The position numbers and the translations under genes are program-made. From contig NZ_JAELTI010000001.1 of assembly GCF_016428755.1 (NCBI RefSeq), positions 1 to 64,000 on the forward strand: a stretch of 64,000 bases of DNA. Direction: 5' to 3'. Positions 1 to 64,000 of the stretch are shown here, one piece after another (positions within the stretch are counted from its first letter, which is position 1; each line of letters opens with the position of its first letter). The notes beneath the pieces were generated by a model. It saw only the letters and a program-made list of their open reading frames with translations, made no database searches and was not told where the DNA came from. Origin of the DNA: Allobosea sp. ASV33. GTDB lineage: Bacteria > Pseudomonadota > Alphaproteobacteria > Rhizobiales > Beijerinckiaceae.

Positions 1-1
1 C

Positions 2-136
2 GCCTATGCGGCGGCCGCGGAGCCGAAGGAATTGATGATCATTCCGGGAGCCAGCCACGTCGATCTCTACGACAAGGTCGACGTGATCCCGTTCGACAAG
101 CTGGCCAGCTTCTTCGGCCGGCATCTCGTCGCCTGA
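2..136 (+). CDS. C-terminal end of an alpha/beta-hydrolase-like protein (5' partial)
   Basis: Only the last 44 codons lie in the window; the frame is open from base 2 to a TGA at 134-136. The tail carries a PGASHVDLYD segment followed by a short helix. This resembles the catalytic-histidine loop and last helix of alpha/beta hydrolases (dienelactone-hydrolase/YcjY-like), where the His sits near the C-terminus. The substrate cannot be guessed. It is followed by 125 bp before the next gene on the same strand. Confidence 0.5.
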   Translation, partial: AYAAAAEPKELMIIPGASHVDLYDKVDVIPFDKLASFFGRHLVA

Positions 137-261
137 TCTCGACCGGACACGAAGCGATGGGGCCGCCGCCCTCGGTGGCCAGCCACAAACCCGTAGGCCA
201 AGCTCCCGCCGCTGGACCGGGGGAGGCTCGGTGAACGACAGTCACTACGGAGGATCGGACA

Positions 262-675
262 ATGCCGCTCAAAGCCATTCGGATCGCCGGCGCCCTTCTC
301 CTCGCAACGATCGGAACAGCCATGGCTCAGGAACGCATCAAGATCTCGTCGGAGTGGGGTTCCGTTACGGCGGAGCTCGCCGACAACGCCGCGACTAAGG
401 CGCTGCTTGGCATGCTGCCCCTGACCATTCCGATGACGGACCACCTTCGTCAGGAAAAAACGGGAAGCCTGCCGTCGGGTCTGCCCGCCGCAGCACGGCA
501 GCGCGCCTTCAAGAATGGGACGATCGGGCTTTGGGGCCCGGACCACTTCGTCGTCTACTATCGTGATGGCCAGGTCCCTCAGCCCGGTATCGTCATCCTC
601 GGCGAAGTGAAGGGTGGGGCTTCGATCTTCGACCGACCCGGCTCTATCTCGATGCGGGTCGAGCGCGCGGATTAG
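262..675 (+). CDS. Exported cyclophilin-like-fold protein
   Basis: The 137-residue product has a clear Sec signal: a basic N-terminus, a hydrophobic stretch to about residue 20 and an AMAQ-type cleavage site. The mature part (SEWGSVTAELADNAATKALLG..., TIPMTDH, then GTIGLWGPDHFVVYYRDG and VILGEV) matches the cyclophilin-like-fold family found as small stand-alone periplasmic proteins. Its function in bacteria is largely unknown; no prolyl-isomerase activity should be assumed. The ATG is preceded by a GGAGG-like site in 'cggaggatcggac', about 8 bases upstream. It is probably monocistronic, followed by 167 bp before the convergent SbcC-like gene. Confidence 0.7.
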   Translation: MPLKAIRIAGALLLATIGTAMAQERIKISSEWGSVTAELADNAATKALLGMLPLTIPMTDHLRQEKTGSLPSGLPAAARQRAFKNGTIGLWGPDHFVVYYRDGQVPQPGIVILGEVKGGASIFDRPGSISMRVERAD

Positions 676-842
676 ATGGCTGGGAGGCGGCAGTGAGCAG
701 ACTGATGGCTTGAGCCAAAGTTGCGGACGACCTTAGGCCACTCCGAAGCGCATCATCGAACTATATCGGCGGCCGAGCGCCATTAGCGGAACTTGAAGGC
801 TCGCCTATAACCGGACATTGCGAACGATCGATTGCGCAGCGG

Positions 843-3464
843 CTACGGTTCCCAGTCGACCATCGCGAGTATGTTTCCGCCCAGCTTCTGGAAAGCGCGC
901 TGCCTGCAGGAGAAGACGATGATCTGCTGGTCCCTCGACTGGCGATGCAGCGCGTCGAACATTTTCTCAATGCGCTCGTCGTCGGAATAGACGAGCGCAT
1001 CGTCGAGGATAACCGGCGCCGGACGGCCGTCGCGGGCGAGCAGCCGGGCGAAGGCGAGCCGGGTGAGCACCGAAAGCTGCTCGCGCATGCCGCCGCTCAG
1101 GCGCTCGACCTCCTCCTCCTGACCGTTGCGGGAAATCGTCTGCGGCAACAGGGTGCGCTCATCGAAGGTGACCGAGACATCGTTGAACAGCAGGCTCAGC
1201 AGCGGACCGAGCTCGGCCATGACGGGTTTGAGATACAGTTCGCGCGCCTCGGTGCGGGCCTCGTCGAGCGCAGCGGAGAGTCGCTGCAGGGTGGCGATCT
1301 CCTTCTCGAAGGCGGCGACGCGCAGTTTCGCCGCCGAAAGCGCGTCGGCGGTCTCGCGCCAGCTCTCTTCGACCGCCTCGTCCGATCGCGCGCGTATCTC
1401 GGCGTTGAGCCCGGCGACGATCTCCCGCAGCGCCACGATCTGCTGCTCGGCGCTGCTCTGGACAGAGCGGGCGCGCTTCAGCGCGGCTTCCGCGGATACC
1501 AGATCGACCGCGCCGGCCCGCAATTCGGCCGCGCGTACCTGCGTCTCCTCAGCTTGGCGCGATCGGTCGGCGAGCTCCTCCGACAGGGCGAGCTCACGCG
1601 CGCCGCGTTGATCGGCCGGCCCGAGCTGGGCCTCCAGATGCGCCTGCTCGGCGCGCAGCGTCGCCAGCGCCGTCTCGGCGGCGACGACGGCATCCTCCGC
1701 CCTGCCGCGCGCCGGCCCGGCCTCGCGCAGGGCGAGGCGCGCTTCCGAGCGCTCGCGCTCCGCCGCCGTCAGCGCGGCGCGAAGCGCGGCCGCATCGCCT
1801 TCCGGCTCGACGATCTCGGCTCCTGCGAGTGCCTGGGCCGCGACCTCTTCGCGCAGCTTCGCCAGCCCCGCCGGTGCGAGGGAGGACAGGCTGCCTCGCA
1901 GTTCACGTATCCGGGCGTCGATCTGCTGGGCCTGGGCCTGACGCGCCCGCGCCTCGGCCAGGGTCGCGACGCCCATCGAGGCCAGCAGGGTGCGCTGCCG
2001 CTCCTCGGCTTTCTCCAGGCGGCTATCGCCGGACTGCGCCCGGTTCGAGCGCAGCGAGATCACGCCGATCCCCGGCACGATCAGTTGCGCCTGCCCGTCA
2101 TAGCTGCGCTCGCGCCCCTCGGCGAGAGGAGTCCCGTCCATCGTGACCTCGCCGCGTGCGTCCCCGACATAGGCGACGACGACCGAAGGACGCGCCGCTT
2201 CGGCGACCGCGCGAAGCCCGGAGAGCTCGATCTCCAGCGCCTGCAGCGCCTCGACGGCGTCTGGCGGGATGCTGACGAGGGCCAGTTGCGCCTCGGCGTC
2301 CTCGAGCGCGCCGCGCTTCGCTTCGGCTTCGTTCAGCCGCTGCCGCGACTCCGCGAGACGTTCCGTGGCCTCGCGGGCGCGCAGCGCCGCATCGAGACGC
2401 GCCAGCAGCTCGCGGGCTTCCTGCTCCTGGGAATCCGCCAGATCGGCTGCAGCCTGTGCCTTCGCGATCGTCTCGGCGGCTTCGCCCCGGCGGTCGATGG
2501 CTTCGTCGCGCCGCCGTTCCGCCTCGTGCAGTGGTGCGGCAAGGTCCGTCGTCTTCTGCAAAGCCGTGCGAAAGGCGTCGAGGGCGCGTTCGGCGACATC
2601 GCGCCGCTCACGGGCGAGCTTGAGTTCCGCCTCCGCGGTTTTCAGCCTCTCGCCTTGCGCCTGCGCCGTCTCGAAGTTTGCCTGCGCCGCGGCCACCGCC
2701 TCCTGGCGCTCCCGCCGCTCATCCGCACCGTCGAGTTCGGCCAGCCTCTTCTGCGCGGACGCGCGCTTGTCCAGCGCTTCCCGCAGGGCCGCGACATCCG
2801 CGGCGAGCCTCGCTTCTTCCGCCGCCAGCCTGTCGCGGGCCTCGATCGCTGTGGCGTAGCGCCCTCCGGCCTTCGGCCCGCGCTTGGTCACGACCTTGTC
2901 GAGTTCGCCGGCCACCGCCCGCATGATCTCGGCCATGCGGCGACCGCCGGTGATGGCTTCGACCTCGCCCTGCACGGATTCGAGCAGGCTCGCGCGAACC
3001 TGCTTCTCGCCGTCTTCCTCGGCATTGCTGCGCTTCTCGATGCCGGTCACGCCCTGGCGCACCCAGAGGAGCCCCGCCGGCCCAGCTGGTCCGCCCTTGA
3101 TCAGGGCGTTGATGAAGTTCTCCGCCTCGTCCGCTTGCGCGACGAGGCGCCCGCTGGCGAGGTCGGTGACGCGCGCGAACCCGCCGCGATAATACTGCTT
3201 GGTGATCCGGAAGCGCTGGTCGCCATGCGCGATGTCCGCCTCCACCAGTGGGTTGCCGCCGCTATAGGGCCGCAGATTTCGGACCGGACCCGCCGTTCCG
3301 GAATAAGGCTGGAAAAACAGCGCGTGCAACGCCTCGAAACTCGTCGACTTGCCGAATTCGTTGGCGGCGCAGAGCACGTTGACGCCGTCGCCGATGCCCT
3401 CAATGGCGACGCCACGGCCGGCGAAACGCTTGATGTTGAACAGGCGCAGGGCCGAGATCTTCAC
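843..3464 (-). CDS. SbcC/YhaN-like SMC-type AAA ATPase
   Basis: The product is 873 residues. Residues 1-41 hold the N-terminal half of an ABC/SMC ATPase with a Walker A-like AANEFGKST at about 33-41. A long Ala/Glu/Arg-rich coiled-coil middle follows, and the last ~100 residues carry an ABC signature (LSGG) and a Walker B strand (PVILDDALVYSDD). This is the architecture of YhaN, the ATPase partner of YhaO-type phosphoesterases and a relative of SbcC/Rad50. The start codon overlaps the stop of the phosphoesterase gene by 4 bases (ATGA), so the two are translationally coupled. The likely role is processing of DNA ends or unusual DNA structures with its partner. As last gene of the operon headed by the DUF4011 helicase, a defence or repair role is inferred. 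Confidence 0.85.
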   Translation of the reverse strand: MKISALRLFNIKRFAGRGVAIEGIGDGVNVLCAANEFGKSTSFEALHALFFQPYSGTAGPVRNLRPYSGGNPLVEADIAHGDQRFRITKQYYRGGFARVTDLASGRLVAQADEAENFINALIKGGPAGPAGLLWVRQGVTGIEKRSNAEEDGEKQVRASLLESVQGEVEAITGGRRMAEIMRAVAGELDKVVTKRGPKAGGRYATAIEARDRLAAEEARLAADVAALREALDKRASAQKRLAELDGADERRERQEAVAAAQANFETAQAQGERLKTAEAELKLARERRDVAERALDAFRTALQKTTDLAAPLHEAERRRDEAIDRRGEAAETIAKAQAAADLADSQEQEARELLARLDAALRAREATERLAESRQRLNEAEAKRGALEDAEAQLALVSIPPDAVEALQALEIELSGLRAVAEAARPSVVVAYVGDARGEVTMDGTPLAEGRERSYDGQAQLIVPGIGVISLRSNRAQSGDSRLEKAEERQRTLLASMGVATLAEARARQAQAQQIDARIRELRGSLSSLAPAGLAKLREEVAAQALAGAEIVEPEGDAAALRAALTAAERERSEARLALREAGPARGRAEDAVVAAETALATLRAEQAHLEAQLGPADQRGARELALSEELADRSRQAEETQVRAAELRAGAVDLVSAEAALKRARSVQSSAEQQIVALREIVAGLNAEIRARSDEAVEESWRETADALSAAKLRVAAFEKEIATLQRLSAALDEARTEARELYLKPVMAELGPLLSLLFNDVSVTFDERTLLPQTISRNGQEEEVERLSGGMREQLSVLTRLAFARLLARDGRPAPVILDDALVYSDDERIEKMFDALHRQSRDQQIIVFSCRQRAFQKLGGNILAMVDWEP

Positions 3465-4585
3465 GATGCCACCGCCTGCGCGTAGGAGAACAGCCGTGCC
3501 AGCGCCGCACGGGCGATCTCGCGCTCGCCTGCGGAGCGGCCGTCGTCCTCGGCTTCCGCGAGCAGGGCCGCGGCGGCTTCGCGCAGCGCGCCAGCGCGGT
3601 CAATGAGGTCGAGATCGCCCGCCTCGCACGCCGTGACGAGCCCGTTTTCGTCGAGCTCCAGGAGGGCGAAATCCGGGACGGCGCGCGCGACAGCTTCCGT
3701 CAGCGCCGTTCGCGACGACAGGCGGCTATGCCCTGTCGCGACCAGCTTAAGCAGCGTCTGGCGCCGCCTTGCGGGGGGCGGGAGCAAGGCTTCCATGGCC
3801 CGCGCTGGATCGTCGCCCTCGAGCAAATGCATGTCGAGGGTCTGCCAGTCGAAGCTCGCCGTCGGCAGCGCGCTCACCTCCGGCAGGGCCGAACGCCCGG
3901 CGAGGTTCACCAGCAAAGCCTCGCCCGGTCGCCCATGCTTGAACCGGTCGGGCTCGGGCGTCCCGCTGTAGCGCGTGCGCGCATCGACGGTGAGCGGCCC
4001 GTGCCAGTCGCCCAGCGCGAGATAGTCGAGGCCGGCGCAAGCGGCCCTGTCGGGCGCGATCACGTCCGAGGCGGCGCCTTCCTCGGAGAAGCTGCGGATC
4101 GCGCCATGGGCCAGGCCGACGCGTAGCGTGCCTTCGGCGGTGGCCGCGCCATCCATCCATTCGCTCATGTCGCGCCCGGGGCGCCGTGTCGTGCAGGGTG
4201 CCGGCAACAGGGCGACACCGGCCGCAAGCTGGATCGCGGCCGGCTCGACCGCCAGTACGACGTTCTCGGGGGCTTCCGCCTTCAGCGTCGACCAGAGCTG
4301 CGCCGCCTGCAGCGAATCGTGGTTTCCGGGCAGGATCACCCAGCGGACTGGAGCATGGTCGCGCATCGCGGCAAGCGCTTGCCGGCGGATATCGGGCGCC
4401 GGCGTCTCGGTGTCGAAGGTATCGCCCGCGAGCAGGATCGTGTCGGCGCCCTGCTCGCGGGCATGTTGCGCCAGCCGCCCGATGATGCCGTGCCGCGCCT
4501 CTCTCAGGCGACCTGGGAGATCGCCGTCGAAATTGCCGAAGCGCTTGCCGAGATGGAGATCGCTGGAGTGGATGAAGCGGAACAT
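3461..4585 (-). CDS. SbcD/YhaO-like metallophosphoesterase (DNA exonuclease subunit)
   Basis: The 374-residue product has the calcineurin-like phosphoesterase motifs in order: SSDLHLGK near the N-terminus, LLAGDTFD, LPGNHDS, and LALGDWHG with a later PEPDRF. These are the metal ligands of SbcD/Mre11-type nucleases. Length and the C-terminal extension fit the YhaO subgroup. It starts 2 bases after the stop of the giant helicase and ends inside the SbcC-like start codon, so helicase, phosphoesterase and ATPase form one tightly packed operon. Mre11-like subunits are Mn-dependent nucleases working with an SMC-type ATPase; here that ATPase is the next gene. Confidence 0.87.
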   Translation of the reverse strand: MFRFIHSSDLHLGKRFGNFDGDLPGRLREARHGIIGRLAQHAREQGADTILLAGDTFDTETPAPDIRRQALAAMRDHAPVRWVILPGNHDSLQAAQLWSTLKAEAPENVVLAVEPAAIQLAAGVALLPAPCTTRRPGRDMSEWMDGAATAEGTLRVGLAHGAIRSFSEEGAASDVIAPDRAACAGLDYLALGDWHGPLTVDARTRYSGTPEPDRFKHGRPGEALLVNLAGRSALPEVSALPTASFDWQTLDMHLLEGDDPARAMEALLPPPARRRQTLLKLVATGHSRLSSRTALTEAVARAVPDFALLELDENGLVTACEAGDLDLIDRAGALREAAAALLAEAEDDGRSAGEREIARAALARLFSYAQAVAS

Positions 4586-4587
4586 GG

Positions 4588-7500
4588 TCAGGCGGAGGGC
4601 TCGCTGGTCGTGGAATGCCGGCGTGCTCGCGCGATCGCCTCGTCGAGGCGAGCGCGGGAGACAGCGGCCAGTCGCTCAACGCCGAGCAGACGTGCGAGAT
4701 CGCGCGCGGGGTCGGGCTGGTCGAGCAGATCCGAGTTGTCGAGGACGACCGAAGCGAGCTCGGCCAGAGGAATATCGGCGATGGGGCGACGCGCATCCTC
4801 GCTGGCCGCTTTCCGATAGGGCGCGATCTCCAATACGGCTCCCTTTCTCCAGAGGAACTCGCCACTGGACTCGCTCGTCGTGTCGAGCCCGCGCAGATGA
4901 AGATTAATGCGCTCGCGAATGCGGCCGCCGGTGCGCAGCCAGCCATGGGCCCGAGCGATGCGCTGGGCCAAGACATCGCTGCGCAGCGGGCTTTCGGCGT
5001 CGATCACGGCCTCGATCATCCCCCGCAACGTATCGCGATAGGCAAATTCATAGAACTGATCGGGTTCGGCACGGAAAGCGGATAAATCGGCGATCCGATA
5101 GGGGCGAACGCCTCTGTCGCCGGCGACGTCGGCGGCGGCTGCTTGTTCCGTGTGCGCCGGGGTGACGTTGTGAGCCATGGAGGCCGTGACCGAGACGAGC
5201 TCGGCCTCGCTGACCATTGGCGGCGGCACCGGCGTCTCGACGGGCTCTGCGACCTCTTCGTCACGGATCTCCTCGATAGCCTCGACCTCGTGCCCCATGT
5301 CCCAGCGGGTGGCTGACGGCTCCGTGTCCTCCGTCGCCTGCTCGGCAGTGGCCGCCCGGCGTATCCGGTCGTCGTCGAGCAGAGCCTGCAACTGGCCATG
5401 CAGGCGCTGCGCGCAACCCTTCGCATCGAACCACCAGTCCGTCGACCAGACGCGCAGCATGTTCCAGCCCAGCCCACGCAGCACCTGCTCGCGGACCTTG
5501 TCCCGGTCCCGCGCCGTGGCCGAGCTGTGATAGGCTGCGCCGTCGCATTCAACCCCGGCCAGATAGGCGCCAGCGAGATCGGGATGGCGTATGCCGAGAT
5601 CGATCCGGAAGCCGGAAATGCCGACCTGCGGTACCACGGTCCAACCATGCCGCTGCAACTGCGCGGCAACGGCCTCCTCGAACGGAGAATCGAAGCCGCC
5701 GGCCGACCCAGTGTCCTGCGCCGGCAAGGCCACGGCCCCACGCTCGGCATAATCGAGGAACGTCTTCAGATGCTGCACGGCGAGCGCCTTGGTACGGCTC
5801 GGGTCGATCTGGTCGGCGGTGAAGCCGGAGAACACCAGCAGCTCCTGACGGGCGCGGGTGACGGCGACGTTCAGGCGTCGCTCGCCGCCATCGCGGTTGA
5901 GGGCGCCGAAATCCATCGCCAGCTTGCCGGCTGCGTCCTTCCAGAAAGTGATCGAGAACAGGATGACGTCGCGCTCGTCACCCTGCACGTTCTCCAGGTT
6001 CTTGACGATCGTCGGCTCGACGCGCTCGTCGGCGAAGAACCACTCGAGTTCCGGCTCGTTACGGCGCGCGGCATCGAGCAGATCGAGGATCAGCGATTGC
6101 TGCTGTGCGTTGAAGGTGATCACGCCGAGGGTCGGGCGCTGCTTCTCCGGCAGCTTGAGCCAGCTCCGCATCCGGGAGACCGCCTCGTCCGCTACGGCCT
6201 GCGCCTCGATGCGGTTGGTACGGCTCTTGCCGCGATCATAGACGCCACTCGGCACCTTGCGCAGCTGCACGGCGCGGTCCTCGACGGCGGCAGAGGGGAA
6301 CGTCACGAGGCGGTTCTGATAATAGTGGTGATTGGAGAAGGCGATCAGCGACTCGCTGCGGCTGCGATAGTGCCAGCGCAGATCGCGGACCGGAATGCCG
6401 GCGGATCTCGCCTCGTCGAGAATGCTCTCCAGGTCCTTTTCGTGATCGGCGACGTCGTCCTCGTCCTCGTTGCGGCCGAAGAAGTTCGTCGGGGGCAGTT
6501 GCTTCGGATCGCCGACGATGACGGTCTGGCGCGCCCGCGCGATCGCGCCGACGGCGTCCCATGTCGTGATCTGCGAAGCCTCGTCGAAGATCACGACATC
6601 GAACGGTGCGTGGTCGGGCGGCAGATACTGCGCGATCGAGAGCGGTGACATCAGCATGCAGGGCGCTAGCTTGGCGAAGCTCTGCGGCATCCTGCCGATG
6701 ACGTCGCGGATGGACTGGCTCGGCCGCTGCAGCTCCATCTGATGCCGCAGCAATCCGAGCTCGGAGTTGCGTGGTACCCCCTGCACCGGCGGCAGCCCAT
6801 GCGCGACCCCATCGATCACCCGCTGCGCCGCATGGGATCGGACGAGATCGTCGAGTTCGCGGAATTCGGTGATCGTGTTCTCGTGCTGGAAGCGGCGGAA
6901 ATCCCGCAGGACCGCGTCGCCATCGAGAATCTTCGGCAGCCACCATCGTGCATAGCCCAAGGAAAACGCCTCGCGCGCCTTCGCCGGCGCGACGCTGCCG
7001 TCTTCGAGCGCCTGGACGAGGGGCGAAAGGCCCAGATCGACGGCGCGCCCTCTCGCCCGGCACCAGACCGACCAGTCGCGCAGCAGATGCCCCGCCTCCG
7101 CCAGCGCATCCAGGGATTGCGAGAGCGTCGCCAGCGCGGCGTGGTCGTGCGCCGTTGCGACGCCGCGCCCGGACAGCGCCGCGAACTGCCCGGCCGCGGG
7201 CTTCAGGCCCGCCAGCGCGGCCAGAAGCCTGGCTCCAGCCAATCGCGCACCACCGGCTCCGGCGGTCGCCGGTAGGCAGGGCGCGAGCGACCGCAGGAGT
7301 GAACCGACATCGTCGGTGTCGATACCCGGAATGCGCAACGCGTCGCGAAGCCGCGATGCGAGCGCGAGGATCCCGGCCACCGCGCTGGTGTCGGTCGACA
7401 GCCCCTCGACCGGCAACGGCTTTCCGACGAGAACGTTCCCGTCGATCGCCGCCAGCGCGGCCTTCATGCGCGAGAGCAGCGGCAGCTCGCGCTCCGGCTC

Positions 7501-10500
7501 GGCCATGCCCTGCGAGACATAGCCCTGCAGCATCTTCTGAACCTTGCGCCTGCCCAGCAGCGAGCCCGGCCAGAACGAGCCACTCGCCTCCCGCCATTGC
7601 CGCAACAGCGCATCGGCATCAAGACTGCGGACCACGGCGGGGGCGTAAACGGCTTGAAGTCTCCGTTCCGCGTCGCGATAGGCGGCGATATCGCCGCCAA
7701 GGGCCGCGAGCGCATCGGCGCAGCGGGAAAAATCACGATCGAAGGCGATCGAGACATCGATCCCCTGGCTCTCCTGCAAGGCGGCCGCGAGTTCGGCCAG
7801 CGCCTCCACGGCATCGGCCGAGGGTTGCGACCGGGGCTTGAGGCCGAGGCTGGCGAACGCGGCGGCAACCGCACTCGAGAGCAGGTCGATCGCATTCCGG
7901 AGTGCGCGGGCGGCGGCGAGCAGATCGTCCTGCCAGCCCGAACTCCATTCGGCGATATCGACCAGCTCGAGCGCCGGCCGCCGTTCCACCGAGGCGAACA
8001 CGACGCCGAGTTCGGCCGCCACGTCCTCGAGGCCTCGGAATGCGTCCGCACCATGCGTGTCCCGCTCGGGCCATGTGAGAGCGGGAGCGACCTCATCGGC
8101 ACCCTTGAGCGCCGTTCCGAGCGCCCGGTAGGGCGTCCAGCCGTTCCGGTGGCGGCGGTGCAAGGCTTCGACATAAGCGTTGAGGCTGTCGCGGCGCAGC
8201 CGCAGCCGCTCGTTGATGGCGATCCATTCCGACGCGTCGCTCCGGCCGCCATGCTCCCAGGCCGCCTTGAGCTGCGCGAGGAAATGGCGGCGATCGGCCT
8301 TGTTGGAATGGAGCTCGATACACCGGTCCCCGAGCCCGTGCTCGCGCAGCCGGCGATAGACGACATCGAGCGCGGCCGTCTTCTCGGCGACGAACAGCAC
8401 CGTCTTTCCGACCGCGAGGCAGTTCGCGATCATGTTGGCGATGGTCTGGCTCTTGCCGGTGCCCGGCGGCCCGACGATGACGAAATCCCGTCCTTCCGCG
8501 GCGGCGAGGCTGGCGGCCGTCTGTGAGGAATCCGAGGGGAGAAGGCTGACGATGGCGGACGGCGCATAGACACGGTCGAGATCTCGCTCGTCATGAAAGC
8601 TCGGCGGTCCGCCGTCCGGCAGGAAGCTCTGCTCCGGCGTGTCGATGAGATGACGCACGACCTTGTTCTCGCGCAGCGCCGCCGTGCGCTCGACGAGATC
8701 CTTCCACATCAGGAATTTCGCGAAAGAGAAGGTCGACAGGGCGGTTTCGTCGATGACCTCCATCCCGGGCACGTCGCGCACCGCCTGCCGTACTGAGGCG
8801 AGCAGGCGCGGCACGTCGATGCCGCTCTCGTCGATCGGCAATTCGCCGCTGAACTGCGGCAGCTTCAGATCGAAATCGCGCTCCAGGAACTGGAGCAGGG
8901 TGGCGTTGAAGCGCGGCTCGTCCTCGTGGAAACGGATCGCGAAGCGCGAGCTCGCGCTGCGCCGCTGCAGCTTGACCGGCATCAGCAGAAGCGGCGCCCT
9001 GTAGCTGCGCTCCTCCTCGGATTTCTTGCGCCAGCGCAGGAACCCGACCGCCAGAAACAAGGTGTTTGCGCCGCCTTCGGCGAAGTCGTTCTTGACCTGG
9101 CGATGCAGGTCGATGAGCCGTGCTTCGAGTTGCCTTGCGTCAAGCGTCGAGGAGAGCTCGTCCCGCAGCAGCGCCTCCGCGGCGAAACCGCGTTGCAGAT
9201 CCCGGCCGTGGACATCGCGGTACAGCGCCGCATCGCGCTCGCCGAGTGGGTTTTGCTCGGGCAGCGAGATGATGCTGACCGCGGCGCCATCGGCCAGCCT
9301 GTCCTCGAGATAGGCGATGTCTGTGCAGAGAAACGGGATGGTCTTCTTCGAGTCTGGGAAATTCAGGAGCCGGTTGCGCAGCGTCAGGTCGAGCAGCTTC
9401 TTCTGCCAGCGGTCGATGCGGCCGGCCGCGCTGGTCGGCTTCACCTCCACCATCTCGGCCGACAGGGCGCCGAAATCCGGCGCAGGCGGCAGGGGCAGCT
9501 CGGACACCGAAACAGGCTCGCCTTCTCCTTCTACCGCCGGGCGCCGGATGGGCTGATGGGAAGCGAGGGGCATGATGCCGCCGCTGCGCGAGCGCCTGAC
9601 GTCGATGGCCGCGACGAACCCATGCGCCTGCTCCTCTGCCATCCGGATATCGAGCGCCCGTTGCGCCGCTTCCATCGTCATGGCCGGGCGATGGGTCACG
9701 CCCGTCGTCTCGAAGACCACGAGCTCCCGCGAGGCTAGCGCCTTGCGCACCTCCATCTGGTCCGTCTCGATAGCGTTGGCAAAACAGCGCGGCACGAGCC
9801 AGACGCCGACCGCGGCATGACCCTGGAACAGCAGGACGACGGGATGCAGTCCTGCCGCCTCCAGCGCAGCGGCGAAGAGCAGCGTGGTATCGAGGCAGGT
9901 CGCCAGCCGCTCCTCGGCAATGGTGCTCGGGCGCCGAATCTTCTGGCCGCGACTTTCGAAGCTCGCGGGCGGCTCGGCATAATGCAATCCCAGCCCGGCA
10001 ATGGCCGAATAGATCGCTGCGGACAGCAGATAGGCGCGCTGAGGGCTCTGCGACTGGTAGCCGTCCAGGCCGCCGGCATGGCCATGAGCGGCGAGCCGGT
10101 CCGCTGCACCTCGCAGCAGCGGCGCCACGGCGGGGTCGTTGGGCAGGACAAAGGCCGGCAGCAACTGGGCCATGTCCGCGACCCCGCCCCACTCGTCGCG
10201 GGCGAGCAGGCGCACGTTCAATCTGCGTTCGTCGAGCACCTGGCCGGCCGAGGAGAGCCGCAAAGTGATCTCGCCGCGCTCCGCCTCGTCGAGGCCGGCC
10301 AGATATCGGGCGTCGAGCTCGACCTTGCGATCGCTGAGGTTCAGTTCGTCGCCGGGCAGCAGCCGGTCGATGCTCCACGATTTGGGGCGCAGGAAAGACG
10401 GCGTCGAGGTCAAATCGAGCCGGCAGCCCTCAAAATGCCGGCCGCCTAGGTTCGCGATCCGAATGGAGCGGATCACCGGTATCGCGTTCTGATAGGATGC

Positions 10501-10605
10501 GTATGTAAAGCCCGTAGCAACGTCCGGAACGATCTCTGGATTGCTTTGCTTCTCGCTATCGTCGTTTCCGGCGCTCTCCAAGTTATCTATGTCCGCGTTT
10601 TCCAT
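4588..10605 (-). CDS. Giant DUF4011 - SF1 helicase - Vsr/MTES_1575-like nuclease - DUF3320 protein
   Basis: The product is 2005 residues. An N-terminal region to ~350 precedes a DUF4011-like segment (~370-560: WQKKLLDLTLRNRLLNFPD). An SF1 helicase core follows, with Walker A GPPGTGKSQT near 709, Walker B DVVIFDEASQIT near 1340, and motifs V/VI (NVQGDERDVI, VAVTRARQELL). Around 1650-1735 is a Vsr-like endonuclease (VECDGAAYHSSATARDRDK, then GWNMLRVWSTDWW). A DUF3320-like helical domain lies near 1850-1905. This family occurs on plasmids and in defence islands as a self-contained helicase-nuclease. A GGGGAG site lies 8 bases before the ATG. It heads the operon with the SbcD/SbcC-like pair, which suggests coordinated attack on foreign or damaged DNA (inference). 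Confidence 0.87.
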   Translation of the reverse strand: MENADIDNLESAGNDDSEKQSNPEIVPDVATGFTYASYQNAIPVIRSIRIANLGGRHFEGCRLDLTSTPSFLRPKSWSIDRLLPGDELNLSDRKVELDARYLAGLDEAERGEITLRLSSAGQVLDERRLNVRLLARDEWGGVADMAQLLPAFVLPNDPAVAPLLRGAADRLAAHGHAGGLDGYQSQSPQRAYLLSAAIYSAIAGLGLHYAEPPASFESRGQKIRRPSTIAEERLATCLDTTLLFAAALEAAGLHPVVLLFQGHAAVGVWLVPRCFANAIETDQMEVRKALASRELVVFETTGVTHRPAMTMEAAQRALDIRMAEEQAHGFVAAIDVRRSRSGGIMPLASHQPIRRPAVEGEGEPVSVSELPLPPAPDFGALSAEMVEVKPTSAAGRIDRWQKKLLDLTLRNRLLNFPDSKKTIPFLCTDIAYLEDRLADGAAVSIISLPEQNPLGERDAALYRDVHGRDLQRGFAAEALLRDELSSTLDARQLEARLIDLHRQVKNDFAEGGANTLFLAVGFLRWRKKSEEERSYRAPLLLMPVKLQRRSASSRFAIRFHEDEPRFNATLLQFLERDFDLKLPQFSGELPIDESGIDVPRLLASVRQAVRDVPGMEVIDETALSTFSFAKFLMWKDLVERTAALRENKVVRHLIDTPEQSFLPDGGPPSFHDERDLDRVYAPSAIVSLLPSDSSQTAASLAAAEGRDFVIVGPPGTGKSQTIANMIANCLAVGKTVLFVAEKTAALDVVYRRLREHGLGDRCIELHSNKADRRHFLAQLKAAWEHGGRSDASEWIAINERLRLRRDSLNAYVEALHRRHRNGWTPYRALGTALKGADEVAPALTWPERDTHGADAFRGLEDVAAELGVVFASVERRPALELVDIAEWSSGWQDDLLAAARALRNAIDLLSSAVAAAFASLGLKPRSQPSADAVEALAELAAALQESQGIDVSIAFDRDFSRCADALAALGGDIAAYRDAERRLQAVYAPAVVRSLDADALLRQWREASGSFWPGSLLGRRKVQKMLQGYVSQGMAEPERELPLLSRMKAALAAIDGNVLVGKPLPVEGLSTDTSAVAGILALASRLRDALRIPGIDTDDVGSLLRSLAPCLPATAGAGGARLAGARLLAALAGLKPAAGQFAALSGRGVATAHDHAALATLSQSLDALAEAGHLLRDWSVWCRARGRAVDLGLSPLVQALEDGSVAPAKAREAFSLGYARWWLPKILDGDAVLRDFRRFQHENTITEFRELDDLVRSHAAQRVIDGVAHGLPPVQGVPRNSELGLLRHQMELQRPSQSIRDVIGRMPQSFAKLAPCMLMSPLSIAQYLPPDHAPFDVVIFDEASQITTWDAVGAIARARQTVIVGDPKQLPPTNFFGRNEDEDDVADHEKDLESILDEARSAGIPVRDLRWHYRSRSESLIAFSNHHYYQNRLVTFPSAAVEDRAVQLRKVPSGVYDRGKSRTNRIEAQAVADEAVSRMRSWLKLPEKQRPTLGVITFNAQQQSLILDLLDAARRNEPELEWFFADERVEPTIVKNLENVQGDERDVILFSITFWKDAAGKLAMDFGALNRDGGERRLNVAVTRARQELLVFSGFTADQIDPSRTKALAVQHLKTFLDYAERGAVALPAQDTGSAGGFDSPFEEAVAAQLQRHGWTVVPQVGISGFRIDLGIRHPDLAGAYLAGVECDGAAYHSSATARDRDKVREQVLRGLGWNMLRVWSTDWWFDAKGCAQRLHGQLQALLDDDRIRRAATAEQATEDTEPSATRWDMGHEVEAIEEIRDEEVAEPVETPVPPPMVSEAELVSVTASMAHNVTPAHTEQAAAADVAGDRGVRPYRIADLSAFRAEPDQFYEFAYRDTLRGMIEAVIDAESPLRSDVLAQRIARAHGWLRTGGRIRERINLHLRGLDTTSESSGEFLWRKGAVLEIAPYRKAASEDARRPIADIPLAELASVVLDNSDLLDQPDPARDLARLLGVERLAAVSRARLDEAIARARRHSTTSEPSA

Positions 10606-10815
10606 CAGCCAGCTCCCCAGGAGAGGAGATTAACGGGCTTCGCCAAAACGGAAAGGTCTGAGCAAGCGGTATTCGCTTAGTCTATCGGCGCAGTTGCCCG
10701 ATCAATCAGCCCCCGCCGTGGGCCAAGGTCGATATCGCCTCGGCGATCGCCTCAAACTCCTGGAGGGACGGTGGCCGATGCTGCGTAACCGTTGAAAAAG
10801 CGGTTCGGAATTGAG

Positions 10816-10845
10816 AAGTGCGGGAAGTCTCTCCCCGCACTTTTT
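10816..10845 (+). terminator. Hairpin terminator oriented for the plus strand
   Basis: Perfect 9-bp stem (AAGTGCGGG at 10816-10824, CCCGCACTT at 10834-10842) followed on the plus strand by TTT. It lies just beyond the 3' end of the minus-strand YjzC-like gene, but the T-run is on the plus-strand side. It may act in both directions. Confidence 0.5.
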
Positions 10846-10854
10846 GATCTTCGA

Positions 10855-11043
10855 TTAGCGGCGCCCAGACCCGTTCTTGGTCGGGTCGACGAGGCGATAT
10901 CCCATTCCGGGCTTGGGCGTGGGCGGCATAGGCTCGCCGCGCACAACCGTACGCTCATTGCCAGTGTTCCCGCCTCGAGGTCCCACCTGTTCATATTGAC
11001 CGGAGCGGGGAGCCGTAGTGCCAGGTTTAAGGGTCTTTGACAT
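10855..11043 (-). CDS. YjzC-like small protein
   Basis: The 62-residue product shows the conserved pattern of the YjzC family: KPGTTAPRSGQY near the N-terminus, GPRGG, then a run of conserved residues through PMPPTPKPGMGY and a DPTKNGSG tail. These small, basic, Gly/Pro-rich proteins are common on rhizobial and other plasmids; their function is unknown. The start is well supported by AGAGGAG six to eight bases upstream. It lies 12 bp downstream of the 83-residue gene, so the pair is one transcription unit. Confidence 0.75.
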   Translation of the reverse strand: MSKTLKPGTTAPRSGQYEQVGPRGGNTGNERTVVRGEPMPPTPKPGMGYRLVDPTKNGSGRR

Positions 11044-11055
11044 GAGTTATCTCCT

Positions 11056-11307
11056 CTAGGAAATTGTCGCGCGGCGCCAAGGCAGGCACCCCGGATTGAT
11101 GTTTGCCAGCCAGCGAACGATATCCGGGCGACCGAAGGTTCTATGCCGGCGAGCGCCCATCAGGGCGATCGGGACACCAAGTTCGCTCGCCCATGCCGCC
11201 AGCGCATTTTCGCGCTGGCTTGGGCTATCGATGACGTGGTCAGCGACGCACACAACCGCGAAGCGAACTCCCTGCTCGCGGATCAGGGCAACGTCACATG
11301 TTGCCAT
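11056..11307 (-). CDS. Conserved small hypothetical protein
   Basis: The 83-residue product alternates beta-strand-like (FAVVCVADHVID) and helical segments and contains PIALMGARRHRTFGRPDIVRWL. No catalytic motif is evident and I do not recognise a named domain. An AAGGAG site 7 bases before the ATG and co-transcription with the YjzC-like gene argue it is real. The mix of hydrophobic strands and a late Arg/His-rich loop would fit a small cytosolic alpha/beta protein. Function unknown. Confidence 0.6.
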   Translation of the reverse strand: MATCDVALIREQGVRFAVVCVADHVIDSPSQRENALAAWASELGVPIALMGARRHRTFGRPDIVRWLANINPGCLPWRRATIS

Positions 11308-11675
11308 TCTGGGCTCCTTCCAAAGAAGTGATGCCGCTTGACGAGCACCAGGATTTCCTCCCTAAAGAAGAGCCGACCAAGTGCAGTCCCGCGCAGCATC
11401 CTGACGTTCTGCGGGTCTACGGCGAGGCCCGGGGTTCCGGCCCGGGCCTTCACGTTTCATCAAAGTCTCCGAAGTTCGACCGTGCCTCACGCCTCCGGTC
11501 GCGGTCGCTGGGGTTGTAGCCTCCCTAGTTCTCGTATTTCTGCCCCATGATCCGAGTCCCAATGGGCTGATATCGTCCAGCGTACCCTCTTGACGATGTT
11601 GCAAAACCGATCCCCAGATCGAAATTTTGCCGCCTCCTGCGTATTCCGATGCGGCTACTTTCGCACGCGCGGGTG
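11308..11675. other. Non-coding stretch
   Basis: 368 bp between the small-gene pair and the decayed nuclease/helicase. No reading frame with a plausible start and protein-like composition was found. The right end (about 11570-11680) is comparatively AT-richer and lies downstream of the minus-strand helicase remnant. Confidence 0.5.
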
Positions 11676-13437
11676 TCAGAAATTGTCACCCCCATGCTCG
11701 CGCAGCAGGCAGAGGGCGTTTACTAGCGCCATTTCCTCAATCGTCCGGCACGGTGTCTCGAGGAGCGCCGGGCTAGCAAAGACCATCGCTGCGACCTGCG
11801 CTCGCGACACGGCGACGTTGATGCGGTTGAGCGAGAAGAGGAACGCAATATCTCTCGGCAATTCCTCTCCGCTCGAGGTCGTCATCGAGACGAGGCATAC
11901 TGGCGCCTCCTGCCCCTGGAAGCGGTCTACCGTGCCGACGCGGACGGTGCTGGGCAGCCGCGCGCGCAGCGCGTTCACCTGCGCGTTGTACGGCGCGACC
12001 ACGAGGATGTCGGCAGGGCCGACGACGCGCTCGCGACGCTCGCGGTCGCGGTAGGTCGATCCCTCCACCTCGACGATCCTCGCGGCGACCGCGTCGATTT
12101 CCTCGGGGCTGACTTGCGAGCGGCCGAAGTGCGCCACGGCGCGCATGCCGGCTCCGACTAGGTCGTCGCCAGCGCGGGAGACCAGCGTTTGGCTACCCGC
12201 CGCCTCTTCGCTCCCGAGCCTGTCCTCGTAGACCGCAGTAGAGATGAAGTCGCAGATGCGCGGATGCATGCGTCGGCTTACGGGCATGAACACGCCGCGA
12301 TCCGACGGAGCGACACGATGACCGTCGATCAGGTATTCGAGGCATGAGCGGCCGCTGTCGCCGGGGTGGCTCCCCTGCAACGGCTGCGGCAGCTGCATGG
12401 GATCGCCCACGAGCACGATGTTGCGGGCGCAGCGCGCCATGGCAAGGATGTTGGCGATCGAAACCTGCCCGGCCTCGTCGACGATCAGGTGGTCGTAGGC
12501 CGCGTCGGCATAGCGAGCGAAGTGCCACGCTGTCGCACCGACTACGTCCGCCGCTGCGATCTCAGGCGCGTCGTTGTCGCTGACGAAGATGATCCCGGGA
12601 TGCGCCTCATCGTCACCGTCGTCGGACGCCTTCTGAACGACGCTGCATGGGACACCTTCGGCACGGGCGCGATCGACCACCGCCTCGAGCAGGTTGCCGA
12701 TGGCCTTGTGGCTGTTCGACGAGACCGCGATGCGCTTGCCGGCGCGGACGAGGTCCACGATCGAGAGGGCGCTGACGTAGGTCTTGCCCGTTCCCGGCGG
12801 CCCTTGGATGGCCAGCGTCGTGCCCGCCATCGCCGAGATCGCGCGACTCGTCTCCGCCGGCAGGTCGCCATCGGCCGAGATGATCCCTGCGGGGCGCAGG
12901 CCGTCGACGAATATCGGCGGACACTGCGTCAGCAAGTGCTCTACCGCAGGGAGGCGGCCTGTGTTGGCGATGATCTCCTCGGTGACCGCGGCGACCGCGT
13001 CCTTGAGGATGCTATTACGCAGCGGCTGGTGTCGACGACCTCGTAGGACCACGCGCCGAGGTCACACGGTCGCTCGACTCGCTCGAGGAAGTCGCTGTAG
13101 CCGCCCCATGCGCCGTCGAGCAGCGCACCTTGAAAGATCACGTCGGCCCGTCCAACATCGCCTGGAGCGTGAGGCGGACGGAGTCCTCCAGCGACAGGCC
13201 GTCTTTCGGGATCTCGACGACGGAGCGGCCGTCGGCCTTAAGCTGGTCCAGAAAGGCGATCTCATGCTCGTCGCCCTGCCGCTGCAGCAACTCGGCTTCG
13301 GCACCGTCCTCGCTCGGCGCCAGGTCGCCGACCTCGATCAGCCGCAGGTCGAGCGTCGTCGCGTGGCGACAGCTCTTAAACCGCATCAAATCGGAGGCCG
13401 AAAGCCTAATCGCGCCGTCGGTCTTGCGCATACGCAT
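11676..13437 (-). pseudogene. Decayed TM0106-family RecB-like nuclease/SF1 helicase
   Basis: Three fragments in three different frames form one ancestral gene. Fragment 1 (from 13437 or 13431 to about 13150) carries RLSASDLMRFKSCRHATTLD, the start of TM0106-family RecB-like nucleases. Fragment 2 (about 13145-13025) continues with DVIFQGALLDGAWGGYSDF and SYEVVDT. The two rejoin if one base is restored near 13147-13151 (MLDG|ADVIF). Fragment 3 (about 13030-11676) is a helicase part with GPPGTGKTY, DHLIVDEAGQ, GDPMQLPQP, VDRFQGQEAP and VAVSRAQV. The nuclease core and several hundred residues between fragments 2 and 3 are missing, so this is a frameshift plus an internal deletion. Fragment 3 could still yield a 458-residue helicase piece. 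An AGGAAAGGGG site precedes the presumed start. Confidence 0.8.
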
Positions 13438-13467
13438 TCCCCTTTCCTGCGATATGGCACATAAGGG

Positions 13468-13482
13468 TGACAAAAGCTGTCA
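13468..13482. promoter_or_regulatory. Candidate operator palindrome between WYL gene and nuclease remnant
   Basis: TGACA-N5-TGTCA inverted repeat, centred in the ~55 bp between the divergent genes. WYL regulators next to defence genes commonly bind palindromes in such divergent promoters; binding here is inferred only from position and symmetry. Confidence 0.35.
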
Positions 13483-13492
13483 GAGTGCTTCA

Positions 13493-14482
13493 ATGTCGTT
13501 CGCGAAGGGTCAAGAACTGCTCAAGCTCGCAATGATGGCGACGGGCCGGAGCGGTGTGTCGCTCGAGGAGATCGTCGACGAGTGGGGCTGCTCGCACCGC
13601 ACCGCGCAGCGGATGACCGACGCGCTGCAGGCTGCATTCCCGCAGACTAAGGCTGAGGACGGCGACGACCGCAAGCGCCGCTGGCGTATCTACGCCAAGG
13701 CAATCGCGCCTCTGTTAACGCCCTCGGCGCAAGAACTCGCCGCGCTCGCGGCAGCAATTGCCGAACTTGATGCCGCTCAAATGACGGCAGAGGCAGGGTC
13801 GCTGCGCCAGCTCCAGTCTAAGGTCCGCGCACTTCTCCCACCCGGTGCGGGCACGCGGCTTTCGGTCGACGAGGAGGTACTCTTGGAGGCACTCGGCCAC
13901 GCCGCCCGACCTGGTCCGCAGCCCGTCATGAACAGCCAGGTCAACGCCGCGATCTCGGAGGCGCTGAAGGGGCCGTTCCTGCTCAGGATCACCTACCGTC
14001 GTCGAACGCAGGACAAGCCGAGCGAACGCATCGTAGCGCCGCACGGGCTTTTGCTCGGTGTTCGGCGCTATCTCGTAGCTCGTGACACGGCGAAGAAGGC
14101 TGGGCGCCTTCAGCACTACCGCGTCGAGGAGATTTATGCGGCCGAAGTGCTCGGAGAGAGCTTCGACATCGACCCAAATTTTAGCCTCCGCAAGCATGCC
14201 GAAAAAGGCTTTGGCTCTTACGAGAGTGAGGCGGAGCATGGTGACGTGGTGTGGCGCTTCTCTCCTGACGCGGCTGATCACGCCCGCCGATTCGTGTTTC
14301 ACCCGACCCAAACGGTCGAAGTGGAGAAGGACGGATCATTGCTCGTACGGTTCAGAGCGTCGGGACATCTCGAGATGTGCTGGCATCTCTACACGTGGGG
14401 AAAATCGGTGGAAGTGCTTCAGCCAGCCTCGCTGCGCGAGATGGTCAATGGCCATCAGCGTAGGTTCGAAGCGCTGCCGTAG
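13493..14482 (+). CDS. WYL-domain transcriptional regulator
   Basis: 329 residues. The N-terminal ~70 residues form a winged HTH (SLEEIVDEWGCSHRTAQRMTDAL). A linker follows, and the WYL-type ligand-sensing domain starts near residue 165 (LRITYRRRTQD..., VAPHGLLLGVRRYLVARD). The C-terminal WCX region includes DGSLLVRFRASGHLEMCWHL and WGKSVEVL. Family members regulate defence loci (CapW/BrxR-type) and sense nucleic-acid-like ligands. It is divergent from the decayed nuclease/helicase, whose expression it presumably once controlled, so it now appears orphaned. An in-frame ATG at 13454 is an alternative start; I prefer 13493 because homologous HTH sequence begins there. Confidence 0.85.
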   Translation: MSFAKGQELLKLAMMATGRSGVSLEEIVDEWGCSHRTAQRMTDALQAAFPQTKAEDGDDRKRRWRIYAKAIAPLLTPSAQELAALAAAIAELDAAQMTAEAGSLRQLQSKVRALLPPGAGTRLSVDEEVLLEALGHAARPGPQPVMNSQVNAAISEALKGPFLLRITYRRRTQDKPSERIVAPHGLLLGVRRYLVARDTAKKAGRLQHYRVEEIYAAEVLGESFDIDPNFSLRKHAEKGFGSYESEAEHGDVVWRFSPDAADHARRFVFHPTQTVEVEKDGSLLVRFRASGHLEMCWHLYTWGKSVEVLQPASLREMVNGHQRRFEALP

Positions 14483-14640
14483 ATTGCCTCAGCGACCGCC
14501 TGCTGCGCCCCAGCCTTCTATTTCTGCTGGCGCATGGCGGCCTCGGCGGCTTACCCGGCAAAATTCGGCACGTCTGCCTGGAGGAGTTCCCCTAGGCGGG
14601 TAACGGAAACGAGCTCAGGCAACCCGGATGGCCCATCAAG

Positions 14641-14742
14641 GAGACGTTCTCGCGGTCGGTTAGGGGCCACTCTCATCTGTCCAACTGACAAGCCCGTCAG
14701 GCTGCCCTGAAGCAGACGTTCCAGACGTCGGCTAGGGGCCAC
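14641..14742. repeat. Pair of imperfect 30-bp direct repeats
   Basis: 14641-14670 and 14713-14742 agree at about 24 of 30 positions, sharing AGACGTTC at the left and TAGGGGCCAC at the right, 72 bp apart. They lie in the 276-bp gap between the WYL gene and higA. Function unknown. Confidence 0.5.
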
Positions 14743-14758
14743 GAGCAGAAGTCGCGCT

Positions 14759-15100
14759 CTATGCTGCGTCGGCCTTCTTTGGCCGCCCGACCTCCCCGAG
14801 GCGATCAATGCGAAGCGCCGGCCCATCGGGAAACCGTGCCACGATCTCGAGGCTTCCACCGGCCGCCTCGACATAGCCCTTGAGCGTGCTCAGCAGCAGA
14901 TCGGCGCGCTTTTCGAGCTTCGACACGCCGGCCTGATCGGTGTGCAGCCGCGCGGCCAAAGCCGCCTGACTCAGACGGCGTGCCTTGCGCAGCTCCTTGA
15001 GGCCGACATATTCGGCCATCACCTCACGGCTACGTTTTGTGATGGCAGCCTGCTCGTCGACCGGCAGCTTGGCCAGCGTCTCATTCCAGGAGGTGGTCAT
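14759..15100 (-). CDS. higA: HigA-type XRE antitoxin
   Basis: 113 residues. An XRE helix-turn-helix is centred on LRKARRLSQAALAARL... and GVSKLEKRADLLLSTL, preceded by a helical N-terminus and followed by SLEIVARFPDG and a basic tail. It starts 2 bases after the toxin gene stop, giving the toxin-first order characteristic of higBA. Such antitoxins bind the toxin and autorepress the shared promoter upstream of higB. Confidence 0.85.
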   Translation of the reverse strand: MTTSWNETLAKLPVDEQAAITKRSREVMAEYVGLKELRKARRLSQAALAARLHTDQAGVSKLEKRADLLLSTLKGYVEAAGGSLEIVARFPDGPALRIDRLGEVGRPKKADAA

Positions 15101-15102
15101 CG

Positions 15103-15474
15103 TTATGGCCCTCTCTTCGATGGTGGTGGCACGATCAGCGTCGCGAGATGGTCGCGATAGCGCGCGTCAGCGATCGGCAGGTTGACCTCATAGAAACGGC
15201 CATCGCCGCCCTTGTTGCCGCCGACCAGCAAGATGGCTGACCGTCTCGGGTCGAAGGCGAAGAAGATTCGCCAGGGGTCGCCGCCGATCTGGATCCGCAG
15301 CTCTTTCATGTTCGGATAGGCCGAGCCCTTCAAGGTGTCCGCATGCGGCCGGCCGAGCGTCGGCCCGACCTGTTGCAATAAACTGATCTTGGCCGCGATT
15401 TCGATCCGGACGCCGCTTTCGAGAATCAGGAACCAGCGCTCGAACTCAGCAACAGATTGGACAGCCCAAGCCAT
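15103..15474 (-). CDS. higB: HigB/Gp49-type (RelE superfamily) toxin
   Basis: 123 residues with the Gp49/HigB pattern: an N-terminal EFERWFLIL helix, HADTLKGSAYPNMKELRIQ and DPWRIFFAFDPRRSAILLVGG, followed by a C-terminal basic/aromatic segment with FYEVNLPIADARY. RelE-superfamily members of this kind are ribosome-dependent mRNA endonucleases. It lies directly upstream of the XRE antitoxin and likely acts as a plasmid stabilisation locus. Confidence 0.85.
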   Translation of the reverse strand: MAWAVQSVAEFERWFLILESGVRIEIAAKISLLQQVGPTLGRPHADTLKGSAYPNMKELRIQIGGDPWRIFFAFDPRRSAILLVGGNKGGDGRFYEVNLPIADARYRDHLATLIVPPPSKRGP

Positions 15475-15522
15475 GGCGTCGATATGCCCTGAACGGCATT
15501 ATGTTGTCAAGTGCATATCTAA

Positions 15523-16722
15523 TCAAATGATCCCCCAGGCGCGGTAGCGCTTCCGACCGGTCAATTCGCGCGGCAGGCTGCCGCCGAGCTTTCTCAGCAT
15601 CGCCTCGACCGCCTGCGGCGTGACCTGCAGCCGCGCCGCCGCCATCTGGACGGTGACCAGCGGTGTCGACACGAACAGATCCACGAGCTCGGCCAGTCTC
15701 GAATTCCCCCGCCTCCCCTCACATTTCCGCAACATCACAGTCCGCGCCAGCGACAGCCGATCAAGATCCCCCTGCCCGAACGCCGCCGCTTCGGCAAAGG
15801 CGCCAAGCAATCCCGTAATCCGGACGCCGAGCGTCTGGTGCGGGCTCCAGCGAAACCGCACCCGCCTCAGCCCCAGTCCAAGCGCGGGCAAATGCGCCGC
15901 CACCCCGCGCTGCCGCAACACGGTCGCGGCCAGCGCAAAGCCGAGCTCGCCGGCGCGTTCCGACGGCTCGAGCCACAGCCAGGCGTCGAGCGCGAGCGCG
16001 GCGGCGACGGTCGCCGGCAGCCCCCTGCCCTCCTCCAGGACGGCGAGCCAACCCTCGAACCGCCCGGGAGCGTCATAGGCGGGATCGCGCAGCGTCAAAT
16101 TCTTGCGGCCCTGTTCGGAGGACAAATCGTTCCAGGCGTCGAGTTTTTTTCGCGTGCGCACCAGCAAGGCGTCGATGTCGGCGAAGGCCGGGTCGGCGTG
16201 ATCGTCATCCTCCTCCCGGTCCAGGTCATTGTCATCGACCTGGTCCTCCTCGTCGTCTTCAACGTCGATCCGGTCCCAGGGTGCCGTGACCCTTTTTGCG
16301 GCAACTGACCCGGTCTTATGCCTGTCCGTCCGGTCCGGCTCCCCGGCTCCTGCGATCCCAAACCGCTGGCGCAGGGCGGTTGGTTTCAAAAGCTCGCCGG
16401 GCTCGCCTCGCGCCAGGCGCCGGCGTTCGTCAAGGATGGTGGCGGCGCGCGCGATCTCGCGCGTCGGGCTGCGCACATCCATGCCCGCGTCGTGTAGGCA
16501 GAGATCCTCGAGCGGGCACAGGCCCCCGGTGAGCCCGATCAGCGCCTGTGCCTCAAAAGCGTGGCCGCGCTCGCGCACGCCCTTCGCCAGCGCCGGCTCA
16601 GCCCGGAGCAGGCGCTCGTCGCAGCGGGCGAGCGCGATCGCCGCGGCCTCGGCAGCTACGGCGCAGTCCGAAACCAGCTCGCGGCGAACGGTTCGCGTTA
16701 GATCGTAGCGCATTGAATCCAC
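15523..16722 (-). CDS. RHE_PE00001 family protein (DUF1612 + C-terminal HTH)
   Basis: 399 residues. The N-terminus (aligned around LTRTVRRELVSDCAVAAEAAA) and a central DUF1612-like block (GRFEGWLAVLEEGRGLPATVAAALALD) precede an acidic Asp/Glu-rich linker at ~155-180. A C-terminal HTH follows (VQMAAARLQVTPQAVEAMLRKL, then ELTGRKRYRAWGI). This is a family seen mainly on plasmids and mobile DNA of Rhizobiales, named after a Rhizobium etli plasmid gene. The winged-HTH end suggests DNA binding; the biological role is unknown. It is divergent from the integrase across a ~218-bp region holding a perfect 12-bp inverted repeat. Confidence 0.75.
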   Translation of the reverse strand: MDSMRYDLTRTVRRELVSDCAVAAEAAAIALARCDERLLRAEPALAKGVRERGHAFEAQALIGLTGGLCPLEDLCLHDAGMDVRSPTREIARAATILDERRRLARGEPGELLKPTALRQRFGIAGAGEPDRTDRHKTGSVAAKRVTAPWDRIDVEDDEEDQVDDNDLDREEDDDHADPAFADIDALLVRTRKKLDAWNDLSSEQGRKNLTLRDPAYDAPGRFEGWLAVLEEGRGLPATVAAALALDAWLWLEPSERAGELGFALAATVLRQRGVAAHLPALGLGLRRVRFRWSPHQTLGVRITGLLGAFAEAAAFGQGDLDRLSLARTVMLRKCEGRRGNSRLAELVDLFVSTPLVTVQMAAARLQVTPQAVEAMLRKLGGSLPRELTGRKRYRAWGII

Positions 16723-16797
16723 GTGACTAAATCTATCAAGACCAATCTAGATAGCTATTGATTTGTTTCATGTCGATATCTCTAAGAACGATACTTT

Positions 16798-16828
16798 CAC
16801 TATCGATAATTACCTCTTATCGATAGTG
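16798..16828. promoter_or_regulatory. Perfect 12-bp inverted repeat upstream of the integrase
   Basis: CACTATCGATAA at 16798-16809 and TTATCGATAGTG at 16817-16828, separated by 7 bases, in AT-rich DNA between the divergent RHE_PE00001 and integrase genes. The symmetric arms with a 7-bp centre resemble either a regulator operator or a tyrosine-recombinase crossover (core) site. No T-run follows, so it is not a terminator. Confidence 0.5.
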
Positions 16829-16940
16829 ATGGACACGCCTGCGGAAACCGGCAATTCTCGCGCTCCAAAAGCTCGCCGACGACGTCAGCCGGGCATTCGG
16901 TCGACGAAATCGGCCCGTGTCAGCCGCACCAGGAGCCCCC

Positions 16941-18107
16941 GTGACCTCGACATTCCTGCTCTCGGCCGACACAGAAACGCGGCGCGCCCTGCAGCTCGAC
17001 GCGCTCGCCGGGATTTTGCCGCTGGAGCGGCGCGATCAGCTCGCCAAAATCCTAACCGATGACGATGTCGCGACGCTGCGCCACCTGGCCCAGGAGGGCA
17101 TGGGCGAGAATTCCTTGCGCGCGCTCGCGTCGGATCTGGCCTATCTCGAAGCCTGGGCGCTCGCGTCGACAGGCTCCCCGCTGCCCTGGCCGGCGCACGA
17201 AGCGCTGGTTCTGAAATTTGTCGCGCACCATCTCTGGGATCCGGCCCAACGCGAAAGCGATCCCGGTCATGGCATGCCCGAGGAGGTCGCCGCGCGTCTA
17301 CGCCTGGAGGGTCGCTTGCGCGTCGCGGGACCGCATGCGCCGGCGACGGTCAAGCGCCGATTGGCCCATTGGGCGACGCTGCATCGCTGGAAAGGCCATT
17401 TGGGACCCTTCGCCGCGCCCTCGCTACGAACGGCCATGCGCCTGGCGGTGCGGGCCAGCGCCCGGCCACGCCGGCGCAAAAGCCAGCGTGCCGTCACCCG
17501 CGAGATTCTCGACCGCTTGCTGGCGACCTGTCGCAGCAATCGCTTGAGCGACACGCGCGACCTCGCCCTGCTTCTGGTCGCCTTCGGTTCCGGCGGGCGG
17601 CGCCGCAGTGAAATCGCCCGCTTACGAGTCGAGCAAATCAGCGAGGAGGCGCCGGTGCCGCGCGATCCCGACGATCCGGACTCAGATCGCCTGCCTTGCC
17701 TGGCGATCGCACTCGGCAAGACCAAGACCGCTGCCGCCGAAGACGACGCGCGTGTCCTGATCGTGGGGCCGCCGGTCGAGGCACTGCGCGACTGGCTCGA
17801 GCGCGCCAACATTAGCAAGGGCGCGGTGTTCCGGGCGATCGACCGTTGGGAGGGCCTCTCGGATCGCGCCCTGACCCCGCAAGCCGTCAATCTGATCCTC
17901 AAAAGCCGCTGCGCCCAGGCCGGGCTCGATCCGTTGGCGTTCTCCGCGCACGGCCTGCGCTCAGGCTATCTGACCGAGGCGGCCCGCAACGGCGTCTCCC
18001 TCCCCGCTGCGATGCAGCAGTCGCAGCATCGCTCGGTCCAGCAGGCGGCAAGCTACTATAACGACGCCGAGCGGCAATTCAGCCAAGCTGCCCGCCTGGC
18101 ACTTTGA
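16941..18107 (+). CDS. Tyrosine site-specific recombinase/integrase
   Basis: 388 residues from a GTG with an ideal AGGAG five bases upstream; an in-frame GTG at 16917 is less well placed. The N-terminal half is a SAM-like core-binding domain (ENSLRALASDLAYLEAW). The catalytic half shows the first Arg near 222 (GSGGRRRSEIARL), HGLR at ~337-340, a second His near 363 (QQSQHRS) and the Tyr nucleophile at ~372-373 (SYYND). The set R-H-R-H-Y is complete, so the enzyme should be active. It lacks an adjacent excisionase. Its job may be plasmid multimer resolution or integration; the inverted repeat upstream is a candidate site. Confidence 0.88.
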   Translation: MTSTFLLSADTETRRALQLDALAGILPLERRDQLAKILTDDDVATLRHLAQEGMGENSLRALASDLAYLEAWALASTGSPLPWPAHEALVLKFVAHHLWDPAQRESDPGHGMPEEVAARLRLEGRLRVAGPHAPATVKRRLAHWATLHRWKGHLGPFAAPSLRTAMRLAVRASARPRRRKSQRAVTREILDRLLATCRSNRLSDTRDLALLLVAFGSGGRRRSEIARLRVEQISEEAPVPRDPDDPDSDRLPCLAIALGKTKTAAAEDDARVLIVGPPVEALRDWLERANISKGAVFRAIDRWEGLSDRALTPQAVNLILKSRCAQAGLDPLAFSAHGLRSGYLTEAARNGVSLPAAMQQSQHRSVQQAASYYNDAERQFSQAARLAL

Positions 18108-18196
18108 ATTGTTGAGTCGACGTGGTCGGCGCGAGCTCCGTCAGGCTCAGCCGAGATGGACGGGCACCTCGCCCGGAAGGCCGCTGCGAGCGACCG

Positions 18197-18544
18197 CTAG
18201 ACACCCAGATGCTTCTTGAGCTGATCACCCACCTCAGCCATCAGGGCGGGGTTGATACGGCCAAGCTGCTGAGCGTGAGCGGCCTCGATCGTCGCGATCT
18301 TGACAGTACGGATCACACTCGGAGCCGGCAAGCCGGCCTCCTGATAGGATCGTCCCAGCGACACATCCCCGAGCCATGGCCGATTCTCGGCGCTGGTGAT
18401 CATGACAACCCACAGCAGTGCATTCCCCTCCCCGATCGCACCGTTGCTGACGACAAGCGCCGGGCGGTGTTGCCTTGTGTTGCGGTCGGTATAGGGAAAT
18501 GGCACCCGGACGACGTCGCCCTGCTGAAAATCAGAGGGAGGCAT
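18197..18544 (-). CDS. mazF: MazF/PemK-type toxin
   Basis: 115 residues from the ATG at 18544, preceded by GGAGAG, rather than the longer frame. The PemK/MazF pattern is present: FQQGDVVRVPFPYTDRN at the N-terminus, RPALVVSN, ENRPWLGDVSL and LPAPSVIRTVKIATIEA. These toxins are sequence-specific mRNA endoribonucleases. The start codon lies 14 bases inside the antitoxin gene, giving translational coupling. Confidence 0.85.
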   Translation of the reverse strand: MPPSDFQQGDVVRVPFPYTDRNTRQHRPALVVSNGAIGEGNALLWVVMITSAENRPWLGDVSLGRSYQEAGLPAPSVIRTVKIATIEAAHAQQLGRINPALMAEVGDQLKKHLGV

Positions 18545-18749
18545 AAGCTCTCCGATCGGCTTCACTGTCCCACTCGCCGAACGTGCCGAACGGATCCTCG
18601 GGCACGACCGACACCGGCGCCTTGCGGATCACGACGGTGGCGCCTTCGATGCTATAAGCGATCTCGTCGCCTTCCCGCAGCTGCAGCGCTGTCCGAATGG
18701 ACTGCGGGATTGTCGTCTGCGCCTTGCTTGTCAGCTTACTCGTGATCAT
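18531..18749 (-). CDS. mazE: AbrB/MazE-family antitoxin
   Basis: 72 residues. The N-terminal swapped-hairpin AbrB fold is evident (SKLTSKAQTTIPQSIRTAL, LREGDEIAYSIEG, VVIRKA). The acidic C-terminal tail (PEDPFGTFGEWDSEADRRAY) is the toxin-binding part. A GAGGA site precedes the ATG. Two tandem palindromes directly upstream are likely its operators. Confidence 0.85.
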   Translation of the reverse strand: MITSKLTSKAQTTIPQSIRTALQLREGDEIAYSIEGATVVIRKAPVSVVPEDPFGTFGEWDSEADRRAYASL

Positions 18750-18762
18750 GATGAGTCCTCGT

Positions 18763-18793
18763 AAGGAAAGTCCTTACAGTAAGGAAAATCCTT
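18763..18793. promoter_or_regulatory. Tandem operator palindromes upstream of mazEF
   Basis: Two 13-bp palindromes of the form AAGGA-N3-TCCTT at 18763-18775 and 18781-18793, offset by 18 bp, begin 13 bases upstream of the mazE start. This is the usual architecture for cooperative autorepression by an AbrB-type antitoxin-toxin complex. Confidence 0.65.
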
Positions 18794-19012
18794 TCCAAGC
18801 GCAAGCTTGCGGTGGCTATGCTGTCAGCATCGTTCGCACAAACGTCACGATCCCATCCGCCAGACCAAAAGCCGCATAAATGACCACTGGGGGCATTTAA
18901 GCGCTTAGCCTCATCACCCTAGCCGCCACCTACCCGATGGGCACTCAGCGAGCCTCCTACGAGGTCGACTTTTCCCCTCCTGCCGAATTTGCGCGCGTTC
19001 GAAATGCCCGAC

Positions 19013-19126
19013 CTAGCGGAGCAGCGGCAGCACGATGGTCGCAGCAATCGCCACGACGATGGCACTCCGAATGAGGATGCCGTTGATCCGCGCCATAGAG
19101 GCGTCCGAGTTGTCAGGCGTACGCAT
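19013..19126 (-). CDS. Very small single-pass membrane protein
   Basis: 37 residues: a short polar N-terminus with several Asp/Asn and a hydrophobic C-terminal helix (IRSAIVVAIAATIVLPLL). A GGGAGGCGAGG site sits just before the ATG, which supports translation. No family is recognised; the gene stands alone between mazEF and the tRNA fragment. Confidence 0.5.
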   Translation of the reverse strand: MRTPDNSDASMARINGILIRSAIVVAIAATIVLPLLR

Positions 19127-19374
19127 AACCTCGCCTCCCTCTCTCCCCAGCTTCGGTCTCGTCCTGACCTCGTGCAATCGGGATTGTTTGCAAACCGGCA
19201 GACTCTCCTCTTCTGTGGCCAGGCAGCAACGCAGCGAGCTCCCCTCCTTCCCACAGACAATCAGTTCGTAGGGCCAACGAGGTAGCCTGCCGCCGGACTG
19301 AGGGCTCATCTCGGACCTGAGAGAAACGATCGCGCAGCCTTGTTTGCTCATCGCGCGGAATGCCAGACGCCCAA

Positions 19375-19434
19375 GCGGGCCGGTAGCTCAATGGTTAAAG
19401 CTCGCCGCTCACAACAGGGCCGAGGCCGGCCCGG
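19375..19434 (+). pseudogene. 5' half of a tRNA-Val(CAC)-like gene
   Basis: The segment from 19377 reads as an acceptor strand GGGCCGG, TA, a D arm with GGTTAAA loop, and the 5' anticodon stem CGCCG. The loop CTCACAA follows, placing CAC (Val) at the anticodon. After the loop the expected 3' stem CGGCG is replaced by CAGGG, and no T arm with GGTTCGA or CCA-adjacent acceptor strand follows. It is therefore a truncated or rearranged tRNA, possibly left by integration or deletion at a tRNA attachment site. Confidence 0.5.
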
Positions 19435-19488
19435 CGCCTGCTATGCCAGTCCAACAAGGTGACCGCCGCAACAACGGGAGCCTTCCGG

Positions 19489-19779
19489 CTATGCCCCCAC
19501 GTTCGTCGCCGAAGCTGCTACGACACCGTAGCCCCGCTTGGTCTTTCTGAGCAGCCAGTCCTGCAGCGCCTCGGCTGCGGCTTCTTGATCCCCAAAGAGG
19601 TCCAATCGCCGCCGGCCGGGACGGCCCCGGCGTCCCCATTCGCGAACGAGCGCGACATCGCCAAACAGGGTTGGCTCAATCGCAAGCACATAGAAGCGCG
19701 CCATATTCTGTGCTGGATCAGATCGGTCTAACACCAACATTTGCAAGCGCGGCACGTCTTTGACGAAGGAGCTGTCCAT
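19489..19779 (-). CDS. WGR-domain protein
   Basis: 96 residues made almost entirely of one WGR domain: NMARFYVLAIEP, LFGDVALVREWGRRG (the Trp-Gly-Arg core), RRRLDLF and an EALQDWLLRKTKRGY helix. WGR domains bind nucleic acid and occur in PARPs and in small stand-alone plasmid proteins. The shorter start at 19740 (MLVLDRSD) fits the domain equally well. No obvious partner gene. Confidence 0.8.
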   Translation of the reverse strand: MDSSFVKDVPRLQMLVLDRSDPAQNMARFYVLAIEPTLFGDVALVREWGRRGRPGRRRLDLFGDQEAAAEALQDWLLRKTKRGYGVVAASATNVGA

Positions 19780-19902
19780 GCGCGCATCTCGCGCTCATGG
19801 CAGACACCCGTCCAACGCAAAGGATGAATCAATCCCGCGCTTATGATTCATAGCGTTGATGAACCACGAGATGCCCTGCAGAACCTCGCCCTCGCCGCGA
19901 GG

Positions 19903-20109
19903 TCAGATCCCGGATTTGGCGCGCAGGTCCTCAACCGTCGCCGCGCTCACGAGCTCGGCTTGCCCCACCAGCACGCCGCCCTTCATCACCGAACAAGCAG
20001 TCACACCGGGGCGTGTCTGGATATCCTGGTAGCGACGAAGCGCCTCCACCGCAGAAGGGGCTGCTTCCTTGACCTTGCTACCCCGGATCGTGGCCTTGAT
20101 CTGAAACAC
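19903..20109 (-). CDS. Small conserved-looking hypothetical protein
   Basis: 68 residues from a GTG at 20107-20109 preceded by AAAGGA six bases upstream, which is better than the upstream ATG. The sequence runs FQIKATIRGSKVKEAAPSAV, a central helix, and VTACSVMKGGVLVGQAELVS, suggesting a short alpha/beta protein. No family recognised. Confidence 0.45.
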   Translation of the reverse strand: MFQIKATIRGSKVKEAAPSAVEALRRYQDIQTRPGVTACSVMKGGVLVGQAELVSAATVEDLRAKSGI

Positions 20110-20264
20110 GTCTATTCCTTTGAAACACCGAAACTGCAGCATCAAGAACCCGCCTTAGCCGCATCGTTCATGGGAGCTGGCGGCGCCAATATCGAACCGA
20201 CCGCCTTGCACCCCAAGAGATCATCCGAGGCGATATCAGACGCCAGATTAAATTGGCGTCGGTA

Positions 20265-20720
20265 TTAAGACTTGAAGTTGCGATCGACCTCGTTAGGGGC
20301 GGTGCCACCCCCGTACTCCTTGGCGAGCAAGTAGCCACGGACATCCATCAGCTCAGGTTCGAAGCCGGACAGCATCAGCTCCATGGGCGCTTTCCCATTG
20401 AACGCGTTGTAACGATTGATGCCTCGGAGCCATTTCAAGCCCTCGCCGTCAGTCCCCTCCAACAGAGGGAGGGATCTGTAAATTCCGAGCACCGCAGAAA
20501 TCCGCAAAAGGACGTCGGTTTCAAGGGTCAGAGGTTCGTCGGCGCGGGCAGCGTCAGACAGGTCTGAAATTCCTCCGATGTGGGCATACCCAGACGCGTT
20601 CGGATCTCGGCAATATCGAGCTACGCGCGCGACAATGAGCAGCGTCCTTAAGCCAGGTCCACTCACTCTGGTCCGGTTTTCCGGACTGGCATCGATCGGC
20701 GCCGGCGGCTTCCAATTCAT
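20265..20720 (-). CDS. MbcA/ParS/Xre-type antitoxin, orphan
   Basis: About 151 residues. An N-terminal degenerate HTH region (SGPGLRTLLIVARVAR) precedes the MbcA/ParS/Xre toxin-binding domain: TLETDVLLRISAVLGIYRSL, EGLKWLRGINRYNAFNGKAP, MELMLSGFEPELMDVRGYLL. In typical loci a RES-domain toxin gene follows; the DNA downstream (20146-20264) holds none, so the toxin has been lost or this copy acts as an anti-addiction module. The gene ends ~80 bp after repC on the same strand. Confidence 0.7.
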   Translation of the reverse strand: MNWKPPAPIDASPENRTRVSGPGLRTLLIVARVARYCRDPNASGYAHIGGISDLSDAARADEPLTLETDVLLRISAVLGIYRSLPLLEGTDGEGLKWLRGINRYNAFNGKAPMELMLSGFEPELMDVRGYLLAKEYGGGTAPNEVDRNFKS

Positions 20721-20801
20721 CGAGCAAACCCTATCACCACAGACCCTTTGTACCACTTACTGTCGGCAACGGCCCGCACATGTCGGCGATCCACGGATGC
20801 G

Positions 20802-22031
20802 CTATGCTCGTTTCGGTTCACGCCGCCGGCTTCCGATCAACGCCATCAGCATAGGTCCGATCGAGAATTCGTTGGCTTCCGCTTTCCGCGTCAGGCCGCG
20901 CAGATAACCACCGGCGCTCGAGATTGCCTCCCCGCGCTGCAGGATTGCCGCAACGACAATTGAGGCTTCGGTTTCGCCCATCGCATTCTGGGCATCGAGC
21001 CAGGCGCTCGGGCTAATTCCGAGCATCGATCGCACCATCGCCGCCGTCGCCAGGAAATCCCGCCAATTTGAAATCCCGCCGCGAGCATAATCGATGATAT
21101 CTGGACAGGCATCCAAAACCATTCCCAGGGGGAACGGCCGTTCGGGCTTCTTCACGGGTTCCGGCTGGATCTCGACGATCGCCACCCTGCTTTCTGGAAA
21201 GCTAGGTTCAAGATCAATAGGAGAGTCTGTTTTTGAATTTTGTATGTGACGCTCAGAATGAGACTCATTGCCGCTCATATTTTGAGTTTTGATGTGATCC
21301 TCCAACAGGCTGAGCACTTCGTCCGCCAGTAGTGACAGCTCTTCGGCGATCGGCTCCAGGACTTGGCGCGTAGCAGAACGCGGAACCCGGCCGATAATGC
21401 CTCGATAGAGCTCGTGAATCTCCATCCAGTCCGCCGGGCCCTGCCCTCCTCGCTGGGTGGACACGCCCTCTTCCATGCCGGTCGCAATCATCTTCGCGAT
21501 GTCACGCCGACAGATGGTGATCTTCTCGCGCACCAGCTTCAGCGCTCGCTCCTCGAGTTGGACCTCGTCGGCCCAAGTTTCGAATTCCTCGGCGCGAACG
21601 ACAAGCGGCGACAGATCAAAGCCAAACGCGACCTCGACCTCCCCTGCCCTGTCCTTGCGCGCATAGCGCTTGCCGTTGGGACTATCCCGACGGATGACCA
21701 GCCCACAATCGACCAGGACGGCCAGATGGCGCCGCAGCGTCGCCGGCGGCATGCCGTGCGCCCGCAGGCAGAGCTGCTGGTTTGACGGGAAGACGATCAA
21801 CCCCTCGCCCGTCAGTACAGTTTCCGGGTGAAACGTCAGGAGAGCGTCCAGAACAGCCAGCGCACGCTCGGTAACACCGATGCGAGCTTTCGCCGTGCAG
21901 ATCGCCCGGAAGATGTTCCATTTATGAACCGCCTTCTCAGGCGGACGTTCTTTTGCAATCGCCTGACTTGCAACATGGGCAAGCGTCAGCGATCGCCGCC
22001 CAAAGGGCGTCGTCGAGATGTGCGAAACCAA
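20802..22031 (-). CDS. repC: RepC replication initiator
   Basis: 409 residues with the RepC N-terminal winged-HTH pattern (KWNIFRAICTAKARIGVTERALAVLDALLTFHPE, then SNQQLCLRAHGMPPATLRRHLAVLVDCGLV). The C-terminal domain ends FSIGPMLMALIG. RepC is the essential initiator of repABC plasmids and acts in cis on an origin inside its own gene. An AT-rich stretch near 21221-21300 is the likely oriV. It follows repB after a 164-bp gap encoding the antisense RNA. Confidence 0.95.
   Translation of the reverse strand: MVSHISTTPFGRRSLTLAHVASQAIAKERPPEKAVHKWNIFRAICTAKARIGVTERALAVLDALLTFHPETVLTGEGLIVFPSNQQLCLRAHGMPPATLRRHLAVLVDCGLVIRRDSPNGKRYARKDRAGEVEVAFGFDLSPLVVRAEEFETWADEVQLEERALKLVREKITICRRDIAKMIATGMEEGVSTQRGGQGPADWMEIHELYRGIIGRVPRSATRQVLEPIAEELSLLADEVLSLLEDHIKTQNMSGNESHSERHIQNSKTDSPIDLEPSFPESRVAIVEIQPEPVKKPERPFPLGMVLDACPDIIDYARGGISNWRDFLATAAMVRSMLGISPSAWLDAQNAMGETEASIVVAAILQRGEAISSAGGYLRGLTRKAEANEFSIGPMLMALIGSRRREPKRA
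21221..21300. other. Putative oriV: AT-rich segment inside repC
   Basis: This stretch of repC (runs such as TGTTTTTGAATTTTGTATG and CTCATATTTTGAGTTTTGATG) is much richer in A+T than its GC-rich surroundings. In characterised repABC replicons the origin lies in such an AT-rich part of repC, which is the basis for the call. Confidence 0.5.
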
Positions 22032-22100
22032 GTTCTTTCACCTATCGTTAGGCAAAAGAAATCCGCTCGCCGAAACGGCGCTGAACCCCTTGCGGGACTC

Positions 22101-22187
22101 TTGACTGTGATTCGTGGAAGTGCGATTCTGTGTTTGCTTAGGACACAGAGAAGGGCTTCCGGACGTCGTTTCGGGGGCCTTTTTCTT
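22101..22187 (+). ncRNA. Counter-transcript RNA (incompatibility RNA) of repABC
   Basis: Antisense to the repB-repC intergenic leader. A -35 TTGACT lies at 22101-22106 with a weak -10 (GATTCT) 17 bp later. A strong hairpin follows at 22151-22180 (AAGG-CTTCCG paired with CGGGGGCCTT), then a T-rich tract, forming an intrinsic terminator. This layout matches the small RNA that represses repC expression in repABC plasmids. The mature RNA would start near 22131-22136. Confidence 0.75.
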
Positions 22188-22195
22188 TTGCGGGG

Positions 22196-23185
22196 CTAAT
22201 CTCCGTTTGCAGTGTTACCCTTCCGACCTCTGAAGTCGTCGTAGAGACGGTCCAGATTATCGGACAAATAGCTGCCGAACGCCTTGGCGTCCGGCCCCTT
22301 GGCTTTGATAGCCAAAGTGAATTTCTTTCCTTCGGCCGACATCTCCGCTGCGAGAGTGCCGTCGCGTGGTGCCCAGCTTTGCTTGCTCGGCTCGCTCCGA
22401 CTCCTACTCTGCTTGATTTTGAGCCGCTTCTCGACCGCAATGAACCTCGCGTCGCTTGCAAGCTCTGCAAAGCCTTCAGCCTCAACCACTTCGACAGCCG
22501 CGTCATAATTGGACGGACGCTCTAGGAGCAGCTTCAGCTCGTACCAGCGGTCGCGACCGATGCCCTTCGCGGATCCGATCGCGCGCAAGACCTTCTCCGG
22601 AATGCTCGCGACGGCAAGCATCTTCGACAAGGTAGTCCGGTCCAAGGCGAGGGCCGTTATGACAATCGCATTGTCCTCGTCGTAGCGCAGCTTCGCCAGT
22701 TCGGACGCATACAGTGCCTTCTCGATGAATGAGAGGTTCGCACGAGCCGAATTCTCCTGACCTTGAGCAACTACATGCTCGCGGTCCTTCATCTCCTTGA
22801 TGACGGCCCGAACCTTGCGGCCAAGTGCCTTGGCGACTTTCAGACGCCGATGACCGAAGACCACCATGTAGCGCTCGGCCACCGTTGGATGCGGCCGCAC
22901 CAAAATTGGACTGTCCTGCCCGCGCTCACGGATGGCTTCTAGGATCTCATCGAACTCCTGTTCGTTCTCATCGAGGCGATCCCTGACAAAGGACGGGTCG
23001 ACACTGTCGGGATCGAGCTCGACGATCGGCTCGCCTTCCATGAGCTTGTCCGCACGCGCCGTAATCTCGTTCAGTGAGTTGAGAAACGACTTGGATGCAC
23101 CCTTGACCGTATAGTCGAGGGCAGGGTGCTCCGGAGCGGGAGCCTCGCTGGCCATCAGGTTTGCGAAGGGGTTTTTACGAGCCAA
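22196..23185 (-). CDS. repB: RepB, ParB-like partition protein
   Basis: 329 residues, beginning MARKNPFANLMA. It carries a ParB nuclease/NTP-binding-like core (GQDSPILVRPHP, YMVVFGHRRLKVAKALG, DREHVVAQGQENSARANLSFIEKA) and an HTH (DEDNAIVITALALDRTTLSKMLAV). RepB binds parS and couples it to RepA. It starts 72 bp after repA and belongs to the repABC operon. Confidence 0.95.
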   Translation of the reverse strand: MARKNPFANLMASEAPAPEHPALDYTVKGASKSFLNSLNEITARADKLMEGEPIVELDPDSVDPSFVRDRLDENEQEFDEILEAIRERGQDSPILVRPHPTVAERYMVVFGHRRLKVAKALGRKVRAVIKEMKDREHVVAQGQENSARANLSFIEKALYASELAKLRYDEDNAIVITALALDRTTLSKMLAVASIPEKVLRAIGSAKGIGRDRWYELKLLLERPSNYDAAVEVVEAEGFAELASDARFIAVEKRLKIKQSRSRSEPSKQSWAPRDGTLAAEMSAEGKKFTLAIKAKGPDAKAFGSYLSDNLDRLYDDFRGRKGNTANGD

Positions 23186-23257
23186 TCCGCGCCCTCCTCA
23201 TTCGAGGCATGCTATTGAAACAAGGGTGTTTTTTGCCAGAATTTACGGCAGTCAACA

Positions 23258-24445
23258 TCAGAGTCGCCCCCACGCTTGGTGGATCAGTCCCTGAACCTCG
23301 AAATTGACTGCATCCATGCACTCGATCGCACGGTCATAGGTTTCGCGGGTGAAGTTCGCACGTTCCACCTCATACAGGGTCTGTTTGGTTAACCCTGCAT
23401 CCGAGATGGCGGTTGATTTGACCATTTGCGCCTTCAGCATTTCCGCCGCGAGCATACTCTGCATGAGGCCAAGCATCTCGACCTGCGGTACGTCAGTTGG
23501 TTCAAAGCGCGTAATCAGGTATCGGAGCCAATCCATGCGGACCTCCGCACCAGCGTCCTTGATGGTCTTAGCGATGTTTCCTAGCATCAGCAGAAATTGG
23601 CTCATGGACATCAGGTCGAGCATCTGCGGATGGACCGTAATGAGAACCGATGTCGCGGCGATCAACGCCGTCAAAGTCAGGTAGCCAAGCTGAGGAGGAC
23701 AATCCACGACGACGACATCGTAAGAGGAATCAACTTCCTTGAGCGCATTGCCAAATCGGGTAAAGAACCGCTTGCCCTCAAGTGAATTCTGCATCGCTAA
23801 CGGCGTGTCGTATTCGTATTCCTGAAGTTCAAGGTTCGCGGGGATCACATCCAACGATGGGAAGTTCGTGCGCATGATCACGTCGCGAATCGGCTTGCGC
23901 TGATCATCGTATCGGATCGCATCATACAGCGACGGGTTCTTGTCCAGCTCAGGTTGAAAGCCGTAAAGCGCCGACAGCGAAGCCTGAGGGTCCAGATCAA
24001 CGGCCAGGACACGATGACCGGTCAAAGCCAGGTGCTGCGCCAAGTGCGCTGTGGTCGTCGTCTTGCCCGAGCCACCCTTGAAGTTGACAACAGCGATGAC
24101 CTGCAGCTTCTCGCCGGGTTTGCGATGTGGGACGTATTTTTTGACGTCGGACCGTCCGTTTTTGTCGAGATAATGCCTGAGCTCCAACATTTGCTCGGCA
24201 GTGTAGAAACGACGGCCACCGGCGCCGGTGAGGGGCTCGGGCCCCTTACCTTCCAGATGGAGGCGCTTGAGATTGTTCGGGCTAACACCAAGATAATGCG
24301 CAACCTCCGCCATGGGAAAACGCCTCAGCGTTTTCTTTGCATTCGGAGGGAATTTTTCCTGACGCAGTTGGTTGAGCTTCCGCGAGATCTCCGCACCCTG
24401 CTGGAGAATCTTATCGTCGAATTCGAACGGTGCGAGCGCGTTCAT
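23258..24445 (-). CDS. repA: RepA, ParA-like partition ATPase
   Basis: 395 residues. An N-terminal MerR-like HTH (FPMAEVAHYLGVSPNNLKRLHLEG, FYTAEQMLELRHYL) precedes a deviant Walker A (FKGGSGKTTTTAHLAQ), DLDPQASLSALYG, and VVVDCPPQLGYLTL. RepA segregates the plasmid with RepB and represses the repABC promoter. It is the first gene of the operon. Confidence 0.95.
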   Translation of the reverse strand: MNALAPFEFDDKILQQGAEISRKLNQLRQEKFPPNAKKTLRRFPMAEVAHYLGVSPNNLKRLHLEGKGPEPLTGAGGRRFYTAEQMLELRHYLDKNGRSDVKKYVPHRKPGEKLQVIAVVNFKGGSGKTTTTAHLAQHLALTGHRVLAVDLDPQASLSALYGFQPELDKNPSLYDAIRYDDQRKPIRDVIMRTNFPSLDVIPANLELQEYEYDTPLAMQNSLEGKRFFTRFGNALKEVDSSYDVVVVDCPPQLGYLTLTALIAATSVLITVHPQMLDLMSMSQFLLMLGNIAKTIKDAGAEVRMDWLRYLITRFEPTDVPQVEMLGLMQSMLAAEMLKAQMVKSTAISDAGLTKQTLYEVERANFTRETYDRAIECMDAVNFEVQGLIHQAWGRL

Positions 24446-24468
24446 GCTTCGGGCTGCCTCGGAGGAAA

Positions 24469-24532
24469 TAGCGCTAATTTAGCTAGTTTGGTGGATTTGG
24501 CGCTAGTATGTCCGATTGCCCGTCTTGTGCAA
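24469..24532 (-). promoter_or_regulatory. Putative repABC promoter with RepA operator palindromes
   Basis: On the minus strand, TTGCAC (complement of 24527-24532) and CATACT (complement of 24505-24510) are spaced by 16 bp. Downstream of this -10 and before the repA start are GCTAA-T-TTAGC (24473-24483) and TAGCGCTA (24469-24476). These overlapping palindromes are plausible RepA-binding sites for autorepression. Confidence 0.45.
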
Positions 24533-24542
24533 GAAAAATGGG

Positions 24543-24663
24543 GTTAATAGAGTCTTAACGAAACTCCCGGTTCGCCGCCAAATGCTCAAGCCAATACTTT
24601 GATTTCATAAATAAACCAACGACTTAGAAATTTTATGTCGACGATTGCCACCTCATCGTCGAC
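24543..24663. other. Candidate centromere-like inverted repeats upstream of repA
   Basis: Two palindromes lie just upstream of the repABC promoter: GTTAA-N7-TTAAC at 24543-24559 and a perfect GTCGACGAT-N9-ATCGTCGAC at 24637-24663. The canonical repABC parS (GTTNNCNGCNGNNAAC) was not found by eye near repABC, so one of these may take its place. Confidence 0.3.
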
Positions 24664-25152
24664 CTCGCATGGATGCCAGAGCGAAGGGCACCCAACTCAG
24701 TCACTGGCTTCGCCGCCTAACGTTTTCCGAGAATCGGTAGGACGACTCAGCTTTTCATGTCGCCGTATAGCTGGCGCGTTGCAGCCGTCATCGAGCACGA
24801 TGAGCGTCAGAGCCACCCACTGCCCGAGCGCCTTTGATGTCGGGTTCGAGCCAAGTGCCGGCCCCCAATGCAATGAGAGTATCGAAGAAGTCAGCAAGGC
24901 CCCCAAACCCACGGCTCACTGGGAGGGCTGGGATCTCCGCCACGATGGACTTCGCTTTATCGTGGGCCTCTTCCAATGAGATCGGAGGGTTCCTCGTCTG
25001 ATCGGCTTGGCCAGCGCGTAACGTCGATGGGGATCGGTCGCGGCCGCGCCCCGGCTCTCGGCCTCATCGGGAGCGATTATGGGATCGGCCGTCCGCCGGC
25101 CTGTCATGCCGCGCATGGCCTTTGTTCAGGGCAAAATCAGAGGACAAAGACC

Positions 25153-25318
25153 CCTTGCATTGATGCAATCCCGAAGCCTACCGAGGGGACAGAGGTTCAG
25201 GCTTTTCTAGCCGTTCTTTTGGCCGCAGTAGCCATTGAAATTGCCAACCTAGCCCCCGCCACGAGAAGGCTTTGCCGCGTTGTGCGTCGCTCTTAAGAGC
25301 GGCGCGCCGAGTGCCCGA
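25153..25318. repeat. Module A, left copy
   Basis: Diverged direct repeat of 28016-28183. Shared blocks include CCTTGCAyTGATGCAAT at the left and AAGGCTTTGCCGCGTTGTGC towards the right. Non-coding in both copies. Confidence 0.6.
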
Positions 25319-25559
25319 CGCTGATCCGGGAGGCCGCGTGGCCAAGGCTCAGGGCGCCATGAATCGCAGCGGAGCGTCGAACGGATTGATGCATGAGAGG
25401 AGCAGCGGTCAGACTCTTGCGCCGGTATGAACGGTGGTCGACCGGGTGCGGTCGGCTGCGGGGCGTAATGAATCAGGCGGCCCGGCTGTTCTGTAGCTCA
25501 ACCCCGAGGATACGCTTGCGCAACGTCGGAGGAGGGAATTGGCCAATCGGCCATAAAGA

Positions 25560-25586
25560 AAACCCCGCACAGAATGAGCGGGGTTT
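25560..25586. terminator. Hairpin in module B (possible bidirectional terminator)
   Basis: AAACCCCGC at 25560-25568 pairs with GCGGGGTTT at 25578-25586 around a 9-base loop, with an A-rich left and T-rich right flank. Confidence 0.45.
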
Positions 25587-25883
25587 GGCCTGAGGGATGT
25601 TGACGATCAGGCCTGCGCGATGCCGGTGTTGCGGCGATCTGCGCAAAGAGGACCGTAGTCGAATTTCGACCTGGGCCTCGCGCCATAAGCATCTTTCGAC
25701 GTGCGGAAACGGCCTTTGACGTCCGGTTTCACAGCACTGGCCTCTCCCGTTACTGCCTCTCTGCCGTTGCCGATTTATCCGCTCCGCCGGGGATTATGCG
25801 CCCAACGTTTTCTCCCTGATCACCCTAGCGGGTTTATTCGACGTCTATGCAGCGCGCGCCGTCCTCCAGGATGGGTCGGGCGA

Positions 25884-25925
25884 CCAAGAGAAAACCCCGC
25901 CCGGAGAGGGGAGGGGGTTTCTTGG
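25884..25925. terminator. GC-rich hairpin at the end of module B
   Basis: CCAAG..AAA.CCCC pairs with GGGG.TTTCTTGG across a G-rich loop. Rho-independent-like in shape, with no gene directly upstream on either strand. Confidence 0.3.
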
Positions 25926-26091
25926 CTGATCCGGCTTAGAGGTCGCCTTCGTATTTGGAGGCCTGATCGAGCGTCGCAGCAGCGCGGTGGACCTCTCCCT
26001 GGGGATTCTGATCAATCTAGGTTTCGCCCAGATTTTTTCGTCGATCAGAAACGGGAGCTGCCGCGCGATCGGCGCGGCTGGCGAGCCGTGG

Positions 26092-26419
26092 TTATGGCTG
26101 GGGATCGGAACTGACAGCCTGATAGAGGTCTGCAATGTCCGGATCGGCCATGGCGAGGGCTTGCTCCGACTTATCGGGATGCAGGAAGACCTTCATGTTT
26201 TCGACGTGGCCGAAGACAGCGATCAGGCTTGCGAGGGCCTCGTCGCCACCCAGAATCTTGCCTGGCTTGGTGATCTTTATTTGGGTGTTGCGGCTCCACT
26301 GCCTGCTGCACGATGGCGTCCTTGAAGGTGACCAGAAGCCGCGCGTAGGGCGTCAGGTCCTCAGCTTGCCGCGGATCCTTGGCCGCTTTCTCGAGCCCGC
26401 TCTGGTGCCTCCGCGACAC
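26092..26419 (-). pseudogene. Frameshifted small hypothetical gene
   Basis: Two minus-strand frames together read as one protein. The first (from 26419) gives DLTPYARLLVTFKDAIVQ. After a one-base shift near 26300 the second continues RQWSRNTQIKITKPGKILGG, DEALASLIAVFGHVENMKVF and ADPDIADLYQAV to a TAA at 26092-26094. The continuity of protein-like sequence across the shift argues for a recently broken gene of ~105-110 residues. Family unknown. Confidence 0.4.
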
Positions 26420-26760
26420 ATGTGATCGTTCTCAGTATTGATCTCGCGGTCCTGGACCTCTCAGCGTTCACCCCGCCGGCGTGAGCCTGCGGAGAGTAAG
26501 ACGGGCGTCGAGTGTGCCTAAACTCTGCACTACCGAATTTCCGAGGATGCAACTCCTGCCGAAAATTGTGGAAGATAGTGCGCTTAAGCGCAGCGCCTTG
26601 GCAAGATTGGCGGCCAGACTTCTGCATATTCCGGTCCTCTGCCCGCGAAAGGCGATAGTCCAGCGCAGACCAGTTCAACGGGAGGATCACCCCCAACGTC
26701 TCAGAACTCAGCGGATCGCTGAAGATCGTGTGCAAGCCTGCTCTGGCTATGCCCAGCCCG

Positions 26761-27006
26761 TCACAGCTTGTCCACCGAACTTGGATTGCCGAAAGGATGG
26801 CCATCATCGACGAGGTCGCGGACCGTCACTTCTAACGCTTGAGATATTTGCCAGAGGCTAGTCGCAGTCGGGTTTCGCTGGCCCATCTCTAGGGCGCTCA
26901 CATGAGCTCTGTCGACGCCGAGACGCTGCGCGACTTGAGCTTGGGTCAGACCTTTGGTGAGCCTGGCGGCTCGCGCATTTGCAGCGATCACCTGTCTAAT
27001 ATCCAT
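26761..27006 (-). CDS. XRE-family HTH regulator
   Basis: 81 residues, essentially a single XRE/Cro HTH: VIAANARAARLTKGLTQAQVAQRLGVDRAHVSALEMGQRNPT and LWQISQALEVTVRDLVDD. Divergent from the 142-residue hypothetical gene across 117 bp that contains two GCGCTATA repeats. Probably a local repressor of that gene and itself. Confidence 0.8.
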   Translation of the reverse strand: MDIRQVIAANARAARLTKGLTQAQVAQRLGVDRAHVSALEMGQRNPTATSLWQISQALEVTVRDLVDDGHPFGNPSSVDKL

Positions 27007-27042
27007 TTCCGCATTTATCTGCGGCGAGCCTTTAATGGCGAC

Positions 27043-27065
27043 GCGCTATACCGCGTTGCGCTATA
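27043..27065. promoter_or_regulatory. GCGCTATA direct repeats in the XRE divergent promoter
   Basis: GCGCTATA at 27043-27050 and again at 27058-27065, a 15-bp period, between the XRE gene and the divergent hypothetical gene. A good candidate for the XRE operator. Confidence 0.35.
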
Positions 27066-27123
27066 TTGCACATTGAGGTTATGACCATCGGACTGATCAC
27101 GAGCGCAGGTGGTGCGAATTTTG

Positions 27124-27552
27124 ATGGAACGCTTTCCTGCCCCAGCCCGCGGTTTTTCCAAACTGAGGCTTGAAATAGAGTGGGTGCTAATCGATAGCGA
27201 CCGGGTCAAATATCTTCTGGTGGTAGACGTGTTCGGAAGTTTGACAAACCGCGATAGCTGGCAGGAAATTTTCGACGGTTGGTGCGCCGCCCAAGGCCAC
27301 GCGCCGAAGTTCAAGCGTGGCAACAACCGAACGAATCGAACGGAAGCAAAGGTGACGCTTCACGGCTATCACCCGATTGTAGACTTTCTGGTGCGGTGGA
27401 TAGGATTAGAAAATCTGCCCATGGGACAACCGGACCAGTCGAAAATAAGTCAGCTAGAGGCCGAGATTATGCAGTTGCGAAAGCAGAACGCAGAATTGAT
27501 GCAGCTGCTCACGCAGGCTCGGGATGTGCCACGTCAGAAATCTGTGAAATGA
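27124..27552 (+). CDS. Hypothetical protein with C-terminal coiled coil
   Basis: 142 residues from the ATG at 27124; an in-frame GTG at 27109 is possible. The first ~100 residues look alpha/beta (LRLEIEWVLIDSDRVKYLLVVDVFG, then YHPIVDFLVRWIGLENLP). The end is a short Leu/Gln-rich coiled coil (ISQLEAEIMQLRKQNAELMQLL). Base composition is lower in GC than neighbours, hinting at horizontal transfer. It is divergent from the XRE gene. No family recognised. Confidence 0.55.
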   Translation: MERFPAPARGFSKLRLEIEWVLIDSDRVKYLLVVDVFGSLTNRDSWQEIFDGWCAAQGHAPKFKRGNNRTNRTEAKVTLHGYHPIVDFLVRWIGLENLPMGQPDQSKISQLEAEIMQLRKQNAELMQLLTQARDVPRQKSVK

Positions 27553-27828
27553 CAAGCCTGAACACCAGCAAACGACTTGTCAGCGGAAAAGTGAACTCAG
27601 CTACTGAACGCTTGAAAATTGTCAAAAGCCATGTTCGCCAACGCAACAGGGGCAGGTTGATTGAACCGTCCCCTGTTCGAACACGCAAATCGTCCTCTCG
27701 ACCGAACATAGGCCCCAGTGCTTATTCAAAGACTTTTAAAATCAAAATCGGGCAATGGATCTGAACCTAAGCCAGCGTCGATTTTGCGGGCCGATTAAAA
27801 CCTCAAGTCGGGCAGGGGATACGGCGCG

Positions 27829-28026
27829 ATGATCGGTGATCAGATCGACGAGATCGTAGCGAAAGTCTCGGGCTCCGAGCGAGACCTGGGGTGGGAAGTC
27901 CAGCGCGATCTCGGCCAAGAGACAGCCAAGCTGATCGAGGATCAGATGGCGGCAGCCTTCCGCGAGCTGATGCAGATCAAGGCGGATCAGCGCAAGGTCC
28001 AGGCCGGCGGCCACACCTTGCACTGA
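27829..28026 (+). CDS. Small hypothetical protein
   Basis: 65 residues, predicted helical and acidic/amphipathic (DEIVAKVSGSERDLGWEVQ, ETAKLIEDQMAAAFRELMQ). An AGGGGA site lies 9 bases before the ATG, and a strong intrinsic terminator follows 28 bp after the stop, which supports a real transcription unit. Its last codons overlap the left edge of module A'. Confidence 0.5.
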   Translation: MIGDQIDEIVAKVSGSERDLGWEVQRDLGQETAKLIEDQMAAAFRELMQIKADQRKVQAGGHTLH

Positions 28027-28183
28027 TGCAATATCGAAGTTCATGGAGTCGATAGAGGCCCGGGGTTTCCCGGGCCTCTTTTTTTGGCCGCCGCAGCTAT
28101 GGAATGCGGCCAACTTGGCATCCCGCCACGACAAGGCTTTGCCGCGTTGTGCGTCGGCCGTCAGGACGGCGCGCGGGCTGCCT
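28016..28183. repeat. Module A', right copy
   Basis: Diverged copy of 25153-25318. This copy contains a full intrinsic terminator that is absent from the left copy. Confidence 0.6.
28054..28086 (+). terminator. Strong intrinsic terminator
   Basis: Perfect 11-bp stem (AGAGGCCCGGG at 28054-28064, CCCGGGCCTCT at 28069-28079) with a GTTT loop and a run of T after it. Terminates the 65-residue gene. Confidence 0.85.
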
Positions 28184-28659
28184 TGACGCTGTGGGGCGAG
28201 ATCTCTCGGCTAGGTCCGAGATCATGGAAATCAGACCGCACCAGCGGCATATCGGGATGCTTCCTGGCCTCCGCACACAGGCCGCCGTTGGCAGCCTGTG
28301 CGACCCGATTTCGGGGAGCGCGGAGACAGCATCCCGATTTTCCAAGGTGCTCATCAGGGCCCTGGAAACGGCGTCCGGCGCGTAGCCGGAACGCAACCCC
28401 ATCGAGCCTGAGAACGCGGGTTTCCCGAGGCCGGAAACTTTTTCCGGACCGGTAAATTCGCGTGGCAGCAGGCAGGCTCGATTGGTTCGAAAAACCGGGC
28501 CTGTCCCAGGTTTTTCCATCCTTACCAATTTGGGAAGGATAAGCCTCGCAGAGCCCACAGCCGAAGGCAGTAAAGGATACGCGGCACGCGTAACGTTTAC
28601 GGTATTGGGCCCTATGTTGTTTCCTTCTGAAGTTCAACCTTTCAGCGCACCCTGGAAAT

Positions 28660-28694
28660 GCGGACATACGATAGGTGGGATAGCGTATGTCCGC
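28660..28694. repeat. GGACATA hairpin repeat, copy 1
   Basis: Perfect 11-bp arms GCGGACATACG (28660-28670) and CGTATGTCCGC (28684-28694) with a 13-base loop containing TAGGTGGG. Confidence 0.75.
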
Positions 28695-28754
28695 GCCAGA
28701 AAACGGGGTGTGAAAAACGGCCCGAAATTGAGCCTGAATCAAAGCGTGGAAACT

Positions 28755-28788
28755 GCGGACATACCGTAGGTGGGGACCTTATGTCCGC
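28755..28788. repeat. GGACATA hairpin repeat, copy 2
   Basis: Arms GCGGACATA (28755-28763) and TATGTCCGC (28780-28788); the loop again contains TAGGTGGGG. Starts 95 bp after copy 1. Confidence 0.75.
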
Positions 28789-28847
28789 GCGTTGAATCCA
28801 CGCTGAATCATAAGGGGCGGTTGGTGCTGAAAGCGAGGCCGGGAAAT

Positions 28848-28882
28848 GCGGACATAGCGTAGGCGGGGGATCGTATGTCCAC
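28848..28882. repeat. GGACATA hairpin repeat, copy 3
   Basis: Arms GGACATA (28850-28856) and TATGTCC (28874-28880), the loop with TAGGCGGGGG. Starts 93 bp after copy 2; one outer arm pair is lost. Confidence 0.7.
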
Positions 28883-28937
28883 TGCCGGCGAGGGCCCCTC
28901 GTCGTCGGGCATGAATCCGTAGCGCTGAATCAGCGGT

Positions 28938-29570
28938 GAATCGCAGCGGACTGGCGAACGGATTGATGCATTTGAGGGGCAGCCGTCAGGCTCTTGCGCC
29001 AGTATGAATCGGCGAAACTGGCGTCGCGCCAGCAACCTCGGTGAATCGGAAGATCGAGGTGCCGGAAGGCGAGGGGAGACGACCGTGTCGGTCGGCTGCG
29101 GGGCGGTTATGAATCGGGCGGCCCGGCGGCTTCGCCGCTCAGTCCCATTGTTGCGCGGGCGCAAGGTCTGCGGAGGGGATTGGCCAAGCGGCCATAAGAA
29201 AAACCCCGCACCGAACGGGCGGTGTTTGGCCTGCTTCGTATCGAAGATCAGGCCTGCGCGATGCCGACGAGGGCGGTGATCTGGGCGGCGAGTGCAGGTC
29301 CGGGCCGTAATTGAATTTCGACCTGATCCTCGCGCTGTAAGCTATTTTCGACTCGACTCATCACTTTTCGACGCAGCACGCGTAGCGTGCTTATCCGCCT
29401 GCGCCGCTGCTCTATCCTCTCCGATTCATCCGCTCCTCATGGGATTGTGCTCTCGTCGTTTTTGCACTCCTCGCCCTGACCTATTTTCTCGACGCCTCTG
29501 CAGCGCTCGATCACCTGCCGGGATTGTGGGGTCGGGAAAAAGAAATTCCCCGCAGATAGGGCGGGGCCGT
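28938..29570. repeat. Module B', right copy
   Basis: Diverged copy of 25361-25925, with small insertions relative to the left copy. Confidence 0.6.
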
Positions 29571-29643
29571 GCCCTTCGATCTGCTTAAGACTGGCGAAGG
29601 CCGCGGCGTGCGCTAGCTGGGATTGACGACAGCAGGGCAGGGG

Positions 29644-29658
29644 AGTCGACTATCGACT
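29644..29658. promoter_or_regulatory. Palindrome upstream of the phosphoesterase/antitoxin operon
   Basis: AGTCGA-CTA-TCGACT, a perfect 6-bp inverted repeat about 25 bases upstream of the start. Likely operator for the MbcA/ParS-type proteins encoded by this operon (inferred from position). Confidence 0.4.
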
Positions 29659-29683
29659 AACAAACTGGAATCGCCTCGTGCCC

Positions 29684-30988
29684 ATGCGTCTGCTCATCAT
29701 CTCGGACATTCATCTTGAGTTCGGCCCTTTCTTGTTTTCAACCGACCTCCCGGAGTTCGATGCCGCGGTCTTCGCCGGCGATGTCCATCAGCCTGTCACG
29801 GCGGCGGTCGAATGGCTCGCCCAAGAGCGCGACACCGGCGCGCTGAAAGGTCGGCCGATTGTGTACGTCCCCGGCAACCACGAATTCTACAATCATGAAA
29901 TGAAATCCGAGCTCGCCAAGGGGCAGGCCGCCGCTGACGAAGCAGGGATCCACATGCTGAACAGGCGCGCAGTTGTCATCGAAGGGGTCCGCTTTATCGG
30001 TGCGATCCTCTGGACCGACTATCGGCTGCTGGGCACCCCGAAGCCATCGATGATCACGGCCGGGGACGAGATGAACGACCACCGCCTGATCAGATATCGA
30101 GAGGACAGTGGCCACGTCGCCCGGTTCATGCCGTGGCACGCGGCCGCCGAGCATCGAAAAGACCGTGTCTACCTCCAAGAGCAGCTCGAGCGTCACCACG
30201 ACGGGCCCACGGTGGTCGTGACCCATCACGCGCCGCATCCAGGCTCGGTGCAGCCACGGCACCAGGGTAATTCGCTGTCGCCGGCGTTCGCGTCGAATCT
30301 CAGTTGGTTGATCGTAGGCGCTAGCCCGGAGCTGTGGATCCATGGGCATGATCATGGTTCACACGACTACTTGGTTGGCCGAACCCGAGTTTTCGCGAAC
30401 CAAGCGGGCTATCCTCGCAACGGTGTTCGAGAGAACCAGGGTTTTCGGCCCGACCGCGTGATCGAGGTGAGCGCGGCCGACGAAGCAAAAGAAGCTGTGA
30501 CGGACGTCAGCCGGCTTGGCCGAGGACGTTCTCAGATCCTTCTAACGGAGGTGCCCGTGCAAAAGCCCGTCGAGATCAGCTATGGCGAGGGCTTGGGAGA
30601 GCCGCTCACCCTCGAAGAAGGGCAAAGGCGCTTAAACGCTTACGCAGTTGCCATTCCTCTTGAGGACTGGGCAGGGGGCGTCGTCGAAGCGATTGAACTG
30701 CAAGCAAGGATCGGCGTGGAGCGCTCCAAACTGGATGACTGGCAGGAGCGTGGCGCCGTCATCAGCATTCAGAATGGCGCCGGAAATCCCATGTTTCCCC
30801 TCGCACAGTTCGTCGATGGCCGGCCGGTCGATGGAATCGCAGAGGTGACGAAGATCGTCCGCAATCCACGGGTTGCCTGGCACTGGCTTATATCGCCTAA
30901 GGAGAGCATCGGGGGCACGCCTCTCGACCGTCTCAAGCAAGGGAGCGTCGAAGAAGTATTGCAGGCCGCCACGAGAGACTTTGCGTGA
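29684..30988 (+). CDS. Metallophosphoesterase fused to an MbcA/ParS-like C-terminal domain
   Basis: About 434 residues. Residues 1-250 are a calcineurin-like phosphoesterase with IISDIHLEFG, VFAGDVHQ, VPGNHEFYNHE, VTHHAPHPGS and IHGHDHGSHDY, so the metal-binding set is complete. The last ~140 residues resemble the antitoxin Xre/MbcA/ParS region: an HTH-like RIGVERSKLDDWQERGAVIS, then ISPKESIGGTPLDRLKQGSVEEVL. An in-frame GTG at 29678 is the other start. Its stop overlaps the start of a second MbcA/ParS-like gene. Fusion of an enzyme to an antitoxin-type domain, with a small HTH partner, suggests an unusual toxin-antitoxin or regulatory pair (inference). Confidence 0.75.
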   Translation: MRLLIISDIHLEFGPFLFSTDLPEFDAAVFAGDVHQPVTAAVEWLAQERDTGALKGRPIVYVPGNHEFYNHEMKSELAKGQAAADEAGIHMLNRRAVVIEGVRFIGAILWTDYRLLGTPKPSMITAGDEMNDHRLIRYREDSGHVARFMPWHAAAEHRKDRVYLQEQLERHHDGPTVVVTHHAPHPGSVQPRHQGNSLSPAFASNLSWLIVGASPELWIHGHDHGSHDYLVGRTRVFANQAGYPRNGVRENQGFRPDRVIEVSAADEAKEAVTDVSRLGRGRSQILLTEVPVQKPVEISYGEGLGEPLTLEEGQRRLNAYAVAIPLEDWAGGVVEAIELQARIGVERSKLDDWQERGAVISIQNGAGNPMFPLAQFVDGRPVDGIAEVTKIVRNPRVAWHWLISPKESIGGTPLDRLKQGSVEEVLQAATRDFA

Positions 30989-31350
30989 TGCAGCCAGTCT
31001 CCAGCGAGAGCGCGGTCATCACCGAAGCTGCCATTCGGGCTGCGGATCAGCTCAAGATTCCTGCGGGAGCCTTTGCCGCGATCATCGGTCTCGACGAGAC
31101 CACAGTCACGCGCATCAGGCGCGGCGTATTTGGACTTGAGCCTGGCACGAAGCCCTTCGAGCTTGCAGTCCTTTTCGTGCGCTTTTTTCGCTCGCTCGAT
31201 GCAATTGTGGGCGGCGACGATGAGGTCGCGGCAAGCTGGCTCGCCAGTCCGAACACCTTCCTCAATGCCCGGCCCATCGAGAAGCTGCAGACTGCGACCG
31301 GACTTGTCGAGGTCATCGCCCATCTGGACGCACGTCGCGCTCTCGTCTGA
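30988..31350 (+). CDS. MbcA/ParS/Xre-type antitoxin-like protein
   Basis: 120 residues. An HTH-like half (ITEAAIRAADQLKIPAGAFAAIIGLDETTVTRIRRG) precedes a toxin-binding-domain-like half (LAVLFVRFFRSLDAIVGGDDEVAASWLASPNTFLNARPIEKLQTATGLVEVIAHLD). The ATG overlaps the previous stop in a TGATG arrangement, so translation is coupled. In ordinary loci a RES toxin would follow; none is recognisable downstream, and the upstream phosphoesterase is the obvious partner. Confidence 0.72.
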   Translation: MQPVSSESAVITEAAIRAADQLKIPAGAFAAIIGLDETTVTRIRRGVFGLEPGTKPFELAVLFVRFFRSLDAIVGGDDEVAASWLASPNTFLNARPIEKLQTATGLVEVIAHLDARRALV

Positions 31351-31996
31351 TCTCCCCGCGCTCGACCTTGCTGATCGCGGCGCGTGAGACGCCAGTTGAT
31401 CGCTGAGACAGCGCCTTTGCAACGCGTATCCTGGCTGATCACCGGGCGCACGGTCGGGAGGCCGGCGTTGGTTTACGCGGGTAATACCCAGGTATGGTGC
31501 TCGGCTTCCGGGCTTTTGCTCAACCGAAGCTTCGGGAGCGGTCAGACGCTTGAGAGGCGAGGGGGCTTGGCGCCTATGTAACTCGCGTCGACCAAGGCAA
31601 ATTCCGGTGCGCCCCGGCCGGTCCCGCGAGGGCCCGGACTTACACGCTGACGCACGACTTCCGTGGTCCGTTGCCACTGGACGAACAAGGGCTGACTTCC
31701 CGTGAGCGTGTCAACCGCAGCCATCATGCTTCGAAAGCGAGCCCCTATCTTAATCGGCTTCAGCCTCAAAATGATCTGTGGCGGCAGACGCAAACGATAG
31801 CCACAAGCGACGCCCGTCAATCATTGTGTCAAAAGAGGAACGGAATGAAAGTTCGAGCAGAAGTGCGCGGTCTGGCGAGGCGGGATCGACCCTGGCGGAG
31901 TTGCGAGCGTCGCGGCGAACCCCGGTGGCGGGGCGCCCGGCGCAAACGGCAGCAGCGGCTGGGCGAATCCGGGGGCTGAATTCAGGGGCGTCGGCG
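31351..31996. other. Non-coding stretch left of the nuclease-like gene
   Basis: 646 bp. No RES toxin or other recognisable gene follows the antitoxin; frames here are short and of non-protein-like composition. It marks the boundary between the antitoxin operon and the island at 32.0-44.4 kb. Confidence 0.5.
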
Positions 31997-33235
31997 ATGG
32001 ATCCGAATACGGACGGCGATTGGGACAACGCCAGGTATTGGTCCTTCCGGCACCCCGTTCGAGGCGCTTTCGCGGAACTCGCCCGGGAGGTTCGGCGCCT
32101 CATCCTGCGGGGGGCGTGCAAACCCGCGGACGCGATGGGCGAGGCGGAAATGGCCTTGAGGGCAACGACGAGGGACCGATTGGTCTCCGCCACTCGAATA
32201 CGAACCCGGAAAGTTGGCGGGCGCGCGCTGCTCCAGCTCGAACTTCCCTGCAAGCAAGGCAGATGGGTCGGCGTGACCGGCGCCCTTCCGCGAACCGGTC
32301 GTTCGCAGCTCGCCTCCGACGGACGGGACTGCGCCTGGGCGCAATTGCTGGCGATGTCGCCATGGGCCTGGCGCGATCCCGCCGTGGGCTTGCTGCTGTC
32401 CGCGGCGCAAGGCGCGGTCCATCGGGTCGTCCGGGAACGCCAGGGCCGCCCGGAGCCCGAACTCACCATCGCGTTGATGGACCAGATCGTCGGGCTTCTC
32501 AGGGATCGCTTCCTGCCGCCGTTGAACGGCCCCGGCCCGGCGCTGCCGCCGGGATCCTTCCTCGATGTCGCGACTATGTCCATGACCGATCGCCGCGACC
32601 GAATGGGGGCGGATTTCGCCGTGGTCGTCGGCACCATGGACCGAGACGAGCCGCGCTTCCGCGTCGCGCTGTTCCAGGCCAAATGGGAGGATGAGCAAGC
32701 GCGCGGAACTGCGACGGTGGCCCGCGGCGGGGATCGCGCGCAGCTCGACGAGCTTCTCGCGACGCGCGCCGGCCACTACGTGTTCTATCCCCGCTTGGGC
32801 AAGGACAGGACGTCGGCGCCGATGACCGTCCGTTCCGCCGTCGACGTCGATAACGAGCTGGCGCAGCGCACGCGGGGCGCGTCGGTGGGGATTTGCTCGG
32901 AGGCAAACGGATGCTGGGAATTCGCCAGCTTCCTCGCGCTCGCCATGATGGACGATCCACCGCCATCGTCCGCACTTGTGTTGGGCACGCTGCAGGAGGT
33001 CGCCGGGTTCCTGTCGACCGGGAGCTCCCGGCCGCTCGCGCCGACCACCCTCGTCGTCGACAGGACGAGGCAGTTCCGGGTGCGCGGCCTCCGCGCACTC
33101 GCCAGCGAAGCCGGCTATGACGCGTTCAGCGAGATGCTGTCGTTCGAGACCTCGGTCGAGGTTGAAAGCGAAGACGCCGGGCGGTCGACGCCAACCGAGA
33201 AATTCAGGCGTGGATCGCCGCCTATGGCGCTATAG
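31997..33235 (+). CDS. Putative PD-(D/E)XK-like (QxK) nuclease protein
   Basis: 412 residues from the ATG at 31997, with AGGGG eight bases upstream; longer in-frame starts exist but encode low-complexity sequence. No named family is recognised over the full length. Around residues 200-235, a GADFAVVV strand with Asp206 is followed by RFRVALFQAKWE with Gln227-Ala-Lys229. This D...QxK spacing and the QAK strand are characteristic of restriction-endonuclease-fold proteins that use Q in place of E. A helical N-terminal part precedes it and a Ser/Glu-rich tail ends it. It is convergent with the HEPN-like gene, 54 bp apart. A DNA-targeting role in the adjoining island is inferred. Confidence 0.55.
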   Translation: MDPNTDGDWDNARYWSFRHPVRGAFAELAREVRRLILRGACKPADAMGEAEMALRATTRDRLVSATRIRTRKVGGRALLQLELPCKQGRWVGVTGALPRTGRSQLASDGRDCAWAQLLAMSPWAWRDPAVGLLLSAAQGAVHRVVRERQGRPEPELTIALMDQIVGLLRDRFLPPLNGPGPALPPGSFLDVATMSMTDRRDRMGADFAVVVGTMDRDEPRFRVALFQAKWEDEQARGTATVARGGDRAQLDELLATRAGHYVFYPRLGKDRTSAPMTVRSAVDVDNELAQRTRGASVGICSEANGCWEFASFLALAMMDDPPPSSALVLGTLQEVAGFLSTGSSRPLAPTTLVVDRTRQFRVRGLRALASEAGYDAFSEMLSFETSVEVESEDAGRSTPTEKFRRGSPPMAL

Positions 33236-33289
33236 CTCGATGGGGCCTCGCCTTGCCCCGTCACGCCCGGTTCGGAGGCCGCAGCTCGC

Positions 33290-33877
33290 TCAGCCTTGTC
33301 CGGCGTCCCGGAGGTATTCGCGATAGGAGACGTGGACGAGATCCCTGACCAGGTGCAACAAACCGGTGACCGGCGGGCCGTCGAACGAATCGCCGTGAGC
33401 CATCGCGTTGCGCCGATCCGCCAGGGAAGGGCGCAGCTCGCCGGTCAAATAGCCGAGCGCGGTTCCGCCGCACGCCACGATGGACGGTAGGTCGACGTCG
33501 CGAAGGCCCTCGGTCTCGACCAGGTGCGAGAGCAGGCGCTGCAGCCCCGGGCGCCGCCGTTTGACCGCACCGCCATAGCGGTCCGTAAGCGCCAGCTCCA
33601 GGGCCGCGAGGGCGGCCAGTTCGCCGGCCTTCAGGAGGTCGATGTCCTGCCATCCGAGAAGGTGCAGCTTCTGGGCTCGGGCGAACTTGCGCCGCACCAT
33701 GTCCGGCAGGCGCGCATCTAGGTCCAGAGCGGCGATCGCCCGTCGCCACTCGCCGGGCGTCTCGAAGGCGACCAGCGCGGCCGGATTGCCCGGAACCGGC
33801 CATTGGAGCACGAGCGGCGTCGGTCTCTCCGCGAGGGCGCGGGTCACGAGCGACGCACCCGGATCGCCGGCGGTCAT
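33290..33877 (-). CDS. HEPN-like helical protein
   Basis: 195 residues, mostly helical. Near the C-terminal third, LADRRNAMAHGD contains the R-N-x3-H signature (Arg156, Asn157, His161) of HEPN domains. These are commonly metal-independent RNases or nucleotidyl-transfer targets in toxin and defence systems. Surrounding helices (AALAALELALTDRYGG, GLQRLLSHLVE, LLHLVRDLVHVSYREYL) fit a HEPN bundle. It is the fourth and last gene of the leftward operon lipoprotein - peptidoglycan hydrolase - small protein - HEPN. No minimal-nucleotidyltransferase partner is seen. Confidence 0.55.
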   Translation of the reverse strand: MTAGDPGASLVTRALAERPTPLVLQWPVPGNPAALVAFETPGEWRRAIAALDLDARLPDMVRRKFARAQKLHLLGWQDIDLLKAGELAALAALELALTDRYGGAVKRRRPGLQRLLSHLVETEGLRDVDLPSIVACGGTALGYLTGELRPSLADRRNAMAHGDSFDGPPVTGLLHLVRDLVHVSYREYLRDAGQG

Positions 33878-34241
33878 GCCGTTCGATCGGAAGCGAGCCG
33901 TCGCGCGCTCGCGGCCGTCCCGGTGACCGTCGTTGCCGGTGGCGGGGAACGAGGTGCGGCACCGCGTCGTCCATCGGGCGCGCGAACGTCGTGCGAGTGG
34001 CGCCGAGATCCGCCGTTTCGGCTCATGCCCCCGTCGCCTCCCTCGATCCCAGATTCCCGCCCCGCTCTCGCATCACGAACCCTGGGCGAGGGCATCGCAC
34101 TTGAGCGTACCGTGGGCGCGTCATTTCGCACCTGCGTCTCGACCGCCGCGGGCAGGTCGAGAGCCCGACGGGCGCCGTCGCCCCGCCGCCCGACCGATCG
34201 CACGGCCGCGAGCGCATCCGTCGGCGACGTCCCGAAGCTCG
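33878..34241. other. Stretch between HEPN-like and small gene
   Basis: 364 bp, very GC-rich, long overlapping frames on both strands but none with a convincing start or protein-like pattern. Could be leader sequence of the HEPN-like gene. Confidence 0.4.
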
Positions 34242-34550
34242 CTATTCCCGAAGGCGGCGGGTCGCATTATCAAGACCGATCTCGTGTCCGACAAGCTCGG
34301 CCACGCGATGGCTGACCGCGCGCCAATGCCCTGGAATGCGGCTGTCGTGGACCAAGCGGCCCTGCGCGACCTGTCTCGCGCGCGAGCGGGCGATGCCGTA
34401 GGCGCCGATGCCGTGCGCCTCGATCAGGGCCTTGGCGTCGGCCTCGACGAGGTCGGAGGCCCGCGGGCGAAACAGGTCGGCGATCCAGGGCAGCAGCCCG
34501 CGCCTTGCCGTCCCGCGCCGGCGTTCGCTCGGTCGAAAGCCAGCCAACAA
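34242..34550 (-). CDS. Small conserved hypothetical protein
   Basis: 102 residues if the TTG at 34550 is used; a GAGG lies about 9 bases upstream. The second half (DAKALIEAHGIGAYGIARSRARQ, then PGHWRAVSHRVAELVGHEIGLDNATR) resembles small proteins widespread in Rhizobiales that carry an A-x2-LI-x2-HG pattern followed by HW-x2-V and a G-x-D-x-AT end. Role unknown; these are often found beside other genes as accessory regulators. It starts 54 bp after the peptidoglycan-hydrolase gene. Confidence 0.5.
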   Translation of the reverse strand: MLAGFRPSERRRGTARRGLLPWIADLFRPRASDLVEADAKALIEAHGIGAYGIARSRARQVAQGRLVHDSRIPGHWRAVSHRVAELVGHEIGLDNATRRLRE

Positions 34551-34604
34551 AGCAATACCTCGCGCAGTTCGGCCGATACCCGCCTCCGGATCGGCCAGTC
34601 CCGA

Positions 34605-36584
34605 TCAATCGACGTCGGTGAAGAACTTGTGCCGCCCGATCGTCACGGTGTGCTTGGCCTTGGGCTTCACCCAGCTCGGTTCGGCGATGTAGGTCGCGTA
34701 GTAATGCGTGGCCTCGCCGGAATTGTCGCCCACTTGTCCCCGCAGCACCAGGTCGGCGGCCTCGCAGCACTCGTCGAACCGTGGGTTCGCTCCCGGCTGC
34801 AAGGCCTGGATAATCGTTCGATTGGGGTCGTTCTCGTTCCAGCAAGAGAACTGCTTGTCCTGGAGGCAGACGTCCTCCACCGTCTTGCCAAACCGCTTGG
34901 GTCCGATCTTGACGCGGTTCATCACCACGTTCGCGACGGCGATCCGGCCCTCTTGGCTCTCCCCGCGCGCCTCGCCGTAGATGGTCCGCGCCAGCGCGAG
35001 GAAGTCGCGGTCCCGGACGTTCTTGCCGTCCGTCGACGGCATGGCGGCGCGCCCCGGCTTCTTGATCTCGTCTCCGCCCTTGACGATCCGCCTCGCGTTG
35101 ACCGCCAGCCCCATCAGCAATCTCGTCGGGTTGAGCAGCCGCTCCGGACGTGGGTCGGCCCGCATCCAGCGGTAGGTGCGATCGGTGCCCGGCCGGTACG
35201 TCTCGAAGTGGATCATCCGCGTGCCGCTGACGCGCGCGATCGGCTGGCCCGCCTCGACGGCGCTGCCGATCGCCCACTTGAATTCCTGCGGCGCGGTGGG
35301 CTTCACCTCCCCGTAGTTGACGACGACGCCCGCATGCTTCACGAGCAGCGCATAGGTCCGCTCGCCGTCGGGGCGCGTGTAGAAGCTGAAGAAGTTGACG
35401 ATCTCGCCGTCGGCGCAGGCGACCACGACGTCGTCCTCCTCGCAGTAGACGTCGACGCCGACGTGGTTGCGTCGCCCGCCGAGCCTGTCCGCGAGGAACT
35501 CCCGTCCCGGGCCGCCGACCAGGCGGTCGCTCGTCGTCCGGTGGGAGATCACCATGGCCCGCGGGTCGGCTGTGATCACCGGCCAGTACAAGTCGTCCGG
35601 GCTCGCGTCGAAGGACGCGAACGGGACGGGACTTTCCTTGGGCACGGCGGCAAGGTTCCTGGGCATGCTCGTTAGGACCTTGACCTTGGGGTCCTTGACG
35701 ACCGGCGGCGGGCCGGTCCGGAGGAGGATGCGCTGGTCGGCGGCGGACAGATGTCTCGTGAGGACCTTGCCGAAGTCGTCCAGGAAGCCCCTCACCGACT
35801 TGGCCATCGCTCCCGCCCCGGCCCACGCCTTCAACCTGTCGAGGAGGGATGGTGCCTCGCCGGCTGGCAGGAGTTCGCCGAAGGCCGACCCGAGCGCCCG
35901 GTCCGGTTGCAGGCTTTCGATCGAGGCGAGACCCTCGGAGCGGACCGCCGCGCCAAGAACCTGGGCGAGGAGAAGCTCGACGTGGCTTGGCGCCAGGATC
36001 TGGTCTTGGGGGGAGGGCGAGGCGCGCAGCCGGTCGAAGTCTTGGCGATCGGCCAGCAGGCTCCAGGCCGCCCCCCTGATCTGCGCCAACGGGGAGCCCC
36101 GGTCCTTCGGGCGGAAGCCTTGCGCAAGCGGCGCCCCCGACGTCAGGAACGCCGCCCATTCCGTCGCCGAGAGCTGGAGCGGCCCGGCCAGCTCCTCGCC
36201 GCCGAGGCTCGCCTTGGACGGCTTCATGTCCGTAAGCAGCAGAGCCCTGGCCACGACCCCCCGGGCATCGATGAAGCAGGGCGAGGTGGACGGCATCTCG
36301 TTGATCAGCTGCGCGACCGCGACGCATTCGTCGACGAACTCGTCTGGGTCAAACTTCGTGGCCGGGGGTGGGAGCGCGTCGACCTTCAACGCCGCCGTCT
36401 CGACCCAGACGGCCGGCGACGCGTCGCCGAAATCCACGCGCGTGAAGACCTGGTCCGGCGTCTGCTCGACCACCTCCGCCCTCTCGGAGGCGGTGATGGT
36501 GCCGGCTTGGCCCTTCCCGGGTTCCGCGAAGACATCGGTCGTCGCCGTGGCGATGACCCTCGTTCCGGCCTTCAGCAGGTTCAT
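34605..36584 (-). CDS. M23 peptidase-like and SleB-like cell-wall hydrolase
   Basis: 659 residues from an ATG overlapping the lipoprotein stop (ATGA). There is an SH3-like N-terminus (GTRVIATATTDVFAEPGKG). A central helical part is followed by an M23 (LytM-like) domain at ~365-470: RRNHVGVDVYC holds the His and Asp ligands, ACADGEIVNFF the strand, and RMIHFETYRPG the end motif. In that last motif the usual HxH reads MxH, so the catalytic first His is replaced. The C-terminal ~150 residues are a hydrolase_2/SleB domain (ARTIYGEARGESQEG near 531, NVVMNRV, FSCWNENDPNR) with the expected Glu. No signal peptide is visible, so export would need another route. Likely peptidoglycan binding or cleavage. 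Confidence 0.75.
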   Translation of the reverse strand: MNLLKAGTRVIATATTDVFAEPGKGQAGTITASERAEVVEQTPDQVFTRVDFGDASPAVWVETAALKVDALPPPATKFDPDEFVDECVAVAQLINEMPSTSPCFIDARGVVARALLLTDMKPSKASLGGEELAGPLQLSATEWAAFLTSGAPLAQGFRPKDRGSPLAQIRGAAWSLLADRQDFDRLRASPSPQDQILAPSHVELLLAQVLGAAVRSEGLASIESLQPDRALGSAFGELLPAGEAPSLLDRLKAWAGAGAMAKSVRGFLDDFGKVLTRHLSAADQRILLRTGPPPVVKDPKVKVLTSMPRNLAAVPKESPVPFASFDASPDDLYWPVITADPRAMVISHRTTSDRLVGGPGREFLADRLGGRRNHVGVDVYCEEDDVVVACADGEIVNFFSFYTRPDGERTYALLVKHAGVVVNYGEVKPTAPQEFKWAIGSAVEAGQPIARVSGTRMIHFETYRPGTDRTYRWMRADPRPERLLNPTRLLMGLAVNARRIVKGGDEIKKPGRAAMPSTDGKNVRDRDFLALARTIYGEARGESQEGRIAVANVVMNRVKIGPKRFGKTVEDVCLQDKQFSCWNENDPNRTIIQALQPGANPRFDECCEAADLVLRGQVGDNSGEATHYYATYIAEPSWVKPKAKHTVTIGRHKFFTDVD

Positions 36585-37834
36585 GGTCCGGCTCCAGGTC
36601 TTGGCAGCACGCTCACGAGATCGCGTGTGACCTGCTCGGCCATGGCGCCGGGCAGCCTGACGGAAAGGCGGCCGGCGAAGGCGGGATTCGCCCTCACGGC
36701 GGCGATCTTCTTGCGCGAGGCTTCCAGCGACGCGCCGGGGTCGATATCCTCGCCCACCTTCGTCCGGTTCAGTGCCTTGACCAGCTCGCTCAGCGCATTC
36801 GCACCGTCGCGGTCGGCCGTGAAGGCGGCCTTCTCGTAGAGGTTCCGAGGCCCATTGTCGGGGCATCCGCCTTCTTCCCTCAACGCCACCGTATCGCGAT
36901 CGGTGAGTTTGCCGTCCCTCTCCCGGGGGATGCGCGGATACTTCCAATCCTCGAAGATCTCGACCATAGCCTTGGTGGTCACTCCCACGACGCCACGTTC
37001 CGCGAGAGGGACGCAGAGCTTCTCCTGGAGCTGGACCAAGAACTCCTTCGTGCCGCGCGAGGCGATCGCCGGCGCCAGGATTTCCTCGACGCCCGCGACC
37101 AGGGTCGGGGCCGGATCCGTTCGCCTCGGCTCCCCGCGACCCGCATCGCCCCGGCCGGAGGTCTTCCCCGCTCCGGCGTTCCCTCGACCCGTCGACGTTC
37201 CAAGCTCGGAGCCGTCCCCCGGCGGAGCGCCGCGCCCGGCGAGCGCTCCCTCGATGCTCACGGGGAGGCAGATGTCGAGATGTTCCTGGATCGCCCGATA
37301 CGCCGCCGGCGCCGAGTCGACCCGGCCGGCCGAGACGGCGCGACGGTGGGCGGCCAGCGACCTCCTGACGACGATCCAGGCCGCCGCCGGCGAGTACGCG
37401 CGATAGAGATAGGAGCCGATGACGACGTCCGTCGCCGCCGCTCCCACCGAGAACGCGGGGGGCACGAGCACCTCGGTGAGGGGCGAGGCGCCGGTGAGGG
37501 CGAGGATCGCCGTCGTCGCGGCGCTCGCAGCGCCGAAGCCGGCCCTGGCCCGCTCCCTGCCGCGGCTGAGCGAATGCAGTTGCTGGAAATAGACGCGGCA
37601 CTCGTCCTGGACGTGGTTGAAGCCGGCCTCGGCCACGCCGTGCCAGTAGGATGGATCGCCTTCGGGAACCCGGGCGTCCGCGGCGAAGGCCGTCAATATC
37701 CTGGCGCGCGCCTGCACTGCCGTTTCGATCGCGACGGGGTCGAGGGCCGGGTCGATGCCGTGTCGCTTGTCGACCGAGTAACCGCAGCCGCCGAGGGCCA
37801 ATGCCAGCATGGCGCAGGTCATCGGGAACTTCAC
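36581..37834 (-). CDS. Lipoprotein of unknown function
   Basis: 417 residues from a GTG preceded by AAGGTGG. The N-terminus MKFPMTCAMLALALGGC ends in a lipobox (LGGC, Cys17), so the mature protein should be membrane-anchored. Residues ~90-160 include a hydrophobic segment (FSVGAAATDVVIGSYLYRAY). A Gly/Arg-rich disordered linker follows (~235-275), then a helical region (GVEEILAPAIASRGTKEFLVQLQEKL). No domain recognised. Its stop overlaps the start of the M23-SleB gene, tying it to cell-wall work. The longer upstream frame would place sequence before the signal peptide and is rejected. Confidence 0.65.
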   Translation of the reverse strand: MKFPMTCAMLALALGGCGYSVDKRHGIDPALDPVAIETAVQARARILTAFAADARVPEGDPSYWHGVAEAGFNHVQDECRVYFQQLHSLSRGRERARAGFGAASAATTAILALTGASPLTEVLVPPAFSVGAAATDVVIGSYLYRAYSPAAAWIVVRRSLAAHRRAVSAGRVDSAPAAYRAIQEHLDICLPVSIEGALAGRGAPPGDGSELGTSTGRGNAGAGKTSGRGDAGRGEPRRTDPAPTLVAGVEEILAPAIASRGTKEFLVQLQEKLCVPLAERGVVGVTTKAMVEIFEDWKYPRIPRERDGKLTDRDTVALREEGGCPDNGPRNLYEKAAFTADRDGANALSELVKALNRTKVGEDIDPGASLEASRKKIAAVRANPAFAGRLSVRLPGAMAEQVTRDLVSVLPRPGAGP

Positions 37835-38322
37835 GGCCACCCCCACCTTACCGCCCAGGTCGTTTCCCCATCCGAACACGCTCAACGATAACGTGCAAGC
37901 CGATCCGGGCATTACTCTGCGTCGCCGATGATTCAATGCTTCGTGGCTTCGTGCGGTCGTCCGACGGAGCAGGGATCGGCGCTGTCGTCGAGGCCGTTTC
38001 CGATGCCTAGAGCGGCGTGGCGACGACCGAATCCCGCTCCTTGCCATGACACCAAGCGCGCGCTCCGCGGCGGAGAGGCCCACGAGCTGACAGTCGGACA
38101 GGCAAGCAAGGGCGCGAACGTTCCCTAGAGTTTGATCACGCCGATACTCTGGACATCATCGCCCGACACGGTATCGTTGCATCCTAAAGTTGAGGCAATC
38201 CGCGGCGAGCAATCAGGCGCGGCGCAGGGATCGGAGAGCCCGCCGCGACCGTCGTGGCGGCGATCGTGTGGATGAGATCGCGCCGAAGAGCCGCGACCAT
38301 CGGGACGCACTGGGGGGGGTGG
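37835..38322. other. Divergent promoter region of the island
   Basis: 488 bp between the leftward lipoprotein operon and the rightward membrane/SIR2/HNH operon. No gene seen; both operons should start here. An AT-richer segment lies near 38120-38190. Confidence 0.45.
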
Positions 38323-39354
38323 ATGAACCACGCATCGACGCTTGCAAGGCGGCTGCTCGGGATCGCACTCGCGTTCGCCTTTTGCGCTCTATCGGCGCAG
38401 GCGCAGACACAGGAAAAGGCGCCGGAAAAGATCTCGACGACTCCGGGCCAACACGTGATCGTCAAGCGCGTCGCGGGGGCGGTCTCGGAGGAGAAGGTCG
38501 AGGCAAAGGGGGCGGGCGTGGCGCTCCAGAAGGACGGGGCAGAGACCGTCGTCGTGTACCTGCCGCCTCCGGGCGTCGATCGCCTGGACGACAAGGTCAC
38601 GTTCAAGGTCGGCGGCGTGGCGGTCGCCCCAATCCCGGTCACGGTCTCCGCCGCGGGCGCGGCCAAAGGGACAGACCTGACCGCCGCCAACCTCTACGAG
38701 CCTTCCTTCAAGGCGCTGTTCATCCTGTTCGTGCTCGCCGTGTTGTTAGAGAACGCCCTCGCGCTGCTTTTCCGCTGGCAGCCGTTCCTGGCCACTTTCA
38801 ACTCCCGCAACCTCACGCCGGTTATCGCCTTCGTTGTCTCGTTCATCTTCGTGGCCACGTTCGGGCTCGACGTCGTCACCTCGCTGACCAACATCTACAC
38901 CCAGTCGAGCCATCCCTCCGACCTGCCCGGGCGCCTGGTCACGGCGATGATCGTCGCCGGCGGCAGCGCCGGCGTGAACAGGATCCTGCAGACGTTCGGG
39001 TTCCGGGCCATCGGGACGCCTGACCAGCAGGTCCGGAGCACCTTGCGCGAAGACCAGGGCTGGATCTCCGTGAGGCTGGTCCGCGAGCGGTCCCACGGCG
39101 TGGTCGAGGTTCTGCTCGACGACCAGGCGATCGGCCAGGTCGGGACCGGCACCGAGGTGACCGGGCCGCTCCGGCATTTCCTCCGAAACCCGGTACGGTT
39201 CCCTCAGTCGGGCGGCTACGTGGTCGAGGCCGGCAAGGCGCACAAGATCGAGCTGAAGGGCGTCGACGCCATGGGAAAGGCGCTGCCCTTGGCGGCCTGG
39301 GGTCCGGCCCCGGTGGGGCCTCGCGCCATCCTCGACCTCGTTGTCAAGCTTTGA
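38323..39354 (+). CDS. Exported protein with two transmembrane segments
   Basis: 343 residues from the ATG at 38323. A signal peptide (LLGIALAFAFCALSAQA, cleavage near 27) is followed by a beta-rich extracytoplasmic part. Two helices follow: ~130-150 (ALFILFVLAVLLENALALLF) and ~164-184 (LTPVIAFVVSFIFVATFGLD). A soluble C-terminal domain of ~120 residues is rich in strands (GVVEVLLDDQAIGQVG, YVVEAGKAHKIEL). No family recognised. It is first in the operon with the SIR2-ATPase (58 bp gap) and HNH genes, so a sensor or anchor role at the membrane is plausible (inference). Confidence 0.6.
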   Translation: MNHASTLARRLLGIALAFAFCALSAQAQTQEKAPEKISTTPGQHVIVKRVAGAVSEEKVEAKGAGVALQKDGAETVVVYLPPPGVDRLDDKVTFKVGGVAVAPIPVTVSAAGAAKGTDLTAANLYEPSFKALFILFVLAVLLENALALLFRWQPFLATFNSRNLTPVIAFVVSFIFVATFGLDVVTSLTNIYTQSSHPSDLPGRLVTAMIVAGGSAGVNRILQTFGFRAIGTPDQQVRSTLREDQGWISVRLVRERSHGVVEVLLDDQAIGQVGTGTEVTGPLRHFLRNPVRFPQSGGYVVEAGKAHKIELKGVDAMGKALPLAAWGPAPVGPRAILDLVVKL

Positions 39355-39412
39355 CGACCATCGGTGTGTCGAAATCCGACACGCCCAACCCACACCGAGG
39401 TTCGTGCCGACG

Positions 39413-42301
39413 ATGAGCAGATTGGCCGCCATCCTTCTGATCTCGGCGCTGGCGTTCGTCGCCGGCATGGACCTCGGCGCCCACGGGCAGGGCGCCGCGC
39501 CCCAGACCAGCCCGGACGTTGACGGGAAGGCCGCGGCGCCAAACTCCGTCGCGCCGCCGCAGGTCACGACGTTGCTCCTCCAACCGCCGGTGCCCAGCCC
39601 GCTTCGGCTCCACCAACCAGCGACCGCCGAATTCATGATCGAGTTCGAGCACGGCGATCCCGCTACGGCGCGACGCGAGGCCAATCGACTGGTCGGAGAG
39701 CTGTCGCTCGTGACGGACGGCGGCGCGATCCTTCCGGCGTTCCTGACCGTGACCAAGGTCGCGCCGTCGGACTCCCAACGCTCGTTCCGCGCCTTCGGCG
39801 CCGTCGGGTTCACGCCGGACGACCGGAGCACCAGCGCGTTCGTCGGCCTGTCGCTCGCGCCGAGCCGCCTCCTCATCCTGGCGTCCAAGGACGGCTCCCT
39901 CAAATCGAACTTCGTACCCGTGGAGATCGGAAGCTCGATCAGGGCGCTGATCGCCGGCGGATTGGCGGCGACGTCAGTCGTCCTCGCAATTGGCTGGTTC
40001 GTGGTCAGAAGGAACCGGTATCGCCGGATCCTCGAAGCCGAGCGGTCGTTGGCCTACGGCGAGCGTCCCGTGCAGATCGATCGGGAGCTGCGGCCCTTCT
40101 ACGAGGTGCCGCCTCCCGAGCCGCCCGAGGCCCTCCTTGAGGCGTTGAGGATGGGCAGGGCCATCCTCGTGCTCGGCAGCGGCGCCTCGGCCCAAGCCGG
40201 CGTGCCCTCCGCCCGCGTCTTGATCAACAGGCTCATCAACCGCTTCGACACACGCCTGCCGTCGGGCTTCGCGGAGGCGCTGAACTCACGCTCCACCGAT
40301 TTCAGCCGCTCGATGGACGCGTTGATGGGCGTCCTCCACCGGGAAGAGATGGCGTCGGCGCTGAAGGACATCCTCTCGCATGCCGATCCCGACCTGACCT
40401 TCCACCGAATGCTCGCCTCGCTCCCCTGGAAATCGGTGGTGGACCTGACCTGGGATCACGTCGCGCAGCCCGTCTTCACCAGGGAGATGGCCGCGCAGAA
40501 GGGCGAATGGGCAGTCGCCACCCTGGACGAGTCGGCGGAGCTGCTGACCAGCATCCGCGCGAACAAGCGCACCTTCCTGAAACCCTTGGGCGAGCTGGAT
40601 AGAACCGCCTCCCTGTCGCTGTCGATGGACGAGTTCCGCCGCAACCTGACGCGATGGCCGGAATTCACCCGACAGGTCGGGTTGCAATTCCAAACCCACA
40701 CCGTGCTCTTCGTCGGCGCCGGGGCCGACACCATCGAGCAGTTCCTGCAGGCGATCGGGTCGGACGCCGTGCGAACGCCCTCCCGACATTTTTCGCTCGT
40801 TCCGGGCGGGCCGGACAACGAGGTGTTCAGGTCGACCCTGGGCCGGTTCGGCGTGGAGCTGTTGCCCTATCCGGTCGATGGCGCGCATAGCCAGGTCTCG
40901 CGCTTCGTCATGCGCGTCGTCGAGCGGCACAAGGCCACGCAGCAATATCGCTCGCCGGAGCCCGCGACCTTCGACCGCGAGTTGGCGAGTTCCCGGATCA
41001 GGAGGCTGACCCTCCATAATGTCGGGCACTTCGAAGCGCTCGAACTGAACTTCCGCGACGAGCCTATAGAGGGGGAGGCCGGGCTGCCGTGGACAGTGAT
41101 CTTCGGGCCGAACGGATGCGGGAAGTCGACCATCCTGCGCGCAATCGGATTGGCGCTGGTCGGAAACGAGACGACGGCGCCGATGGGACGGCTCCTAAGG
41201 CTTGGCGAACGGGACGGAGCGATCGAGCTTTCCTTCGGAAACCAGGAGTTCCGCACCCAGCTGACCCGCGACAGGGACGCGGTGGTGGTCAAGTCGCACC
41301 AAACGACCCCGGTCCAGGCGGGGCTCAGCCTCGTCCTCGGCTTCCCGGCCCTGCGCGGCGGCCCCTCGACCAATCCGAAGGGCGTCGCCGCCGTCGAGAG
41401 GAGCAAGCCGGCCCCGGCGGACTTGATGCCGCTCGTCAACGTAGAAGTCGAGAAGCGGCTAGTCGGCTTCAAGCAGTGGATGATCAACGTTCTCGAACAG
41501 GCTGGCCGTGGCGATCGCAACGCCATGGCCATGAAGCAGCTCCTTGACGAGATCATCCGCGACATCGTCCCCGGACGGTTTCGGAAATTCGCGCCCCTCG
41601 ATGTCACCTACGTCATCAAGGTGAAGCTGGATGATGCAGACACCGCTTCGCCGACGGACGTGCCGTTCGACGACATCAGCCAGGGCATGGCCTCCATCTT
41701 CAACTGGCTCGGGATCCTGGTGCAGCGCATGTACGACTTCTACCCCGACTCGCCGGCTTCGCAGAAAGAGCCAGCGGTCGTGCTCATCGACGAGATCGAC
41801 GCACACCTCCATCCGGACTGGCAAAGGAAGCTCGTGGAGATGACGAAGCGGCTTTTCCCTGCGGTGCAGGTGATCGCCACCTCCCACTCCCCCTTGCTGG
41901 CGGGCGCCCTGCGTAAAGAGGAGCTGTGCGTCCTGGGTCAGGATGCTAGATCCGGCGTCGTACGGGTACAAACCATCCAAGCCGACTTCTTCGGCCAGAA
42001 CAGCCAGCAGATACTCACGAGCTTCGTGTTCGGCCTGAAATCGGATCGGAATCCCGAGACCGAACGAGCGATAGAACGCTACTTCGACCTCTTCGAGAGG
42101 CGACAGCGGACGCAGGCGGAACAGGGTGAGCTCAGGGCCCTCGGTGCCGAACTCGAACGCGTAGGTTACGGCTCGGTCCTGACCGGGGAGGCGGAGGTCA
42201 AGGCGATCGAGCCCGAGTGGTCCGAGGTGCAGATCGAGGCCCTCAACAAGCATTTCGCCAAGGCCGACGAAAGGCCCGGATCGACGGGGGGGACGGTATG
42301 A
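39413..42301 (+). CDS. Membrane-anchored SIR2-like - PtuA/SMC-type ATPase fusion
   Basis: 962 residues from the ATG at 39413. Residues 1-25 are a signal-like hydrophobic segment. Residues 30-175 form an extracytoplasmic beta-rich region, followed by a TM helix (~177-198, LIAGGLAATSVVLAIGWFVV) with a basic stop-transfer. A SIR2-like Rossmann domain follows (VLGSGASAQAGVPSA at 253-267, VLFVGAGADTIEQFL at ~431-445). The C-terminal half is an ABC/SMC-type ATPase: Walker A GPNGCGKST (565-573), signature-like DDISQGMAS (753-761), Walker B VVLIDEIDAHLHPDW (789-803), and H-loop TSHSPLL. This half resembles Septu PtuA and OLD-family ATPases without a Toprim domain. The next gene is an HNH nuclease overlapping by 4 bases, as in PtuAB. 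SIR2 catalytic positions look degenerate. Confidence 0.78.
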   Translation: MSRLAAILLISALAFVAGMDLGAHGQGAAPQTSPDVDGKAAAPNSVAPPQVTTLLLQPPVPSPLRLHQPATAEFMIEFEHGDPATARREANRLVGELSLVTDGGAILPAFLTVTKVAPSDSQRSFRAFGAVGFTPDDRSTSAFVGLSLAPSRLLILASKDGSLKSNFVPVEIGSSIRALIAGGLAATSVVLAIGWFVVRRNRYRRILEAERSLAYGERPVQIDRELRPFYEVPPPEPPEALLEALRMGRAILVLGSGASAQAGVPSARVLINRLINRFDTRLPSGFAEALNSRSTDFSRSMDALMGVLHREEMASALKDILSHADPDLTFHRMLASLPWKSVVDLTWDHVAQPVFTREMAAQKGEWAVATLDESAELLTSIRANKRTFLKPLGELDRTASLSLSMDEFRRNLTRWPEFTRQVGLQFQTHTVLFVGAGADTIEQFLQAIGSDAVRTPSRHFSLVPGGPDNEVFRSTLGRFGVELLPYPVDGAHSQVSRFVMRVVERHKATQQYRSPEPATFDRELASSRIRRLTLHNVGHFEALELNFRDEPIEGEAGLPWTVIFGPNGCGKSTILRAIGLALVGNETTAPMGRLLRLGERDGAIELSFGNQEFRTQLTRDRDAVVVKSHQTTPVQAGLSLVLGFPALRGGPSTNPKGVAAVERSKPAPADLMPLVNVEVEKRLVGFKQWMINVLEQAGRGDRNAMAMKQLLDEIIRDIVPGRFRKFAPLDVTYVIKVKLDDADTASPTDVPFDDISQGMASIFNWLGILVQRMYDFYPDSPASQKEPAVVLIDEIDAHLHPDWQRKLVEMTKRLFPAVQVIATSHSPLLAGALRKEELCVLGQDARSGVVRVQTIQADFFGQNSQQILTSFVFGLKSDRNPETERAIERYFDLFERRQRTQAEQGELRALGAELERVGYGSVLTGEAEVKAIEPEWSEVQIEALNKHFAKADERPGSTGGTV

Positions 42302-43146
42302 GACGCGTTCGCAAAGCCGTCGGGACCGATGCGGAATGGTCCGACCTCACCGCGGTCTCCCAAGCCGGACGCAGGAAGCTCGTCGAGGATTTCGACAAGG
42401 GCGAGGAGCTACGGATCGACGACCGGATCTACAAGAAATACATGTCCTACCTAATCGCTCTGTTCGACGAGAAGTGTGCCTATTGCGAGACCAACATCAC
42501 CAGCAATCAACCCGGGGACGTGGAGCACTATCGCCCCAAGGGCCGCGTCGTCGACGAGAACCTAAAGCCGGTGCCGTTCACGCATCCGACCCGGGGGGCG
42601 ATGGACCATCCCGGTTACTATTGGCTCGCCTACGACTGGGACAACCTGCTGCCGTCCTGCACGGACTGCAACCGACGGCGGTTTCATGGCGAGGACGAGG
42701 GAGCGGCTGGCAAGGCGGATCGATTCCCCATAAGTGGTCCGCGCGCCTGCGCGCCAGGACAGGAGGCCGGAGAGGAACCCCTTCTGATCGATCCTAGCGT
42801 GACGGACCCGGCGGAGCATTTGAAGTTCCTGCCCGATGGTCGGATCGCTCCGCTAACCAAGGTCGGAGAGGTGACGCTGGCGGTATTAGGTTTGAATCGA
42901 AGGGAAGGGCTTCTCAAGGCCCGACACGCAGCGTTCCTCAACGCCCGCGCGCTGCTGCGTCAGTATTGCGCCGCGGTCGTCTCTGCATCCACGGAGGAAC
43001 AGGCGGAGCAGCGCGAGCGTATCAACGCCGCATGGGAAGGGAAGGAGCCTTACACGGTCATGCAACAGTTGGGGTTCCAGTCGGTCTTGAACCAGATGAG
43101 GTCGGGAGGAGTTTATCTTACGCTCCCCATACCCGCCCAGGAGTGA
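42298..43146 (+). CDS. HNH endonuclease, PtuB-like
   Basis: 282 residues. An HNH/zinc-ribbon core: Cys60-x2-Cys63 (EKCAYCETNI), DVEHYRPKG with His77, then YDWDNLLPSCTDCNRRRFHG with Asn116 and Cys121-x2-Cys124. The order and spacing match the PtuB nuclease of Septu and similar retron-associated HNH proteins. The ATG overlaps the SIR2-ATPase stop (ATGA), so the two are coupled. In Septu the ATPase-HNH complex degrades nucleic acid on phage infection; the same is inferred here. Confidence 0.82.
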   Translation: MRRVRKAVGTDAEWSDLTAVSQAGRRKLVEDFDKGEELRIDDRIYKKYMSYLIALFDEKCAYCETNITSNQPGDVEHYRPKGRVVDENLKPVPFTHPTRGAMDHPGYYWLAYDWDNLLPSCTDCNRRRFHGEDEGAAGKADRFPISGPRACAPGQEAGEEPLLIDPSVTDPAEHLKFLPDGRIAPLTKVGEVTLAVLGLNRREGLLKARHAAFLNARALLRQYCAAVVSASTEEQAEQRERINAAWEGKEPYTVMQQLGFQSVLNQMRSGGVYLTLPIPAQE

Positions 43147-43258
43147 GTTTCCTGCGATTGCTCTTAGCGCGCCGTGCTTATGACTTCTTGTAACGTAATG
43201 TTACGCATGCAACTCTCGGTAGTCCGATCGCGGACACCCCCAACATACGGATCTCGGC

Positions 43259-44386
43259 ATGTCGGACATGGTGGATGATGGGATTGCGCTTTGCCTGTCG
43301 GGCGGCGGCTACCGCGCCATGGTCTTCCATCTCGGTGCGCTCCTTCGGCTGAACGAAGCCGGCCTACTCTCGAGGCTGTCGAGGGTTTCGTCCGTCTCCG
43401 GCGGCTCGATCACCGCGGCCTACCTCGGTCTCCGCTGGAAGGATCTTCATTTCAAGGACGGTCGAGCCGCCAATCTGGAGGCCGTCGTCACGGGGGTCCG
43501 GAAGATGGCAAGGACGTCCGTGGACGTCGGCGCCGTCCTCAAGGGCATCTTGCTACCGGGTTCGATCAGCGAGCGCGTCGCCGCAGCATATGATGAGGTC
43601 CTGTTCGAGGGCGCGACGCTCGCCGACCTGCCGGACGACGCAGGCGGCAAGGCCCCACGCTTCGTGCTGAACGCGACCAACGTGCAGTCGGCCGCCCTCT
43701 GGCGCTTCTCGCGTCCCTACATGGGCGACTACAGGGTCGGCCGCGTCCGGTCGCCCAAGGTGGCCCTGTCGCTGGCCGTCGCCGCTTCATCGGCCTTTCC
43801 GCCCATCCTGTCGCCGCTCACGCTGCCCGTCGACGGCCCCTACCAGGACGTCGACGGCGGCGACCTGCAGAGGCCCGAGTTCCGCGACGCCGTGGTCCTC
43901 AGCGACGGCGGTGTCTACGACAACCTCGGACTGGAGACCGCGTTCAAGCGCCACCGCACCTTGCTGGTCAGCGACGCCGGCCAGAAGATTCAGGCGGAGG
44001 AGGGTCCGGCGGACGACTGGGCCCGGCATTCGCTCCGCATTCTCGACGTCGTCGACAACCAGGTGCGGAGCCTGCGCAAGCGCCAGCTGATCGGCTCGTT
44101 CGAGAGCGGCGAGCGGACGGGAGCATATTGGAGCGTCCGAACGAGGTTCGAGGACTACGAACTCGCGAACGACCCCCTCGGCTGCTGCGCGCGAAGCTCC
44201 GACCCATTGGCGGCCGTACCGACCCGGCTTGAGGCCATGCCCGACAAGCTCCAGGAACGGCTGATGAACTGGGGCTATGCGATCACCGATGCAGCGCTTC
44301 GCGCGCATTTCCCGCAGGATCTGCAGGCGCGTCTCGGTGTCGTCGTCTCGCTCCCGAATGGGTTTCCGTATCCGGGCGGCTACTAG
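43259..44386 (+). CDS. Patatin-like phospholipase
   Basis: 375 residues. Patatin motifs: oxyanion-hole glycines in SGGGYRA (14-20), nucleophile Ser47 in SVSGG, and the catalytic Asp216 in SDGGVYDN. VSSVSGGSITAAYLGLRW is the expected nucleophile-elbow helix. A downstream segment (HRTLLVSDAGQ) also fits the family. Patatin-like lipases serve as membrane-damaging effectors in several anti-phage systems. It follows the HNH gene by 112 bp on the same strand, so it may be a second effector of the island or an adjacent independent gene. A second in-frame ATG at 43268 is possible. Confidence 0.82.
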   Translation: MSDMVDDGIALCLSGGGYRAMVFHLGALLRLNEAGLLSRLSRVSSVSGGSITAAYLGLRWKDLHFKDGRAANLEAVVTGVRKMARTSVDVGAVLKGILLPGSISERVAAAYDEVLFEGATLADLPDDAGGKAPRFVLNATNVQSAALWRFSRPYMGDYRVGRVRSPKVALSLAVAASSAFPPILSPLTLPVDGPYQDVDGGDLQRPEFRDAVVLSDGGVYDNLGLETAFKRHRTLLVSDAGQKIQAEEGPADDWARHSLRILDVVDNQVRSLRKRQLIGSFESGERTGAYWSVRTRFEDYELANDPLGCCARSSDPLAAVPTRLEAMPDKLQERLMNWGYAITDAALRAHFPQDLQARLGVVVSLPNGFPYPGGY

Positions 44387-44414
44387 CCGTCCCCTTCGCC
44401 CCGGGAGGAGAGAC

Positions 44415-44695
44415 ATGCCTGGAAGCAGGTTTGACGGAGCGTTGAGACCTCCCTTTGTAAGGCGGATGATCTTTGCCTACGACCCGGCGGCGCCGCTCGA
44501 CCTGCAGACGGCGGTCGTCAACGTCGCCACCGTTACCTTGCCCTGGGAGATGCCCCACCCCGGACCGGTCGGCGCGTACATCGAGTGATCGACGCGGATC
44601 CGGCGAGCGGCGGCTTCTACGCTCCAGTCAACCTCGACGATCCCCCGCCGCAGGTCCAAGACGGTTTGCCTATTCCCGCCTTCCCGTTCATCTGA
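44415..44695 (+). pseudogene. Remnant N-terminus of a gluzincin-type protein, frameshifted
   Basis: A 57-codon frame begins at 44415 with a strong GGGAGGAGAGAC upstream and reads PPFVRRMIFAYDPAAPLDLQ, ATVTLPWEMPHPGPVGAYIE, then stops at 44586-44588. In the overlapping frame the sequence continues IDADPASGGFYAPVNLDDP to a stop at 44693-44695. Together they resemble, from memory of the family, the N-terminal part of large gluzincin-type proteins, whose HExxH catalytic part is absent here. It is thus a frameshifted, truncated fragment. Alternatively the first 57 residues could be a small protein on their own. Confidence 0.4.
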
Positions 44696-44721
44696 CCGCG
44701 AGCTAGCCTGGTGCGCGGCGA

Positions 44722-46074
44722 CTAATGACCAGCCGCCGGTTCGATCTCGAGTTCGACGAATATCTCACCGCTGATCATGGTCTCAATGTCCGTGCGCCAA
44801 GGCTGCGGCTTATCGAGCCATTGTCGTTCGTATTCTACATAGAGTGGGAGCGTTCGCGCCCGCTCGTCGCCGAGGAGCGAAAAGTAGTTGCGCGTGTTGC
44901 TGACGCGGCTGCCGATTTCCAGCAGGAGCGGCGATTTGGGGATCGGGTCGTACTTGGTGCGATCGGTGGAAACAACGGCCATAGCGGTGGGCTTCTTATT
45001 GCCCTTGGGCCGCGGCAGGATGGCGTCGAGGATGCTACTCGGCTCGGTCTGCTTGCCGTCCTCCCGGTCGTTCCAGGGCGTCGAGTTGGTGCTGCCGTGG
45101 TGGCCTATTTTGAGGAAGTCGACCGGCTTGCCGAGCTCGATCTTATGTTTTTCCCAGGCGACATTCCACGCGAAGTTCTTCTTACCTTCGACATAGGCCC
45201 CGTTCCACTCGGCGTCGCCGACGAACAGCAGGCGCCGCCCGCGCCACTCGATGAGCAGGATGACGCTGGTGTTGTTGACCACCTCGCCCTCCTCCTCGGC
45301 GAAGGCGAACACGTTTGACATCATTCGCGAGCGCAGGCGTCGGAAATCCGTGCCGCTGATGTTGGCGGGCGGAGCAGCGTCCAGCGCCGCAGCTGCGGCG
45401 GGCGAGCGCATGGCGCCGTTGGCGGCAAGAGCAAAGGTTTGTACGATGGTCCCGGCGTCCTCGCCCAGATAATAGTAATCGATATTTTCCTGTGGGCCGA
45501 GGACCTTGAACGCGGCGCCGGTGAGCGTCTCTGGCTGGAGCTTGGGAGCCGGAAGGCTGGCATGGACGTAGAGCGGTTCGATCTTGTTCTGCTTGGGCAA
45601 CGTTTCTGTGAGCGCCGTGAGTGCGCCATCATTGGCGATATGATAGCGCGATACGATGTCCTGCAACTCCGGGCTAAGCGACAGGTTTCGCGCCGCGATG
45701 CTGCGCATGGCCAGCGCCACCTCATCGTGAAGCTTGTGCTTGAACTCTGCCTGCGGATGTTTGCGGTTCATCGCCACGCTCATCCAGAGGTTCTCGATCA
45801 AGACGTCCTTGAACCAGTCGGGATCGAAACCCTTGATGTGATCCTCGTGCTCATGACTGACCAGCAACAGGTCGAGCCGGCGTTTGCCGTCGATCTTGGG
45901 CAGCTTCGTTTTAAGGTGATCGACGGCGACTTTGAGCACCGCGCCTTTTCCCCTTGTTCCGCAGTCGATGAGGATATGGAAATCGGCGCCATCTTTGCGG
46001 GCCTTCGGGATGGTCACGTGGATGCAGTCGCCAACGCCAACCGAGTAAGCGTGGATCAGGAGCTTATCGACCAC
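44722..46074 (-). CDS. Metallo-beta-lactamase-fold hydrolase (ComEC/Rec2-like)
   Basis: 450 residues. MBL core with LLIHAYSVGVGDCIHV, ILIDCGT, and the metal motif SHEHEDH (73-79). Later come RRLLFVGDAEW and LKIGHHGSTNS, typical of the stand-alone ComEC-like MBL branch acting on nucleic acids or nucleotides. No membrane helices. The gene overlaps the upstream metallopeptidase gene by 19 bases, so the two are co-translated. Substrate unknown; the peptidase-MBL pairing suggests a two-component effector or processing system. Confidence 0.8.
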   Translation of the reverse strand: MVDKLLIHAYSVGVGDCIHVTIPKARKDGADFHILIDCGTRGKGAVLKVAVDHLKTKLPKIDGKRRLDLLLVSHEHEDHIKGFDPDWFKDVLIENLWMSVAMNRKHPQAEFKHKLHDEVALAMRSIAARNLSLSPELQDIVSRYHIANDGALTALTETLPKQNKIEPLYVHASLPAPKLQPETLTGAAFKVLGPQENIDYYYLGEDAGTIVQTFALAANGAMRSPAAAAALDAAPPANISGTDFRRLRSRMMSNVFAFAEEEGEVVNNTSVILLIEWRGRRLLFVGDAEWNGAYVEGKKNFAWNVAWEKHKIELGKPVDFLKIGHHGSTNSTPWNDREDGKQTEPSSILDAILPRPKGNKKPTAMAVVSTDRTKYDPIPKSPLLLEIGSRVSNTRNYFSLLGDERARTLPLYVEYERQWLDKPQPWRTDIETMISGEIFVELEIEPAAGH

Positions 46075-48053
46075 GATCTGTCTCCCATCGCGTTGTTTTC
46101 GTCCTCGGAGTGATTGCTGATGCCGACATGCGGCGCGAGGCCGAACCGGACGGTACCGTTCACCACATATGAGCTAAGCGGCGCGATCGATTTCTGCAGA
46201 AGTCCTAGCGCGCCGCTGACTGGCACACCTCCAACGCTGCCCGCCTGGATGCGGGCTGCGAGCGCGGTGAGAAAGGCCTCGCGGCGACGAACGCCAGCCT
46301 CGGCTTCGGCATCGACTTCCGCGTCGCCCTTTTTGCCTCTGCCGGTGGGGGACCGCATCAGCGGCAGAATGCCTGGCTTGCGCGCCCAGGCGAGAAGATT
46401 GCCGTCGATGTCGAGAGCCAGAGTGGCGCCGCACAGCAGGTCCGTGGTCTGGCCGTCGAATTGTCCGAACTGCTTGCCTGCGAGCGGCACGTCCTCGCGC
46501 CAGACATATTGCAGTAATATGTGCTTGGCCTGTCGGCGGCGGCGCGTCGTGAACTTGACGGCGGTAGACAAGTCGCTGACCACAAGATCCGCGCCGTATG
46601 GGATCAGCAGCTGCCGCCGGTTGTCATCGAGGAAGCGGTAAGCGTTGGCGGGTGAACTGGCGATATCTCTGGCTTCATGAAACACCCTCATCTCAACCGG
46701 CGCGAGCACGGAGGACTCATCCGCCAGCTTCTTGATTCTCTTGGGTTCGAGGATGCCCCGCTTGCCGAAAGCCTTGAGCATCATCCCGCGATAGCCATCG
46801 GGATCGGTGGGATTGACGATTTGCTCGGCGCGCAACACCGCCTCCGCATAGTCTGCGAAGGTGACATCGACAGGTGGAAGCAGATCGAGCGCCTGTATGG
46901 CAAGATTCTGCATCCGGCTGGCAGTGAACCAGAGCGATTGCGGGACGCTATGTTCGCGTTTTGTGCGGTTGTAGCGATAGACCTCCCGCAGGATGTCGAA
47001 CATGACACCGGTCAGCACCTGCGACATATGATGGTGGCTTGGGCTATCATTGACCTCTTTGTATTTGAGCTTGTTGAGCGCGGTGCGCAGATAAGGCTTC
47101 TCATCCTTGCGTCCGAACTGTTCGGCGAGGCTGGAGAGTGCGCTGTCCTTGTCGAGATCGCCGTTGGTGACCTCGCCGATCTGCCGGCGAAGCTTGCTAT
47201 TGCGAAATGCGATGAGGATAGCCGAGATGTCCCCCACGAACTCATGGAAGGCAGCTGTCTCGACAAATACGGATTCGCGATAGAGCGGCCTAACGCCATC
47301 AAGCACGGCGTGGCCGAATTCGTGGTTGATGATATCGGCCGAAAGACAGGTGTGAACCCGGTCGCCATTGTAGTCGAAATAGTAAAATTGCAGCGACTTG
47401 CTGTCGCGATCGTAATAGGCGTTCTCGCCGTAGCCTGCATGTGGCACGACGATCAAGCGGTTGCCCTCGAACCCCCAGCTGATACGGCGGCCGAGGCCTG
47501 CGCCGCTTTCGTAGAAATTCAGCGCACTTTGCAATGTCGCCCAAACGTTGACCTGATGTGACTGGGGCGTGTCGAGATTGTTGCGGTCGAGGATCACGCC
47601 GTTGTCGTCGCGGAAGACATTGTCCTTCTTGTCCCACTTGGCGGGCCGGTTGAGCGCCTCGGTGGTTCCGTCATAGTCGATGACAACGAATCGAGCGCTT
47701 GTCGGACCATCGGAAATGCCGGGCTCCCACGGGACCGTGAACGTCTCGTCAAAGTTATAGGCCTTGGTCGCCTCGCGGACGGCAGGATCCTGGAAATAGA
47801 CATCAAAGGGAATGCTGACCGTCAGCTCGTCAAGCGTACTGCTGTCGAGATACTGCCGAGCCGAATAGAGATCGATGCGCGCAGCAGCGGTTACACGTTT
47901 GAGTTTTTCGGCTGCCTTCCTCGCCGGCGCGCTTCGCTTGGCGGCCGACGCCGTGGTCCTGCCAGGAGCTTTTGTTCGTGGCGGCATTGCAACGACCTCT
48001 CGCTCGGCGGCGCGAGTGCGAAGCGCTCCGCCCTTAGCTTGCTTTTGAGCCAC
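46056..48053 (-). CDS. Gluzincin-type (M4-like) metallopeptidase
   Basis: 665 residues. A basic, Ala/Lys-rich N-terminal ~60 residues precede a conserved N-domain and the zinc motif NHEFGHAVLDG (His244, Glu245, His248). The third ligand Glu271 lies 23 residues on (AAFHEFVGD), the HExxH-(~23)-E spacing of gluzincins. No signal peptide; the protein appears cytoplasmic. C-terminal ~250 residues are probably substrate-recognition. First gene of the pair with the MBL hydrolase. It is not a close copy of the fragment at 44415-44695 but belongs to the same broad class. Confidence 0.78.
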   Translation of the reverse strand: MAQKQAKGGALRTRAAEREVVAMPPRTKAPGRTTASAAKRSAPARKAAEKLKRVTAAARIDLYSARQYLDSSTLDELTVSIPFDVYFQDPAVREATKAYNFDETFTVPWEPGISDGPTSARFVVIDYDGTTEALNRPAKWDKKDNVFRDDNGVILDRNNLDTPQSHQVNVWATLQSALNFYESGAGLGRRISWGFEGNRLIVVPHAGYGENAYYDRDSKSLQFYYFDYNGDRVHTCLSADIINHEFGHAVLDGVRPLYRESVFVETAAFHEFVGDISAILIAFRNSKLRRQIGEVTNGDLDKDSALSSLAEQFGRKDEKPYLRTALNKLKYKEVNDSPSHHHMSQVLTGVMFDILREVYRYNRTKREHSVPQSLWFTASRMQNLAIQALDLLPPVDVTFADYAEAVLRAEQIVNPTDPDGYRGMMLKAFGKRGILEPKRIKKLADESSVLAPVEMRVFHEARDIASSPANAYRFLDDNRRQLLIPYGADLVVSDLSTAVKFTTRRRRQAKHILLQYVWREDVPLAGKQFGQFDGQTTDLLCGATLALDIDGNLLAWARKPGILPLMRSPTGRGKKGDAEVDAEAEAGVRRREAFLTALAARIQAGSVGGVPVSGALGLLQKSIAPLSSYVVNGTVRFGLAPHVGISNHSEDENNAMGDRSWSISS

Positions 48054-48570
48054 CGTAGTCGAACGGCGCAGCGGCGCAAGGTCCTGCGGATCTTTACTTC
48101 AGCCAACTTGCAACAACAATTCTCCGTCCTGTTGGGCCTGAATAGACCCATCGTGTCAGTCCAAGAATTGCTTTGCCGTCTGTGGTGCGGTGTGGTTTCG
48201 GTATGCGAAATTGGCTCTGCTGAGAGGGCCCTCGCGCTCTACTCGGCCGCGAGGTAGAGGGACGCGGGGCGGTCAGCGTCTTGACCACATGAATGAGGAC
48301 AAAGACCTGGTGGGTCTGGGTGAAGGACTAGGCGATGCACTCGTGGCGACCGCCGTTGCGGTCCACCATGACAAAGGGCCGTTTGCCGATGACTTGTAGC
48401 CGTTGATCCAACGTCGCGGCGATGATCGCTACCCTAAACTCATCGAGAATCTCAGGATCGCGCTGTTGGAGGTAACGCTCGATCTCAGAATTGGCGATCA
48501 GTCGGGCCTGCGCTTTCTGGCTTGAACGAGAGCCTTGGTATCCAGCTTGGCCTGATCTATCGCCACTTGA
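48054..48570. other. Left flank of the transposition genes
   Basis: 517 bp without a convincing gene. Short frames (for example 48407-48526, KLIENLRIALLEVTLDL) might be decayed N-terminal TniA sequence, but I could not align them. The transposon end is not identified. Confidence 0.35.
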
Positions 48571-50115
48571 ATCCGCGCCGCTGACGAGCGACTTGTTCTG
48601 CCTGGAACCAGCAAGGAGGTGATCGGACGTAAGGTCGTGGAATCCGTCCTCGCCAAGCGCGGGACATGGGAGATCCTGGTCAAACGAGAAGGGCGGGCGG
48701 AAGCGGAGCGGCTTTTGCGCCTGACGGGGGCTGGCCCCACGGGAGAGTATCCGCTTGCAGAGGTCGAGGCCGACCATACACCGCTTGACGTCATGGTCAT
48801 GGAAGGAGGCGTCGTTCTCGGCAGGCCTTGGCTCACCATGCTCATCGATCGCTTCTCGCAGATGGTGCTGGGCTTCTCGATTTCCTTCGTTCCACCGTCT
48901 TGGGTCTCGGTCATGGAGGCTCTGCGACATGCCGTCCTGCCCAAGGACGAGGAACTTCAGCGCTGGGCGGAGTATGACGGAAAGCCATTCCAGTTCGACT
49001 GGCCATGCTTCGGGGCACCCGACGTCCTCATCGTTGACCAGGGATCTGAATTTCTCTCGGCTTCGATGGTCGCGACCGAAGCAGCCCTCAACATGAGGCT
49101 TCTCCAGCTGCCGAAAGCCAGCGGCGACAAGAAGGGCACGATCGAGGGTCAGTTTCACCGCCTCAATCGCGAACGCATGCATAGTATGAACGGCACGACG
49201 TTTTCGAACCCTCAGAAGCGCGGCAAATACAAATCACAGGACGACGCGATCTTCTCACTCAACGATGTTCGCTACGTCGTCATCAGATGGGTGGTCGATA
49301 CGCATAACCGCACTCCCAATTCCAGGACCAACAAGATTCCTGCCGAGCTGTGGCGGAAGGGGATGGACGAGGTCGGCCAAAAACCGGCGCCGCCTAAGGA
49401 ACTCATCGCCCCGCTCGTCGGAAAGGTCGTTTCCTGTAAGCTGCGCCGGGAGGGCGTCCGCCACAAAAAACTGCGTTGGAACTCGAACGCTTTTCGCGCT
49501 CTGCGAGAAAGGGTCGGACGGTCCTGTGACGTCCTGATCCGCATCGATCCTAAGGATCTCCGAAAGGGCTACGTCCTCGATCCAGATACACATGCTTGGA
49601 TCGAAGGCGATCTGATGGCCGAGCGCTCGATCGAAAACATGACGCTCGGCCAGTACGAGTTCCTCAAGGCCAGAACCGATGATGCACGGGTCGTCGACGA
49701 GGACTACGAGCTAAAGCTCGCGCGCGGCAGCCAAGCTCAATTCGATTTTGTCGAAAAGCGCAGGCGCCAGAACGGCGTCATTCCGAAGCCGATCGCGGCC
49801 TTCATCACGGAGGGGTCCCGGGCGGTCGAGCACATTCATGGTGAACGCCACGATCAACAAGCCAGTGCGCAGGCGGTCGGAACCCACAATCTCGATGGGC
49901 CCATTCTTTCACCTGCTCCGGATCCGAACGGCCCATATCGCGATGCCGTGCTGCGGCCCGTCGACCCGTATCCAAAGCGAGATGAGACAGGGCGCTATCC
50001 CGGGGATTGGCAGCCCCCTCCCCCCATCGCGCTTTCAGCGCCTGCCGCATTGCCGGAACCAGATGTGCAGCCCCTGCCATCTCCCCAAACCTATGTCGGG
50101 CGACGTCGCCGATGA
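48571..50115 (+). CDS. tniA: TniA/TnsB-like DDE transposase, 5'-truncated
   Basis: The frame is open from 48571 after a stop at 48568-48570; a GTG at 48619 overlaps an AAGGAGG and is poorly spaced, so the start is uncertain. Counting from 48619, the rve/RNase-H catalytic triad is present: Asp52 (ADHTPLD), Asp140 (IVDQGSEF) and Glu176 (GTIEGQFH). The Mu-type C-terminal domain follows. The usual 150-200-residue N-terminal DNA-binding HTH domains are missing or frameshifted, so the transposase is probably defective. Translationally coupled to tniB (ATGA overlap). Confidence 0.8.
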   Translation: MRAADERLVLPGTSKEVIGRKVVESVLAKRGTWEILVKREGRAEAERLLRLTGAGPTGEYPLAEVEADHTPLDVMVMEGGVVLGRPWLTMLIDRFSQMVLGFSISFVPPSWVSVMEALRHAVLPKDEELQRWAEYDGKPFQFDWPCFGAPDVLIVDQGSEFLSASMVATEAALNMRLLQLPKASGDKKGTIEGQFHRLNRERMHSMNGTTFSNPQKRGKYKSQDDAIFSLNDVRYVVIRWVVDTHNRTPNSRTNKIPAELWRKGMDEVGQKPAPPKELIAPLVGKVVSCKLRREGVRHKKLRWNSNAFRALRERVGRSCDVLIRIDPKDLRKGYVLDPDTHAWIEGDLMAERSIENMTLGQYEFLKARTDDARVVDEDYELKLARGSQAQFDFVEKRRRQNGVIPKPIAAFITEGSRAVEHIHGERHDQQASAQAVGTHNLDGPILSPAPDPNGPYRDAVLRPVDPYPKRDETGRYPGDWQPPPPIALSAPAALPEPDVQPLPSPQTYVGRRRR

Positions 50116-51257
50116 ACAACTCGAAAGCCCCCTCCTCCATGCAGCCCTTTATTGAGCGCGCCACCGCGAGGCCTTTGCGATCCCCCCACTGGAGCGATGC
50201 TTCCGTTTCCCGGCGTCTTAGCCACATCGGAAAGTTTGTCGCCGTGACGCCCAGCCTGCAGAGCTCGATCTCCTTTATCCAGACGTTGATGGCCAGCCAT
50301 CTCACCGCCCCTGAAGGTGAGATCGCATTCCTGCTCGGGGAAACCCGCGCTGGCAAGACGACGGCGATTAACGAGGTGATCGCGGAAACGGCGGAGGAAA
50401 CCGGCGGCCAGATTGTAAGCCAGCTTCTTGATGACCAGCGCGATTCCGAGGCGATGGTCTCGGTCCTGGTGAAGACGCCGAACGGGTGGGAGCGTCCCAT
50501 CGTCAAGATCTACGTGCCCAAAGCCCCGACATTCAACGGCCTGCTGAACGACGTGTTGCTCGCCTTCGACATCAAATTGCCGAGATCCGCGACGTTCGCC
50601 GAGCGGCAATTGGCACTCGGCCGCCAATTGAAGGGCCAGGCGACCCGCCTCGTGGTATTCGACGATACCCAGCACATCTGCGAGAAGGGCAAAACCTCCG
50701 CCGCCTACGAGGGAGCGGACGTCTTCAAGGTTCTGGCCAAAACCGGCCAGGCTCAAGTTCTGTGTGTCGGTCTTGAACACACCATCGAGATCAAGGACGC
50801 CAATCCTCAGGCCGAGTGGCTCGGCGGCGAAGTGCATGTCGTCAGACCACACGACATTACGGCAGAGCGGAGCTCGTCGCTCGCAACCTATTGCGCGACC
50901 CTGAACAAGGAATTGCCTTTCGATACACCGAGTGCCCTTGGAGAGCCCGACGTCTTTCTGCCGCTCGGCACGTACTGCGATGGTTATGAAGGGCGCATCG
51001 CCACGATCGTGCGCTTGGCGGCGCGCTATGCGATCGAGCGCAACCTGCCCTGCCTCAACCGCCTGGTCTTCGAAAACTACCTGCGCGACAAACTCCAGAT
51101 CGCCGATCAGGAGAATCCATTCCGAATGACCGCTGAGGAGCTGGAAACGCTCCCGGCTCTGGTGGCTGCGGCTCGGAAGGATCGCATCGTCAGCGCCGAA
51201 AAGCGGCGTTCACGGGGGAAGCGAAACCGGACCGCGTTCGGAGCCCGCGGCCGGTGA
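50112..51257 (+). CDS. tniB: TniB/TnsC-like AAA+ ATPase
   Basis: 381 residues. Walker A GETRAGKTT (76-84), Walker B LVVFDDTQHI, sensor-like ATPase features (AQVLCVGLEHTIEIKD) and a C-terminal helical domain. This is the transposition regulator that selects targets with TniQ and stimulates TniA. It overlaps tniA by 4 bases and tniQ by 4 bases (GTGA). Confidence 0.88.
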   Translation: MNNSKAPSSMQPFIERATARPLRSPHWSDASVSRRLSHIGKFVAVTPSLQSSISFIQTLMASHLTAPEGEIAFLLGETRAGKTTAINEVIAETAEETGGQIVSQLLDDQRDSEAMVSVLVKTPNGWERPIVKIYVPKAPTFNGLLNDVLLAFDIKLPRSATFAERQLALGRQLKGQATRLVVFDDTQHICEKGKTSAAYEGADVFKVLAKTGQAQVLCVGLEHTIEIKDANPQAEWLGGEVHVVRPHDITAERSSSLATYCATLNKELPFDTPSALGEPDVFLPLGTYCDGYEGRIATIVRLAARYAIERNLPCLNRLVFENYLRDKLQIADQENPFRMTAEELETLPALVAAARKDRIVSAEKRRSRGKRNRTAFGARGR

Positions 51258-52090
51258 GCTCAACTGATCAGTTGTCGTGGGCGCCACCGCGCTGGACACC
51301 AGTGCTGCGCTCCGAGGAGCCGGCGCATGGCTTATACCTTCGTCTGTGCGACACCAATGGTCTCGCCAGGAGCGCCATAATGCGAACCCTGACCGGAGTG
51401 CGCTGCGAGAGGGTTTGGAACGGCCGTGATCTACATGCGCTCGCCGAGATCTCCAAATGCCCGATGGCTGACCTCGAACGAAGCGCTTTCCGGGGCGGCT
51501 CAGGCCGAGCGATCCGCGTGCGCGAGCACGTCCTTGACTCCAGAGACGATCTTTTGAAGTCGCCGCGAAGGTCGTGCCCTGACTGCCTCAACGAGTCTCA
51601 TCATCATCGCTTGTGGTGGGATCTCGCCTTCATCGCCACCTGCCCCCGGCATCTGCGACGGCTAGCCTCGCATTGCAGCTGCGGACGACCTCTCAGCTGG
51701 AAGGACGGCCTGCTCGCGCGATGCTTCGCATGCGACCACGGTGACGTCGCTGCGGTAGCGGTTGAAGAAGCCGACATCTATGTTGTCGAACTCGACCGCT
51801 GGTTTCTTGCGCAGCTCGGCGTTGGTGATGTTTCCTTGATTCCGCCAGCGCTCCACGGCTTGCAGCTTCGGCAGGCAATTCAGGTCATCGAGCGGACCGC
51901 CGTGCTCGACCTCTTGGGCTACGATGACCCGAATGCGGGGCTTTACGATCTTCATATGGATGCCGCCAAGGCACGAGCTCACGGCTTTCGCCTGATATAC
52001 GAGGGGCGCCTCGAGGCTCTTCTCGACCGTGTTCATGCCGGTAATGTGGGCGACTGGATCAAGCTTATTCGGGATAGCATGATCCGCTAG
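51254..52090 (+). CDS. tniQ: TniQ-family target-selection protein
   Basis: 278 residues from a GTG overlapping the tniB stop. N-terminal PDEPAHGLYLRLC-like start (SEEPAHGLYLRLCDTNG) and a zinc-ribbon set typical of TniQ: SCPDC, ATCPRH, then HCSCG and RCFACDHG. It is shorter than many TniQ proteins, lacking an extended C-terminal region. It should direct the TniAB complex to target DNA. No resolvase (tniR) follows. Confidence 0.85.
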   Translation: MSSTDQLSWAPPRWTPVLRSEEPAHGLYLRLCDTNGLARSAIMRTLTGVRCERVWNGRDLHALAEISKCPMADLERSAFRGGSGRAIRVREHVLDSRDDLLKSPRRSCPDCLNESHHHRLWWDLAFIATCPRHLRRLASHCSCGRPLSWKDGLLARCFACDHGDVAAVAVEEADIYVVELDRWFLAQLGVGDVSLIPPALHGLQLRQAIQVIERTAVLDLLGYDDPNAGLYDLHMDAAKARAHGFRLIYEGRLEALLDRVHAGNVGDWIKLIRDSMIR

Positions 52091-52497
52091 ACGCGCCCGC
52101 TGGCCGAAGGGTCATGCGCGACAGACACTATGATACTCTCTGGGCGTGCATCGGATGACGAGCCGAGCGGCAGCGATGGCCTGGATCTACTTGGTTTAAG
52201 GCTCGCTGAGGATCCAATCCGGAAACAGCACCTCGCGCAATCGGCCGATCGCGCTCCTACGTCCCCATTCCTTGGCACATTCTGCTCTCATCTTCTCTTG
52301 GGCTCGGCGATTTGCGCCAGCGCCGCGACCGGTACGCGCGCCCGTCGCCAAAGGTCCTAGATCGACTTGAACGGCAGACGGGCTCGGGCCGGGATGATCG
52401 CGGCAGCGTGGGCGTTTGAAAGCCCTTTCACCATCCGCAGCCCCAGGCGGACAGCAAACTGCCCCCGGTCATCAAAGCGGGGCTCGCGCGCTGATTA
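52091..52497. other. Stretch right of tniQ
   Basis: 407 bp, no gene seen. It probably contains the right transposon end, but no clear terminal repeats were identified by eye. Confidence 0.4.
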
Positions 52498-52782
52498 TCA
52501 GCCGCCGTTTGACGAGTTGACCTCCTCCGGCCTCAGCCCCTCATGGAGGGCTGCTGGCATCGCCTTTCTGAGGGTGTCGTTGATCCGGTCCTGCCAGCCG
52601 GGGCCGCCATCCTGAAAGTGCGCCAGCACCTCGCTGTCGATCCGAAGAGTGACCATCTCCTTGGCGCCTGGCAGAACGGTACGCTTCTCGATTGGCGCGG
52701 GTGGCGCCACCTTCGGCGCCGCGAAAAGGGCTTCCGCCTTGTCCCGCGCACTCGTCGGGCGGCGCGTTCGATCGTTACTCAT
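52498..52782 (-). CDS. brnA: BrnA-type antitoxin without visible BrnT
   Basis: 94 residues from the ATG at 52782, with a GAGGA just upstream. BrnA features: KRTVLPGAKEMVTLRIDSEVLAHF and GPGWQDRINDTLRKAM, an RHH-like DNA-binding C-terminus. brnT normally lies directly upstream; the 250 bp upstream (52783-53030) hold no recognisable BrnT, so the antitoxin is solitary. Confidence 0.75.
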   Translation of the reverse strand: MSNDRTRRPTSARDKAEALFAAPKVAPPAPIEKRTVLPGAKEMVTLRIDSEVLAHFQDGGPGWQDRINDTLRKAMPAALHEGLRPEEVNSSNGG

Positions 52783-53056
52783 GAAGTCCTCATAGCCATA
52801 TTCTCCTCGAAGTAACATCGGTCTGGTTCCGCGCGGTGCGCATGGATAAAGCGAATTTAGGAAGGGCTCAGATCAATATAATGCAGTTCGAGGTTATGGT
52901 GGTATAACCGCCCGAATTTGCGAAAGTGGAGCTGTTGCGATTAGGGATGCCATAGCGCCGCTCTAGCGAGTTCGTCGAAGCGCAGATCGTGTCGTTCGAG
53001 GCCTATCATCGCGACGAGAACGGCGGAAGGCAGCGAGATCGCTGTCACGTACCACC

Positions 53057-53188
53057 TTATCGACGCGCGAACCTAGTTCGCGCTTGGCTCCGATGGGCGG
53101 GTTTCAGCGCTGCCGCCTCCTTTAGTGCAGCACGGACCTCGTCGGGCGAGACAGCCGGCTTCGGCTGTTTCGGACTCGTTTGGTCCAT
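53057..53188 (-). CDS. Tiny hypothetical protein
   Basis: 43 residues, very basic and Ala/Pro-rich (AVSPDEVRAALKEAAALKPA then RFARR). A GGAGG eight bases before the ATG is its main support. Function unknown. Confidence 0.35.
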   Translation of the reverse strand: MDQTSPKQPKPAVSPDEVRAALKEAAALKPAHRSQARTRFARR

Positions 53189-53492
53189 GATTTTCGCCTC
53201 CGCCGTGGAGCGTCGGGGACGTCTGGCGGCAGAACCTAGTTGGAACGGAGTCTTCTGGAGAGGCTCGGAAAACACGCATCGGATCAACAACGTCGAGCCG
53301 CGTCGTTCGTCTGGCGCACGGCGCAAGGCGTCAGAGTTTCGAGCGCGATTAGGTAGAATCCACCCCTGACGGCGCGACTTCGTACGGAGCTAGCTTCGCT
53401 TCTGCCCTGGATCACAGCCACTCGGCGCAGGCACGCTATTCTGCGGGCCTCCATCGCCTGCGCTGGCCGCCGGAAAGCCGGAACGAGCATCG
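53189..53492. other. Non-coding flank of the stress operon
   Basis: About 300 bp with no gene seen. It should hold the promoter of the acetate kinase operon. Confidence 0.35.
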
Positions 53493-53600
53493 ATGCGCTT
53501 GCCTGACGAGCTCTCCTACTCCGGGCCGGAAGCGGCCCCGCCCCCGGCGCAATCGGCGCTCAGCGATGCCTGTCGCAAGTCAATCGAGGGCGCGTCGTGA
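53493..53600 (+). CDS. Short leader-like frame before acetate kinase
   Basis: 35 codons; its stop overlaps the GTG start of the kinase gene (GTGA). The peptide is Pro/Ala-rich and has no family resemblance. It may only serve translational coupling, or be the tail of a deleted upstream gene. Confidence 0.3.
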   Translation: MRLPDELSYSGPEAAPPPAQSALSDACRKSIEGAS

Positions 53601-54802
53601 GCCTGCCGATCGCGCTGACCTTCAATCCCGGGTCGTCGAGCATCAAGCTCGGCGTTTTCGCGCTGGACGGCGACCGGCCGATCAGGCTGGGGCATGGAGA
53701 GATCGACCTCTCGGATGAGCCGCTGGTGCTGCACCTGGTCGAGAACGGCAAGGCGACCGCGACCCCGCTATCCGCTAGTCCGGGCGGCGACCTGCACGCG
53801 GTCATCGACGAGATGCTCGGCCTGCTGACACGCCGTTTCGCACTGGCTGAGATCGCGGTGGCCGGTCATCGCGTCGTCCATGGCGGGGATCGGTTCACGG
53901 GCCCGACGCTGATCACCCCGGAGACGCTGGCCGCGATCGAGGCGCTGGTCCCGCTCGATCCGCTGCACCAGCCGCAGAGCATCCGGCTGATCAAGGCCAT
54001 CGCGCATCTGCGCCCGCAGATCCGGCAGACCGCGTCTTTCGACACGGCCTTCCATCGCAGCCAGAGCGACCTCGTCCGACGCTTCGCCCTGCCGCGCGCC
54101 CTGTTCGACCAGGGCATCAAGCATTTCGGTTTCCATGGGCTGTCCTACGCTTTCGTCGCAGGCGAGCTGTCGCGGCTTTACCCGGACGTCGCCAAAGGGC
54201 GGGTCGTGGTCGCCCATCTCGGCGCCGGCGCCAGCATGTGCGCGCTGGAGGCCGGCGTCAGCCGAGATACCACGATGAGCTTTTCGACGCTCGACGGCGT
54301 CCCGATGGCGACGCGCTGCGGCACGCTCGATCCCGGCGTCGTGATCCATCTCGTCAAGCAGCGCGGCTGGTCGATCGCGCGCGTCGAGGACATGCTCTAC
54401 CACCGCTCGGGACTGTTCGGCATGTCCGAGATCAGCGGCGACACGCGCATGCTCTGCGCCAGCGACGACCCGAGAGCGAAGGATGCGCTCGACCTCTTTG
54501 CGTTCAGGGTCTCGCGCGAGGTCGCAGCCCTCGCCAATACGCTTGGTGGCCTCGACGGCCTCGTTTTCACGGCCGGCATCGGCGAGCACCAACCGACGAT
54601 CCGCGATGCCATCTGCCGTCGGCTCGGCTGGCTCGGCGCGATGGTCGATCCCGCCGCCAATGCGGCGAACCTGCCCCGGATCGATAGCAAGGCGGGCAAG
54701 ATCGCCATCCTCGTCGTCGCGACCGACGAGGAGCAGGTCATCGCCGATGAAGCACATGCGCTCCTGGGGCAGGGACACCTCGTTCCCCACGCCACAGCCT
54801 GA
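53597..54802 (+). CDS. ackA: Acetate/propionate kinase
   Basis: 401 residues, the full ASKHA-kinase plan. TFNPGSSSIKLGVF near the N-terminus, VAGHRVVHGGDRF, DTAFH, FHGLSYAFVAGEL, HLGAGASMCAL, DTTMSFSTLDGVPMATRCGTLDP and FTAGIGEHQPTIR are all typical of acetate kinase. It interconverts acetate + ATP and acetyl-phosphate + ADP in the cytosol. First clear gene of a co-directional block with mgtA, BON proteins and an exporter; no pta or phosphoketolase gene is in the window. Confidence 0.88.
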   Translation: MSLPIALTFNPGSSSIKLGVFALDGDRPIRLGHGEIDLSDEPLVLHLVENGKATATPLSASPGGDLHAVIDEMLGLLTRRFALAEIAVAGHRVVHGGDRFTGPTLITPETLAAIEALVPLDPLHQPQSIRLIKAIAHLRPQIRQTASFDTAFHRSQSDLVRRFALPRALFDQGIKHFGFHGLSYAFVAGELSRLYPDVAKGRVVVAHLGAGASMCALEAGVSRDTTMSFSTLDGVPMATRCGTLDPGVVIHLVKQRGWSIARVEDMLYHRSGLFGMSEISGDTRMLCASDDPRAKDALDLFAFRVSREVAALANTLGGLDGLVFTAGIGEHQPTIRDAICRRLGWLGAMVDPAANAANLPRIDSKAGKIAILVVATDEEQVIADEAHALLGQGHLVPHATA

Positions 54803-54814
54803 TCGGAGAGGCCC

Positions 54815-57412
54815 ATGCCAAAAGCTGCAGCGCAGGAGCCTTCAACCCCGCAGGACAGCCTTCGGACATTCTGGACGTTGTCGCCCGAGCAGATCGGCAC
54901 GGCGCTCGCGTGTCCAACGGGCGGATTGTCGTCCCAGGAAGCGGCCCGGCGCCTCGATCGCTACGGGCCCAACAGCGACGCGGCGCCCAAGGCCGACAGT
55001 CGCCTGCGCGCTGTTCTTCGACGCATGCTGGAGCCGCTCTCCCTGATCCTGCTCGCGGCTGGGATCGTTTCAGTCGGGACGGGCGACACCGTCGGCGGCT
55101 CAATCATCGTCGCGATCCTCGCCCTCTCGATCGGTCTCGACACTGTGCAGGAAGGACAGGCGATGACGGCCGCAGCAGAGCTGAGCCGCTCGGTCGCGCT
55201 CAAGGCTGAGGTCAAGCGCGATGGCGCCTTCGTGCAGATCGACGTCAACGAGGTGGTACCCGGCGACCTGCTGCGCATCCGGGCAGGCGACATCATCCCC
55301 GCCGACGCGCTGATCCTCGAGAGCAGCGCCTTCACGGCTGGCGAGGCTGCGCTGACCGGCGAGCCCTACCCCGTAGAGAAACGCGCCGGGGTCAGCACAG
55401 CCAAAAGCGCCTCTCAAGCCGCCAACGCGCTGTTCCGGGGCGCGGTGGCGCAGACCGGCGAGGCGACAGCTCTTGCGGTAGGCACGGGGCGCTCGACCCT
55501 CTTCGGTTCGGCCGCGGCGGCTCTCGCAGAGAATGCCGACCCGTCACCCTTCCAGCGCGACCTGCACCAGTTCGGGCTCGTGGTCGCCCGAGCGACCATG
55601 GGCCTCGTCGTCGTCGTCCTGGCGGCCCGCGTCTCGCTTGGGCGGGATGTCCTCGATTCCCTGCTCTTTGCCGTGGCTCTCGCCGTCGGCCTGACGCCCG
55701 AACTCCTGCCGATGATCACGACGGTGACCCTGTCTCGCGGCGCGATCCGGATGGCGCGCCGCAAGGTGATCGTGAAGCGGCTCGCCGCCATCCACGATCT
55801 CGGCGCCATGACGGTGCTTTGCACCGACAAGACCGGCACGCTCACCTCCGCCGAGATCACGCTCGCCAGAAGCCTCGATCCAACCGGCGCCAAGGATGTA
55901 CGCCCCGCGACGCTCGCCGCCGTGGCCGCCATCCTCGGCGGCGACCGCGGCGCGATGGATGCAGCACTGATCGCGGGAAGCCCAGCCGCCGGCAAGGACT
56001 GGTCGCTGGCGGGCCGCCGAGCCTTCGATTTCTCGCGGCGGATCGGCTCCGTGCTGGCGTCGAGCCAAAGCGAGGTTGTGCTCATCGCCAAGGGCGCGCC
56101 CGAAGCCATTCTGGATCGGTGCACGCTGAAACGCATCGGGACCGGCACGGCCCCGATGGATACGGCAGCCCAGGCCGCAGCGGCGGCTCAGGTGCAGGCT
56201 CTGGCGCAAGACGGCCTTCGCTGCATCGCCGTCGCCTCGCGACCCTGGACAGGCGCGGTGCGTGACGTTTCGGTGGAGGATGAAAGCGATCTGGTTTTCG
56301 AGGGGCTTTGCGCCTTCGCCGATCCGCCGAAGGCAACCGCAGCGGCCGCGATCGCACGGCTCGCCGCGGCCGGCGTCTCGGTCAAGATCCTCTCGGGCGA
56401 CGATCCGATCGTGGTCAAACGTCTCGCGGGGCTCGTCGGTCTGCGCGGTGAGAAGGTCCTGAGCGGCGCCGACATTGCAGGCCTGAGCCATGATGCGCTA
56501 GCGGTGCAGGTCCGATCGGTCGACGCTTATGGCAGGCTGGCGCCAGACCAGAAATTCCGGATCATCAAGGCGCTCCAGGCCAGCGGCGCCGTCGTCGGTT
56601 ATCTCGGCGATGGCATCAACGACGCGCCGGCGCTGAAAGCCGCCGATATCGGGTTGTCGGTCGATGGCGCGACGGGCGTAGCGCAGGCGGCGGCCGACAT
56701 GATCCTGCTCGATTCCGATCTGGCAGTCGTGGCCGACGGCGTGGATGAAGGACGCCGGACATTCGCCAACATCCTCAAATATGTAAGGATGGGCGCGAGC
56801 TCGAACTTCGGCAACATGATCTCGATGGCAGTGGCGTCGGTCACCCTGCCCTTCCTGCCTATGCTGCCGACCCAGATCCTGCTCAATAACCTGCTCTACG
56901 ACCTCTCCGAGATCGGTATTCCTTTCGACACCGTGCGCCCCGAGGCGACCGCGCAGCCACAAGTCTGGGATATGAACGGCCTGCTGCGCTTCGCCGCCGT
57001 GCTCGGGCTCCTGTCCTCGCTATTCGATTTCATCACCTTCGGCACGCTGATCTGGATCTTCAAGGCGTCTCCGGACGAGTTCCGCACGACCTGGTTCCTG
57101 GAATCGATGGCGACGCAGATCCTCGTCATCTTCATCATCCGCACCAATGGCCGCCCCTGGGCCGATCTGCCGCGGCCGATCCTGACCGCGACGTCTCTCA
57201 CCGCATTGCTGGTTGCGATGGCCCTGCCCTGCACGCCGATGAGCGCCTGGTTCGGATTCGTGACACCGCCTGCTTCCCTGTTGGCCGCGATTGGCGCGAT
57301 CGCGGTCGGCTATCTGATCACAGCGGAACTGCTCAAGCCGTTCGCACTCGCCGGGCTAGCGCGACGGAATCCGCCGGCGCGCCACCGCCGGGCGCCCGCC
57401 GCGTCTGCGTAG
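54815..57412 (+). CDS. mgtA: P-type ATPase, MgtA-like (Mg2+ transport)
   Basis: 865 residues. Actuator domain with TGEP near residue 180, and two N-terminal membrane helices (LSLILLAAGIVSVG, VGGSIIVAILALSIGL). The phosphorylation site is CTDKTGTLTSAE with Asp338. Hinge GDGINDAPALKAADIG, and a C-terminal membrane domain with LPTQILLNNLLYDLSEIGIP. The C-terminal pattern fits MgtA/MgtB-type P3B ATPases; a related cation specificity cannot be excluded. It starts 12 bp after ackA, so the two are co-transcribed. Confidence 0.82.
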   Translation: MPKAAAQEPSTPQDSLRTFWTLSPEQIGTALACPTGGLSSQEAARRLDRYGPNSDAAPKADSRLRAVLRRMLEPLSLILLAAGIVSVGTGDTVGGSIIVAILALSIGLDTVQEGQAMTAAAELSRSVALKAEVKRDGAFVQIDVNEVVPGDLLRIRAGDIIPADALILESSAFTAGEAALTGEPYPVEKRAGVSTAKSASQAANALFRGAVAQTGEATALAVGTGRSTLFGSAAAALAENADPSPFQRDLHQFGLVVARATMGLVVVVLAARVSLGRDVLDSLLFAVALAVGLTPELLPMITTVTLSRGAIRMARRKVIVKRLAAIHDLGAMTVLCTDKTGTLTSAEITLARSLDPTGAKDVRPATLAAVAAILGGDRGAMDAALIAGSPAAGKDWSLAGRRAFDFSRRIGSVLASSQSEVVLIAKGAPEAILDRCTLKRIGTGTAPMDTAAQAAAAAQVQALAQDGLRCIAVASRPWTGAVRDVSVEDESDLVFEGLCAFADPPKATAAAAIARLAAAGVSVKILSGDDPIVVKRLAGLVGLRGEKVLSGADIAGLSHDALAVQVRSVDAYGRLAPDQKFRIIKALQASGAVVGYLGDGINDAPALKAADIGLSVDGATGVAQAAADMILLDSDLAVVADGVDEGRRTFANILKYVRMGASSNFGNMISMAVASVTLPFLPMLPTQILLNNLLYDLSEIGIPFDTVRPEATAQPQVWDMNGLLRFAAVLGLLSSLFDFITFGTLIWIFKASPDEFRTTWFLESMATQILVIFIIRTNGRPWADLPRPILTATSLTALLVAMALPCTPMSAWFGFVTPPASLLAAIGAIAVGYLITAELLKPFALAGLARRNPPARHRRAPAASA

Positions 57413-57602
57413 TTTCCGTCACTGATTAGCGGCATCCACGGCTGGTGGAGCAGCCGGCCGAGCGCCCCCGTGAGGCGAAGTTTCAAGCCCGTATGAGGGA
57501 AAGCCGAGGATTGTGGCTGCCATCCCAACGGCCGAGGGTCCGATCGCAAAGCACTGCGGCGCAATGCCGATACGTCTTTTTTGCTCCTCGAGGAACCGGC
57601 AC

Positions 57603-58253
57603 ATGCCGACAGATGGTGAAATCCGCAAGAACGTGACGGAAGAGCTGGCCTGGGCGCCCGACGTCACTGCGGCCGAGATCGGCATCACGGTCCATAATGG
57701 CGTCGTCACGCTCCTGGGGCATGTGCCTAGCCTCTGGGAAAAGGAAGCAGCGATCCGCGCCGCCCGCGGCGTGCGTGGCGTGCGCGGAATCGCCGAGGAA
57801 CTCAAAGTGGCGCTATGGGATGACGACCAGACGTCTGACGAGAAGATTGCCGAGCGCGCCTTGTTCTGCCTGGCGTCCGACGTCTCGATCTCTGATGAAC
57901 TGATCAAGGTCACCGTCGAGAATGGACTCGTCACCCTGACGGGGCATTTGTGTTGGCATTATCAGCGCAAAGAGGCCGAGTTCGCCGTGCGCAGGATCGC
58001 GGGCGTGACGGGCGTGATCAACCAGATCGCGCTGAAGCCGCGCAAGCTTCCCTACGACGTCGTGGCATCGGTAACGCAGGCTTTCACGCGCGGCGGCCTG
58101 AACCAGCTCGACCGGATCACGGTCAAGGTTTGCGGCGGCGAGATCAGGTTGGGCGGGTACGTCCATACGCCGCACGAGCGGGAGCTCGCCGAAGCCGCGA
58201 CCTGGTCCGTTCAGGGCGTCACCGGGGTCGAAAACACGATCGCCGTCTACTGA
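57603..58253 (+). CDS. BON-domain protein (three BON repeats)
   Basis: 216 residues from the ATG at 57603 (GAGGAAC upstream). Three BON repeats: around 10-65 (VTAAEIGITVHNGVVTLLGHV), 75-140 (ISDELIKVTVENGLVTLTGHL) and 150-215 (DRITVKVCGGEIRLGGYV). BON proteins of the OsmY-type bind phospholipid or other periplasmic partners, but no signal peptide is evident here, so it may act in the cytoplasm. A second, paralogous copy follows. Confidence 0.85.
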   Translation: MPTDGEIRKNVTEELAWAPDVTAAEIGITVHNGVVTLLGHVPSLWEKEAAIRAARGVRGVRGIAEELKVALWDDDQTSDEKIAERALFCLASDVSISDELIKVTVENGLVTLTGHLCWHYQRKEAEFAVRRIAGVTGVINQIALKPRKLPYDVVASVTQAFTRGGLNQLDRITVKVCGGEIRLGGYVHTPHERELAEAATWSVQGVTGVENTIAVY

Positions 58254-58386
58254 GACAAGCCTGCGCCCGATCGCAGGAACCAACTCACGCTCCCCTTTGC
58301 GTAGATTCCGATGCTACCCCGCCGGGCATTTCAGCGCTCTGTTCGGCCGACGCAGACGAACTCCTGCGCAGTCTCTGGAGCAGGCC

Positions 58387-59034
58387 ATGACAGACAAGAC
58401 CTTGAAGCAGACCGTGCTGGACGAGCTGGCTTGGGAGCCAAGCGTGAACGCCGCGCATATCGGCGTCACGGCGCGCGATGGCGTCGTGACCTTGTCCGGC
58501 CATGTCGAGACCTACGCCGAGAAATGGGGTGCCGAGCGTAGCGTCGAGCGGCTCGCAGGCGTGAAGGCAGTGGCGGAGGAACTTGAGGTCCGGTCCCACT
58601 ACTACACGGGCCACGGCGACGACGACATCGCCAAGCGGGCGTTGAACGTCCTCGACTGGGACGTCGCCATTCCGCACGACAAGGTGCGCGTGAAGATCGA
58701 AAATGGCTGGGTGACGCTGAGCGGCGAGTTGTTCTGGCAGTATCAGCGCGCCGCGGCGGAAGCCGATGTCAGGAAGTTGCCCGGCGTCACCGGCGTCACC
58801 AACATGATCACGATCGATCCGTCCATTCAGGCCTCGGACGTCCACGCCAAGATCAAAACGGCTTTTGCCCGCAATGCCATGATCGACGCCGAGGATATCA
58901 CCGTCGTCACAGATGGCGGCAAGGTCACGCTGTCTGGTGTAGTCGACAGCTTTTACGAGCGCGACCTCGCTGCACGAACCGCCTGGTCGGCACCGGGCGT
59001 GACGCAGGTCGAGGATAACCTCCTCATCGCGTGA
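58387..59034 (+). CDS. BON-domain protein, paralogue of the previous gene
   Basis: 215 residues, same three-BON layout (VNAAHIGVTARDGVVTLSGHV, IPHDKVRVKIENGWVTLSGEL, ITVVTDGGKVTLSGVV). Clearly similar to the upstream gene along its whole length, so a tandem duplication. No signal peptide. Probably an envelope or stress accessory protein. Confidence 0.85.
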   Translation: MTDKTLKQTVLDELAWEPSVNAAHIGVTARDGVVTLSGHVETYAEKWGAERSVERLAGVKAVAEELEVRSHYYTGHGDDDIAKRALNVLDWDVAIPHDKVRVKIENGWVTLSGELFWQYQRAAAEADVRKLPGVTGVTNMITIDPSIQASDVHAKIKTAFARNAMIDAEDITVVTDGGKVTLSGVVDSFYERDLAARTAWSAPGVTQVEDNLLIA

Positions 59035-59107
59035 GCCGCGTTGGCGGCCGATGGCTGCCCAAGCGCGATGTGTCGCCAATCCCTTTCCCAATCTTCAGGA
59101 GACCATC

Positions 59108-59656
59108 ATGACCTCGCACACGTCCGTCATCGCCGTTTTCTCCGACCACAAGACGGCGGAGGCGGCGGTCAAGAAGCTGGCCGATGCCGGCATCACGATG
59201 GGCGATCTCAGCATCGTCGGCAAAGGCTACCACACCGATGAGAAGGTCATCGGCTTCTACAACATGGGCGATCGCATCAAGTTCTGGGGAGCCAACGGCG
59301 CCCTATGGGGCGGCCTCTGGGGCTGGCTCACCGGCAGCGTCTTCATCACCATTCCGGTGATCGGACCCGTCGTTGTGCTGGGATATCTCGCGACGATGGT
59401 AGTCGCCGCCATCGAAGGCGCGGTCGTCGTCGGCGGGGTCAGCGCTCTCGGCGCCGCACTCTACGGAGCCGGCATCCCCAAGAACAGCGTGGTGACCTAC
59501 GAGACCGCGTTGAAGGCCGACGCGTTCCTGATTCTGGCGCGAGGGCCTGCCGACGAGGTCCAGAAGGCCAAGGCCATCCTGGACACGTTCAAGCCGGGCC
59601 GGATCGATGTCCATGCGGCGGCCGCGACCACACCACCCGTGAAGCAGGTCGCCTGA
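59108..59656 (+). CDS. DUF1269/general-stress-type membrane protein
   Basis: 182 residues. N-terminal ferredoxin-like domain (SVIAVFSDHKTAEAAVKKLADAG, LSIVGKGYHTDEKVIGFYN) of the general-stress-17M-like family, followed by a Gly/Ala-rich two-helix membrane region (GALWGGLWGWLTGSVFITIP, VLGYLATMVVAAIEGAVV). A short C-terminal domain with ADAFLILARGPADEV ends it. An AGGAG site precedes the ATG. Function is not established. Confidence 0.8.
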   Translation: MTSHTSVIAVFSDHKTAEAAVKKLADAGITMGDLSIVGKGYHTDEKVIGFYNMGDRIKFWGANGALWGGLWGWLTGSVFITIPVIGPVVVLGYLATMVVAAIEGAVVVGGVSALGAALYGAGIPKNSVVTYETALKADAFLILARGPADEVQKAKAILDTFKPGRIDVHAAAATTPPVKQVA

Positions 59657-59777
59657 CGATCCCCGACCGCGCCGGCGTCGTCGCCAGGATTGCGACGGCG
59701 CCTGAACATCGCGCCTCTCCCGCCTTGGGGCAAGCCCGCTGCCCAGCCCGCCGGAAGCCCGGCCCTGCGAGGTCATC

Positions 59778-61052
59778 GTGAACGATTCTGCAGTAGCGCC
59801 CCTCCCGACAGCCGTGAAGCAGCTTTCAGCAGCCATGGCCGGTGCGCACTGGCTGTGGGCTCACAAATGGCCGTTCGCGGCTGCTCTATTCACCGGGGTC
59901 GTTCTCGTGCTCGGTGGCCTGCGCTGGTTCTTCGGCCCTGAGGTTGCGGTCTATCCCGTGTTGCGGACCGATCTGGTCAAGACGGTCGTCGCCAGCGGCC
60001 ATGTCGAGACGCCGTTCCGGGTCGAGATCGCCAGCCAGATCACCGCGTCCGTCGCCGACGTGCTCGTCGATGAAGGCCAGTCGGTCACCCTTGGCCAACC
60101 GCTCGTGGCGCTGGAGACGCGCGAGTTGCAAGCTGCCGTCGTGCAGGCGCAGGCGACGTCGGCGCAAGCCGACGCCAGGCTTCGCCAGATGCGGGAGCTC
60201 ACGCTGCCGGCCGCCGACCAGAGCCTGAAGCAGGCCAAGGCGACGCTCGCCAACTCGGAAGCCGCATTCCAACGCGCGGAGGAACTCGCGACGTCCGGCT
60301 ATGGCACGCGCGCCGTCCTCGATGCAGCGACGAAGGACCTCGATATCGCCAGGACGCAGGTCCGCACCGCCGAGCTCCAGGTCTTTACCTCGACCACCGG
60401 GGGAGCCGATTTCGTTATGGCGCAGACCCAACTCGATCAGGCTCAGGCCGCCCTGAACGAGGCAAGAGCACGGCTCGGCTACGCCACGATCACAGCCCCG
60501 CGCGACGGCATCCTGATCACGCGAAGCGTCGAGCGCGGCATGGTCGTCGCACCCGGCAAGGCCCTGCTGGTCCTGGCGCCGACCGGTGCGGTTCAGCTCG
60601 TCCTGCAGATCGACGAGAAGAATATCGGCCTGCTCAAGCTGGGGCAGAGCGCCGTCGCCTCGGCCGACGCCTATGCCGACCAGCGCTTTGCCGCGACGTT
60701 GTCCTACATCAACCCGTCGGTCGACATCAGCCGCGCCTCGGTCGAGGTCAAGCTGACCACCACTCAGCCACCGGCCTATCTCCGTCAGGACATGACGGTT
60801 TCGGTCGATATCCAGGTCAATCGCCGAAACGCCGTCATGGTCGTGCCGGCGCGCACCGTTCACGATCCGCTGAGCGCCGCGCCCTGGGTTCTCGTCGTCA
60901 AGGATGGGCGTGCGCGGATGCAGGCGGTCCATATCGGGCTGCGCGCCGCCGACAACATCGAAATCCTGGATGGCCTGACGCCTGGCGACAGATTGATCCC
61001 GGTTGCCGCCGGCGTCCGCGCCGGCCAGCGCCTACGACCGGTCGCATTATGA
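59778..61052 (+). CDS. HlyD/MFP-family periplasmic adaptor of an ABC exporter
   Basis: 424 residues from a GTG. One N-terminal TM helix (WPFAAALFTGVVLVLGGLRW), a barrel-sandwich hybrid domain (IASQITASVADVLVDEGQSV), a long coiled-coil hairpin (~100-215), and beta-barrel/MP domains (GYATITAPRDGILITRSVERG, NAVMVVPARTVHD). This is the MacA-type fusion protein linking an inner-membrane ABC transporter to the outer membrane. Its stop overlaps the permease start by 4 bases. Confidence 0.87.
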   Translation: MNDSAVAPLPTAVKQLSAAMAGAHWLWAHKWPFAAALFTGVVLVLGGLRWFFGPEVAVYPVLRTDLVKTVVASGHVETPFRVEIASQITASVADVLVDEGQSVTLGQPLVALETRELQAAVVQAQATSAQADARLRQMRELTLPAADQSLKQAKATLANSEAAFQRAEELATSGYGTRAVLDAATKDLDIARTQVRTAELQVFTSTTGGADFVMAQTQLDQAQAALNEARARLGYATITAPRDGILITRSVERGMVVAPGKALLVLAPTGAVQLVLQIDEKNIGLLKLGQSAVASADAYADQRFAATLSYINPSVDISRASVEVKLTTTQPPAYLRQDMTVSVDIQVNRRNAVMVVPARTVHDPLSAAPWVLVVKDGRARMQAVHIGLRAADNIEILDGLTPGDRLIPVAAGVRAGQRLRPVAL

Positions 61053-62275
61053 AGAACTGGGCGCCGATCGAATGGACGATCGGCCTGCGCTTCCTCACCG
61101 AGGGGATCATGCAGACCGTCTTCATCCTCACGGGCATCGCGATGGGCGTAGGCGTGATCGTGTTCATGTCGGCGATGCTGTCTGGCCTCCAGGCGAACTT
61201 CATCAAGCGCGTGCTGACCTCGCAGGCCCATATCCAGATCATCCCGCCCGACGAGGTCGCCCGCCCGCTTCGGAGCAGTTCCGGTCTTATCGAGGGCGCG
61301 ATCGTCCAGCGCCCCTCGCAGCGCATCCTATCGATCGACCAATGGCAGACGATTCGATCCGCCATGAAGGCGCGGCCCGACGTGATCACGGTGTCGCCGA
61401 CGGCGACGGGGTCCGCCCTGGCGATCCGCGGTGACGCGGCGCGCAGCATAACGCTGACCGGCATGGAGCCGGAGCTCTATTTCCAGATCGTGCGGGTTCC
61501 CGACTACATCGTCGCCGGCGCAGCGAAGCTTGAAAGCGACGACATTCTGATCGGGACCGAGCTCGCCAAGGATCTTGGCGCAGCGGTCGGAGACAAACTC
61601 AATCTCAGCACGGCGAGCGGCGCCACGCAGGTGCTCACCATCACCGGCGTCTTCGACCTCGGCAACAAGGGCGCCAACGAACGCAGCACTTTCGTCGCCC
61701 TCAGGACAGCCCAAAGCCTGCTCGGCCTGATTGGCGGCATCACGACCCTCGACATCACGGTCACCGACATATACGCGGCCGAGACGATCGCGCAGGACAT
61801 CTCGGCCACGCTTCCCGTCCAGGCGGATAGCTGGATCAAGACCAACGCACAGTTCTTCACCGCAGTCAGGGCACAGCAGTCGTCCAACACGCTGATCCGG
61901 TCCTTCGTGGGGCTTTCGGTCGCATTCGGCATCGCGGCGGTGCTGATCGTCTCCGTGATCCAGCGCTCGAAGGATATCGGCATCCTGCGGGCCATGGGCA
62001 CGAGGCGCGGGCAAATCCTGGGCGTCTTCCTGATCCAGGGCGGCGTGCTCGGCTTCATCGGGGCCATCATCGGCTCCAGCCTCGGCGCCGGAGCGCTGTT
62101 TCTCTGGCACGGCGCCGCGCGGCAGGCCGACGGCACGGAGCTCTTCCCACTGATGCTGGAGCCGAGCCTGTTCGTCGTCGCCGCTGCCGTCGCGACGTTG
62201 ACCGGCGTGGCCGCCGGCATGGCGCCGGCGCTCAGGGCGGCGCGCCTCGATCCCGTGGAGGCGATCCGTGGCTGA
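61049..62275 (+). CDS. MacB/FtsX-type ABC transporter permease
   Basis: 408 residues. N-terminal TM helix ([20 protein letters not shown]), a large extracytoplasmic MacB_PCD-like domain, and three C-terminal FtsX-type helices ([58 protein letters not shown]). Works as a dimer with the ATPase next door and the HlyD adaptor. The ATPase gene overlaps by 8 bases. Confidence 0.87.
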
Positions 62276-63014
62276 CGTGCTCAAGCTCGAACAGATTCGC
62301 AAATTCTACAATGCAGGCACTCCGGTCGAGACGGAGGTGCTGCATGGCATCGATCTCAAGCTCGCGGCCGGAGAGTTCGTGGCGCTGATGGGGCCGTCCG
62401 GCTCGGGCAAGAGCACGCTGCTGAACATCATCGGTCTGCTCGACCGGCCGACCTCCGGCACCGTCTCGATCAACGGCCAGAACACCGCGGGCATGAGCGA
62501 TTCCGAGATGACCGCATTGCGCGGACACACCATCGGCTTCGTCTTCCAATATCACTACCTGATCTCGGCCTTCACGGCGGCCGAGAACGTGATGATGCCT
62601 ATGATGGTCGATCATGGCCGTCGAACAGATGCGATGCAGGACGTCGCCTATGGCTTGCTCGCCGATGTCGAGCTGACGCGCTGGCGCGACAACCGAGCCA
62701 CCAACATGTCTGGCGGCCAGCAGCAGCGCGTCGCGATCGCGCGTGCGCTGGCGATGAACCCCTCGCTGGTACTCGCGGACGAGCCCACCGGCAATCTCGA
62801 CAGCGTTTCGGCCGATGGTGTCTTCGACCTGATGCGACGCATCAATACGGAGCATTCGACGACCTTCCTGATCGTCACGCACAATCTCGATCTCGCCATG
62901 CGCTGCGACCGGATTCTCGACGTCATCGACGGCCGGATCTCGGGACAGGAGGCCGCGGAGGCAGAAAATATCCCCGGGTCGCGCGCCGTAGCTGAACCGC
63001 TGTCGCCGGCCTGA
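62268..63014 (+). CDS. MacB/LolD-type ABC transporter ATPase
   Basis: 248 residues from a GTG. Walker [10 protein letters not shown] (42-50), Q-loop [10 protein letters not shown], signature NMSGGQQQR, Walker [14 protein letters not shown] and H-loop [10 protein letters not shown]. With the adaptor and permease it makes a complete MacAB-like tripartite pump; an outer-membrane channel is not in the window. Substrate unknown. Confidence 0.88.
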
Positions 63015-63106
63015 GATTCGCGCGGGCCGATCGCGAGCGGCTCGCCATGCGATCGACGGAGCGGCGCTAGCGAGCCGCTCCCATCCCTGCCCAGAACGAG
63101 GCTTCG

Positions 63107-64000
63107 ATGTTTGGCCAGCCCTCAGCCGCCTCGCGCCTATTCGAACGGGTTGCGATACTGCCCGCAACGCTCATGGGCTTCGTCTTCGCGACCAGCGGCT
63201 GGCACCAGCTCTGGCTGTCACTGCTCTCGGTGGTGGTCTTCACCTTGAATGCCGCGCCCCTCGAAATCCAGCGGCGGATCGTCGATGCCGCCGTCAAGGG
63301 CGGTGCGTTTCGTCCGATCTTGCTGCTTACGATCGGCTACCTCGCCGTTGTGCTTGCCTTCGGACTGATCAAGCTCCTCACCAATGTCTATCGCGGGTGG
63401 ATCGCTGAGAGCGCGGTTCGCGCTCTGCGGCTGGTGATCGATCGGCGGCTGGACGACATCGACCACGAGAGACGTCAGGGAACGACAGATGCGGTCAGCA
63501 TCTCGATGATCCTGGCAGAGTGCGACGACATCGGCGGCTTCGTGGGCACGAGCATCAGCGTTCCCATCTTGGAAGGCGGCTTTCTGGTCACGGTTTTCGC
63601 CTATCTGGCTTATCTCCAACCTTGGATGGCGCTGATCGGGTTTGCCGTTCTGACGCCGCAGCTGATTTTCGTTCCCCTGATGCAGCGCGCGATCAATCGT
63701 CGCGTCACCCATCGGATCACTCTGCTCAGGAGCGTCGGCCACGACATCCTCGTGGTCCATTCGGCTTCGAGCAGCCGCGACGAGCATCGGAAATTTGATC
63801 TGGTCTTCAGCCTGAACGTCGGCGTGCTGAAGCTAAAGACGACGATGAACTTCTTGATGAACTTCACCTACAGCCTCGGCATCGGCGCGATCCTTGGCTT
63901 CGGCGGCTGGCTCGTGCTGCGGGGGCAAGCCGACATCGCCACCGTCGTGACGTTCGTCTCCGCTTTGGGGAAGATCGTGGATCCCTGGAACGACCTTGTC
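63107..64000 (+). CDS. ABC transporter transmembrane protein (3' partial)
   Basis: At least 298 residues from the ATG at 63107, running off the window. The visible part is an ABC type-1 transmembrane domain: several hydrophobic helices (LLLTIGYLAVVLAFGLIKLL, GGFLVTVFAYLAYLQPWMAL, MNFTYSLGIGAILGFGGWLV) and coupling-type loops (MQRAINRRVTHR). An ATPase domain would be expected downstream. It follows the MacB-like ATPase by 92 bp. Confidence 0.75.
   Translation, partial: MFGQPSAASRLFERVAILPATLMGFVFATSGWHQLWLSLLSVVVFTLNAAPLEIQRRIVDAAVKGGAFRPILLLTIGYLAVVLAFGLIKLLTNVYRGWIAESAVRALRLVIDRRLDDIDHERRQGTTDAVSISMILAECDDIGGFVGTSISVPILEGGFLVTVFAYLAYLQPWMALIGFAVLTPQLIFVPLMQRAINRRVTHRITLLRSVGHDILVVHSASSSRDEHRKFDLVFSLNVGVLKLKTTMNFLMNFTYSLGIGAILGFGGWLVLRGQADIATVVTFVSALGKIVDPWNDLV

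Follow-up and report, generated by a model that had tools for sequence, protein, structure and literature searches.

The window, by which we mean the whole stretch of 64,000 nucleotides from Allobosea sp. ASV33 that was analysed, contains a gene whose predicted product joins an N-terminal membrane part, a SIR2-like domain and a PtuA-type ATPase, and directly behind it lies a gene for a PtuB-type HNH nuclease. The frame of the fusion gene is open on the forward strand from 39341 to 42301 (986 codons counted from a TTG), with a likely start at the ATG at 39413, and the ATG of ptuB (42298) overlaps the stop codon of the fusion gene in the sequence ATGA. The features of the locus are as follows.

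38323..39354, +: membrane protein gene (hydropathy), ending 58 bases upstream of the fusion gene; may or may not belong to the system
39413..42301, +: gene for the fusion protein of 962 amino acids, with transmembrane, probable pseudo-SIR2 and PtuA parts (ORF reading; likely ATG at 39413)
39422..39478, +: hydrophobic N-terminal stretch, a signal peptide or first transmembrane helix (hydropathy maximum 2.15 over 19 residues)
39950..40006, +: predicted transmembrane helix followed by basic residues (hydropathy 2.09; topology predicted)
about 40124..40936, +: SIR2-like domain (SIR2_2; family-free profile E 6.1e-31, Pfam SIR2_2 29.2 bits, AF2 pLDDT 84)
40175..40201, +: nucleotide-binding loop GSGASAQAG, intact and identical in three family members
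40211..40213, +: Ala at the usual Trp position behind the loop (Trp in 45 of 80 canonical domains; Ser and Thr in the two relatives)
40442..40456, +: DLTWD at the position of TTNYD, with Thr for Asn (hhalign and profile alignment)
40577..40594, +: LKPLGE at the position of KxHG, with Leu for His (hhalign and profile alignment)
40991..42130 (limits approximate), +: PtuA-type ABC/SMC-like ATPase (PADLOC PtuA 1.4e-51; PDB PtuA by profile, 1.5e-41, and by fold)
41105..41128, +: Walker A of the PtuA part, GPNGCGKS (motif reading, alignment)
41789..41800, +: Walker B of the PtuA part, DEID (motif reading, alignment)
42298..43146, +: PtuB-type HNH nuclease gene (PADLOC PtuB 8.7e-53, for the frame from 42217; HNH residues conserved)
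43259..44386, +: patatin-like phospholipase gene (Pfam Patatin 3.7e-18), 112 bases downstream of ptuB; may or may not belong to the system

The roughly 157 residues that separate the two hydrophobic stretches of the fusion protein are probably periplasmic, judging from hydropathy.

Only three members of this family are known. A tblastn search with the N-terminal part against 72,556 plasmid records returned one record, the megaplasmid of Ruegeria pomeroyi DSS-3, where the relative is WP_011241907.1 and is annotated as an 'AAA family ATPase'. A scan of genome contigs with a two-row alignment added one further member, from Mitsuaria sp. GD03876, out of 94 candidate stretches. One of the two narrow patterns used in that scan was the loop itself, so that conservation of the loop in Mitsuaria is partly selected, whereas the Ruegeria protein was found without a loop pattern. 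The Ruegeria and Mitsuaria proteins are 31 and 32% identical to the window protein (31-34% across the three lineages), and both have the same order of transmembrane, SIR2 and PtuA parts, with a PtuB gene directly behind. When the whole Ruegeria protein was compared with plasmids, 78 records matched, one of them covering 80% or more. No further SIR2-PtuA protein turned up in samples of 200 genomes of relatives, 385 of the class, 398 of the phylum and 397 of the order, which overlap and are not additive; the other matches in these samples were all canonical domains with Asn and His, namely four among the relatives (L003-L006), one in the phylum (L009) and 11 in the order (L219-L229). Viral contigs yielded no relatives from 123 and 104 candidate stretches, no phage record matched the SIR2 domain of the window, and no match came from viral scans that each used one of two canonical SIR2 proteins as query. 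The SIR2 part was likewise absent from the PtuA frame in the 80 viral PtuA-like loci kept (118 found). At one locus (L136), a SIR2-profile match lies in a separate frame, on the strand opposite to a viral PtuA-like gene. The literature searched, mostly titles and abstract openings, gave no description of a SIR2-PtuA fusion.

The earlier note on this DNA had read the SIR2-like domain as keeping its nucleotide-binding loop while carrying DLTWD in place of TTNYD and KPLG where the catalytic His is expected, and alignment by two routes places the motifs exactly there. In an hhalign comparison of the three family members with four canonical SIR2_2 proteins (probability 99.6%, 269 columns), LTWD aligned to LNFD, replacing Asn by Thr, and KPLG to KPHG, replacing His by Leu. 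A SIR2 profile trained without the family gave the same mapping of Asn and His, and matched the three members at E values of 6.1e-31, 1.5e-25 and 5e-22. All three also exceed the curated Pfam cut-off for SIR2_2 (PF13289, 24.5 bits), with 29.2, 27.8 and 41.4 bits. The column of the catalytic Asn of TTNxD holds Thr, Val and Thr, and that of the catalytic His of KxHG holds Leu, Trp and Phe (the pairs are Thr/Leu, Val/Trp and Thr/Phe). Since every member has lost both residues and still passes the Pfam cut-off, the loss goes beyond chance or sequencing error. The Trp behind the loop is also gone from all three (Ala, Ser, Thr). Of 82 canonical domains, 74 have an Asp behind the second Gly motif, at a position where the family shows Thr, Ser or no aligned residue. 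The His that precedes the Asn motif in 51 of 81 canonical domains is kept in the window and Mitsuaria proteins and is Tyr in Ruegeria. In FAM118B, the modelled place of W65 is beside the nicotinamide, N163 keeps the pocket together, and H206 is close to the ribose hydroxyls (PMC12700824); mapped by motif, the lost Trp would correspond to W65.

Retained in the family are G-x-G-x-S (GSGAS in all three members), the next Pro, the Asp of NxD, the Gly of HG and a later Gly. The three domains share 41 identical residues among 266 gap-free columns, and nine consecutive ones make up the loop. The loss of the catalytic residues might in principle reflect a decaying, functionless remnant, but this is highly improbable and was rejected because of the conservation across three lineages: the frame is open, architecture and loop are kept at 31-34% identity, and residues have been lost at identical positions.

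The claim that the domain is catalytically dead is well supported for the whole family, as far as sequence can tell, with Asn, His and Trp missing from three of three members. A different Asn/His pair in the active site, which the earlier note had named as a refuting observation, was considered and, at the level of sequence, rejected, because the three-member alignment of the domain contains no invariant Asn or His at all. For the domain still to be an enzyme, other residues would have to do the chemistry, or a partner would be required, for instance the genome's other SIR2_2 protein, which is canonical; we regard this as improbable. Such cooperation does have a precedent in FAM118A and FAM118B, each reported to be weak alone and active together (PMC12700824); the family domain has invariant Asp, Glu and Arg residues, and the second SIR2_2 gene of the same genome has its Asn and His intact, in TNFD and HIHG (L072, G000:C33:61377-63790). 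However, that gene is on another contig (C33), an invariant Asn or His is lacking in the family, and, according to PMC12700824, the two residues show high and strict conservation in both FAM118 paralogues, unlike in the window family.

A wider tally of SIR2_2 domains with the family-free profile comprised 110 rows from 116 loci, with identical frames counted once and two rows gapped at both positions. The canonical Asn and His were present in 83 of 108 domains. Trp occupied the Asn column in 16 of the 108 (six of these with His kept), four had kept Asn and exchanged the catalytic His for Asn, and two combined Asn with Met or Val. Both residues were lost in 13 of the 108, ten from the Trp group and the three family members, and among these GxGxS was kept only in the family. 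The four domains in which Asn replaces the catalytic His (L084, L089, L090 and L112) may represent another inactive type. The three family members grouped as one clade (100/99) in a tree of 107 SIR2 domains, and its nearest neighbour was the Trp clade (90/82, not starred, and subject to the program's long-branch warning).

This second degenerate clade consists of SIR2_2 proteins of about 290-400 amino acids with a GPG loop and Trp at the Asn column (for example L213:5949-6803, L214:6118-7257 and L215:5981-6847, with 15 further tree rows). Asn is lost in 16 of its 18 tree rows, and the loop is GPG or broken. Three of its loci were opened: NifH and a NifB-like protein are encoded at two, with a nitrogenase component 1 protein (Pfam) at one of these as well, and the third encodes a class V aminotransferase; no PtuA fusion was present at any of the three. 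No paper linking a SIR2 family protein to a nif cluster turned up in a literature search.

The earlier note had also called for structure prediction and superposition on the SIR2 domains of ThsA and DSR. An AF2 model of the SIR2-like domain (pLDDT 84, pTM 0.84), for which 14 of the 16 input rows were canonical viral SIR2 proteins so that part of its SIR2 likeness stems from the input, matched the fold of ThsA with Z 22.8 (rmsd 3.9, 276 residues aligned), on KomC with Z 22.4 (3.2, 250) and on DSR2 with Z 22.2 (4.0, 271); SPARSA (20.6), FAM118B (19.5) and Avs5 (18.7) followed. By sequence profile, the first PDB matches were FAM118B (5.3e-6) and ThsA (9.3e-5). The prediction agrees with a SIR2 fold, while the claim about the active site itself comes from the sequence and profile alignments. 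A full-length model made without canonical SIR2 rows was poor (pLDDT 58.7, pTM 0.46; blocks of ten residues ranged from 31 to 76 in the SIR2 part and from 34 to 91 in the ATPase part), and its quality is too low for the SIR2 part to be placed on the ATPase. For the ATPase part of this model, PtuA or retron-PtuAB entries stood in the first 21 rows of matches (Z 21.4-28.7).

Several of the nearest solved SIR2 domains (ThsA, KomC, FAM118B, Avs5) carry titles that describe helical assemblies or filaments. These fit the explanation that the SIR2-like domain is purely a scaffold, serving PtuA oligomerisation or the link to the membrane part with no ligand, as do the loss of three pocket residues and of the Asp behind the second Gly motif. 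Conservation of the loop speaks against it: identity in three of three members, in a domain with 41 identical columns among 266, is beyond the needs of a surface scaffold, although for Mitsuaria this partly reflects search bias. On balance we consider a pure scaffold rather unlikely in itself, yet a close rival of the best explanation given below.

The PtuA-PtuB arm has its motifs intact. The residues of Walker A, S-x-G and Walker B are invariant in all seven PtuA sequences aligned (the three family members and four plain plasmid PtuA), and all seven PtuB sequences aligned have the HNH Cys, His and Asn in common. Profile searches of the PDB matched PtuA at 1.5e-41 and PtuB at 5.5e-9. The NCBIfam equivalogs for Ec78 PtuA and PtuB gave 100.3 of 500 and 47.9 of 150 bits, and since these models match below their cut-offs, the locus is a distant branch of Septu. 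A search with RVT_1 found no reverse transcriptase in the one genome (the control matched in 3 of 14), and a retron reading (type I-A) was rejected for this reason. In an E. coli Septu system, Walker mutants and HNH mutants each abolish defence (PMC13096335); that system is reported to cleave tRNA-Tyr. A review gives phage DNA or ssDNA as the target of Septu in other cases, and describes PtuAB in retron-Septu as arrested by msDNA until infection (PMC12948488). This retron restraint is absent from the Allobosea genome, because the genome has no reverse transcriptase.

The membrane protein and patatin genes flank the fusion gene and ptuB in the window, and the membrane protein gene is absent beside the Ruegeria and Mitsuaria relatives. 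In two of four plasmid loci opened (one of the four without annotation), relatives of the membrane protein lie directly behind a patatin gene (L125:3326-5600 and L127:3577-5648). Among plain plasmid PtuA-PtuB pairs, the upstream gene was annotated DUF2235 in three of the four loci opened (L129:1237-2397, L131:1095-2264 and L132:554-1702; the exception is L130), and the one such gene that was scanned has a Tle1-like phospholipase domain. Together, the DUF2235/Tle1-like genes, the patatin gene of the window and the CHAT-DUF7379 gene of Ruegeria suggest that Septu can have lipase-type partners. Elsewhere in the window, 44722-46074 (-) encodes an MBL-fold protein that weakly resembles LmuA (1.6e-20) and, below that family's cut-off, 6A-MBL, and 48619-52090 (+) holds consecutive TnsB-like, TniB and TniQ genes, a transposition module close to the island that we take to be of Tn7/Tn5053 type. 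A protein of 2005 amino acids at 4588-10605 (-) is a helicase-nuclease with DUF4011, MTES_1575 REase and DUF3320 domains, a kind that often occurs in defence islands.

Taken together, the evidence makes it very probable that the SIR2-like domain is a pseudoenzyme, conserved as such, and that it belongs to a Septu variant tethered to the membrane with PtuB as effector. That PtuB is the likely effector follows from the fusion of the SIR2 domain to a PtuA ATPase with the PtuB HNH gene behind it. A dead SIR2 site next to an intact PtuB is most simply explained if PtuB does the acting and the SIR2 part serves in regulation or assembly. PtuB, as an HNH nuclease, would be the acting component, with the PtuA-type part as its ATPase partner, and the transmembrane and periplasmic parts would put the complex at the membrane. 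The SIR2-like domain, which appears to have kept its fold and phosphate-binding loop and to have lost the residues that cut NAD, would most likely gate or assemble the PtuA-PtuB complex, and would probably bind, but not hydrolyse, a nucleotide (NAD, ADP-ribose or a relative). The best explanation of the whole is therefore a membrane-tethered Septu, presumably directed against phage, in which a pseudo-SIR2 domain gates or assembles PtuA-PtuB, probably through a nucleotide held unhydrolysed; the same layout across three lineages and the missing retron restraint count in its favour, and we put it a little short of an even chance. The one pointer to a bound nucleotide is the intact GSGAS loop. Against nucleotide holding count the loss of the Asp after the second Gly motif and the nearest clade in the tree, which is also degenerate and lacks the loop.

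The earlier note had suggested that the domain is an effector turned into a sensor. This is plausible, although the segment it described ended before the fused PtuA ATPase and ptuB, and a scaffold would fit almost as well. In its most specific form, the dead SIR2 domain would be a ligand-gated, membrane-tethered lock on PtuAB that replaces the reverse transcriptase and msDNA, with gain or loss of a nucleotide or signal molecule freeing PtuB; this we hold to be unlikely as it stands, and the search bias at the loop slightly lowers the odds of a ligand switch. In the main reading, the pseudo-SIR2 domain and the anchor on the N-terminus of PtuA would take over the restraint exerted by msDNA, possibly via a bound nucleotide. 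If the ligand-gated lock exists, one immune effector's fold would have turned into a sensor for another, and regulation may likewise be the sole reason why SIR2 domains persist in the nif-linked degenerate clade, which would be a second such case. A profile match alone easily leads one to take the SIR2 domains of bacterial immunity for NAD-depleting effectors, and this lineage shows that this can be an error; it offers a testable example of an immune effector fold turned regulator. For Septu, it adds a membrane-anchored layout and raises the question of what restrains PtuAB without a retron.

Each component has counterparts in known systems. The SIR2 domains of ThsA (Thoeris), DSR2, KomC, Avs5 and SPARSA are NADases that need Asn and His. 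The window domain has their fold and GxGxS loop in common with them, but lacks the catalytic Asn and His, and the effector of the window system is probably the HNH protein. The vertebrate SIR2_2 proteins FAM118B and FAM118A belong to the same subfamily, and FAM118B is the best PDB match by sequence profile; in contrast to the window protein, they keep Asn and His, and the matched region has no ATPase and no transmembrane part. SIR2-HerA has, to our knowledge, no membrane anchor. In this system, also called Nezha, a SIR2 domain and an ATPase cooperate within one complex (PMC12948488, PMC12198126); as described there, it differs from the window in having separate genes, HerA instead of PtuA and an active NADase. 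The nif-linked degenerate clade shares the loss of Asn with the window family, but has a GPG or broken loop, Trp at the Asn column and, at the three loci, no PtuA fusion. Closest are Septu and the PtuAB of retrons Ec78, Eco7 and Ec83, which share the ATPase and HNH motifs, the gene order and the matches to PDB profiles and the ATPase fold. The pair in the window differs in that its genome has no reverse transcriptase, its scores fall below the NCBIfam cut-offs for Ec78 PtuA and PtuB, and its PtuA carries fused N-terminal transmembrane and SIR2-like parts. The parts were known already; what appears new, within the literature searched, is their combination and the loss of the active site throughout the family.
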